NCBI GenBank assembly: GCA_009908425.1
Contig: JAAAPF010000339.1
Coordinates: 1-41,312 of the forward strand
DNA length: 41,312 nt
Direction of reading: 5' to 3'
Source: Alphaproteobacteria bacterium
GTDB lineage: Bacteria > Pseudomonadota > Alphaproteobacteria > Geminicoccales > Geminicoccaceae
The notes beneath the pieces are model-generated. The model did no database searches and was not told where the DNA came from. It saw nothing but the letters and a program-made list of their open reading frames with translations. Positions 1-41,312 of this stretch are shown piece by piece; the stretch's first letter is position 1, and every line of letters starts with the position of its first letter. Both the position numbers and the translations under genes were made by a program.

Positions 1-169
1 GCTGGACCGGCTCGACGGCTGGGGCTGGAGCGCGGGGATGACGCCGTCATCGGACCTCGACCCCTGGCCGATGGCGGCCTTCCGCGACCGCTTCGTCCAA
101 GCCTTCAGCGACCCACCGGCGGCGGCGGGCCGAGCCGTTCAGGCCAGCGACACCGACAACGGCGCGTGA
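1..169 (+). CDS. C-terminal end of an unidentified protein (5' truncated by the window)
   Basis: An open frame enters from the left edge (codons in phase with base 2) and ends at TGA 167-169, leaving about 55 residues. Nearly every third position is G or C, as in real genes here, and the peptide is rich in Trp and Asp (LDRLDGWGWSAG near its start). It converges with the exonuclease gene on the other strand and overlaps its last 31 bases. I do not recognise the family. The alternative is that this is only the shadow of GC-rich DNA; the upstream sequence would settle it. Confidence 0.4.
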   Translation, partial: LDRLDGWGWSAGMTPSSDLDPWPMAAFRDRFVQAFSDPPAAAGRAVQASDTDNGA

Positions 170-906
170 TCGGAGGCGTCCTTCTCACCGCGGGGGCCGG
201 GGTCGATCGCGGCCTCGCGCAGGCGGTCGGCGGCCTGCGGGCTCAACAGCGCGTGGTCGATGCGCACGCCCTCGTCGGTCCGGAAGGCGCGGCCCTTGTG
301 CTCCCAGAAGGAGTAGGCCCGGGCGCTGGGCTGGAGTGCGCGGAAGGCGTCGACGAAGCCGCGATGGACCAGCCGCCGCCAGGCCCGGCGCTCGTCCATG
401 TGAAAGCAGATACCGCCCTCCCAACCGGCGGGGTCGCAGACGTCGATCGGCTCGGGCGCGACGTTGAAGTCGCCGGCGACGACGAGCGGTGTCTCGGCCT
501 CCAGCGCGGCGTCGAGGCGGGCGCCGAGGCGGCCGAAAAAGGCGAGCTTGTAGGAGAAGTTGTCGGAATCGACGGCGGTGCCGTTGGGCACGTAGACCGA
601 GGCGATCCGCAGCCCGTCGACGGTGGCCTCGAGCCAGCGCGCCTGGGCGGCGCCGCCGTCACCCGGCAGGCCGCGCGTGGCGTCCGTCGGCGCGCTCTTC
701 GCCAGGATGGCGACGCCGTTGCGCTGCGGCTCGCCGAAGGCGGCGACGTGGTAGCCGGCGGCCTCGAACGGCGCACGCGGGAACTGGTCGTCGTCGACCT
801 TGGTCTCCTGCAGGCACAGGACGTCGACGCCGTGCGCCTCGGCCCAGGCCAGCACCGCCTCCGTCCGCCGCCGGATCGAGTTCACGTTCCAAGTGGCGAT
901 CTTCAC
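139..906 (-). CDS. xthA: Exodeoxyribonuclease III (AP endonuclease)
   Basis: Cuts DNA at abasic sites and removes 3' nucleotides or 3' blocking groups in base-excision repair; cytoplasmic. The 255-aa product begins MKIATWNVNSIR, the family N-terminus with Asn7. LQETK supplies the metal-binding Glu34. VYVPNG carries Tyr105, GDFNV gives Asp146 and Asn148, RIDH gives Asp217, and SDHAPL gives the catalytic Asp246-His247 pair. Length is normal for the short alphaproteobacterial form. It lies 3 bases downstream of erpA and is probably co-transcribed from the promoter upstream of erpA. All catalytic residues are present, so I expect it to be active. Confidence 0.96.
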   Translation of the reverse strand: MKIATWNVNSIRRRTEAVLAWAEAHGVDVLCLQETKVDDDQFPRAPFEAAGYHVAAFGEPQRNGVAILAKSAPTDATRGLPGDGGAAQARWLEATVDGLRIASVYVPNGTAVDSDNFSYKLAFFGRLGARLDAALEAETPLVVAGDFNVAPEPIDVCDPAGWEGGICFHMDERRAWRRLVHRGFVDAFRALQPSARAYSFWEHKGRAFRTDEGVRIDHALLSPQAADRLREAAIDPGPRGEKDASDHAPLSVSLA

Positions 907-909
907 CCG

Positions 910-1257
910 TCAGATCGCGAAGGAGTTGCCGCAGCCGCAGGAGGACGCGGCGTTCGGGTTCTTGATCGCGAAATAGGAGCCGGTGAGGTCCTCGACGTAG
1001 TCGAGCTCGGCGCCGGCCATGTACAAGAGCGACATGCCGTCGATGACGACGCGCACACCCGCGCGCTCCACCGCGACGTCGTCCGGCTGGTGATCGGCGT
1101 CGAGGTCGAAGCCGTACTGAAAGCCGGAACAGCCGCCGCCGGAGACGCTGATCCTGAGCTGAAGTTCCGGGTTGGCTTCGCGCGCGAGGATTTCGCGCAC
1201 CCGCGCCACCGCCCGCTCGGAGACCTGGAACGGCGCCGGCGCTGCCGCTTCCGCCAT
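910..1257 (-). CDS. erpA: A-type iron-sulfur cluster insertion protein ErpA
   Basis: Carries and delivers Fe-S clusters to apoproteins. The 115-aa product has the complete A-type signature: Cys43 in SGGGCSGFQYGF and the C-terminal CGCG with Cys107 and Cys109. The three cysteines are the cluster ligands. The spelling SGGGCSGFQYGF and the motif NPNAASSCGCGNSF favour ErpA over IscA/SufA. It is the first gene of a minus-strand pair with xthA; pairing of these two genes is common in alphaproteobacteria. A near-consensus promoter lies about 30 bases upstream. No iron-responsive operator was recognised in the short leader. Confidence 0.93.
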   Translation of the reverse strand: MAEAAAPAPFQVSERAVARVREILAREANPELQLRISVSGGGCSGFQYGFDLDADHQPDDVAVERAGVRVVIDGMSLLYMAGAELDYVEDLTGSYFAIKNPNAASSCGCGNSFAI

Positions 1258-1290
1258 GACCCATGCCCCTATTGAATCCGTGACCTCACG

Positions 1291-1318
1291 AATGTAGGGA
1301 CGCGGCCGGTCGTGTCAA
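1291..1318 (-). promoter_or_regulatory. Sigma-70-type promoter for erpA-xthA
   Basis: Read on the minus strand: TTGACA (1318-1313), a 16-base spacer, then TACATT (1296-1291). The -35 is a perfect match and the -10 matches at 4 of 6 positions. Transcription would start near 1284, leaving a leader of under 30 bases before the erpA ATG at 1257. It lies in the divergent gap between erpA and dgt. I saw no equally good promoter facing dgt. Confidence 0.62.
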
Positions 1319-1351
1319 AGGGCGTGCCGCCGCCCGCGGAGGCCCACCATC

Positions 1352-2500
1352 GTGCCGGCCGACTTCGCCTGCCGCCCCGAAACCAGCCGCGGCCGCCGGC
1401 TCGTCGAGGCCGAGCACCCGCTGCGCAGCCCGTTCCAGCGCGACCGCGACCGCATCATCCACGCCACCGCGTTTCGCCGCCTCGAGTACAAGACCCAGGT
1501 CTTCGTCAATCACGTCGGCGACCACTACCGCACCCGGCTGACGCACTCGCTCGAGGTCGCCCAGATCGCGCGGACGCTCGCCCGCGCGCTCGGTGTCGAC
1601 GAGGATCTGGCCGAAGCCATCGCGCTCGCCCACGACCTCGGCCACACCCCCTTCGGCCACGCCGGCGAGGACGCCCTCGACGCCCGTCTCGCCGGCCACG
1701 GCGGCTTCGACCACAACGTCCAGACGCTGCGGGTCGTCACCCGGCTGGAGCAGCGCTACGCCGCCTTCGACGGCCTCAATTTGACGTTCGAGACCCTCGA
1801 AGGCCTGATCAAGCACAACGGCCCCGCGCACCGGCCGGCGCCGCCGGTCGCCGAGATCGCCGCCGAGCGCGGGATCGCGCTCGCCGGCTTCGCGCCGGTG
1901 GAGGCCCAGCTCGCCGCGCTCGCCGACGACGTCGCCTACGTCAACCACGACCTCGACGACGGCCTGCGCGCCGGGCTGTTGGCGTTCGAGGAGCTGCGCG
2001 CGCTGCCGGTGGTGGGCGACGCCGCCGGCGAGGTCGCCGCCCGCTTCGCCGGGCTCGAGCCGCGTCGGCGGGTGCACGAGACGGTGCGGCGGGTGACGGA
2101 CGCGATGGTGCGCGATCTCGCCGCCACCAGCCGCGCGCACCTCGACGCCCTCGGGCCGCGCGACGTCGACGCGGTGCGCGGCGCCGACGCCGCGGTCGTC
2201 GCCTTCTCGCCGCCGCTGCGCGACGCCGTCGCCGCGGTCAAAGCGTTCTTGCGGGAGCGGCTCTACCGTCACTACAAGGTCAACCGCATGACGGCGAAGG
2301 CGACGCGCGTCGTCGACGAGCTGTTCGCGGCGTTCACGCGCGATCCGGCCTGTCTGCCGCCGCACTGGCACGCCCGCTGCGACGGGCCGGACGGGGCGCG
2401 GACGATCGCCGCGGTGCGCGACTACATCGCCGGCATGACCGACCGCTTCGCGCTCGACGAGCACGCGCGTTTGACCCGCTTGGACGACGTTCGCCTATGA
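1352..2500 (+). CDS. dgt: Deoxyguanosinetriphosphate triphosphohydrolase-like protein (HD domain)
   Basis: A dNTPase of the dGTPase family, which hydrolyses dNTPs to the deoxynucleoside and triphosphate and so affects nucleotide pools. The 382-aa product has an N-terminal region ending RDRDRIIHATAFRRLEYKTQ, then the HD metal site: His65 in TRLTHSLEV and His94-Asp95 in ALAHDLGHTPFGHAG. A later acidic stretch (DDVAYVNHDLDD) supplies further metal ligands. The start is GTG 1352; I see no better in-frame start upstream that keeps the conserved N-terminus. Its TGA overlaps the argS ATG (ATGA), so translation is probably coupled. Substrate preference cannot be read from the sequence. Confidence 0.92.
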   Translation: MPADFACRPETSRGRRLVEAEHPLRSPFQRDRDRIIHATAFRRLEYKTQVFVNHVGDHYRTRLTHSLEVAQIARTLARALGVDEDLAEAIALAHDLGHTPFGHAGEDALDARLAGHGGFDHNVQTLRVVTRLEQRYAAFDGLNLTFETLEGLIKHNGPAHRPAPPVAEIAAERGIALAGFAPVEAQLAALADDVAYVNHDLDDGLRAGLLAFEELRALPVVGDAAGEVAARFAGLEPRRRVHETVRRVTDAMVRDLAATSRAHLDALGPRDVDAVRGADAAVVAFSPPLRDAVAAVKAFLRERLYRHYKVNRMTAKATRVVDELFAAFTRDPACLPPHWHARCDGPDGARTIAAVRDYIAGMTDRFALDEHARLTRLDDVRL

Positions 2501-4239
2501 ACCTTTTCGCCATCTTCGAGGGCGAGGTCCGTCGGGCCCTCGAACGCTTACGCGAGCGCGGCGAGCTGCCGGCGGAGCTGGCGCTCGAGGGTTGGACGGT
2601 GGAGCCGCCGCGCGATCCCGGCCACGGGCAGGTGGCGACCAACGCCGCGCTGGTGCTGGCCAAGCCGGCGCGCACCAGGCCGATGGCGATCGCCGAACCG
2701 CTCGCCGACCTCCTGCGCCGGGTCGAGGGCGTCGCCGAGGTCACCGTCGCCAAGCCCGGCTTCGTCAACCTCCGTCTCGACGACGCCGTCTTTCACCGCG
2801 TCCTGCGCGCGGCGCTCCGCGACGGCGAGCGCTTCGGGCTGGTCGACCTCGGCCGCGGCGCCAAGGTCAATGTCGAGTACTGCTCGGCCAACCCGACCGG
2901 GCCGCTGCACGTCGGCCACGGCCGCGGCACGGTCTACGGCGACGCGCTCGCCGCGCTCTTGGCCGCCACCGGCTTCCACGTCACCCGCGAGTACTACGTC
3001 AACGACGGCGGCGCGCAGATCGAGACCCTCGCCCGCTCGCTCCATCACCGTTACCGCGAGGCGCTCGGCGACGCCGTCGGCCCGATGCCCGAGGGCGGCT
3101 ATCCCGGGGACTATCTCGTCCCGGTGGCGCACGCCCTGGTCGAGCGCGACGGCGACCGCTGGCGCGACGCCACCGAACCGGAGTGGATGGCGCCGTTCGG
3201 GGACTTCGCCAAGGCGGCGATGCTCGCCCGCATCAAGGACGACCTGAAGGCGCTCCGGGTCGAGCACGACGTCTTCACCAGCGAGGCCGAGCTACTGGCG
3301 GCCGGCGTGGTCGAGCGCTGCATCGCCGAGCTGGAGGAGCGCGGGCTGGTCTACACCGGCACCCTCGAGCCGCCGAAGGGCAAGGCCATCGAGGACTGGG
3401 AGCCGCGCCCCCAGCTCCTCTTTCGCGCCACCGCCTTCGGCGACGACACCGACCGCCCGCTCCAGCGCTCCACCGGCGACTGGACCTACTTCGCCAACGA
3501 CATCGCCAACCACTGGGACAAGTACCGCCGCGGCTTCAAGGAGATGATCGATGTCTGGGGCGCCGACCACGGCGGCTACGTCAAGCGCATGCAGGCCGGG
3601 GTCCAGGGCATCACCGGCGGCGACGGCGCGCTCGAGGTCAAGCTCTGCCAGCTGGTCCAGCTCATGGACGGCGGCCAGCCCTTGAAGATGTCGAAGCGCG
3701 CCGGCCGCATCGTCACGCTGCGCGACGTCGTCGACGAGGTCGGCCCGGACGTCTTCCGCTTCATCATGCTGACCCGCAAGAACGACGCCGCGCTCGACTT
3801 CGATCTCCAAAAAGTCGTCGAGCAGTCGAAGGACAACCCGGTCTTCTACGTGCAATACGCCCACGCCCGCATCCGCTCGGTCTTCCGCCACGCCGCCGAG
3901 GCCGGGATGGCGACGGCCGAGCTCGGCGACGCCCCGCTGGCGCGTCTCGCCGACGAGGGCGAGCGGGCCGTGCTCGAAGCGATCGCGCAGTATCCCCGCA
4001 CGCTCGCGCTCGCCGCCGAACACCGCGAGCCGCACCGCATCGCCTTCTACCTGGAAGAACTGGCCGGTGCGGTGCATCGCTTGTGGACCCGCGGCAAGGA
4101 GGAGGCGAGCCTGCGCTTTCTCGTCGAGGACGACGAGCCGCTCACCCGCGCCCGTCTGGCGCTGCTGGAGAGTGCTCGGACGGTGATCGCCGGGGGGCTG
4201 CGCGTCTTGGGCGTCGAGCCGGTCGAGGCGATGCGTTAG
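2497..4239 (+). CDS. argS: Arginine--tRNA ligase
   Basis: Class I aminoacyl-tRNA synthetase that charges tRNA-Arg. The 580-aa product starts at the ATG overlapping the dgt stop codon. It has the Add1 N-terminal domain (about residues 1-105) and the catalytic HIGH motif in the form HVGH (138-141) after SANPTGPL. KMSKR lies at 397-401, and a helical anticodon-binding domain follows (DNPVFYVQYAHARI to the C-terminus). The open frame continues far upstream of 2497, but that extension overlaps dgt and is an artefact of GC-rich DNA. It heads the conserved argS-SPOR-nagZ-scpAB run. Confidence 0.96.
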   Translation: MNLFAIFEGEVRRALERLRERGELPAELALEGWTVEPPRDPGHGQVATNAALVLAKPARTRPMAIAEPLADLLRRVEGVAEVTVAKPGFVNLRLDDAVFHRVLRAALRDGERFGLVDLGRGAKVNVEYCSANPTGPLHVGHGRGTVYGDALAALLAATGFHVTREYYVNDGGAQIETLARSLHHRYREALGDAVGPMPEGGYPGDYLVPVAHALVERDGDRWRDATEPEWMAPFGDFAKAAMLARIKDDLKALRVEHDVFTSEAELLAAGVVERCIAELEERGLVYTGTLEPPKGKAIEDWEPRPQLLFRATAFGDDTDRPLQRSTGDWTYFANDIANHWDKYRRGFKEMIDVWGADHGGYVKRMQAGVQGITGGDGALEVKLCQLVQLMDGGQPLKMSKRAGRIVTLRDVVDEVGPDVFRFIMLTRKNDAALDFDLQKVVEQSKDNPVFYVQYAHARIRSVFRHAAEAGMATAELGDAPLARLADEGERAVLEAIAQYPRTLALAAEHREPHRIAFYLEELAGAVHRLWTRGKEEASLRFLVEDDEPLTRARLALLESARTVIAGGLRVLGVEPVEAMR

Positions 4240-4306
4240 GATCAAGGCGAGGCCGCGGGGGTCGCGGCGACATCGGCGGCGCCGCGGCGGACGGAGGAGC
4301 GAGCGC

Positions 4307-5050
4307 GTGATCGGCGGCATGTGGCGTTGGGCGTGGACGGCGGCGGTCTTCGGCCTGTTCTTCGTCGTGGTCGGGGCCGCCCTCGACGGCGCGCCGCGCG
4401 CCGACGGTGAGCTGCCGCTGATCGAGGCCGGCCCGGCGCCGATCAAGGAGCGGGTGGCGCTGCCCGACCTCGATCAGGTGGTCCCGCGCTCCAGCGTCTT
4501 GAACCTCCTCGCCGAGGAGGACGATCCGGAGGCCGACGTGCCCGACGCCCTCGCGGCGCTGCAGGAGGGCCTCGACGAGCGGGCGGCGCGCGAGCGCGAG
4601 ATCGAACGGGTCGAGGCCGCCGCCGGGGGTGACGGTGGCGGCGAGGCCGCGCCTGCCGCGGCACCGGACGCCGCGGGCGAGGCCCCCTTCGAGACGGTGC
4701 CGCGGCCGGATCGGCGTCCCCCGGCCGCCGCCCGCTCCACGCCCGAGGACGACGACGGCGACCGCGGCGGCAACGGCGAGGTCGCGGCGCGGACGGCCGG
4801 CGACGCCTACCGCATCCAGCTCGCCGCGGTGCCGCCCGGCGAGGAGCACGCCACCTTCGACCGCTTGGAGCGCCGCTACGGCGACGCCTTGGCGGGGCTC
4901 ACCCCGCGCTTTCGGGCGGTCTCCACCGATTCGGGCGTGCTGGTGCGGGTGCAGGCCGCCGGCTTCGCGAGCGAACGGGCCGCCACCGCGCAGTGCGAGC
5001 GCATCCGCGCCGCCGGCGGCGAGTGCTTCGTCGTCGCCGGCCCCGGATGA
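4307..5050 (+). CDS. SPOR-domain envelope protein
   Basis: Probably a peptidoglycan-binding inner-membrane protein. A short N-terminal membrane segment (about residues 8-25, WAWTAAVFGLFFVVVGAAL) is followed by a long Ala/Pro/Glu/Asp-rich periplasmic linker. A C-terminal SPOR domain (about 167-247) begins AYRIQLAAV and ends AAGGECFVV. SPOR domains bind glycan strands stripped of stem peptides at division sites. The start is GTG 4307; an ATG at 4319 (MWRWAW) is equally possible and loses nothing recognisable. Its TGA overlaps the nagZ ATG. A SPOR gene between argS and nagZ is the usual alphaproteobacterial arrangement. Confidence 0.85.
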   Translation: MIGGMWRWAWTAAVFGLFFVVVGAALDGAPRADGELPLIEAGPAPIKERVALPDLDQVVPRSSVLNLLAEEDDPEADVPDALAALQEGLDERAAREREIERVEAAAGGDGGGEAAPAAAPDAAGEAPFETVPRPDRRPPAAARSTPEDDDGDRGGNGEVAARTAGDAYRIQLAAVPPGEEHATFDRLERRYGDALAGLTPRFRAVSTDSGVLVRVQAAGFASERAATAQCERIRAAGGECFVVAGPG

Positions 5051-6063
5051 ACCCGCCGCGCGCCGTCGTCGTCGGCCTCGAAGGACCGGAGCCGAGCGCG
5101 GTCGAGTGCCGCCTGCTCGCCCATGCCCGCCCGCTCGGCGTCATCCTCTTCAAGCGCAACGTCGAGAGCCGGGCGCAGCTCGCCCGCCTCACCGCGGCGG
5201 TGCGCGCCGCCCTCGGCCGCGACGACGCCCCTATCCTGGTCGATCAGGAGGGCGGTCGCGTCCAGCGGCTGGGGTCGCCGCACTGGCCGGCCTGGCCGCC
5301 GGCGCGGCGCGTCGGCGCGCTCGCCGAGCGCGACCGCGCCGCCGGGGTCGAAGCCGCCCGCATTCTCGCGACCCGGATGGCCCTGGATCTGCGCGAGGTC
5401 GGCATCGACTGGGTGTGCGCGCCGGTGCTCGATCTGGCGCTGGCCGAGACCCACGCCGCGATCGGCGACCGCGCCTACGCCGGCGATCCCGACCTCGTAG
5501 CCGAGCTCGGCGCCGCCGCCGTCGCCGGCTTTCTCGCCGGCGGCGTGGTGCCGATCGTCAAGCACGTCCCCGGCCACGGCCGCGCCCGGGTCGACCCCCA
5601 CCGTGCGCTGCCCACCGTCGACGCCCCGCTCGCCACGCTGGAGGCGGCGGACTTCGGGCCGTTTCGGGCGCTCGCCGCGGCGCCGGCGGCGATGACCGCG
5701 CACGTGGTCTACGACGCCCTCGACCGGCGACGTCCGGCGAGCTGCTCGCCGACGGTGGTCGGCGAGACCGTGCGCGGTCGGCTCGGGCTGGAGGGTCTGC
5801 TGGTCTCCGACGACGTCGACATGGGCGCCCTCGCGGGCGGCGTCGACGAGCGCGTCGCGGCCGTGCTCGCCGCCGGCAACGACGTGGCCTTGCAATGCAA
5901 CGGCATCCGCGCTGACCTGGAGCGGGCGTTGGCGGCGGCGCCGCCCCTCGGCGACGCCGCGCTCGCGCGGGTGGCGGCGGCCCGCCGGCAGGCGGTCGAG
6001 GCCGCGGCGGACGTCGCCGACCGGCGCGTCCTGGACGCAGCGCTCGCGACCAGCCTCGGCTGA
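5047..6063 (+). CDS. nagZ: Beta-N-acetylhexosaminidase NagZ (GH3)
   Basis: Removes N-acetylglucosamine from GlcNAc-anhydroMurNAc peptides during cytoplasmic muropeptide recycling. The 338-aa product shows the GH3 barrel with DQEGGRVQRL. The KHVPGHGR motif (Lys172-His173) carries the flexible-loop His that acts in NagZ enzymes. SDDVDMGAL (around residues 254-261) carries the nucleophilic Asp. The ATG at 5047 overlaps the upstream TGA (ATGA); a longer frame upstream is Arg-rich and unlikely to be translated. NagZ products can feed AmpR-type beta-lactamase induction, but no such gene is visible here. Confidence 0.93.
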   Translation: MNPPRAVVVGLEGPEPSAVECRLLAHARPLGVILFKRNVESRAQLARLTAAVRAALGRDDAPILVDQEGGRVQRLGSPHWPAWPPARRVGALAERDRAAGVEAARILATRMALDLREVGIDWVCAPVLDLALAETHAAIGDRAYAGDPDLVAELGAAAVAGFLAGGVVPIVKHVPGHGRARVDPHRALPTVDAPLATLEAADFGPFRALAAAPAAMTAHVVYDALDRRRPASCSPTVVGETVRGRLGLEGLLVSDDVDMGALAGGVDERVAAVLAAGNDVALQCNGIRADLERALAAAPPLGDAALARVAAARRQAVEAAADVADRRVLDAALATSLG

Positions 6064-6087
6064 GGCGCGAGCTTCGAGGAGACGTCG

Positions 6088-6798
6088 TTGGACATCGCGT
6101 CGCTCGGCCATGCGCTCTCGGTCTGGCTGTTGCCCATCATCACCGCGATCACCCTGCACGAGGCCGCCCACGGCTGGGCCGCCGATCGGCTCGGCGACGA
6201 CACCGCCCGCCGCGCCGGGCGGGTGTCGTTGAACCCGGTGCGCCACGTCGACCCCGTCGGCACCGTGCTCCTACCGGGCGTGTTGTTGATGTTCGCGCCG
6301 ATCGTCTTCGGCTGGGCCAAACCGGTGCCGGTGCAGCCCGGGCGCTTGCGTCGGCCGCGGCGCGACATGGCGCTGGTCGCCGCCGCCGGGCCGGCGCTGA
6401 ACTTCGTGCTCGCGCTCGCCTGCGCCTGGCTCCTGGTGGTGCCGGCGCTGATCGGCGGCGACGGCGGGCTGTGGCTGCAGCAGAACCTGTTGAACGCGCT
6501 CTTGATCAACCTGGTGCTCGGGGTCTTCAACCTGTTCCCGATCCCGCCGCTGGACGGCGGTCGCATCGCCGTCGGCGTGTTGCCGGCGGCGCTCGCGCGG
6601 CGCTGGGCGGGGTTGGAGCGCTACGGGTTGGTGATCCTGCTCGCCCTTCTGTTCGTGGTGCCGCTGGTGACGCGCCAGCTGGGGATGGAGGTGAGCCCGC
6701 TGGCGACCTTCGTCTTCGGCGTGCTGCGCCCGGTGGTGGCGCTGGTGGCCGCGTTGAGCCCGTGGAGCGCCGGCCAGCTCTGGGGGGCGATGCTGTGA
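6088..6798 (+). CDS. Site-2 protease family membrane metalloprotease
   Basis: A 236-aa intramembrane zinc protease of the compact M50B type. The zinc motif HEAAH lies at 24-28 in the first membrane helix. GPALN (101-105) is the conserved mid-protein motif, and the third zinc ligand is Asp156 in NLFPIPPLDGGR. About five or six hydrophobic segments are visible. No PDZ or CBS domain is present, so the substrate cannot be guessed. The start is TTG 6088 with GAGGAG about 10 bases upstream. The TGA overlaps the scpA GTG. It sits between nagZ and scpA, where I would not normally expect it. Confidence 0.9.
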   Translation: MDIASLGHALSVWLLPIITAITLHEAAHGWAADRLGDDTARRAGRVSLNPVRHVDPVGTVLLPGVLLMFAPIVFGWAKPVPVQPGRLRRPRRDMALVAAAGPALNFVLALACAWLLVVPALIGGDGGLWLQQNLLNALLINLVLGVFNLFPIPPLDGGRIAVGVLPAALARRWAGLERYGLVILLALLFVVPLVTRQLGMEVSPLATFVFGVLRPVVALVAALSPWSAGQLWGAML

Positions 6799-7574
6799 GC
6801 GAGCCGAGCGCGCCGGTCGACCCGCCCGCGCCCGCCGCCGAGCCGGCCGATCCCGACGCGCTGATCGTCGCCGTCGACGGTTATTCGGGCCCGCTCGACG
6901 TGCTGTTGACCCTGGCCCGCAAGCAGCAGGTGGACCTGACCCGGATCTCCGTGCTGCCGCTGGTCGAGCAGTACCTCGCCTTTCTCGACGCGGCGCTGGC
7001 GCGCCGGCTCGACCTCGCCGCCGACTATCTCGTCACCGCCTCCTGGCTGGCCTACCTCAAGTCGCGGTTGTTGCTGCCCGCCCCGAGCGAGCCCGAGGCC
7101 GAGGAGGCCCAGGCCATGGCCGAGGCGCTGACCCAGCGCCTGCAGCGCCTGGAGGCCATCCGCGGTGCGGTGGTCGAGCTCGCCCGCCGCCCGCGGCTCG
7201 GCGTCGCGCGGCTGCCGCGCGGCCGGCCCGAGGGCCTCAAGGTCACCCGTGTCGACGGCTTCACCACCGGCCTGGCCGAGCTCCTCGGCGCCTACGCCGC
7301 GGTGGTGCGGCGCGGCGAGACCCACACCCTGTCCTTCGAGCGCCCCGAACTGGTGGCCGTGGACGTCGCGCGCGACGGTCTGCGCGCCGGGTTGGCCGGG
7401 GCGCGCGACTGGCGCGCGCTCGACGACGCCCTGCCGGCGGCGCTGAAGACCGCGGGGCTGGCGCGCTCGGGGCGGGCCTCGGGCTTCGCCGCGGCGCTGG
7501 AACTGGCCCGCACCGCGGAGGTCGAGCTGCGCCAGGAGGCGCCGTTCGCGCCGCTGTGGCTGCGTCCGCGATGA
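6795..7574 (+). CDS. scpA: Segregation and condensation protein A
   Basis: Kleisin subunit that bridges the SMC ATPase heads in the bacterial condensin complex. The 259-aa product has the ScpA N-terminal signature FSGPLDVLL-like (YSGPLDVLLTLARKQQVDL) and a second conserved block (YLVTASWLAYLKSRLLLP). A C-terminal winged-helix-like region follows. The GTG at 6795 overlaps the protease TGA (GTGA) and its own TGA overlaps the scpB ATG, so the three genes are probably translationally coupled. The smc gene is not in this window. Confidence 0.92.
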   Translation: MSEPSAPVDPPAPAAEPADPDALIVAVDGYSGPLDVLLTLARKQQVDLTRISVLPLVEQYLAFLDAALARRLDLAADYLVTASWLAYLKSRLLLPAPSEPEAEEAQAMAEALTQRLQRLEAIRGAVVELARRPRLGVARLPRGRPEGLKVTRVDGFTTGLAELLGAYAAVVRRGETHTLSFERPELVAVDVARDGLRAGLAGARDWRALDDALPAALKTAGLARSGRASGFAAALELARTAEVELRQEAPFAPLWLRPR

Positions 7575-8215
7575 GCCGGGACGACGCCGCCGGGACCGAG
7601 GACGCCGCGCCGGCGCCCAGCGAGGCGGAGGCGCGGCGGATCTGCGAGGCGCTGTTGTTCGCCGCCCCCGAGCCCCTCGGCGAAGACGAGATCCGGGCCT
7701 TTCTGCCCGGCCCGGTCCCGGTCGGCGCGATCCTGCGCGCGCTGGCGACCGACTACGCCGGCCGCGGCGTCCAGATCGAGTGCCACGACGGCCGCTGGGC
7801 GGTGCGCACGGCGCCGGACGTCGCGCCCTATCTGGAGCGCCTGCAGGTCAAGCCGAAGACGCTGTCGCAGGCCGCGCTCGAGACGCTGGCGATCATCGCC
7901 TACCGCCAGCCGGTCACCCGCGCCGAGATCGAGCAGATCCGCGGCGTCGGCGTCAGCCGCGGCACCCTCGACCTGCTGGTCGAGACCGGCTGGGTCCGCC
8001 CGCGCGGCCGCAAGCCGGTCCCCGGCCGGCCGGTGACGTGGGTGACGACCACGGGGTTCCTCGATCATTTCGACCTCGCCAGCCTCGACGACTTGCCGCG
8101 CGTCGAAGAACTGGCCGCCGCCGGCCTGTTCGACCCCCCCGCCGAGCCCCCGCCCCAAGACCAGGCGAGCGAGGAGGCGGCGGCGGGAGGCGTCGACGAC
8201 CCCGACGCGACTTGA
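7571..8215 (+). CDS. scpB: Segregation and condensation protein B
   Basis: Winged-helix partner that binds ScpA in the SMC condensin. The 214-aa product has two winged-helix modules: EARRICEALLFAAPEPLGED at the N-terminus, then LSQAALETLAIIAYRQPVTR with IEQIRGVGVSRGTLDLLVE. A Pro/Glu-rich acidic tail follows, as is usual. The ATG at 7571 overlaps the scpA stop. A frame opening at 7556 exists but overlaps scpA and adds nothing conserved. Confidence 0.93.
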   Translation: MSRDDAAGTEDAAPAPSEAEARRICEALLFAAPEPLGEDEIRAFLPGPVPVGAILRALATDYAGRGVQIECHDGRWAVRTAPDVAPYLERLQVKPKTLSQAALETLAIIAYRQPVTRAEIEQIRGVGVSRGTLDLLVETGWVRPRGRKPVPGRPVTWVTTTGFLDHFDLASLDDLPRVEELAAAGLFDPPAEPPPQDQASEEAAAGGVDDPDAT

Positions 8216-8276
8216 GTGTGCGGCCTCTTTGGAATTTTTCTAAATCCACGGTGCCCGGCGGCGATTTCGGGCGAAC

Positions 8277-8305
8277 TTGACGTCGCCGCGCCGCGTCCAT
8301 AGCTG
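8277..8305 (+). promoter_or_regulatory. Possible promoter of the ABC ATPase gene
   Basis: TTGACG (8277-8282), a 17-base spacer, then TAGCTG (8300-8305), about 20 bases before the ATG at 8327. The -35 is good and the -10 is poor. A short AT-rich patch (8234-8246, GAATTTTTCTAAA) just upstream is unusual for this DNA and could serve as an UP-like element. Confidence 0.3.
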
Positions 8306-8326
8306 TGAGGTCGTACGGGGGGAACG

Positions 8327-9409
8327 ATGGCGACGGCACTCGCGGACAGCTTCGAGAGCTTCGAGCCGGCGACGCACGGCTCGCTGAAGGTCGACGGTCT
8401 GACCCACCGCCTGGGTGAGGTGGAGGTTCTGCGCGACGTCGGCTTCGGCGTCGAGCCGGGCGAGGTGCACGCGCTGGTGGGGCCCTCGGGCTGCGGCAAG
8501 TCGACCACGCTCCGGCTGGTCGCCGGGCTGGAGACGGTGCAGGCCGGCCATATCGAGATCTGCGGTCGACCCGTCGCCGGGGCGGGGCGGCACGTCCCGG
8601 CCGAGCGCCGGCGGGTCGGCTTGATGTTTCAGGACTACGCGCTCTTCCCGCACCTCACCGTCCGCCGCAACGTCGCCTTCGGCCTCGGCCGGCTGCCGCG
8701 GCGCGAGCGCGACGCCCAGGTCGACGCCTGGCTGGCGCGGGTCGGCCTGCCCGCTCACGGCGAGCGCTACCCCCACCAGCTCTCCGGCGGCGAACAGCAG
8801 CGGGTGGCGCTGGCCCGGGCGCTGGCGCCGGGGCCGTGCCTGATGCTGCTGGACGAGGCCTTCTCCAACCTCGACACCCATCTGCGCGAGGATCTGCGCA
8901 CGCTGGTGTTGGAGCTGTTGCGCGAGACCGGCACGCCGACGGTGCTGGTGACCCACGACGCCGACGAGGCCATCCGCGTCGCCGACCGCATGCACGTCAT
9001 GCACGCCGGTCGGCTGGTGCAGTCCGGCACGCCGGCGGAGATCTACGCCCGCCCGAGCGACCTGTTCGTCTGCTCGTTCTTCGGCCAGGCCAGCCGGTTC
9101 AAGGGCTGGGCGGTGGGCGGCCGGGTGTCGACGCCGCTGGGCACGGTCGCCCGGCCCGACCTCCCCGACGGCACCGCGGTCGACGTGGTGGTGCGGCCCG
9201 ACGCCGCGCGGCTGGTACCGGCGGGCGGCGACGCCCGCGCCACGGTGCGCGCCTTCCGCGACCTGGGTCCGGCCTGCGTCGCCGAGCTCGAGCTCGCCGA
9301 CGGCTGGCGCATCTCCGCCCACCTGCCGCCGGGGACGGCGCCGCTGCCGGGCGAGGAGGTGGCGCTCGCGGTCGATCGTGACCACATCTTCGTCTTCGAG
9401 AGCGCCTGA
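8327..9409 (+). CDS. ABC transporter ATP-binding protein, FbpC/PotA-like with TOBE domain
   Basis: ATPase subunit of an importer, closest in style to ferric-iron (FbpC), sulfate or polyamine systems. The 360-aa product has Walker A GPSGCGKST (52-60), the Q-loop Gln102, signature LSGGE (152-156), Walker B CLMLLDE (171-177) and the switch His210. A C-terminal TOBE-type beta domain spans about 250-358. The ATPase should be active. No permease or binding protein is adjacent: scpB is upstream and tatA downstream. The partner components must be encoded elsewhere or the gene is an orphan, so the substrate is unknown. Confidence 0.85.
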   Translation: MATALADSFESFEPATHGSLKVDGLTHRLGEVEVLRDVGFGVEPGEVHALVGPSGCGKSTTLRLVAGLETVQAGHIEICGRPVAGAGRHVPAERRRVGLMFQDYALFPHLTVRRNVAFGLGRLPRRERDAQVDAWLARVGLPAHGERYPHQLSGGEQQRVALARALAPGPCLMLLDEAFSNLDTHLREDLRTLVLELLRETGTPTVLVTHDADEAIRVADRMHVMHAGRLVQSGTPAEIYARPSDLFVCSFFGQASRFKGWAVGGRVSTPLGTVARPDLPDGTAVDVVVRPDAARLVPAGGDARATVRAFRDLGPACVAELELADGWRISAHLPPGTAPLPGEEVALAVDRDHIFVFESA

Positions 9410-9496
9410 CCGCGGCGGCCGTTGCGGGGGCGCAGCCTTTCTGCGAAGGTCCGCGCGCTCGGCCGGGTGCCGAGTCCCAGGACCGGGGAGTGAACC

Positions 9497-9745
9497 ATGA
9501 GCATCGGCATCTGGCAGGTGGTGCTGATCCTGCTGATCGTCCTCATCGTCTTCGGCGCGGGTAAGCTGCCGAAGGTCATGGGCGACGTCGCCGCGGGGGT
9601 GAAGAACTTCCGCAAGGGGATGCGCGACGACGACGAGGGCGAGGGCGACGCCGCCACCTCGAAGTCGATCGGCCGCGACGCCGACGGCGGTTCCGGTGCG
9701 GGCGCTTCCGAGCGCGCCCGCGAGGACGAGACCGTCAAGAGCTGA
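9497..9745 (+). CDS. tatA: Sec-independent protein translocase TatA
   Basis: Pore-forming subunit of the twin-arginine translocase, which exports folded proteins. The 82-aa product has one N-terminal membrane helix (WQVVLILLIVLIVF), the hinge FGAGKLPKVMGD (19-30) and an amphipathic helix (GVKNFRKGMRDD). An acidic, disordered tail follows. GGGGAG (the run GGGGAG at 9485-9490) provides a ribosome site before the ATG. First gene of tatABC. Confidence 0.95.
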   Translation: MSIGIWQVVLILLIVLIVFGAGKLPKVMGDVAAGVKNFRKGMRDDDEGEGDAATSKSIGRDADGGSGAGASERAREDETVKS

Positions 9746-9776
9746 GCCGGGCGAGTCCCGGCGCTGGGGGAACCGC

Positions 9777-10220
9777 GTGTTCGATCTCGGCTGGTCCGAA
9801 ATGGGCATCGTGCTCCTGGTGGCCCTGTTGGTGCTGGGCCCCAAGGAGATGCCGAAGCTCGCGCGCGATCTCGGCCGCTGGACGGGCAAGGCGCGCGCCC
9901 TCGCCCGCGAGTTCCAGCGCTCGCTGGAGGACATGGCGCGCGAGGCCGAACTCGACGACGTCAAGAAGCAGATCGACGAGGCCGGGCGCGAGATGCGCCG
10001 CCCGCAGCTCGCCAAGCGGTTCGAGCGCGAGGTCGACCCGGACGGCGAGCTCGGCGCCGCGTTCGACGTCGACGGCGAGCGCCGGTCGAAGACCACCCGG
10101 GCGGGCGAGCCGCGGCCGGGGGAGGAAACCGCCGCAACCGTCGGTGGCGCCGAGCCGGAGCGCACCGAGGGCGGCGAGCGCCGGCCCGCGCCGGCGTCGA
10201 GCGCCGCCGAGGAGCGCTGA
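9777..10220 (+). CDS. tatB: Sec-independent protein translocase TatB
   Basis: TatB forms, with TatC, the receptor for twin-arginine signal peptides. The 147-aa product starts at GTG 9777 as FDLGWSEMGIVLLVALLVLG, the typical TatB membrane helix, followed by GPKEMPKLARDLGRW and a charged amphipathic helix. The long acidic tail is normal for the family. A frame opening at 9696 overlaps tatA and is not conserved. GGGGGAA lies just upstream of the GTG. Confidence 0.93.
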   Translation: MFDLGWSEMGIVLLVALLVLGPKEMPKLARDLGRWTGKARALAREFQRSLEDMAREAELDDVKKQIDEAGREMRRPQLAKRFEREVDPDGELGAAFDVDGERRSKTTRAGEPRPGEETAATVGGAEPERTEGGERRPAPASSAAEER

Positions 10221-10232
10221 GAGTCGCTCATC

Positions 10233-11042
10233 GTGCTCAAGGATATCGACGACCGCGAGATGCCGCTGCTCGATCATCTGATCGAGCTGCGCAACCGGCT
10301 GATGTACTCGGTCGGCGCCATCCTCCTCGGCTTTCTCCTCTCCTATTTCTTCGCCGAAGAGATCTATCGCTTTTTGATGCAGCCGCTCGCCGATATCTAC
10401 GAAGGCGAGACCGGCCGCCGCATGATCTACACCGGCTTGACCGAGGCGTTCTTCACCTACCTCAAGGTGGCGTTCTTCGCCGGTCTCTTCATCACCTTTC
10501 CATTCGTGGCCGTGCAGCTCTATCTGTTCATCGCCCCCGGGCTCTACCGGCAGGAAAAGCAGGCGTTCCTGCCGTTCCTGGTGGCGACGCCCATCCTGTT
10601 CTTTTTGGGCGGGGCGATGGTGTACTATTTCATCTTTCCGCTGGCTTGGCAGTTCTTCTTGAGCTTCGAGAGTGCCGGGGGGCAGGGGACGCTGCCGATC
10701 GAGCTGGAGGCGCGGGTCAGCGAGTACCTCGACCTCGTCATGAAGCTCATCTTCGCCTTCGGCTTGTGTTTTCAGCTGCCGGTGGCGCTGACGTTGATGG
10801 GCCGGGTCGGTCTGGTGACGGCCGACGGTCTCGCCCGCAACCGCAAATACGCCATCGTCTTGACCTTCGTCGTCGCCGCCGTGCTGACGCCGCCGGACAT
10901 CATCAGCCAGGTCGGGCTCGGCCTGCCGGTGCTGCTGCTCTACGAGATCTCGATCGTCGCCGTGCGCATGGCCGAGCGTCGCAAGGCCGAGGCCGACGCC
11001 GCGGCGGAGGGCGACGGCGACCCCGGCACGGCGGGCGAGTGA
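10233..11042 (+). CDS. tatC: Sec-independent protein translocase TatC
   Basis: Core multi-pass receptor of the Tat translocase. The 269-aa product opens with MPLLDHLIELRNRL, the conserved cytoplasmic N-terminus, and has six hydrophobic segments. It contains FFTYLKVAFFAGLFITFP and the conserved periplasmic region, and ends with a short acidic tail. The start is GTG 10233, 12 bases after tatB. Its codon use is slightly richer in TTT/TTC than its neighbours, as expected for a hydrophobic protein. Confidence 0.95.
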   Translation: MLKDIDDREMPLLDHLIELRNRLMYSVGAILLGFLLSYFFAEEIYRFLMQPLADIYEGETGRRMIYTGLTEAFFTYLKVAFFAGLFITFPFVAVQLYLFIAPGLYRQEKQAFLPFLVATPILFFLGGAMVYYFIFPLAWQFFLSFESAGGQGTLPIELEARVSEYLDLVMKLIFAFGLCFQLPVALTLMGRVGLVTADGLARNRKYAIVLTFVVAAVLTPPDIISQVGLGLPVLLLYEISIVAVRMAERRKAEADAAAEGDGDPGTAGE

Positions 11043-11048
11043 GGCCGA

Positions 11049-11077
11049 TTGCCGCGAACCCGAGGGATCGCTAGGTT
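11049..11077 (+). promoter_or_regulatory. Weak candidate promoter for serS
   Basis: TTGCCG (11049-11054), a 17-base spacer and TAGGTT (11072-11077) in the 68-base tatC-serS gap. The spacing is ideal but the -10 matches only 3 of 6 bases. Read-through from tatABC is the alternative source of serS transcripts. Confidence 0.28.
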
Positions 11078-11110
11078 CCGCCTCCCAGTCACCGCGGGAA
11101 CCTCGCCACC

Positions 11111-12385
11111 GTGCACGACATCAGGCTGATCCGCGACGATCCGGCCGAGTTCGACCGCCGGCTGGCGCGCCGCGGCGCCGCGCCGGCCGCCGCCGGGCTG
11201 TTGGAGCTGGACGCCGAGCGGCGTGCGCTTCAGACCTCGCTGCAGCGCCGCGAAGCCGAGCGCAACGCCGCCTCCAAGGAGATCGGCCGGCTCAAGCGCG
11301 AGGGTGGCGACGCCGCGGCGGCGATCGCGCGCGTGGCCGAACTCAAGGACGACATCCAGGCGGGGCGCGAGCGCGAGCGCGCGCTGGCGGAGCGGCTCGA
11401 AGCCGAGCTGGCGCGGCTGCCCAACGCCGTCGCCGACGACGTCCCCGACGGCGCCGACGAGACCGACAACGTCGAGCTGCGGCGTTGGGGCACGCCCCCG
11501 GCGTTCGACTTCGCGGCCCGCGACCACGTCGATCTGGGCGAGCGGCTCGGCCTCGACTTCGACCGTGCGGCGCAGATGTCCGGCGCCCGCTTCGCCGTCG
11601 CCACGGGCCAGATGGCGCGGCTGGAGCGCGCCCTCGGCGCCTTCATGCTCGACGTGCAGACGCGCGCCCACGGCTACACCGAGGCCCGTGTGCCACTCCT
11701 GGTCCGCGACGAGGCGGTGTTCGGTACCGGCCAGCTCCCGAAATTCGCCGACGACCTGTTCCAGACCACCACCGGCCACTGGCTGATCCCGACCGCCGAG
11801 GTGCCGCTCACCAACCTGGCGGCGGAGCGCATCGTCGACGCCGACGCGCTGCCGCTGCGCTACACCGCGCTGACGCCGTGCTTTCGCTCCGAGGCCGGCT
11901 CGGCCGGGCGCGACACCCGCGGCATGATCCGCATGCACCAGTTCGACAAGGTCGAGCTGGTGAGCCTGACCGTCCCCGAACGGTCCGCCGAGGAGCACGA
12001 GCGCATGACCGCCTGCGCCGCGGAGATCCTGGAGCGCCTGGAGCTGCCCTACCGGGTGGTGAGCCTGTGCGCCGGCGATCTCGGCTTCGCCGCGACCAAG
12101 ACCTACGACCTGGAGGTCTGGTTGCCGGGGCAGAACGCCTATCGCGAGATCTCGAGCTGCTCGAACTGCGGCGATTTTCAGGCGCGGCGGATGAACGCGC
12201 GCTACCGCCCCGCCGGCGGCCGCGACACCCGCTTCGTGCACAGCCTCAACGGCTCGGGGGTGGCGGTCGGCCGCGCCGCGGTCGCGATCCTCGAGAACCA
12301 TCAAGAAGCGGACGGTGCCGTCCGCGTGCCGGCGGCGCTGCGGCCCCATCTCGACGGCGTCGCGCGCCTGGTGCCGCATGAGTGA
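11111..12385 (+). CDS. serS: Serine--tRNA ligase
   Basis: Class II synthetase charging tRNA-Ser and tRNA-Sec. The 424-aa product has the N-terminal coiled-coil arm (about 25-100; [20 protein letters not shown]), which grips the long variable arm of tRNA-Ser. The class II core follows: motif 2 in [19 protein letters not shown] and motif 3 in [20 protein letters not shown]. The start is GTG 11111. Its last 8 bases overlap the start of surE. Complete and ordinary. Confidence 0.96.
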
Positions 12386-13148
12386 GGCCAAGATCCTCGA
12401 TCGCGTCCTGGTCACCAACGACGACGGGATCCATGCCCCCGGGCTCAAGGTCCTGGAGCACGTCGCGGCCGGGCTGGCGCACGAGGTCTGGACCGTGGCG
12501 CCGGAGGTCAACCATTCCGGCGCCGGGCACTCGCTCACCATCAAGCGGCCGCTGCGCTGCCACGAGGTCAGCGACCGGCGCTACGCCGTCGACGGCACGC
12601 CCACCGACTGCGTGCTGTTGGCGCTGCAGTGGCTCGTGCCCGGCCCGGTCGACCTGGTCCTCTCCGGGGTCAATCGCGGCGGCAATCTGGGCGAGGACGT
12701 GACCTATTCCGGCACCGTCGCCGCGGCGATGGAAGCGACGCTCCTGGACGTGCCGGCGATCGCCATGAGCCAGTGTTTCCGAGGCGGCCATCCGGTCAAA
12801 TGGGCGGCGGCGGAACGGCACACCCCGGCGGTGGTGCGCAAGCTGCGCGCCGCCGGCTGGCCCAAGGGGGTGTTGATGAACGTCAACTTCCCCGACCGGG
12901 TGGCGAACGCGGTGCAGGGGTTGCAGGTCGTGCGCCAGGGGCGGGCCAAGCTCGGCGACCACATCATCGAGCGGGTCGATCCGCGCGGCGAGCCCTATGT
13001 CTGGATCGGCGGGCTCAAGCACGACGACGGCGCCGACGCGGGCACCGACCGCGGCGCCGTGCGGCGCGGCTTCATCGCCGTCACGCCCATCCATCTCGAC
13101 ATGACCCACCACGCCGAATTGGCGAGGCTGGTCAGCATCTTGGAATAG
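12378..13148 (+). CDS. surE: 5'/3'-nucleotidase SurE
   Basis: Metal-dependent nucleoside monophosphate phosphatase linked to stationary-phase survival. The 256-aa product has the metal-binding NDDG (14-17), the conserved [14 protein letters not shown] and [20 protein letters not shown]. The ATG at 12378 overlaps serS by 8 bases. In many proteobacteria surE is followed by pcm (L-isoaspartate methyltransferase) and nlpD; here pcm is absent and the NlpD-like gene follows after 190 bases. Confidence 0.95.
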
Positions 13149-13338
13149 TTTTCGCAAGTCTTGCTCGAATGTTGGCGGTCGCCGCCGGCGAGCGCCGGTG
13201 CGGCCGTGGATATTTCGCCCGTCTCCCCTTCGACTGCCGATTTTGTCGAAACGGTCCGAGTAAAATGAAGTCGTGATCGCCGCTTGCCAGGTCGAAGCGA
13301 TCCCGGCATCATCTCGATCACCAGTTACGGAGGCGGTG

Positions 13339-14274
13339 ATGCGGGTGATGGCGCTGACCTTGATCGGTCTCGTCGGGGTCGCCGGGTGCACCAACTACCA
13401 GCCGCTGCCGCCCGGTGGCGGCGGGTCTTGGGAGGAGGCGCGGCGCGGTCTGTACGGCGAGCGGGCGGCAGGCGCCGGCGACGGCGCGCCGGCGGCCGAC
13501 GCCGAGGTCACCGACGCCCAGGTCACCGACGCGCCGGTCACCACCGGCCCGCGGCCGACGCCACCGAGCGGCTCGCCGGGGACCGCCGCCGCCCCGGCTG
13601 CGCCGGAGCTGGAACCCAAGCCGTTGCCGCCGTTGCGGACGACCTCGAGCGCGCCGGCGGCGACGACCACGCCGGGCCGGGATGCGCCCGTCGTCGCCGC
13701 CGCGGAACCGTCCGCCCCCACCACCGATCGGTCGGCGCCGCGCGCCCGCGCGACCACCGGCGCGCCGGCGACGACGCCCGAACCGACGGCCCCGGCCCCC
13801 GCGGCGGAGGAGCCGGTCGCCGCCGCGGCGACGCCGGGTGCCGAGGCCGACGCCGCGCTGCCGCCGCCGGCCCTCAGCGGCGTCGGGTTCTTGTGGCCGG
13901 TGCCGGCGGCGGGCGAGGGCGTGCGGGTCACCGAGGTCGGCGAGGAGGGAGCACTCGCCATCGAGGCGGCCACGGGCGAGGCCTTCGTCGCCGCCGAGAA
14001 CGGCGTCGTCGTCTTCGCCGGCGACGATCTGGAAGCTTACGGCCGGATGGTCGTGGTCCGTCACGACGGCGATTACACCACCGCCTACGGTCACGCCGAG
14101 CGTCTCGACGTGGCGGTCGGCGACGTCGTGAGGCGCGGCCAGCAGCTCGGCCTGATCGGCGCCACCGGCGGGGTCGCCGACCCCCAGCTCTACTTCGAGA
14201 TGCGCGTCGGCAGCCGGGTCGTCGACCCGCGGGCCTATCTGGTCGAGGCGCCGCGGTTGGTCGCCGGCGGCTGA
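13339..14274 (+). CDS. NlpD-like lipoprotein with degenerate LytM (M23) domain
   Basis: A 311-aa outer-membrane lipoprotein candidate. The start is ATG 13339 behind GGAGG; an open frame further upstream lacks signals. Residues 1-17 form a lipoprotein signal with lipobox VAGC (Cys17). Residues 45-210 are an Ala/Pro/Thr-rich linker. The C-terminal LytM fold spans about 218-305 (AYGHAERLDVAVGDVVRRGQ, then DPQLYFEMR). Active M23 peptidases have His in the HFE(I/L)R motif; here it is YFEMR and the upstream HxxxD ligand is also missing. The protein is therefore probably an amidase activator like NlpD/EnvC, not an endopeptidase. Position after surE supports the NlpD assignment. Confidence 0.85.
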   Translation: MRVMALTLIGLVGVAGCTNYQPLPPGGGGSWEEARRGLYGERAAGAGDGAPAADAEVTDAQVTDAPVTTGPRPTPPSGSPGTAAAPAAPELEPKPLPPLRTTSSAPAATTTPGRDAPVVAAAEPSAPTTDRSAPRARATTGAPATTPEPTAPAPAAEEPVAAAATPGAEADAALPPPALSGVGFLWPVPAAGEGVRVTEVGEEGALAIEAATGEAFVAAENGVVVFAGDDLEAYGRMVVVRHDGDYTTAYGHAERLDVAVGDVVRRGQQLGLIGATGGVADPQLYFEMRVGSRVVDPRAYLVEAPRLVAGG

Positions 14275-14281
14275 GACCGCC

Positions 14282-14320
14282 CCGCCGACCACCTCGCCGC
14301 CGACCACCTCGCCGCCGACC
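14282..14320. repeat. 15-bp tandem repeat, 2.6 copies
   Basis: The unit CCGCCGACCACCTCG occurs twice in full plus the first nine bases of a third copy, 8 bases after the NlpD-like stop codon. In one frame it would read Pro-Pro-Thr-Thr-Ser, like the linker of the preceding lipoprotein, but a stop codon separates them. It is probably replication slippage. Confidence 0.8.
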
Positions 14321-14423
14321 GCCGCGGTCGTCGACGCGCCCGGCGAGCGCGCGCCGCCCGGCCCGATGTCCCACGGTGGGTCGGCCGTGCCGCACCACAG
14401 CCGTGTGCACTGCAGTATAGCGC

Positions 14424-14453
14424 TTGCGCGACCGGGCGTCGCAGCCCTATACA
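14424..14453 (+). promoter_or_regulatory. Candidate promoter for the glycosyltransferase gene
   Basis: TTGCGC (14424-14429), an 18-base spacer, then TATACA (14448-14453). The -10 matches the consensus at 5 of 6 positions and lies in one of the few AT-containing patches here. It predicts a leader of nearly 90 bases before the ATG at 14548. Confidence 0.45.
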
Positions 14454-14547
14454 GGTCTGCCCGCTGCCCTGTTCAGTGCGACGACCCCGGTTCGACTGAC
14501 GCGTGCTGGGCAATCCTGTTTTCGGGTTCACTTCTGCGGAGGAACTG

Positions 14548-15708
14548 ATGCGGATTGCGCAAATCGCGCCGCTCTACGAGTCCGTGCCGCCGCGGCTCTA
14601 CGGCGGCACCGAGCGCGTGGTCGCTCATCTGGCCGACGCGCTCACCGATCTCGGCCACGCCGTCACCCTGTTCGCCAGCGGTGACAGCCACAGCCGCGCC
14701 CACCTCACGCCCGCCCGGGCGCGGGCGCTCAGGCTCGACCCCGAGGGCGGCTGCGACCTGCCGGCCCATCTGGTGATGCTGGAGGAGGTGCTGGCGCGGG
14801 AGGACGAGTTCGACATCCTGCATTTCCACACCGACTGCATGCAGATGCCGGTCTTCCGGCACCTGGCGACCCGCACCGTCACGACCCTGCACGGCCGCCT
14901 CGACCTCGCGGATCTCGTGCCGTTCTACGCCCGCTTCATGACCTTTCCCCTGGTCTCGATCTCCGACCACCAGCGCGAGCCGCTGCGCTTCGCCAACTTC
15001 GTCGGCACCGTGCACCACGGTCTGCCCGCCGATCTGCTGCCGTTCAAGGCCGAACCGGAGGAGGGCTACCTGGCCTTCTTGGGCCGTATCTCCCCGGAGA
15101 AGCGACCCGATCGGGCGATCGAGATCGCCACCCGCGCCGGCCTGCCGCTCAAGATCGCCGCCAAGGTCGACAAGGCCGACGAGGCCTATTTCCGCGAGTG
15201 CATCGCGCCGCTCCTGGGGCATCCCCTGGTCGAGTTCGTCGGCGAGATCGGCGACGCCGACAAGCCGGCCTTTCTCGGGGGCGCCCGGGCGCTCTTGTTC
15301 CCGATCGACTGGCCCGAGCCCTTCGGGCTGGTGATGATCGAGGCCATGGCCTGCGGCACGCCGGTCGTGGCCTTTCGCTGCGGCTCGGTGCCGGAAGTCG
15401 TCGACGACGGGGTCACCGGCTTCATCGTCGACGACGTCGACGAGGCGATCCGCGCCGTCGCCCGGCTCGACGAGCTCGATCGCCGGCGCGTCCGCGCGAC
15501 CTTCGAGCTGCGCTTCTCCGCCGAAGCGATGGCGCAGTCCTATGTCCGGCTCTACGAGCGCCTGTTGGCGGAACACGAGAGGTCGCGCATCGCCGTCCCG
15601 CCCGAGTTGCGGCCCCGGCCGACGCCGGCTCCGGCCGCGCCCACGCCCTCGGCGGTGGTGGCCGCCGACGCGCTCGCCCGCAGCGGTCGCGGTCGCCGCC
15701 CGGCCTGA
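14548..15708 (+). CDS. GT4-family glycosyltransferase
   Basis: A 386-aa GT-B-fold sugar transferase. The start is ATG 14548 behind GGAGG. The N-terminal domain begins MRIAQIAPLYESVPP with the GT4 acceptor-side glycine loop YGGTERVVAHLA (18-29). The C-terminal domain has LGRISPEKRPDRAIEIA and the donor-binding E-x7-E motif from Glu257 to Glu265 (EPFGLVMIE), then ACGTPVVAF and GSVPEVV. A Pro/Ala-rich tail of about 35 residues has no known role. Donor and acceptor cannot be read. The GH65 gene 210 bases downstream on the same strand suggests a role in a soluble glucan, glucoside or compatible-solute pathway; that link is inference. Confidence 0.87.
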   Translation: MRIAQIAPLYESVPPRLYGGTERVVAHLADALTDLGHAVTLFASGDSHSRAHLTPARARALRLDPEGGCDLPAHLVMLEEVLAREDEFDILHFHTDCMQMPVFRHLATRTVTTLHGRLDLADLVPFYARFMTFPLVSISDHQREPLRFANFVGTVHHGLPADLLPFKAEPEEGYLAFLGRISPEKRPDRAIEIATRAGLPLKIAAKVDKADEAYFRECIAPLLGHPLVEFVGEIGDADKPAFLGGARALLFPIDWPEPFGLVMIEAMACGTPVVAFRCGSVPEVVDDGVTGFIVDDVDEAIRAVARLDELDRRRVRATFELRFSAEAMAQSYVRLYERLLAEHERSRIAVPPELRPRPTPAPAAPTPSAVVAADALARSGRGRRPA

Positions 15709-15835
15709 TCCCGCGCCGCGGCCCCGCTCTCGACTTTATGCCATGTGCGCGTCCGGCGCGGCGCGCGCTTTATTGGGTCGCGTCGGGGTCGAGCGCCGGG
15801 CGTGATCGGCGGGGTGGGTAGGGGAGGCTGACGAC

Positions 15836-15907
15836 ATGACCAACGGACGCCACGGCGTCGCGACGGCCGGCGCGCGGCGCCGACCGTCGGCGCGTCTCGC
15901 GAGCTGA
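15836..15907 (+). CDS. Possible 23-aa leader peptide before the GH65 gene
   Basis: ATG 15836 lies behind a convincing GGGGAGG and runs to TGA 15905-15907, ending 11 bases before the GH65 ATG. The peptide is MTNGRHGVATAGARRRPSAR plus three residues, Arg-rich with no known motif. The spacing would suit translational coupling or a leader. No terminator-like hairpin with a T-run follows, so classical attenuation is not supported. It may be chance. Confidence 0.25.
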   Translation: MTNGRHGVATAGARRRPSARLAS

Positions 15908-15918
15908 GGGGGCGCGCG

Positions 15919-18249
15919 ATGGCGGTCGCGGACGACCTGCGCGACTGGGTCGACGACGGCTTGACCCAGCCCGAGCATCCCACCTGGGCGCTCCACGAAG
16001 AGGGCTACGACCCCCGTCGCGAGGCCGGGGTCGAGGCCCGCTTCACCGTCGCCAACGGCTTTTTGGGCGTGCGCGGCGCGCGCTCGGTGAGCCGCGGGCC
16101 CGTCTGGGTGTCCTGGTTGCACGGCCTCAACTGGGCGTCCTGGCCGCGGACCTACGTCGCCGGCCTGTTCGACACCCCCAACACCATCCCGCCGGTGCCG
16201 GCGCTGGTGCCCGGACCGGACTGGCTCAGGGTGCAGCTCGCGATGGACGGTCAGCCGGTGATGCTGCGCACCGGCGAGCTGCTGCACCACCGCCGTACCC
16301 TCGACCTCGAGCGCGGCCTTTTGGTCACGCGCTGGCACCACCGCGATCCGGACGGCCGCACCATCCGGCTGCGCGCGCTGCGGCTGGTGTCGCTCGCCGA
16401 GCGCGCCCTCGGCCTGCAGGTGATCGAGCTCACCGTCGACGGCCGCCCCTGCGAGATCACCCTGGAGGCGCTGTTGGAGAGCGCGGGCTCGGGCCTGGAG
16501 CCGATGCGGCTCGAGCCCGACGTCGCGCTCTGGCGCACCGCGCTCTCGGGCAAGACGGTGGCCGTCGCCCACGACGCCCGGGTCCGGCGCGACCACACCG
16601 AGGTGGCGCCGGCGTCGATCGAGCCCCTGCGCCGGCGCTGGGCGTGGCGGCTGGTGCCGGGCGAGCCGGCGATCTTCACCCGCCTGGTCGCCCTCGCCCG
16701 CGGCGAGGTCGAGACCGCCGACGCCACCGCGGCGCGCGCCCGCGCCGCGCTGGACCGGCGCCGGACCCAGCCCTGGCGGGGCGTGCTGGAGGCGCACGCG
16801 GCCGCCTGGGGGGCGCGCTGGGAGGCGAGCGACGTCCGCATCGACGGCGACGAGGCCGCCGAGCGGGCGCTGCGCTTCGCGGTCTACCAGCTCAACAGCG
16901 CCGCCGATCCCGACGACGACACCGTCTCGATCGGGGCGCGCGCGCTCACCGGCGACGCCTATCTCGGCCACGTCTTCTGGGACACCGAGATCTACCTGCT
17001 GCCGTTCTACACCCTGACCTGGCCGGAGGCGGCGCGCGCGCTCTTGATGTACCGCTTCCACACCCTCGACGGCGCCCGCCGCAAGGCCGCCCGGCTGGGC
17101 TACGAGGGGGCGCTCTACGCCTGGGAATCCGCCGAGACCGGCGACGAGGCCACGCCCGAGGAGATCGTCGACCCCGCCGGCCGCTCGCTCAAGATCCTGT
17201 GCGGGCTGGAGGAGCAGCACATCAGCGCCGACGTCGCCTACGCGGTCTGGAAGTACTGGGAGGCCACCGGCGACGACGGTTTCATGGAAGAGGCCGGCGC
17301 CGAGATCGTGCTCGAGACCGCGCGCTTCTGGGCGAGCCGCGCCGTCCGCGAAGACGACGGCCGCTTTCACATCCGCCGGGTGATCGGACCCGACGAGTAC
17401 CACGAGACCATCGACGACAACGCCTACACCAACGTGATGGCGGCCTGGAATCTGGCCCGCGGCGTCGAGGTCGCCGACTGGCTCGCGACGCACCGACCGC
17501 GGACCCGGCGCCGGCTGGAGCGGGCCCTCGGGCTCGGCCGCGCCGAGTTGGCCGAATGGCGCGCGGTGGACTCCGGCCTCGTCACCGGCTTCGATCCGGC
17601 GAGCGGGCTGTTCGAGCAGTTCCAGGGCTATTTCGGCCTGGAGGACGTGCCGCGCGCCGACTTCGCCGGCCGGGACGCGCCGGCCGACGTGGTGCTCGGG
17701 CGCGCGCGCACCCAGGCCTCGCAGATCCTCAAGCAGGCCGACGTGGTGGCGCTGTTGGCGCTGTTGCCCGAGCGCTTCGAGGCCGCGGTGCACCGCGCCA
17801 ACTTCGCCTATTACGAACCCCGCTGCGGCCACGGCAGCTCGCTCAGCCGGGGCCTCCACGCGGTGGTCGCGGCGCGGCTCGGCGACGTCGCCATGGCCCA
17901 TTCCTACTTCCACGCCACCGCCGCCACCGACCTCTCCGAGACCCTGGCGGCGAGCGCCGGCGGCATCCGCATCGCCGCGCAGGGGGCGCTGTGGCAGGCG
18001 GCGGTGCTGGGGATGGGCGGGTTGCGGATCGACGCCGAGGGGCTCGCGATCCGACCCAACCTGCCCGCGGCGTGGGAGCGCGTCGTCTTTCACGCGCGCT
18101 GGCGCGGCCGGCGCGTCGCGGTCGAAGCCCATCGCGAGCCGCCGCGGGTGAATCTGCGCCTGGTCGAGGGGCCGCCGTGCACCGTCCGGGTCGGCGAGCG
18201 GCGCGTGGAGCTCGAAGCGGGGGTCCCGCGGACGGTGGCGCTCGGCTGA
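15919..18249 (+). CDS. Glycoside hydrolase family 65 protein (disaccharide phosphorylase)
   Basis: A 776-aa inverting phosphorylase candidate that would split an alpha-glucoside such as trehalose, maltose, kojibiose or nigerose with phosphate to give beta-glucose 1-phosphate. Domains: N-terminal beta-sandwich (about 1-270), linker, (alpha/alpha)6 barrel (about 310-680) and C-terminal beta-sheet domain. The general acid is Glu493 in GPDEYHE. FWDTEIYLLPFYTL marks the barrel entrance. HGSSLS (around 636) matches the phosphate-binding loop of family phosphorylases, which favours phosphorolysis over hydrolysis. No beta-phosphoglucomutase is adjacent, although such enzymes are frequent partners. 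Its stop is only 12 bases from the convergent prs-like gene. Confidence 0.9.
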   Translation: MAVADDLRDWVDDGLTQPEHPTWALHEEGYDPRREAGVEARFTVANGFLGVRGARSVSRGPVWVSWLHGLNWASWPRTYVAGLFDTPNTIPPVPALVPGPDWLRVQLAMDGQPVMLRTGELLHHRRTLDLERGLLVTRWHHRDPDGRTIRLRALRLVSLAERALGLQVIELTVDGRPCEITLEALLESAGSGLEPMRLEPDVALWRTALSGKTVAVAHDARVRRDHTEVAPASIEPLRRRWAWRLVPGEPAIFTRLVALARGEVETADATAARARAALDRRRTQPWRGVLEAHAAAWGARWEASDVRIDGDEAAERALRFAVYQLNSAADPDDDTVSIGARALTGDAYLGHVFWDTEIYLLPFYTLTWPEAARALLMYRFHTLDGARRKAARLGYEGALYAWESAETGDEATPEEIVDPAGRSLKILCGLEEQHISADVAYAVWKYWEATGDDGFMEEAGAEIVLETARFWASRAVREDDGRFHIRRVIGPDEYHETIDDNAYTNVMAAWNLARGVEVADWLATHRPRTRRRLERALGLGRAELAEWRAVDSGLVTGFDPASGLFEQFQGYFGLEDVPRADFAGRDAPADVVLGRARTQASQILKQADVVALLALLPERFEAAVHRANFAYYEPRCGHGSSLSRGLHAVVAARLGDVAMAHSYFHATAATDLSETLAASAGGIRIAAQGALWQAAVLGMGGLRIDAEGLAIRPNLPAAWERVVFHARWRGRRVAVEAHREPPRVNLRLVEGPPCTVRVGERRVELEAGVPRTVALG

Positions 18250-18265
18250 GGGCGGGCCCGCTCAG
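18246..18265. terminator. Shared hairpin between convergent GH65 and prs-like genes
   Basis: CTGAG (18246-18250) pairs with CTCAG (18261-18265) around a CGGGCCCG core, with a two-base bulge. Both stop codons lie in the arms. No T-run follows on either strand, so terminator function is only a possibility. Confidence 0.35.
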
Positions 18266-19236
18266 TCGCCCAGGAGCGCGTCGATCGAGCCGCCGGCGAG
18301 CACCCGGCGGATCGCCTCGGCGATCAGCTCGGCGCAGGAGACGGTCTCCAGCACCGCCAGGTCGTCGGCGGTGAGCCGCGGCGGGTCGATGCTGTCGGTG
18401 ACCAGCAGCCGCGCGATCGGGGCCGCGGCCAGCTTGGCTTCGGCTTCGTCGTTGAAGACGCCGTGGGCGACCGCCACCAGCGGCCGCTCGGCGCCGGCCT
18501 CCACCAGCGCCGCGGCCGAGCGCGCCAGCGTGCCGCCGGAGCTGGTGAGGTCGTCGACGATCAGGGGGGTCGCGCCCTTGACCTCGCCCACCACCATCTC
18601 GCCGCTCACCACCCCGGCGCTGCGGCGCTTTTCGACGACGGCGAGGCCGCGGCTCGCGACGCCCTCGGCCTCCAGCATCTCGGCGAAGAGCTGGGCGCGC
18701 TTGATGCCGCCCGGATCGGGCGAGACCACGACGAGCGGGCGGCCGCCGACCAGTTCGCGCGCCCGGTCGAGGAACAGGCGGCGGGTGTCGAGCGGGACCG
18801 ACGGGATGCGAAACGCGTTCTCGAAGGCCGGCAGGTCGTGGACCTCCAGCGCCAGGACGGCGTCGAGCCCGACGGCCTCCAGCATCTGGGCGAGGTAGCG
18901 CAGGCTGAGCGGGTCCTGCGGCTTGGTGCGGCGGTCCTTCCTGGCGTAGGCGAGATAGGGAAAGACCCCGACGACGCGGCGCGCCCCGGCGTCCTTCAAC
19001 GACCCGATCAGGAACATCACCCGCAGCAGGCGGTCGTGGGCGGCGCCCGCCGGGCCGCCGTCGAGGCTCTGGACGACCACGGCGTCGGCGCCGCGGACGT
19101 TGACCAGCGCGCGGATCTTGACCTCGCCGTCCTCGAAGACGCGTTCCTCGACCGGGTCGCGGTCGACCCCGAGCGCCGCGGCGACGCGCTCGGCGAAGCC
19201 GCGGCCGGGCTCGAGCGCGAAGACGCGGGGCAGCAT
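18262..19236 (-). CDS. Ribose-phosphate pyrophosphokinase paralog
   Basis: A 324-aa PRPP-synthetase homolog. Canonical enzymes make PRPP from ribose 5-phosphate and ATP. Visible landmarks are FPYLAYARKDRRTK (92-105), VEKRRS (201-206) and the PRPP-binding loop LIVDDLTSSGGTL (225-237). Two signatures differ from the housekeeping enzyme. The metal/ribose motif usually read as D(L/I)HA(G/D)QIQGFF is EVHDLPAFENAF (131-142), and the PRPP loop has SSGG where DTAG is usual. I believe this corresponds to a secondary PRPS branch known in alphaproteobacteria. It starts one base after the CBS-BON stop, so the two genes form an operon. The main prs gene is expected elsewhere. Confidence 0.82.
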   Translation of the reverse strand: MLPRVFALEPGRGFAERVAAALGVDRDPVEERVFEDGEVKIRALVNVRGADAVVVQSLDGGPAGAAHDRLLRVMFLIGSLKDAGARRVVGVFPYLAYARKDRRTKPQDPLSLRYLAQMLEAVGLDAVLALEVHDLPAFENAFRIPSVPLDTRRLFLDRARELVGGRPLVVVSPDPGGIKRAQLFAEMLEAEGVASRGLAVVEKRRSAGVVSGEMVVGEVKGATPLIVDDLTSSGGTLARSAAALVEAGAERPLVAVAHGVFNDEAEAKLAAAPIARLLVTDSIDPPRLTADDLAVLETVSCAELIAEAIRRVLAGGSIDALLGD

Positions 19237-19237
19237 C

Positions 19238-19930
19238 TCAAAAGGCCTCGGGGTAGGCCTCCCGCACCGCCAGGCGGTTGTCGACCGAGCGCACGCCGTC
19301 GACCTCGGCGGCGGCGACCTCCAGCGCCTTGCGCTCCTTGGCGGTCTCGGCGACGCCCCAGAGATGGACGACGCCGTCGTGGACGACCACGGTCACCATC
19401 CCGGTGGCGGTCAGCCCGGCGGTCTTGGCGTTCTTTTCGATCTCGTCCTTGATGGCGAGGTCGTCGTGGGTGGCGCCGGCCGCCGGCTCGGTGCGCTTGG
19501 CGAGCGAGCGGATCAGATCGGCGCGGGCGACGATGCCGACGACGCGGCCCTCCTTGATCACCGGCAGGCGGCGGACGTGACGCTCGTCCATGAGCTTGGC
19601 GGCGACGTCCAGCGGGGTGTCCTCGTCGACCACCTCCAGCGACCGCGTCATGACCTCCTCGGCGGTGCGGCCGTGGGCCTTCAAGAAGGCCTCGGCGCGG
19701 GCGTCCGGGTCGGAGAACAGATCCAGCCACCAGGGCCGGCGGATCTCGGTGCCGCTCTCCTTGCGGTGGAGGAGATCGGCCTCGCTCACGATGCCGACGA
19801 GCAGGCCCTGGCCGTCGACCACCGGGACCGCGCTGATCCGGTGCTGGATGAGCTTGGCGACGATCTCGTGGACCGGCGTGGACGGCGATACGGTCTCGAC
19901 CTTGCGGGTCATGACGTCGGCCACCTGCAT
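19238..19930 (-). CDS. CBS-pair and BON domain protein
   Basis: A 230-aa cytoplasmic protein. Tandem CBS motifs (about 7-60, VADVMTRKVETVSPSTPV, and 92-146, EEVMTRSLEVVDEDTPLDVA) form a Bateman module that typically binds adenosine nucleotides. A BON domain (about 160-228) begins LAIKDEIEKNAKTAGL and ends VDGVRSVDNRLAVR. Fusion of CBS pairs to BON is common in proteobacteria, with no settled function. GGAGG lies just upstream of the ATG. It is the promoter-proximal partner of the PRPP-synthetase paralog, so an energy- or nucleotide-sensing role for the pair is a reasonable inference. Confidence 0.87.
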   Translation of the reverse strand: MQVADVMTRKVETVSPSTPVHEIVAKLIQHRISAVPVVDGQGLLVGIVSEADLLHRKESGTEIRRPWWLDLFSDPDARAEAFLKAHGRTAEEVMTRSLEVVDEDTPLDVAAKLMDERHVRRLPVIKEGRVVGIVARADLIRSLAKRTEPAAGATHDDLAIKDEIEKNAKTAGLTATGMVTVVVHDGVVHLWGVAETAKERKALEVAAAEVDGVRSVDNRLAVREAYPEAF

Positions 19931-20243
19931 GGTCCGTCCTCCAGGATAGGATTTTCGTGATGTCTACGCCCGCCACGGCGGCGGCGCCATGACCCGGGTC
20001 AAAGGTCGAAGACCCGAAAGGAGGAGCCGTCGCCGCCGCCCGGCGGAACCGGCCCTTCCCACCATCGCACCGCTCACCCCCCTGACGCGCACCGGCCGAT
20101 CTCGCTCTAGCGCTGCACCCCGAGATCGGCGCCGCGCCTGATCCTGATCAGCCCCGGCGGGCGCGACATCCGCTAGCCTCGCGCCACGCTACGCTTGGTC
20201 GCTGCCCGCCGCGGGCCGGGGTCGTCCGCTGGAGTTGCCGCCG
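19931..20243. other. Divergent intergenic region
   Basis: These 313 bases separate the CBS-BON gene (leftward) from a small plus-strand gene. No gene is supported: short frames opening here are Arg/Pro-rich. It contains the inverted repeat at 20095-20130 and a TATCCT-like -10 near the CBS-BON start that lacks a matching -35. Confidence 0.5.
20095..20130. repeat. Perfect 10-bp inverted repeat with 16-base spacer
   Basis: GCCGATCTCG (20095-20104) and CGAGATCGGC (20121-20130) are exact reverse complements. It could be a regulator site or a hairpin in a leader. It lies about 115 bases from the rightward gene and 165 from the leftward one. Confidence 0.6.
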
Positions 20244-20519
20244 ATGGCACGCCTTCGAACCCGCCCCCTGACCCTCAGCGCGGCGCTTCGCCTCGCCGGC
20301 TACGACCGCACCCTGCCGCCCGGGCGCTACTTCGTCGAAGCCGACGAGGGGCCGCCGGCGAGCAAGCACGCCCCCGTCTATCGCCGGATTCTCGAGCGGA
20401 TCCCGCCGCGGCAGCGCAGCGGGGGCGGCGGGGCGGTCCGCAGTTGGGTCCTGGCGCCCGGCGACATGGACGCGGCGTTCGCCCGCGGCGACGTCGTCCT
20501 CGACGCCCCGGCGACGTAA
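20244..20519 (+). CDS. Conserved-looking hypothetical protein, 91 aa
   Basis: The start ATG 20244 has GGAG nine bases upstream; a TTG nine bases earlier lacks spacing for that site. The product is basic at the N-terminus and has the phrases LTLSAALRLAGYDRTLPPGRY and VEADEG. Its C-terminus reads VRSWVLAPGDMDAAFARGD. I recall similar short unknown proteins from alphaproteobacteria but can give no name or function. No signal peptide or membrane segment is present. It ends 4 bases from the convergent zinc-ribbon gene. Confidence 0.65.
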   Translation: MARLRTRPLTLSAALRLAGYDRTLPPGRYFVEADEGPPASKHAPVYRRILERIPPRQRSGGGGAVRSWVLAPGDMDAAFARGDVVLDAPAT

Positions 20520-20523
20520 CGCC

Positions 20524-20712
20524 TCAGCGCTCGACCCGATCGAGCCGGTGCGACGGCGCCGTGCCCCGGCGCCAGACGCTCTTGCGCTTGCACGGCCGAC
20601 AGATCCGCTCGCCCGACCAGGCGCTCGCGAAGACCTCGCCGCAGCACGGACACGCGCGCGCCTTCGCCACGTCGCGAGCCGGTTCGGTGCGATCGTCGCC
20701 GGGCGGGTTCAC
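20524..20712 (-). CDS. Small zinc-ribbon protein, 62 aa
   Basis: Two CxxC knuckles, CPCC (21-24) and CRPC (38-41), flank a short loop (GEVFASAWSGERI) and a basic tail (KRKSVWRRG), a treble-clef or ribbon zinc site. I chose GTG 20712 because it overlaps the upstream TGA (GTGA), implying coupled translation. A longer frame to 20787 would overlap the upstream gene by 79 bases and adds only Arg-rich sequence. Such proteins may bind nucleic acid or a protein partner; the role is unknown. Confidence 0.6.
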   Translation of the reverse strand: MNPPGDDRTEPARDVAKARACPCCGEVFASAWSGERICRPCKRKSVWRRGTAPSHRLDRVER

Positions 20713-21023
20713 GGCCGTGGCCGATCGCGTTCGGACAGACGCAACCGGTCGGTGACCGTGCGCTCGAGCGCCGCGCTCACCCGCCATTCGTCCCCGACCG
20801 GCGTCGACGCCACCAACCGCAGGAGCTCACGCACGCTCGCCACGGCGTCCGTCCACGTCTCCGGCCGCGCGGCGTTCAACAGCCACGCTTGGCGGTCGTC
20901 GAGCCACGCCGGCTCGGCGACGGGCACGTCGGACGCGCCGGTGTGGCGAAGCTGTCGGAGTGCCGTGGCGAGGCGGCCGGCGGCCGCGCGGTGGTCGTCC
21001 ACGTCGATGACGTGGCCGGGCAT
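20709..21023 (-). CDS. Hypothetical protein, 104 aa
   Basis: ATG 21023 has GAGGAGAG just upstream. The product starts MPGHVIDVDDHRAAAGRLAT and contains WLLNAARPETWTDAVASVRELLRL, a helical, acidic-to-neutral protein with no motif I recognise. Its third positions are strongly G/C, as in true genes here. Its stop overlaps the start of the zinc-ribbon gene, so the two probably act together. A longer open frame extends upstream to 21914 but is the shadow of the Cys-repeat gene. Confidence 0.6.
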   Translation of the reverse strand: MPGHVIDVDDHRAAAGRLATALRQLRHTGASDVPVAEPAWLDDRQAWLLNAARPETWTDAVASVRELLRLVASTPVGDEWRVSAALERTVTDRLRLSERDRPRP

Positions 21024-21093
21024 CTCGCTCTCCTCGCCGGTCGGGGTCCGGCCGATCATCGGTTTCGGGGTGGGCGCCCGCGGCGCGGGCACG

Positions 21094-21870
21094 TCAGCGT
21101 CGGACGCAGCCGTCGTCGCGTCGGCGGAAGGGCGGCGCGCAGGTCCAGTCGTTGCCCGAGTAGTCGAGATGCGCCCGGACGGGCAGGACGATCGCGACGC
21201 ACGCCCCGGCCTCGGCGCGAAACCCCCGGTCGCAGCGCCAGCCGGGACCGTGGGCGTCGTCGTCGAGATGGGCGTCGTCGGGGACCGTGATGGCGACGCA
21301 CGCGTCCGCCACCGCCCGGTAGCCCCGCTCGCAGCGCCAGCCGGGACCGTAGCTGGCGTCGTCGAAGAAGGCGTTGTCCGGCACGCGGACCGCGGCGCAC
21401 GCGCCACCTTCCGGCCGGTAGCCGCGCTCACAGCGCCAGCCGCGGCGATAATCCTCGCGATCGAGATAGGCGTTCGGCGGCACCACGACGGCGACGCACG
21501 CGTCGCGGTCGCGGCGAAAGCCGCGCGCGCAATGCCAATCCACCCCGGAGGTGGCGAGATAGGCGTTCGCGGGCACCGGGATCGCGACGCACGCGGCGTC
21601 GACCGCCCGATAGCCGCGTTCGCACGCCCAGCCCCGGCCGTAGGCGGCGTCGACGGCGTAGGCGTCGGCGGGGACCGTGACGGCGACGCACGCGCCGTCC
21701 GCCTCGCGGAAGCCGAGATCGCATTCCCAGCCGCCGTAACGCGTGAGTTGCGCGTCGTCGGGGACCTCGGGCTTGCGGACTTGCGCGGTGGCATCGGATA
21801 GCGCGCCGAACCCGAGGCCGGCGAGCACGAGCAGGAGCCCGATCGACCGGGCGGGAGGCAACCGTCGCAT
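21094..21870 (-). CDS. Secreted cysteine-repeat protein, seven tandem units
   Basis: 258 aa with a signal peptide (residues 1-29, likely cut after DATA). The mature protein is a chain of six units of about 31-34 residues and a shorter seventh. The pattern is G/D-W-x-C-x3-G-[YF]-R-x5-C-x-A-[IV]-x-[VL]-P-x2-A-[YHF]. Typical units begin GWRCERGYR and end ACVAITVPDDAHL. Each holds two cysteines, so intra-unit disulfides in the periplasm or outside the cell are likely. GAGGAG precedes the ATG. I recall related repeats in alphaproteobacterial secreted proteins but no defined function. EGF-like domains look superficially similar but need six cysteines. Confidence 0.8.
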   Translation of the reverse strand: MRRLPPARSIGLLLVLAGLGFGALSDATAQVRKPEVPDDAQLTRYGGWECDLGFREADGACVAVTVPADAYAVDAAYGRGWACERGYRAVDAACVAIPVPANAYLATSGVDWHCARGFRRDRDACVAVVVPPNAYLDREDYRRGWRCERGYRPEGGACAAVRVPDNAFFDDASYGPGWRCERGYRAVADACVAITVPDDAHLDDDAHGPGWRCDRGFRAEAGACVAIVLPVRAHLDYSGNDWTCAPPFRRRDDGCVRR

Positions 21871-22012
21871 GCGTTCTCCTCGGGGGCCCGACGGCGGGCG
21901 CCGGACCCTTTCACGACCGGGCAGGATGCCCGCGACGTCGACGCCCCAGATTACGCCTGGCGGTGGGTGGCGAGCTGCTCTCGATCATCAACGCACCCGG
22001 CGGGGACGGGGA

Positions 22013-22480
22013 TCAGCGGCCGGCCCGGGGGGCGAGCCGCGCCGCCCGGCCGAGGACGCGCCGATGGCGCCGCAGTTCCGAGAGCGCCCGCTCGAAGACC
22101 GGCCGCGTCAGCGGTGAGAGCGCGGTGTTGCGCAAGACCCGCTGGTAATCCGCGACCACCGCCACCTCGAGCCGCGACAGCGCTTCGAGGACGGCGCCAT
22201 CGCCTTCGACGGCCGCCGCCTTGCGGATCCCGCCCACGGTGCGGGCCTCGTAGGCCGTGCCGCTCTCGGGGGGTTCGACCCCGTCGTCGCACGCGATGCG
22301 GCGAAGGTGGCGGAGCTGGTCCTCGTGCTCGCCGCACAGGTCCACCACGATCGCGCGCTCGTCGGCGCCGGCGAGGTGGGGCACGGCCGTACGGCAGGCG
22401 GCGACCGCATCGATCTGGACACGGATGAAGTCCTGCAGGAGACCGCAGGTGCCGGTCTCGGTTCCCATCGTCGCCATCAT
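22013..22480 (-). CDS. DUF2383-type four-helix-bundle (ferritin-like) protein
   Basis: A 155-aa soluble helical protein. The first helix contains LLQDFIRVQIDAVAACRTAV; later helices hold CGEHEDQLRHLRRI, VLEALSRLEVAVVADYQRVL and VFERALSELRRHRRVLGR. The E..H-rich helices and the family resemblance suggest a DUF2383/PA2169-type ferritin-like bundle, linked in other bacteria to stress and sometimes metal binding. The ATG pair at 22480 and 22477 and a further ATG at 22468 are alternative starts. The upstream part of the open frame (to 22735) is Arg-rich and not credible. It lies downstream of the Crp/Fnr gene on the same strand, 273 bases away. Confidence 0.6.
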   Translation of the reverse strand: MMATMGTETGTCGLLQDFIRVQIDAVAACRTAVPHLAGADERAIVVDLCGEHEDQLRHLRRIACDDGVEPPESGTAYEARTVGGIRKAAAVEGDGAVLEALSRLEVAVVADYQRVLRNTALSPLTRPVFERALSELRRHRRVLGRAARLAPRAGR

Positions 22481-22753
22481 GTTCGATACATCTCCGGGGT
22501 TGGCCGGCCGCACCGCCTGGTGCCGGCCGGGCGTGTCGTCGCGTCTCGCGTGGGTCGCGCGTACCGCCCAGCCTCGCCGTGGACGCCGTCGCGGCGCCGC
22601 AGAGGCGTGAGCTCGAACCGGCGTCGGTGCCGATCCCCGAGGGCGATCCCACCGACCGCCCCGATACCGTCGCGCCGGTGTGACGGCTCGACCTGCACGC
22701 AACCTAACACGAAACGTGAATGCGCCGTCGAACAATCGAACCGGCCAGCGAAA

Positions 22754-23503
22754 TCAGCTCGGGCGCGGCGCCCGTTGATCGAGGTAGGCGTCCTCGAAGC
22801 CGGCGAGCGCCATCATCGCCGGCGCGTCGTGGATCTCGACCCGGCCCTTGCGGAAGGTCATCAGCCCGCGCTCGCGCAACTGGCGCAGCGTGCGGTTGAG
22901 ATGGATGGCCGTGAGCCCGAGCGCGTCGGCCAGGACGTACTGGTTCAACGGGCAGGCGAAGCTGCCGTCGTCGGCGAGGCCGACCAGACGCAGCCGCTGG
23001 TGGAGCTCCAGGACCTGATGCGCGGTGCGCACCATCGGGCTGCGCCGGCCGATGCCGACCAGATGCTCGACGACCATCGCCTCGTCCCGCGACGCCGCCC
23101 ACAGCAACGCCATGGCGAGGCGCGGCTCGGTCTCGACGAGCTCGCGCAGCTCGCGCGGCGGCACCTCCGCGACGACGATGTCGGTGACCGCCGCCACGTT
23201 GTGGTCGGAGGTGCGCAGGAGCAGGCTGCGCAGACCGAGGAAGTCGCCGGGCACCTGGAAGTCGACCACCTGCCGGCCGCCGTCGGCGAGCAGCTTGTAG
23301 GACATGGCCCAGCCGTCCTGCAGCACGAAGGCGGCGTGATCGCCCTGCGCCTCGTGGAGCAGTTCGGTCCGCGCGGGGTGACGTCGCCGTTGCGCCTGCA
23401 GCCGTTCGAGCCGCGCCTCTTCCGCCCGCGTCAGGGTCGTGAAGACGGCCAGCTTGCGGGTGAGCGCCGACGGCGCGGCGGACGACGCCGGGGTCGGGCT
23501 CAT
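22754..23503 (-). CDS. Crp/Fnr family transcriptional regulator
   Basis: A 249-aa regulator. The N-terminal cNMP-type beta-barrel (about 18-140) includes VVDFQVPGDFLGLRSLL. A long dimer helix follows, then a C-terminal winged helix (about 160-235) with the recognition region LADALGLTAIHLNRTLRQLRERGLM. There is no N-terminal cysteine cluster, so it is not an oxygen-sensing FNR. The effector is unknown. The regulon is unknown; the DUF2383 gene downstream and the 78-aa gene diverging from it are the nearest candidates. Confidence 0.9.
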   Translation of the reverse strand: MSPTPASSAAPSALTRKLAVFTTLTRAEEARLERLQAQRRRHPARTELLHEAQGDHAAFVLQDGWAMSYKLLADGGRQVVDFQVPGDFLGLRSLLLRTSDHNVAAVTDIVVAEVPPRELRELVETEPRLAMALLWAASRDEAMVVEHLVGIGRRSPMVRTAHQVLELHQRLRLVGLADDGSFACPLNQYVLADALGLTAIHLNRTLRQLRERGLMTFRKGRVEIHDAPAMMALAGFEDAYLDQRAPRPS

Positions 23504-23644
23504 CGCCGAAGCTGCCCGAGATCAGCCCCGCGCCCGCCCCGCGCGTCCAGGCTGCGGTCTCGCACGCCGCGTCCGTGGCGGTCACCGGCCCGCGCGCGAC
23601 GTCCGAGCCTTCTCCACCGCCCCAGCCGGCCCGAGGCGCTCACG

Positions 23645-23881
23645 ATGACCCGATCGATCGACCCTTCCGGCCGCGCCGCGCTGGCGATCTGCGAATCGCT
23701 CCTCCTCGCCCTGCGCGAGACCGAGGTCATCGACGCCGGTGAGGCCCGTGGGATTCTCGCCGACGCCGCCGTCACCCACCGCCAGGCCGCCGCCGCCGGC
23801 GTGGACGCGCAACCGCACGAGGCCGTCGCCCGGATCATCGAGGCCATGCTCCTTCGCCTGAACCTCGCGAACGATGGATGA
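23645..23881 (+). CDS. Hypothetical protein, 78 aa
   Basis: ATG 23645 to the stop at 23881. The product is a helical, mostly acidic protein containing SGRAALAICESLLLALRETEVI, DAGEARGILADAAVTH and EAVARIIEAMLLRLNL. Small proteins with this look are frequent in alphaproteobacteria and unnamed. It diverges from the Crp/Fnr gene across 141 bases, so shared regulation is possible. I see no RNA- or metal-binding motif. Confidence 0.6.
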   Translation: MTRSIDPSGRAALAICESLLLALRETEVIDAGEARGILADAAVTHRQAAAAGVDAQPHEAVARIIEAMLLRLNLANDG

Positions 23882-24020
23882 TACCGCGCCGGCGGCCCCG
23901 CGACGAGGCCGGCCGCACGGCTGATCCGGGTTAGTGTGCGCGCTTGCACGCCTCGCTAATCGTCCGGCTCGATCCGCGTTGCACGCCGCCGGCCGCGCCC
24001 GGCGACGCCTTGGAGACCCG

Positions 24021-25061
24021 ATGCACCGAACACCGGCCGCCGCCACCGAGGCCAAGACGATCGAAGCCCAAGCCCGCGACTGGGGGCGCGTGCTCGCCGC
24101 CTACCGCGATCCGCGCCCGCGCCGCAGCCTCGCGGAGCTCGCCGTCACGCTCCTGCCCTTCATCGGGCTCTGGTTCACGATGCTGGCCAGCCTGCAGTAT
24201 TCCTACGTCCTCACGCTCGTGCTGGCGGTGCCGACCGCCGGCCTCATGGTCCGGCTGTTCATCATCCAGCACGACTGCGGCCACGGCGCGTTTCTGCGTC
24301 GCCGCCGGCGCAACGACGCGGTGGGCCGGGTGCTGGGCGTGCTCACCCTGACGCCCTACGACCACTGGCGGCGCTGTCACGCCGAGCACCACGCCGGCTC
24401 CGGCAATCTCGGCCGCCGCGACCTCGGCGAGATCACCACGCTGACGGTCGCCGAGTATCGCGCCCGCGGCTTCTGGGGCCGGCTGGGCTACCGCCTCTAC
24501 CGGCACCCCTTGGTGCTGTTCGGCCTCGGGCCGTTCTACCTGTTCGCCATCGAGAACCGTCTGCCCGCCGGCCGCATGCGCGCCGGCTGGGGCCCCTGGT
24601 TCGGGACGATGGCCACCAACGCCGGCATCGCCGGGCTGAGCGCGGCGGCGATCTGGGCGTTCGGCTGGTTGCCCCTCCTGCTGGTCCAGCTGCCGGTCGT
24701 CGTCCTCGCCGCCACCGCCGGGGTCTGGCTGTTCTACGTCCAGCACCAGTTCGAGACGACGAGCTGGGACGAGGCCGAGGACTGGAAGCATCCGGTCGCG
24801 GCGCTGCACGGCAGCTCGCACTACGACCTGCCGGCGGTGCTGCGCTGGTTCACCGCCAATATCGGCGTCCACCACGTCCATCATCTGGTGAGCCGGATCC
24901 CGTTCTACCGGCTGCCGGAGGTGCTGCGCGATCACCCCGCCCTGCGCGCGGTCGGGCGTCTCACCTTGAAGGACAGCCTGCGCTCGCTGCGCCTGCGGCT
25001 GTGGGACCACGAGGCCCGCCGGCTGGTGTCGTTCCGCGAGGCCCGGCTCGCCGCGACCTGA
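24021..25061 (+). CDS. Membrane fatty acid desaturase
   Basis: A 346-aa di-iron desaturase of the DesA/acyl-lipid type. All three histidine boxes are present: HDCGH (84-88), HAEHH (120-124) and HHVHH (284-288). Hydrophobic segments lie at about 42-80, 160-180 and 205-240. It would introduce a double bond in membrane acyl chains, using an electron donor encoded elsewhere. GGAGA lies six bases before the ATG at 24021; the upstream extension of the frame is Arg-rich and unlikely. Regiospecificity cannot be read. Confidence 0.9.
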   Translation: MHRTPAAATEAKTIEAQARDWGRVLAAYRDPRPRRSLAELAVTLLPFIGLWFTMLASLQYSYVLTLVLAVPTAGLMVRLFIIQHDCGHGAFLRRRRRNDAVGRVLGVLTLTPYDHWRRCHAEHHAGSGNLGRRDLGEITTLTVAEYRARGFWGRLGYRLYRHPLVLFGLGPFYLFAIENRLPAGRMRAGWGPWFGTMATNAGIAGLSAAAIWAFGWLPLLLVQLPVVVLAATAGVWLFYVQHQFETTSWDEAEDWKHPVAALHGSSHYDLPAVLRWFTANIGVHHVHHLVSRIPFYRLPEVLRDHPALRAVGRLTLKDSLRSLRLRLWDHEARRLVSFREARLAAT

Positions 25062-25485
25062 CGTCGACGGCGGTGCTTCGCCACCGACGGGCGACCGCCC
25101 GGCGCGGACCCGCGCGCCCCGGATGGCCGAGCCGGCGGCGCTGGACGGCGCCCGTGGGGGTGACGTGATCGACGACGAGGCTCGCGACGAGCGCGAACCT
25201 GGGCGCGCCACGCTCCGCTTCGCCCGCCTTCCGCCATGCCGCCTTTTGCCATGCCGCCGTCCGCAAACCTTCACCGCGGCGGCCGGCGTTGGGGGGCGCG
25301 ATCTGGGGGCGGTGGTCCTGGAGCGCTAGGTTTGCTATCCTAGTGGATGTCGGCGTGCGGCCGATGGCGGGGGTGTGGGTGCAGGGACTCGGGTGTTGCC
25401 GAACGAAGCCAGATCGGCGGTTTGTCCTGGGGTGACAGGGGCTTGCGGTCGGATGGCGGGGTCCGCCGGGCGGCCGCCCGGCGGC
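25062..25485. other. Convergent intergenic region without a supported gene
   Basis: These 424 bases lie between the ends of the desaturase and PHA-synthase genes. Short frames (for example 25123-25329) lack a ribosome site and protein-like composition. Visible items: an 11-base direct repeat GCCATGCCGCC at 25233-25243 and 25248-25258, a small inverted repeat CTAGG/CCTAG (25326-25330, 25339-25343), and the long palindrome at 25463-25484. Confidence 0.5.
25463..25484 (-). terminator. 22-base perfect palindrome at the end of phaC
   Basis: An uninterrupted GC-only palindrome (core GGCGGCCGCC) begins one base after the phaC stop codon. In RNA it would form a hairpin that can only close with a small loop. 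There is no T-run, so it is either a factor-dependent 3' stabiliser or chance in GC-rich DNA. Confidence 0.35.
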
Positions 25486-27213
25486 TCAGGGCATCCGGAC
25501 GTAGCGGCCGGGGGCGGGCTCCAGCGGCGGAAAGCCTTCGGCGCCCAGCGCCGGCGGCGCGGTCCAGTCGCCGCTGTGCTCGTGCAGCCAGGCGAACCAC
25601 GCCGGCCACCACGAGCCGTCGCGCTGCTCGGCCTGCTCGGCCCAGGCCTCGGGCGGGACGTAGGGCGCGTCCTCGGGGGCGTGGCCGACGCGGTAGCTGG
25701 CCTTGGGGTTGCCCGGGGCGGCGACGATGCCGGTGTTGTGGCCGCCCGAGGCGAGGGCGAAGGTGAAGTCGACCACGGTCAACAGCCGCACCTTGTAGAC
25801 CGAGACCCAGGGCGCGATGTGGTCGCGCTCGGTGCCGACCGCGAACAGCGGCGCGCGCAGGTCGGTCAAGGCCACCGGCCGCCCCTCGACCGCGTAGCGC
25901 CCGCGCGACAGCCGGTTGTCGAGGAACAGGTCGCGCAGGTACTGGGTGTGCATCTTGGCCGGCATGCGGGTGCCGTCGGCGTTCCAGGCCATCATGTCGG
26001 AGACGGGCGAGCGCCGCCCCAGCAGGTACTCGCGCACCATCCGCGACCAGATCAGCTCATGGCTGCGCAGAAGTTGAAAGGCCCCGGCCATCTGCGCGCT
26101 GTCGAGATAGCCCTGGTCCCACATCATGTCCTCGAGATAGGCGAGCTCGCTCTCGTCGATGAAGACCATGAGCTCGCCGGCCTCGGAGAAGTCGGTCTGG
26201 CCGGCCAAAAGCGTGATCGACTGCAGGCGGTGGTCGCCGTCGCGGGCCATGGCGGCGGCGGCGATGGCCAGAAGGGTGCCGCCGAGACAGTAGCCGCAGC
26301 CGTGGATCTTGCGATCCGGCACCACCCGCTCGACCATGTCGAGCGCCGCCATGACCCCGGCGCGGCGGTAGTCCCCGAGGCTGAGATCGGCGTCGCCGCG
26401 GTCCGGGTTCTTCCACGAGATCGCGAAGACGGTGAAGCCTTCGCCCACCAGGTGGCGGATCAGCGAGTTCTCCGGCTGCAGGTCGAGGATGTAGTACTTC
26501 ATGATCCAGGCCGGCACGATCAGCACCGGCTCGGCCCGGACCTGCTCGGTCGTCGGCTCGTACTGGATGAGCTCGATCAGGTCGTTGCGGTAGACGACGC
26601 GGCCGGGGGTGATCGCCAGGTTGTCGCCGACCCGCCAGTCCTCGGTGCCGGGCTCCGGCCGCCCGGCGAGCAGCCGCTCGACGTCCTCGGCGAAGAGCGC
26701 CGCCCCGCGCGCGAAGTTGGCCCCACCCTCGGCGAAGGTGTGCTCGATCACCTCCGGGTTCGCCCACGGCGTGTTCATCGGCGAGTAGCGGTTGAGGTGT
26801 TGGTTCATCATGAAGTTGACGACGTTGAGGTGCTGGCGCGTCGCGCCGCGGACGTCGCAGGTGGCGGTCTGCCAAAAGCGTTCGAGGGCGAGGAAGTTCT
26901 GGGCGTAGACCACGAACGGCCATTGCTGCCAGGGCTCGTCGTCGAAGCGGTGGCGGCGCGGCTCGGGGAAGGGCCGGGCCGAGGTGTCGAACGCGGCGCG
27001 CTGCGCGAACAGCGCCAGTTGCAGGGCGTCGGCCGCGGCCTGGTTGGCGAGCTCGAGCTGCTTGCCGGGGGCGTTGGCCAGATGGGCGAACCAGTCGCTC
27101 CAGGCGGCGGCCACCGCGGTGGTCGAGATGCCGGCGGTGGCGCGGGCCTGAAAGGCGTGGAGCAGCCGGTCGAGGTTCTCGAAGTGCTTCAGCTCGACGG
27201 GTACGGCGGGCAC
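25486..27213 (-). CDS. phaC: Class I poly(3-hydroxyalkanoate) synthase
   Basis: Polymerises 3-hydroxyacyl-CoA into PHA storage granules. With the start used here the product is 575 aa, close to the usual class I length. The N-terminal domain is followed by an alpha/beta-hydrolase core with the lipase-like box GYCLGG (nucleophile Cys309), Asp464 in TERDHIAPW and His492 in SGGHNTG. I chose GTG 27213 because GAGG lies about seven bases upstream and homology-like sequence begins there (LKHFENLDRLLHAFQ). ATG 27273 or TTG 27285 would add up to 24 unconvincing residues and have no ribosome site. No phaA, phaB or phasin gene is adjacent, and the clpB terminator lies just upstream. Confidence 0.93.
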   Translation of the reverse strand: MPAVPVELKHFENLDRLLHAFQARATAGISTTAVAAAWSDWFAHLANAPGKQLELANQAAADALQLALFAQRAAFDTSARPFPEPRRHRFDDEPWQQWPFVVYAQNFLALERFWQTATCDVRGATRQHLNVVNFMMNQHLNRYSPMNTPWANPEVIEHTFAEGGANFARGAALFAEDVERLLAGRPEPGTEDWRVGDNLAITPGRVVYRNDLIELIQYEPTTEQVRAEPVLIVPAWIMKYYILDLQPENSLIRHLVGEGFTVFAISWKNPDRGDADLSLGDYRRAGVMAALDMVERVVPDRKIHGCGYCLGGTLLAIAAAAMARDGDHRLQSITLLAGQTDFSEAGELMVFIDESELAYLEDMMWDQGYLDSAQMAGAFQLLRSHELIWSRMVREYLLGRRSPVSDMMAWNADGTRMPAKMHTQYLRDLFLDNRLSRGRYAVEGRPVALTDLRAPLFAVGTERDHIAPWVSVYKVRLLTVVDFTFALASGGHNTGIVAAPGNPKASYRVGHAPEDAPYVPPEAWAEQAEQRDGSWWPAWFAWLHEHSGDWTAPPALGAEGFPPLEPAPGRYVRMP

Positions 27214-27303
27214 GGTGGCGACCTCGCGGCAGAGTAGGGCGGGACCCTCCCGCGCCCGCGCACCGCCGTCCATGACGGGGGTCAACGGCGGCGCGTGCAG
27301 CGC

Positions 27304-27335
27304 AAAAAAAAAGCGGCCGGCACGGGGCCGGCCGC
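27304..27335 (-). terminator. Intrinsic terminator of clpB
   Basis: On the minus strand a 9-bp perfect stem (27335-27327 with 27321-27313), a 5-base loop and a run of nine T residues (27312-27304), starting 30 bases after the clpB stop. This is the clearest rho-independent terminator in the window. Confidence 0.92.
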
Positions 27336-27364
27336 CCGCGGGCGGGCGGCGCCCGCCGCTCGGC

Positions 27365-29962
<2,598 letters not shown>

Positions 29963-30037
29963 CGCGTCTCTCCTGGCTCCCGTGGCGGCGAGCGCTCGCG
30001 CCGGACCCGCGTGCGGCATCCGGGCGGCACGCGGGAG

Positions 30038-30066
30038 ATATGGGCAGCGATCGGTCGCTGCACAAG
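30038..30066 (-). promoter_or_regulatory. RpoH (sigma-32)-type heat-shock promoter for clpB
   Basis: On the minus strand CTTG (30066-30063), an 18-base spacer, then CCCATAT (30044-30038). This fits the heat-shock pattern CTTG ... CCCATAT and lies about 75 bases before the clpB ATG, a classic RpoH target. The -35 lies inside a 23-base inverted repeat. Confidence 0.7.
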
Positions 30067-30078
30067 AATTGTGCAGCG
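30056..30078. repeat. Perfect 10-bp inverted repeat over the clpB -35 element
   Basis: CGCTGCACAA (30056-30065), spacer GAA, TTGTGCAGCG (30069-30078). It starts directly after the GST stop codon and covers the CTTG of the clpB promoter. It could act as the GST 3' hairpin, as a regulator site, or both. It is not a CIRCE (HrcA) element. No T-run follows. Confidence 0.7.
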
Positions 30079-30702
30079 CTATGTGGGCGCCGACGGCGTC
30101 AACGCGTCGTCGAGCGCCTGCGCCCGGCGGTAGGCGTCGCGGTCGCGCACCCGCTCGGCGTACTCCACCAACTCCCGGCGGCGCGGCAGCGTGCCGAATT
30201 CCAGCCCCCAGCCGATCTGTGCGCCCACATAGACGTCGGCGGCGCTGAACGCGTCCCCGCCGAGGTAGGGCCCGTCCGAGACGGCGGCGACCAGCGCGTC
30301 CACCACCCGCTCGAGCGAGCCGTAGCCCAGCATGCCCTGCTGCCGCGGGTCGTCGGTGGTGAAGCCCATCGCCTGGTTCGTCGTCGCCGCCTCCACCGGC
30401 CCGGCCCCGAAAAAGAGCCAGCGGTAGTAGGCGGCGCGCTCGGTCGGGGGCGGGGCGAGGCCGGCGGCGGGGAAGGCGTCGGCGAGATAGGCGCAGATCG
30501 CGCCGCATTCGGTGACGACCCGCGCCCCGTGGGTCAGTGTCGGGACCTTGCCCATCGGGTTCAGCGCGCGATAGGAGGCGCTCTGCATCTCGGGGCCGTA
30601 GGCGAGGGCGACCGTCTCGTAAGGCGCGCCGACCTCCTCCAGCATCCAGCGGGCGATGCGGCCGCGCGACATCGGGTTCGTGTAGAGGACGAGATCCGCC
30701 AT
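30079..30702 (-). CDS. Glutathione S-transferase family protein
   Basis: A 207-aa cytosolic GST-like enzyme. The N-terminal thioredoxin-fold domain is MADLVLYTNPMSRGRIARWM, with the substrate loop NPMGKVPTL and the glutathione gamma-glutamyl contact region TECGAICAYLAD. A C-terminal helical domain has FSAADVYVGAQIGW. The N-terminal Ser in NPMSRGR is the likely catalytic or activating residue (beta/nu-like). GGGAGAG precedes ATG 30702. It is downstream of the GhrA-like gene by 32 bases and probably co-transcribed with it. Substrate unknown. Confidence 0.88.
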   Translation of the reverse strand: MADLVLYTNPMSRGRIARWMLEEVGAPYETVALAYGPEMQSASYRALNPMGKVPTLTHGARVVTECGAICAYLADAFPAAGLAPPPTERAAYYRWLFFGAGPVEAATTNQAMGFTTDDPRQQGMLGYGSLERVVDALVAAVSDGPYLGGDAFSAADVYVGAQIGWGLEFGTLPRRRELVEYAERVRDRDAYRRAQALDDALTPSAPT

Positions 30703-30734
30703 GTCGTCTCTCCCGCGGCGGTGAGCCCCCGAGT

Positions 30735-31682
30735 TTAATAGCCCCGGGCGCGGTCGACGAGGCCGGCGATGGCGCCGCCGGTGCGAAACGCGCGGATGTT
30801 GGCCGCGGCGATCCGGGCGGCGCTCTCGGGCTCGGTCGGCGCGGCGACGTGCGGGAAGACGTGCACCCGCGGGTGTCGCCAGAAGGGGTGCCCCGCCGGC
30901 AGCGGCTCCTCGTCGAAGACGTCGAGCACGGCCTCGCCCAGCTGGCCCTCGTCGAGGGCGGCGAGGAGGTCGGCGTCGACGACGTGGCCGCCGCGGGCGA
31001 CGTTGACGAGCGCGGCGCCGGGCTTGAGCCGCCCCAACAGCCGGGCGTCGATCATGCCGCGGGTCTCGGCGGTGAGCGGCATCAGGTTCACGAGGATGTC
31101 CGTGCGCGCCAGCATCGCGGTGAGGCCCTCGTCGCCGGCGAAGGTCTCGACGCCGTCGAGGTCGCGCCGGCTGCGGGACCAGCCCAGGAGCGGGAAGTCG
31201 AGGCCCGCCAGCTGGCGCAGGCAGGCGCGGGCGAGCTCGCCGGTGCCCAGAAAGCCGACGGTGCGGTCGCGGGCGTAGACCGCCGGCGCCGGCGCCCAGC
31301 GCTCCTCGGCCTGGGCGCGGGCGTAGTGGGGATGGTCGCGGTGCAGGCTCGTGACGTGGGCGGTGACCGCCTCGGCCATGAACCGTGCCATGTTCGGGTC
31401 GACCAGGCGCGCGAGCGGGGCGTCCGGCGGCAGCGCCGGATTGTGGACGAGCTGCTCGACCCCGGCCCAGAGCGACTGCACGAAGCCGAGCGCCGGAAAG
31501 CGCGCGAGGGCCGCGGCGGGCGGATTGGCGGCGATGGCGACGTCGAAGGCGGCGGGCTCGAGGCCGGCGGTGTCGACGCCGGCCCCGGCGACGATGGTCT
31601 CCTCCGGCAGCGCGCGGGCGAGGACGTCGCGCCAGCGCGCTTCGCGCGCTTCGTCCATGTCGGTGAGCAGAACGACGGCCAC
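30735..31682 (-). CDS. D-isomer-specific 2-hydroxyacid dehydrogenase, GhrA-like
   Basis: A 315-aa NAD(P)H-dependent reductase, probably acting on glyoxylate or hydroxypyruvate. The GhrA-style motif FVQSLWAGVEQL is present. The Rossmann loop reads GFLGTGELARA, where the third glycine of GxGxxG is Ala. Catalytic Arg in VNVARGGHVVD, Glu in DVFDEEPLP and His in FPHVAAPT are all there. The start is GTG 31682 with a weak ribosome site. It forms a probable two-gene unit with the downstream GST. Confidence 0.87.
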   Translation of the reverse strand: MAVVLLTDMDEAREARWRDVLARALPEETIVAGAGVDTAGLEPAAFDVAIAANPPAAALARFPALGFVQSLWAGVEQLVHNPALPPDAPLARLVDPNMARFMAEAVTAHVTSLHRDHPHYARAQAEERWAPAPAVYARDRTVGFLGTGELARACLRQLAGLDFPLLGWSRSRRDLDGVETFAGDEGLTAMLARTDILVNLMPLTAETRGMIDARLLGRLKPGAALVNVARGGHVVDADLLAALDEGQLGEAVLDVFDEEPLPAGHPFWRHPRVHVFPHVAAPTEPESAARIAAANIRAFRTGGAIAGLVDRARGY

Positions 31683-32104
31683 GGCTCAGCCCCACCCGGC
31701 CCGCGCTCTCGATCGGCCGGCAGCGTCGATCCTCGCGCCCAGCCGACCTCCGCCGGCGGTGTACCGGCCGGGCTCGGCGGCGCCCCCCTCTCGCGCCCAG
31801 CGCGTTCGCCGCTCGCGCGTTCCTGCGCGTTGGTCGAACATGTTCAAAATCCCCGATGCGCGCCTTGCCCGCGCGCCGCACCAACGGTATGGCGATAACG
31901 CGACGAAAGGCGACATACGATCGCTGTCAACGTAGAGGGGGGTTAAATCATCAGCGCAACGGCCACGCACCGACGATGAACGCGTAATCGCACGGCTGCC
32001 CGCCGGTTCCCGGTCGGGGTCGCCGCCTTCGTCTCGAGAGTCGACACGACCATGAGCCGCCGACCGACGCGCGGTGGCCGACATCGTTCAGGAAAGGTTT
32101 CGCC
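31683..32104. other. Divergent intergenic region upstream of the symporter operon
   Basis: These 422 bases are less GC-rich in the middle and hold no supported gene. Visible items: a 10-base palindrome GAACATGTTC at 31836-31845; a possible rightward promoter TTGCCC (31865-31870), 17 bases, TATGGC (31888-31893); and AAAGG before the DUF4212 ATG. The long leader (over 200 bases) would fit regulation by carbon source. I see no sigma-54 GG/GC pair that I trust. Confidence 0.4.
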
Positions 32105-32368
32105 ATGAGCATCGATAGACAGGCCGGGGACGCCTATTGGCGAGCGAACATCCGCTTGGTGCGGACGTTGCTCGTGATCTGGGCGCTCGTGTCCTACGGC
32201 TTCGGTATCCTGTTTCGGCCGCTGCTGTCGGGGATCCCGATCGGGGGTACCGATCTGGGCTTTTGGTTCGCGCAGCAGGGCTCGATCCTGACCTTTCTGA
32301 TCCTGATCTTCTTCTACGCGATCCGGATGAACCAGCTCGACCGCCAGTTCGGCGTCGACGAGGAGTGA
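32105..32368 (+). CDS. DUF4212 small membrane subunit of a sodium:solute symporter
   Basis: An 87-aa protein with two membrane helices (about 20-42 and 55-75), starting MSIDRQAGDAYWRANIRLV and ending with MNQLDRQFGVDEE, the usual DUF4212 layout. Proteins of this family are almost always encoded just before a VC_2705-type symporter and are thought to act as its accessory subunit. Here the symporter starts 10 bases later. The ATG follows CAGGAAAGG. Confidence 0.9.
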   Translation: MSIDRQAGDAYWRANIRLVRTLLVIWALVSYGFGILFRPLLSGIPIGGTDLGFWFAQQGSILTFLILIFFYAIRMNQLDRQFGVDEE

Positions 32369-32378
32369 GGGGCCAGCC

Positions 32379-34166
32379 ATGGACCAGCAAACCCTGATCT
32401 ACCTCGTCGTCGGCGCCACCTTCGCGCTCTACATCGGTATCGCCATCTGGTCGCGGGCGGGGTCGACCGGCGAGTTCTACGCCGCCGGCCGCGGCGTTCA
32501 CCCGGTCGCCAACGGCATGGCGACGGCGGCCGACTGGATGTCGGCGGCGTCCTTCATCTCGATGGCCGGCCTCATCGCCTTCGCCGGCTACTCCGCCTCC
32601 GCCTTTTTGATGGGCTGGACCGGCGGCTACGTGCTCCTGGCGCTGCTGCTCGCGCCGTACTTGCGCAAGTTCGGCAAGTTCACCGTGCCCGAGTTCATCG
32701 GCGAGCGCTTCTACTCGCAGACGGCGCGCGTCGTCGCGGTGATCGCGCTGCTCGTCGCCTCCATCACCTACGTCATCGGCCAGATGACCGGCGTCGGCGT
32801 CACCTTCTCGCGCTTTCTCGAGGTCAACGCGACCGTCGGCCTGCTGATCGGCGCCGCCATCGTCTTCGTCTACGCGGTGCTGGGCGGGATGAAGGGCATC
32901 ACCTACACCCAGGTCGCGCAGTACATCGTGCTGATCACCGCCTACACCATCCCGGCGGTGTTCATCTCGTTGCAGCTCACCGGCGTCGCCATCCCGCCCC
33001 TGGGCTTGTGGGCCGAGCACACCGACTCCGGCATGCCGCTGCTGGCGCGGCTGAACGAGGTCATCACCGATCTCGGCTTCGCCAACTACACCGAGCATCA
33101 GGGCAGCACGCTGAACATGCTGCTGTTCACGCTGTCGTTGATGATCGGCACGGCCGGCCTGCCGCACGTCATCATCCGCTTCTTCACCGTGCCGCGGGTG
33201 GCGGACGCGCGCTGGTCCGCCGGCTGGGCGCTCGTCTTCATCGCGCTGTTGTACCTCACCGCCCCGGCGGTGGCCGCGATGGCGCGCCTCAACCTCGTCG
33301 ACACGGTGCAGATGAACCCGGTCGGCACGCCCGACCAGCCCACCTTTATCCAGTACGAGGATCGGCCGGACTGGATGCGCACCTGGGAAGTCACCGGTCT
33401 CGTCCAGTGGGACGACAAGAACGACGACGGCCGCATCCAGTACTACAACGAAGACAACGTCGAGTTCGCCCGCCAGGCGGAAGAGCGGTTCGGCTGGGCC
33501 GGCAACGAGCTCACCGTGAACCGCGACATCATGGTGCTCGCCAACCCGGAGATCGCCAGCCTGCCGAACTGGGTCGTGGCCATCGTGGCGGCCGGCGGTC
33601 TCGCCGCGGCGTTGTCGACGGCGGCCGGCCTCTTGCTCGCGATCTCGTCCGCGGTCAGCCACGACCTCATCAAGGGGGCGATCAACCCGCGCATCTCGGA
33701 GCGGGGTGAGCTGCTGGCGGCGCGGGTATCGATGGCGGGTGCGATCGTGCTGGCGACCTATCTCGGCTTGAATCCGCCCGGCTTCGCCGCCCAGACGGTC
33801 GCCCTCGCCTTCGGCCTCGCCGCCTCTTCGATCTTCCCGGCGATCATGATGGGCATCTTCGTCAAGCGCATCAACAACGCCGGGGCGGTGGCGGGCATGC
33901 TTTCCGGCCTCATCTTCACCGTCGTCTACATCTTCGTGTACAAAGGCTGGTTCTTCATCCCCGACACCAACATGCTCGAGGATACCGCCGAGTTCTGGGT
34001 GTTCGGGATCTCGCCGCTGTCGATCGGGGCGGTCGGTGCCGCGCTGAACTTCCTGGTCGCCTACGTCGTCTCCAACGTGACGGAGGCCCCGCCGGAGGAG
34101 ATCCAGGATCTCGTCGAGAGCATCCGCGTCCCGCGGGCGACCCAGGCGCCCGGTGGCGACGACTGA
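32379..34166 (+). CDS. Sodium:solute symporter, VC_2705 family (ActP-like)
   Basis: A 595-aa SSS-family carrier for acetate or another small organic acid. About 13 hydrophobic segments are visible. N-terminal landmarks are STGEFYAAGRGVHPVANGMA and ATAADWMSAASFISMAGLIA, the sodium-binding region. A large hydrophilic loop (about 305-390) contains an EF-hand-like stretch DKNDDGRI (346-353); I recall this loop as a trait of the VC_2705 branch. The C-terminus is soluble. GGGGC lies upstream of the ATG. In Vibrio-type loci the same DUF4212-symporter-DUF294 set is tied to acetate uptake, so acetate is the first guess; substrate proof is lacking. Confidence 0.9.
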   Translation: MDQQTLIYLVVGATFALYIGIAIWSRAGSTGEFYAAGRGVHPVANGMATAADWMSAASFISMAGLIAFAGYSASAFLMGWTGGYVLLALLLAPYLRKFGKFTVPEFIGERFYSQTARVVAVIALLVASITYVIGQMTGVGVTFSRFLEVNATVGLLIGAAIVFVYAVLGGMKGITYTQVAQYIVLITAYTIPAVFISLQLTGVAIPPLGLWAEHTDSGMPLLARLNEVITDLGFANYTEHQGSTLNMLLFTLSLMIGTAGLPHVIIRFFTVPRVADARWSAGWALVFIALLYLTAPAVAAMARLNLVDTVQMNPVGTPDQPTFIQYEDRPDWMRTWEVTGLVQWDDKNDDGRIQYYNEDNVEFARQAEERFGWAGNELTVNRDIMVLANPEIASLPNWVVAIVAAGGLAAALSTAAGLLLAISSAVSHDLIKGAINPRISERGELLAARVSMAGAIVLATYLGLNPPGFAAQTVALAFGLAASSIFPAIMMGIFVKRINNAGAVAGMLSGLIFTVVYIFVYKGWFFIPDTNMLEDTAEFWVFGISPLSIGAVGAALNFLVAYVVSNVTEAPPEEIQDLVESIRVPRATQAPGGDD

Positions 34167-34189
34167 GCCGCATGTGAGGCGTTGACGCG

Positions 34190-34230
34190 AGCGGACCTCG
34201 CCGCCAAGGCGGGGTCCGCTTCGTTGTTCC
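34190..34230 (+). terminator. Hairpin terminator after the symporter gene
   Basis: A 13-bp stem (34190-34202 with 34208-34220, one G-T pair) and a 5-base loop, followed by the T-rich TCGTTGTT. It starts 24 bases after the symporter stop and lies 32 bases before the DUF294 ATG. It should separate or attenuate the downstream genes. Confidence 0.75.
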
Positions 34231-34261
34231 GGGCCCGGACGGCCCGCTGGAGACCTCCGGC

Positions 34262-36112
34262 ATGGATGCCCCCCGCGACGTCTTCCGTCGTTTCTTCGCC
34301 CAACATCACCCCTTCGACGTGCTGCCGGCGGAGGCCGTCGAGCGCCTGCTCGACCACACCTCCCAGATCGAGGTCCCGACCGACGGCGTCATCCACGAGA
34401 TCGGCGAGCTGCCCGCTCACCTCTACGTCGTGCGCAACGGCGCGGTCGACGTGGTGACGCCCGAGGGCGTCGTCGTCGAGCACCGCGGCATGGGCGAGGG
34501 CGTCGGCGCGCGGGCGATACTGCGCGGCGAGGCGTCGCCCAACCGCGCCGTCGCCCACCGCTCGGCGACGCTGTTGCGCATCCCGCGCGGGCTGTTCACC
34601 GAGCTGGTCGAGGCCTATCCCGACTTCGCGGCTTATTACGAGCGCCTGAAGGCCCTCGGCGCCCGCCGCCCGGCGGCGATGTCGACCGAGCCCGGCGAGG
34701 CGGTGATCTCGAGCCCGCTGCGCGAGGTCATGACCGCCGACCCCGTCGTCGTCGCCCCCGACGCCACCGTCCGCGACGCGGCGACGTGGATGCGCGACCG
34801 CCGCATCTCCTGCGTGCTGGTGGAGGACGGCGGGCGCCTGGTCGGCATCGTCACCACCAACGACCTCGCCCGCCGGGTGGTCGCCGCCGGCCGCGGCGCC
34901 GACGTGCCGGTGCGCGAGGTGATGTCCGCGGAGCCCGCGGCGCTGCCGCCGGACACCCTCTTTTTCGACGCCATGCTGGTGATGAGCGAGCGCGACATCG
35001 GCCATCTGCCGGTGGTGGAGCAGGGCCGGGCCGTCGGTATCGTCACCCGCACCAACATGATCCGCCGGCAGTCCACCTCCAGCGTCTTCATGATCGGCGA
35101 CATCGCCAAGCGCGAGCACCTCGACGAGCTCGCCGCGATCATCGGCCAGCTGCCGCAGCTGCTGGTCCAGCTCGTCGGCGCCGGGGTCACCCCCAAACGG
35201 GTCGGCCAGGTCGTCACCAGCGTCGCCGACGCGCTCACCCGTCGGCTGTTGCAGCTCGCCGAGGTCCAGCTCGGGCCGCCGCCGGTCGACTATCTGTGGC
35301 TGGTCTGCGGCTCCCAGGGCCGCCAGGAGCAGACCGGGATCTCCGATCAGGACAACTGCCTGATCCTCGCCGACGACTACGACGCCACCGCGCACGGCGA
35401 ATACTTCGAGCGCCTGGCGCGCTACGTCTGCGACGGCCTCGACGCCTGCGGCTACTACTACTGCCCCGGCGAGATGATGGCGACCAACGACCAGTGGCGC
35501 CAGCCGCTGCAGGTCTGGCGCGGCTATTTCCAACGCTGGATCGCCAAGCCCGATCCGAAGGCCCAGATGCTGGCCAGCGTGATGTTCGATCTGCGTCCCG
35601 TCGCCGGCGACCTGCGCTTGTTCGAGGGGCTCAAGCACGAGACGGTGCAGGCGGCGCGCAAGAACAGCATCTTCCGCGCCCACCTGGTGGCGAACTCGCT
35701 CGGCCACCAGCCGCCCTTGAGCCTGCTCAGGGGCTTCGCGCTGATCCGTTCCGGCGAGCACAAGGACAAGGTCGACCTCAAGCTCAACGGCGTCGTGCCG
35801 ATCGTCGACCTCGCCCGGGTCTACGGCCTCGATGCCGGCCGCGAGGAGGTCAACACCCGCGACCGCATCCTCGCCGCCAAGGAGGCGGGCAGCCTCAGCG
35901 CCTCCGGCGCCGACGACCTCGCCGACGCCTACGACACCATCGCCCGGGTCCGGCTCGAGCATCAGGCCAAGCAGGTGCGCCGCGGCGAGAAGCCGGACAA
36001 CTTCATGGCGCCGTCGAGCCTGTCGGCGCTCGAGCGCGGCCATCTGCGCGACGCCTTCGGGGTGGTGAAGTCGCTGCAGGCGGCCCTGGCGCACTACCGC
36101 AGCGCTACCTAG
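34262..36112 (+). CDS. cNMP/CBS/DUF294 putative nucleotidyltransferase
   Basis: A 616-aa cytoplasmic regulator. A cyclic-nucleotide-binding-like domain (about 15-130) precedes two CBS motifs (about 150-205 and 212-268; VMTADPVVVAPDATVRDAA and VMSAEPAALPPDTLF). A DUF294 nucleotidyltransferase domain (about 300-440) has CGSQGRQEQTGISDQDN, giving the metal Asp362 and Asp364. A DUF294 C-terminal domain (about 475-612) follows. The order resembles GlnD-like uridylyltransferases fused to sensor domains. A partner in this neighbourhood could be the symporter or the signalling pair. All catalytic landmarks are intact. Confidence 0.9.
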   Translation: MDAPRDVFRRFFAQHHPFDVLPAEAVERLLDHTSQIEVPTDGVIHEIGELPAHLYVVRNGAVDVVTPEGVVVEHRGMGEGVGARAILRGEASPNRAVAHRSATLLRIPRGLFTELVEAYPDFAAYYERLKALGARRPAAMSTEPGEAVISSPLREVMTADPVVVAPDATVRDAATWMRDRRISCVLVEDGGRLVGIVTTNDLARRVVAAGRGADVPVREVMSAEPAALPPDTLFFDAMLVMSERDIGHLPVVEQGRAVGIVTRTNMIRRQSTSSVFMIGDIAKREHLDELAAIIGQLPQLLVQLVGAGVTPKRVGQVVTSVADALTRRLLQLAEVQLGPPPVDYLWLVCGSQGRQEQTGISDQDNCLILADDYDATAHGEYFERLARYVCDGLDACGYYYCPGEMMATNDQWRQPLQVWRGYFQRWIAKPDPKAQMLASVMFDLRPVAGDLRLFEGLKHETVQAARKNSIFRAHLVANSLGHQPPLSLLRGFALIRSGEHKDKVDLKLNGVVPIVDLARVYGLDAGREEVNTRDRILAAKEAGSLSASGADDLADAYDTIARVRLEHQAKQVRRGEKPDNFMAPSSLSALERGHLRDAFGVVKSLQAALAHYRSAT

Positions 36113-36121
36113 GGGCGGGAC

Positions 36122-36673
36122 TTGAGCTTTTTTCTCCTGTTCGGGGCGATCGCGCTCGGTCTGGGCACCGCCGGCGTCGCCATGCTGGCCTGGCGCGTCA
36201 CCGGCCGGCGCGCGCCGCGCTGGGCACCGCCGTTGGCCGGCGGGCTCGCGATGATGAGCTTCTACGTCTGGATGGAGTACGCCTGGTTCCAGCGGGTCTC
36301 GAACCAGCTCTCCGAGCGCGTCGTCGTGGTCGAAACCCACAGCCGCAGCGTGTGGTGGCAGCCCTGGTCGCTCCTCCGCCCCCAGGTCGTGCGCTTCAGC
36401 GCCATCGATCGGGCGAGCGTGGAGCCCGTCGGCCGGGAGCTCGTGCGCCTCGAGCTCTGGCTGGTCGACCGCTACACCGGCTCGGCGCAGGTGAGCCAGA
36501 TCTACGACTGCAGCGAACCGCGCCGCCTCGACGTCGCCGCCGACACCCGCTTCGACGACGCCGGCCGCCCGGTCGACGGCGACTGGCGCCGCGTCCCCCC
36601 GGCCGAGCCGCACCGGCGGGTGGCGTGCCGGCTGGCCGAACGCCCGGTCGACGACGCCGTCGTACCCGGCTGA
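36122..36673 (+). CDS. Hypothetical inner-membrane protein, 183 aa
   Basis: Two N-terminal membrane helices (about 2-22 and 36-55) and a soluble domain of about 120 residues with VVVVETHSRSVWWQPWSLLRPQVVRFSAID and DRYTGSAQVSQIYDCSEPRR. The likely start is TTG 36122, nine bases after the DUF294 stop. A MMSFYVWMEYAWFQRVSNQ stretch near the second helix seems characteristic. I do not recognise the family. Position in the symporter/DUF294 locus suggests a membrane partner. Confidence 0.65.
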   Translation: MSFFLLFGAIALGLGTAGVAMLAWRVTGRRAPRWAPPLAGGLAMMSFYVWMEYAWFQRVSNQLSERVVVVETHSRSVWWQPWSLLRPQVVRFSAIDRASVEPVGRELVRLELWLVDRYTGSAQVSQIYDCSEPRRLDVAADTRFDDAGRPVDGDWRRVPPAEPHRRVACRLAERPVDDAVVPG

Positions 36674-36693
36674 CGGGCGCCACCTTTCGCGTG

Positions 36694-36722
36694 CAGACAA
36701 GGTGCTGCGAACGCTCTAGTAT
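36694..36722 (+). promoter_or_regulatory. Candidate promoter of the response regulator gene
   Basis: CAGACA (36694-36699), 17 bases, TAGTAT (36717-36722). The -10 matches 5 of 6 bases. It lies about 60 bases before the TTG start, in a relatively AT-rich patch. Confidence 0.33.
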
Positions 36723-36760
36723 CCCGTGTTCATAACCAATCCGACAAAAGCGGATACGGG
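36723..36760 (+). repeat. Nested inverted repeat in the response-regulator leader
   Basis: CCCGT (36723-36727) pairs with ACGGG (36756-36760), enclosing ATCCG (36739-36743) paired with CGGAT (36751-36755) around a 7-base loop. It would form a stem interrupted by an 11-base bulge in the mRNA leader, or be a bipartite operator next to the -10. Confidence 0.4.
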
Positions 36761-36783
36761 CCGACAGACACAGGGAGGCGCCC

Positions 36784-37164
36784 TTGCGATCGCGAGCGGT
36801 GCTGGTCGTCGACGACGAGCCGACCATGCGGTTTTGCCTCGAGCGCCTGCTGCGCGCCGAGGGTTATCAGGTGATGACGGCGGCCGGGCGCAACGACGCC
36901 CTGGCGCGGCTGGCCGAGCGCAGTCCCGACGCCGTTCTCCTCGACGTCGTGCTGGAGGACGGCGACGGCTACGGCTTTCTCGGCACGCTGCGGGAGCGCT
37001 GCGGGCGACCCGAGCTGCCGGTGGTCATGATGAGCGCGCGCACCCGCCCCGACGAGCGCCAGCGGGGCGAGGCCGTCGGCGCCGACGGCTATCTGCGCAA
37101 GCCCTTCGACATCGCCACGCTGAAGCGGGCGCTGGACGGTCTGCTCCCGGTCGCCGAGGCCTGA
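36784..37164 (+). CDS. Receiver-only response regulator
   Basis: A 126-aa single REC domain. Acidic pocket Asp10-Asp11 in LVVDDEPTM, phosphoacceptor Asp54 in AVLLDVVLEDGDGYGF, Ser84 in VVMMSARTR and Lys106 in YLRKPF: all five hallmark residues are present. There is no output domain, so it acts by protein contact (CheY/DivK-like). The start is TTG 36784 behind GGGAGG. It ends 4 bases before the sensor-exonuclease gene, implying a pair, although that protein lacks a recognisable phosphodonor His. Confidence 0.9.
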   Translation: MRSRAVLVVDDEPTMRFCLERLLRAEGYQVMTAAGRNDALARLAERSPDAVLLDVVLEDGDGYGFLGTLRERCGRPELPVVMMSARTRPDERQRGEAVGADGYLRKPFDIATLKRALDGLLPVAEA

Positions 37165-37168
37165 GGCG

Positions 37169-39310
37169 GTGACCCGCTGGAGCCTGCGCCTGCGGATGTT
37201 CCTCTTTTTCGCGCTCATCGCGGTGGGCGCGTTCGTCGCCGTCGGCGTCGGGTTCGCGCTGACCGCCTCGCGCGCCGCCGCCGAGTTGCAGCCGACGCTC
37301 GTGCTCGCCTTCGGCGGCGCCGGCTTCGCCATCGCCGGCCTCGCGCTCTGGGTCTGGCAGCAGTTCGACGAGCACCTCGCCAAGCCCATCCTCGCCATCG
37401 TCCAGCACGTCCGCGCGGTCGTCCACGCCGGCGCCCGCGGCGACGGCCAGGTGCGCTACCGGGCGCGCTATCTGGGCTTTCTGGCGCCGGCGGTGGACGA
37501 GGTGACGACCGCGCTGGAGCGGGCGCGCGCCGAGACCGAGGAGCGCGTCACCAAGGCCACCGCCGAGGCCGACCGCCAGCGGGCGCGCCTCGAGGCGGTG
37601 CTGCGCGATCTCACCGAGGGCGTGATCATCTGCAACCTCGATCACGAGATCCTGCTCTACAACCAGCGCGCCGCGCAAATCCTGCACGACTGCGGCCATC
37701 TCGGCCTGGGCCGGCCGCTGCTCGGCCTGGTCGGCGACGAGCCCTTCCGCTTCGCCCTGGAACGGCTCCGCCGGCGCTTCGTCGAGGACCGCTGGAGCGA
37801 TCACCCCGACGGGCTCACCACCCTCGCCGTGGTCAGCACCCGCCACCGCGGCGCCACCTTGAAGGCGCGGGTGTCGCTGACCCTCGACGCCCAGGGCGGC
37901 AACCCGATGGGCTACGTCATCGCCTTCGACGACGCCACCGAGGAGATCGAGCACGCCGCCCGACGCGATCGGCTGCTGCACGACGGCGCCGAGGAGGTCC
38001 GGCGGCGGGTGAGCGACGTGCTCGGCCTGAGCGAGCTGGCGCTGCGCGGCGGCGGCGAGGACGCCGCCGACCGCGACACCCTCGCGCGCGAGCTCGCGCG
38101 CGCCCGCGGCTCGTTGTCGGCGGCGCTCGACCAGCTCGACACGGTCACCCGCGACGAGCACGCCACGCCCTGGCCGACCGCGCCGATCTACGCCTCGACG
38201 CTGATCGCCTTTCTGGGCGACCGCGTGGCCGGGACCTGCGCGCTCAACACCGCGCAGATCCCGAGCGATCTGTGGGTGCGCTGCGACGGCGCCACCATGC
38301 TCGCGCTGCTGGAGCACCTGGTACGCCATCTCGCGGTCGATCGGCGGGTCCATCAGGTGCTGGTGGAGATGCGGGCGAGCCCCCACCGGGTGGTGCTCGA
38401 TCTGGTCTGGCACGGCCAGACGCTCCGCGAGCGCGAGCTCGACGCCTGGCTCGACGAGTCGCTCGGGCCGGGCTTCGCCGGGCTCACCGCCCGCGAGGTC
38501 CTGGAGCGCCACAAGACCGCGCTGTGGTCGGTGGCGCGCCGACGCGAGGAGGTCGCGCTGCGCCTGCCCTTGGCGCGCGGCGAGCCCGCCGGCCGCCGGC
38601 CGCGCACGACCGCGCCGACCGTCTCCGCCCGCCCCGAGTTCTACGACTTCGATCTGTTCGCGCGGCGCGGCCGCAGCGCGCTCACCGACGCCGCCCTGCG
38701 CCAGCTGACCTACGTCGTCTTCGACACCGAAACGACCGGGCTCGAGCCCCAGGGCGACGACGAGATCATCTCCATCGGCGCCGTCCGCATCGTCAACGCC
38801 CGGGTGCTCACCGGCGAGAGCTTCGATCGCTTCGTCCATCCCGGCCGCCGCATCCCGCCGGCCTCGACCCGGGTCCACGGCATCTCGGACGACCAGGTCA
38901 AGACGGCGCCGCCGCTCGACGCCGTCGTCCCCGACTTCCACGCCTATGTCGGTGACGCCGTCCTGGTGGCGCACAACGCCGCTTTCGACATGAGCTTTTT
39001 GAGCAAGCACCAGCGCCGGCTCGGCCTCGCTTTCAGCCAGCCGGTGCTCGACACCGTGTTGCTGGCGGCGCACGTTCTCGGCCCGGGCGAGCGGCTCACC
39101 CTGGATGCGCTGGTGGAACGTTTCGAGATCGAGTTGCCGGCGCACGAGCGCCACACCGCCCTGGGCGACGCCCGCGCCACCGCCTACGTCTTCTTGCGGC
39201 TGATCGCGCTGTTGGAGGCCGACGGCACCCGCACCCTGGGCGACGCCCTGCGCGTCTCCGAACAGCAGGTCGCCCTGCGCCGCCGCCAGAGCGCCTACCA
39301 GTCCGGCTGA
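37169..39310 (+). CDS. Membrane PAS/degenerate-kinase protein fused to a DEDDh 3'-5' exonuclease
   Basis: A 713-aa protein starting at GTG 37169. Two membrane helices (about 10-32 and 42-63) are followed by a HAMP-like coiled region (65-140). A PAS domain spans about 140-262 (VLRDLTEGVIICNLDHEIL). A kinase-like region (265-470) lacks a clear H-box and has no Asn/Gly ATP boxes; where an N-box is expected it reads LEHLVRHLAV. The C-terminal DnaQ-like exonuclease (510-680) has Asp519 and Glu521 in FDTETTG, Asp607 in HNAAFDMSFL, and His662 and Asp667 in HTALGDA, a full DEDDh set. It sits 4 bases after the receiver protein. It could degrade DNA, RNA or a nucleotide signal. Similar proteins are often labelled Pol III epsilon. 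Confidence 0.88.
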   Translation: MTRWSLRLRMFLFFALIAVGAFVAVGVGFALTASRAAAELQPTLVLAFGGAGFAIAGLALWVWQQFDEHLAKPILAIVQHVRAVVHAGARGDGQVRYRARYLGFLAPAVDEVTTALERARAETEERVTKATAEADRQRARLEAVLRDLTEGVIICNLDHEILLYNQRAAQILHDCGHLGLGRPLLGLVGDEPFRFALERLRRRFVEDRWSDHPDGLTTLAVVSTRHRGATLKARVSLTLDAQGGNPMGYVIAFDDATEEIEHAARRDRLLHDGAEEVRRRVSDVLGLSELALRGGGEDAADRDTLARELARARGSLSAALDQLDTVTRDEHATPWPTAPIYASTLIAFLGDRVAGTCALNTAQIPSDLWVRCDGATMLALLEHLVRHLAVDRRVHQVLVEMRASPHRVVLDLVWHGQTLRERELDAWLDESLGPGFAGLTAREVLERHKTALWSVARRREEVALRLPLARGEPAGRRPRTTAPTVSARPEFYDFDLFARRGRSALTDAALRQLTYVVFDTETTGLEPQGDDEIISIGAVRIVNARVLTGESFDRFVHPGRRIPPASTRVHGISDDQVKTAPPLDAVVPDFHAYVGDAVLVAHNAAFDMSFLSKHQRRLGLAFSQPVLDTVLLAAHVLGPGERLTLDALVERFEIELPAHERHTALGDARATAYVFLRLIALLEADGTRTLGDALRVSEQQVALRRRQSAYQSG

Positions 39311-39384
39311 CGACACGCCCGCGCGCGCTCCGAGGACGAGGGGCGCTTGGTCGAGGGGGCCTCGATGGCGCCGGTCCAACCGTG

Positions 39385-39819
39385 CCGCCGTCGCCGAGCC
39401 GATCGCGCTCGGGCTCGGCGAGGTTCGACCGCTCTTTACCGTGCTCGATCGCTTCATCGTCGGGTGGGCCGAAGAGCCGTCGCCCGCCGCGGCGCCGCAC
39501 AGCGTCGTCCATCTGTCCGTGGCGTGCCGGGTCGAGGCCGTCGCCGGCCATTTGGCCTATCGCGTGGGGGTGAGCGTCGGCGCCGGCGGCGACCGTTTCG
39601 CGAGGGCCGCATCGGTGTGGCGATCGGGGTGGGGTTCTCGCGCCTGTGCATCGTCGGCGCGCGCGTCGCGGCGCCCTCCTGCCGGCGCCGTTCGACGCCG
39701 TGCCGGCGGACGGGCCGATCATCATCGCTCGGCCGGCGAACCGGCGCCCGGGCGAAATCTTCCTCGACGAAGGGTGGCGCGGCTGCCCTTGTCGGCGCGG
39801 TCGGGCCGGGCGCGGGTGA
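39385..39819 (+). pseudogene. Probable frameshifted gene remnant
   Basis: Protein-like sequence with strong G/C third positions moves through three frames. First is EPIALGLGEVRPLFTVLDRF then IVGWAEEPSPA and VEAVAGHLAYRVGVSVGAGG (to about 39598). Next is EGRIGVAIGVGFSRLCIVGA (about 39602-39665). Last is LPAPFDAVPADGPIIIARPA and GEIFLDEGWRG (about 39680-39775), ending at TGA 39817. No single frame covers it. I do not recognise the family. Sequencing error is an alternative to true decay; the surrounding 560 bases (39311-39870) hold nothing else that looks coding. Confidence 0.4.
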
Positions 39820-39832
39820 CGGTTCGTTTCGA

Positions 39833-39865
39833 CCCCGCGCCCGGCCCCGCGCCCGGCCCCGCGCC
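39833..39865. repeat. 12-bp tandem repeat, 2.75 copies
   Basis: The unit CCCCGCGCCCGG is repeated twice in full plus nine bases, just beyond the end of oadB. Next to it the oadB stop codon lies inside the 14-base palindrome TCAGCCCGGGCTGA (39871-39884). Together they could form a GC-rich 3' end of the oadB transcript. Confidence 0.75.
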
Positions 39866-39870
39866 GACCC

Positions 39871-41004
39871 TCAGCCCGGGCTGAGCGTGGCGATGAAGTA
39901 GCCGGCCACGACCGCGGTGCCGATGACGCCCGCCACGTTGGGGCCCATGGCGTGCATCAACAGGAAGTTCGAGGGATCGGCGCGGACCCCCTCGACCTGC
40001 GACACGCGCGCGGCCATCGGCACCGCCGAGACCCCGGCGGAGCCGATCAGCGGGTTGATCTTCTGGCGGCTGAACAGGTTCATACCCTTCGCCATCAGCA
40101 CGCCGCAGGCGGTGGAAATGCCGAACGCGACGATGCCCAGGGCGAGGATGGCGAGGGTCTCGATGTTCAAGAAGCGCTCGCCGGTCATGGTGATGCCCAC
40201 CGAGGTGCCGAGGAAGATCGTCACGGCGTTGATGATCTCGTTCTGCGCCGCCTTGGACAGGCGCTCGACCACCCCGCATTCGCGCAAGAGGTTGCCGAGC
40301 ATCAGCATGCCGACCAGCGGCGACGCGGCGGGCACGAGCAGGATGACGATGACGGTCACGATCAGCGCGAAGGCGAGCTTCTCGACCCGGCCGACCTGGC
40401 GCAGCGAGGTCATCTTGATCTTGCGCTCGTGCTCGGTCGTGAGCGCGCGCATGATCGGCGGCTGCAGGAGCGGCACCAGCGCCATGTAGGAGTAGGCCGC
40501 CACGGCGATGGGGGCGAGCAGCTCCGGCGCCAGGGCGTTGGCGAGGAAGATCGACGTCGGCCCGTCGGCGCCGCCGATGATGCTGATCGCGCCGGCCTCG
40601 CTCATCGAGAAGCCGATGATGGTGGCGCCGATGACGGTCGCGAAGACGCCGAACTGCGCCGCCGCTCCCAACAGGAAGGTGCGCGGATTGGCGATCACCG
40701 GTCCGAAATCGGTCAGCGCGCCCACCCCCATGAAGATGATCGGCGGGAACAGCTCCAGGTGAATGCCTTGCTGGATGTAGTAGAACAGACCGCCCGGATG
40801 ATCGCCCTCCGGCAGATTGACCACGCCTTGGGTCGGCAGGTTGGCGAGCAGCGCGCCGAAGGCGATCGGCACGAGCAACAGCGGCTCGAAGTTCTTGGCG
40901 ATGGCGAGGTAGAGCAGGACGACGACGACGCCCCACATCACGACCATGCGCCAAGTCACCTCGGTAAAGGCGGTCAGCGCGAACAGCTCGGCGAGCGCGT
41001 CCAT
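39871..41004 (-). CDS. oadB: Sodium-pumping decarboxylase beta subunit
   Basis: Membrane subunit of oxaloacetate or methylmalonyl-CoA decarboxylase that couples decarboxylation of carboxybiotin to Na+ export. The 377-aa product has about 10 hydrophobic segments and the hallmark [17 protein letters not shown] with Asp147, the sodium-site Asp of the family. [16 protein letters not shown] follows, and [19 protein letters not shown]. The C-terminus reads [25 protein letters not shown] precedes ATG 41004. It lies 28 bases after the biotinyl-domain gene. Oxaloacetate, methylmalonyl-CoA and glutaconyl-CoA enzymes share this subunit, so the substrate is not fixed. Confidence 0.93.
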
Positions 41005-41032
41005 CGGCGGCGATCTCCCCCTCGGGCGGCGG

Positions 41033-41312
41033 TCAGTCGATGCTCAACAACACCTGGCCTTCGGAGACCGAGGCGCCGGCCTGCACGGCCACGTTCTTGA
41101 CCGTGCCGGTACGCGACGCGGTCACGGTCGTGTTCATCTTCATCGCCTCCAGCGTCACCACGGGCTGGCCCTGGTTCACCGGGTCGCCGGCCTTGACGTG
41201 CACCTCGACGACGGTGCCGGCGAGCGGGCTCGCCACGTCGCCGAGACCGCCGCCACCGCCGCCGTCGGCGGCCGGTGCCGCCGGCGCCGGCTCGGGGGCC
41301 CGAGCGGCCGGC
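41033..41312 (-). CDS. Biotinyl-domain protein, C-terminal part (5' end outside the window)
   Basis: The frame enters from the right edge and ends at the stop at 41033-41035. The visible 92 codons encode an Ala/Pro linker, a Gly run, then a biotinyl domain beginning [17 protein letters not shown]. The biotin-accepting Lys lies in EAMKM and the domain ends [10 protein letters not shown]. It is either the C-terminus of the carboxyltransferase alpha subunit (OadA) or a separate biotin carrier subunit. The oadB gene directly downstream shows it belongs to the sodium-pump decarboxylase. The GTG in ASPLAG's upstream codon is internal, not a start. Confidence 0.85.

Follow-up and report, generated by a model that had tools for sequence, protein, structure and literature searches.

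A degenerate histidine kinase fused to a DEDDh exonuclease and accompanied by a stand-alone receiver in an alphaproteobacterial operon

The locus and its genes

The window analysed here is a stretch of 41,312 nucleotides from a draft genome of the Geminicoccaceae (assembly GCA_009908425.1, contig JAAAPF010000339.1), and its forward strand carries a run of genes which ends in a membrane sensor joined to an exonuclease. The run opens with a small DUF4212 protein (32105-32368; PF13937, E 3.8e-34), followed by a sodium/solute symporter of the VC_2705 family (32379-34166; TIGR03648, E 4.7e-252), a nucleotidyltransferase-like protein in which Pfam recognises cNMP-binding, CBS, DUF294 and DUF294_C domains in this order (34262-36112), a conserved protein of 183 amino acids (36122-36673), a stand-alone receiver (36784-37164) and finally the fused gene (37169-39310). 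The source genome holds one symporter of the VC_2705 kind. The 183-aa protein has no match in Pfam or NCBIfam; in alphaproteobacterial relatives its gene sits at the same place, between DUF294 and the receiver/exonuclease genes, and it remains there when the receiver is lost. In relatives the operon is preceded by acs. A search upstream of the operon for the ACTU motif of the CrbR type, run with an approximate matrix, returned one loose match only, located inside the symporter gene, and scans for sigma-70 promoters and terminators were empty.

Two further regions of the window lie on the reverse strand. Convergent with the fused gene is a beta subunit of oxaloacetate decarboxylase behind a biotin/lipoyl-carrier domain (39871-41311), which runs past the window end. 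Ahead of the operon, at 25486-30508, are a PhaC-like PHB polymerase of 599 amino acids and a ClpB/ClpA-like frame of 1047 amino acids (Clp_N, AAA, AAA_2); in the latter a long stretch precedes the first Clp_N match, and its start codon is provisional.

The fused gene starts with GTG, 4 nt past the stop codon of the receiver gene, and encodes 713 amino acids in a single frame. The GC content at the third codon position amounts to 0.88-1.00 in each 150-nt window along the gene, the joint between sensor and exonuclease included, so there is no frameshift, and since the full-length fusion recurs in dozens of independent genomes, we reject both a frameshift and an assembly artefact as its origin. 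The preliminary description of this DNA, made from the sequence alone, had placed sensor and exonuclease in one polypeptide and had named a frameshift, with the exonuclease as a separate gene, as the finding that would speak against it; the exonuclease belongs to the same gene. The fusion is present in more than 100 genomes of alpha-, beta- and gammaproteobacteria, Magnetococcia and Nitrospirota, and a full-length copy was also found in a Desulfobulbia bin. One family (f23), which its named locus-bearing members such as Paracoccus and Marivivens suggest to be the Rhodobacterales, holds both forms of about 700 amino acids and forms of about 470 amino acids, in which the PAS domain runs directly into the exonuclease. 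A literature search, in which subscription journals were thinly covered, found no published description of a fused PAS/kinase-like exonuclease.

Domain architecture of the fused protein

The AlphaFold2 model of the whole fused protein (mean pLDDT 86.2, pTM 0.70) places a first transmembrane helix at residues 6-35, a second one continuing into a HAMP-like helix at 38-87, a coil at 105-146, a PAS domain at 150-255, a DHp hairpin at 257-330, a CA-like domain at 338-470, a low-confidence linker at 475-488 and the exonuclease at 514-684. Hydropathy gives hydrophobic segments at about 9-33 and 42-62, in keeping with the two membrane helices proposed earlier, and together with the model and a profile match to the TM-HAMP part of a transducer this sets the helices at residues of about 6-35 and 42-62 (37184-37354, forward strand, as for all parts of the protein given below), with a very short external loop between them. 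Behind them lies a HAMP-like region with a signalling coiled coil (residues 64-146; 37358-37606), recognised by the model helix 105-146 and by a match to the sensory rhodopsin transducer (2f95), obtained for the membrane/HAMP part with a profile restricted to the sensor half. The PAS domain (37616-37933), likewise foreseen, is matched weakly by Pfam in this member, while PAS families appear in 39 of 50 homologs; the family profile matches WalK PAS structures, and the model forms the strands of the domain within 150-255. Positions of the PAS and DHp regions are kept over great evolutionary distance, L163, N165 and G179 being invariant and R278 nearly so.

A profile of the family, built from 75 homologs, matches the VicK-like kinase 4i5s over residues 48-476 (E 3.6e-24), and the kinase-like region is therefore, as judged from profile and model, a true histidine-kinase fold. 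The profile of the sensor half alone also matches 4i5s (E 1.6e-19), 4u7n and DivL (4q20). Searching VIA-align with the whole model listed exonuclease matches only, and the DHp-CA core was then folded and searched alone; modelled in this way (pLDDT 90.7), its CA domain aligns to that of CusS (7zp0) with Z 14.3 and an rmsd of 2.3 over 124 residues. Based on the alignments to 4i5s, 4u7n and DivL and on the model, the DHp hairpin corresponds to 37937-38158; the degenerate, ATPase-like CA domain, delimited by the CusS alignment and by motif counts, corresponds to 38180-38578.

The fold has been kept and its catalytic equipment has been lost. Neither HisKA nor HATPase_c is matched by Pfam in the fused protein, and among 50 homologs HisKA occurs weakly in eight and HATPase_c in none. 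The column of the phospho-accepting His in the 4i5s alignment is occupied by Glu275, and none of the 120 homologs whose DHp hairpin is intact has His there (69 have Glu and 23 Asp); canonical H-, N- and G2-boxes are absent from all 120, with a D.G.G-like string in four. An active histidine kinase is therefore rejected on the missing phospho-His, N-box and G2-box and the lack of a HATPase_c match. The preliminary description had reported a kinase-like region devoid of H-box and ATP-binding motifs and had regarded an intact kinase core as the decisive counter-evidence; the survey extends the former to the entire group, and for the latter profile and structure recover a kinase fold whose catalytic boxes are gone. 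Within the degenerate CA domain W335, W369, W414, W427, H448 and W453 are nearly invariant despite the lost ATP-binding boxes, which may point to a new ligand or to a surface for contacts.

The C-terminal domain (residues 514-684; 38708-39220) is a 3'-5' exonuclease of the DEDDh type, matched by RNase_T of Pfam (E 2.9e-36) and, in the family profile, by the PolC exonuclease 2p1j over residues 506-685 (E 6.3e-50); in VIA-align it fits PolC 9qpc with Z 24.6 and an rmsd of 1.8 over 189 residues, and epsilon with Z 21.3. The complete set of residues, D519, E521, D607, H662 and D667, stands exactly where the preliminary description had put it and is shared by all 165 homologs, also by the truncated ones, so far as sequence can tell a catalytically intact-looking enzyme. 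In the exonuclease tree a branch with an SH-aLRT value of 86 sets the fused domains off from DnaQ and from exonucleases like PP_0353. Homologs carry public names such as 'exonuclease domain-containing protein', '3'-5' exonuclease' and 'DNA polymerase III subunit epsilon', and the earlier warning against an annotation as Pol III epsilon proved apt: one relative is so annotated, the fused exonucleases form a clade of their own, and the source genome has a separate DnaQ-like gene (G000:C246). The fused protein does not reach the epsilon equivalog cut-offs. An anti-phage role was also considered; the PADLOC matches are limited to the exonuclease domain, and the neighbours are metabolic.

The stand-alone receiver and the adjoining kinase

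The receiver encoded directly upstream (126 amino acids; Response_reg, E 7.3e-26) has its phospho-Asp at position 54, with Ser84 and Lys106, and the phospho-Asp, the Lys and the Thr/Ser are invariant in 105 of 105 receivers. At most loci of relatives it is likewise a single domain encoded directly upstream on the same strand, usually no more than some tens of nucleotides ahead of the fused gene. Leaving aside duplicates and loci with less than 450 nt of upstream sequence, it directly precedes the fused gene in 104 of 116 relatives whose DHp hairpin is intact, in none of six members in which the hairpin is shortened and the CA domain kept, and in none of 37 members in which both are deleted, these 37 being essentially one family. 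Two loci with an intact hairpin (L028, L029) have the receiver just downstream, and about ten full-length members with an intact hairpin have no adjoining receiver. At the truncated loci the 183-aa gene and DUF294 are still present, as is the symporter wherever the extracted sequence reaches far enough; the loss of the receiver is therefore specific.

Among 18 genomes of family f23, those with full forms have the receiver orthologue (122-141 bits) at the locus, and genomes with truncated or DHp-shortened forms yielded only weaker receivers elsewhere (88-112 bits); the orthologue appears to be absent from most of the truncated and DHp-shortened genomes checked, a few of these being ambiguous. 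On the exonuclease-only tree the state of the DHp hairpin changes eight times, and over the five supported independent pairs the receiver follows the hairpin in an average of 4.8 and goes against it in none (sign test on the five pairs, p = 0.0625). The stand-alone receiver is a conserved partner of the dead kinase, reported here as new, and we read the DHp hairpin as its predicted docking site; either order of the losses of hairpin and receiver fits this reading.

In Paracoccus denitrificans PD1222 the order of genes is CBS-DUF294, small protein, the kinase PDEN_RS25405 of 901 amino acids, receiver PDEN_RS25410 and fused exonuclease PDEN_RS25415, and the kinase matches HisKA (E 5.1e-21), HATPase_c (E 6.2e-29) and, weakly, SSF. 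Such an SLC5-linked histidine kinase adjoins the fused gene at 47 of the 80 loci. At 30 of these it lies upstream, 28 times at a distance of up to about 510 nt, a gap that mostly corresponds to the receiver gene; at the other 17 it lies downstream, no more than about 415 nt away. All 47 kinases have the H-, N- and G2-boxes. An intact kinase so placed would supply the phosphodonor for the receiver. In the source genome, a draft of 94% completeness, a search for an SLC5-linked kinase gave matches to the kinase core only and none over the SLC5 part.

Interpretation and alternatives

In our view the fused protein represents a genuine variant of two-component signalling, for which the literature covered gave no description. 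The main reading, to which we give a probability of roughly 60%, is that of a signalling effector, in which the kinase core has been turned into a module for receiver docking and a DEDDh 3'-5' exonuclease at the inner membrane serves as output. A signalling pathway had already been suspected from the dead-kinase sensor, the exonuclease and the neighbouring receiver, and it gains substance from the tie of the receiver to the DHp hairpin across many genomes and from the active kinase often adjoining. The likely chain runs from a kinase through the phosphorylated receiver and its dock on the dead kinase to the exonuclease, beside genes of acetate and pyruvate use (acs, the VC_2705-family symporter and CBS-DUF294). 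We infer that an active kinase, in many relatives the adjoining SLC5-linked one of the CrbS/CbrA kind and in the source genome presumably some other kinase, would phosphorylate the stand-alone receiver, and that the receiver, probably in its phosphorylated form, would dock on the DHp hairpin. Docking, together with input from the PAS domain, the HAMP-like region and the membrane, may alter the coiled-coil dimer and switch the exonuclease on or off, and the enzyme would then shorten RNA or DNA from the 3' end, or degrade small nucleotides, close to the machinery for transport and activation of acetate and pyruvate. PAS-exonuclease forms exist which have neither dead kinase nor receiver; the receiver is therefore dispensable for the basic job of the exonuclease. 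The fuller proposal, namely that binding of the phosphorylated receiver to the repurposed kinase core gates the membrane exonuclease and so couples acetate/pyruvate sensing to the turnover of RNA (or DNA), is more tentative and falls a little short of an even chance. In a bolder form, the exonuclease might remove nucleotides added by the neighbouring DUF294 nucleotidyltransferase, the two making a putative write/erase pair.

The same observations could be arranged differently. The dead kinase might be a sink or phosphatase for a receiver that serves another target of the SLC5-linked kinase, the exonuclease being a separate, membrane-tethered activity, and indeed a single-domain receiver could have other targets, PAS-exonuclease forms occur without it, and the loss of the phospho-His (Glu or Asp in 92 of 120) is compatible with a sink that binds receivers. 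However, the receiver gene lies directly upstream of the exonuclease gene and is gone whenever the hairpin is shortened, so that seemingly there is no other essential target of the receiver in those lineages, and we consider this arrangement unlikely. Somewhat less probable still is that the sensor half is a leftover kinase serving as membrane anchor for a constitutive housekeeping nuclease which the receiver does not gate. Some members do lack the DHp-CA core altogether, and PP_0353, a different, stand-alone exonuclease in a similar Pseudomonas operon, works free of any sensor (PMC9927547), but a mere anchor would hardly account for PAS and DHp positions kept over great distance, nor for a receiver link as specific as this one. 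That the protein is an ordinary, membrane-attached epsilon subunit of DNA polymerase III has very little in its favour beyond the resemblance of the exonuclease part to PolC and epsilon and the naming of some records; the separate DnaQ and the distinct clade led us to reject this identity, and the operon consists of transport and signalling genes, not of replication genes.

The signalling-effector reading would have consequences beyond this locus. With few exceptions, the output of two-component systems is transcription, motility or an enzyme of second messengers. If the effector reading is true, a conserved chain of kinase, receiver, pseudokinase and exonuclease, present in several bacterial classes, would link the sensing of metabolites directly to the breakdown of nucleic acids, and would join the examples in which a histidine-kinase core has come to sense a receiver. 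It could likewise help to explain the importance of PP_0353, a distant exonuclease in a similar operon, for growth on pyruvate. Paracoccus denitrificans PD1222 has the whole module together with the active kinase, and the proposal is therefore directly testable.

Comparison with known systems

With the PolC-type exonucleases and DnaQ epsilon the C-terminal domain shares the DEDDh fold and residues, but it stands outside any polymerase, in a clade of its own and with a membrane sensor in front. The order TM-HAMP-PAS-DHp-CA is that of VicK/WalK, which also provide the best matches in sequence (4i5s) and fold (9a5d), whereas the fused protein has lost the catalytic boxes and gained an exonuclease.

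CrbS/R (MxtR/ErdR), CbrA/B and RpuS/R, systems built on SLC5/STAC histidine kinases, serve acetate, C/N balance and pyruvate. The adjoining kinases in 47 of the 80 relatives resemble theirs in the SLC5-like N-terminus and the intact HisKA/HATPase, and the metabolic neighbourhood (acs, symporter) is the same. CrbR, CbrB and RpuR, however, are DNA-binding regulators, while the receiver described here has no output domain and its apparent output is the exonuclease fused to a pseudo-kinase.

In Pseudomonas putida the stand-alone RNase_T exonuclease PP_0353 forms an operon with the CBS protein PP_0354 under the control of MxtR/ErdR; its loss delays growth on pyruvate, not on acetate, and the authors speculate on a function in mRNA decay (PMC9927547). 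Common to both systems is an RNase_T exonuclease in the context of the same kind of CBS-domain protein, but PP_0353 has neither sensor nor receiver. By the likeness of the gene context, as distinct from orthology, the P. putida system supports a probable role of the fused gene's operon in the use of C2/C3 carbon. Orthology with the fused exonuclease is not supported; the PP_0353-like exonucleases branch far off, their exact place being unsure owing to long branches. In two loci from genomes related to a Pseudomonas sagittaria record (L114, L120) a PP_0353-like stand-alone exonuclease, of a different branch from the fused one, directly follows the CBS-DUF294 gene. In two Comamonas loci (L086, 6071-7537; L091, 6539-7543) the usual place of the receiver, here about 130-160 nt ahead of the fused gene, is taken by a second, separate exonuclease related to PP_0353.

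The closest parallel for the proposed docking is DivL of Caulobacter, a repurposed kinase which binds phosphorylated DivK via a receiver-docking interface (PMC4211667). Both proteins combine a PAS domain with a kinase core devoid of the phospho-His and are genetically tied to a stand-alone receiver, an association which in the fused family depends on the DHp hairpin, as the adjacency counts and the tree test indicate; the DHp-CA core matches DivL 4q20 in profile (E 1.2e-8) and in fold (Z 13.3, rmsd 15.9 over 193 residues). Unlike in DivL, the phospho-His has mostly been replaced by Glu or Asp and not by Tyr, and DivL, whose target is a further kinase, CckA, has nothing beyond its kinase core, whereas in the fused protein this core is followed by a DEDDh exonuclease. 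The predicted docking step, judged by this analogy, resembles that of DivK and DivL; the output does not.
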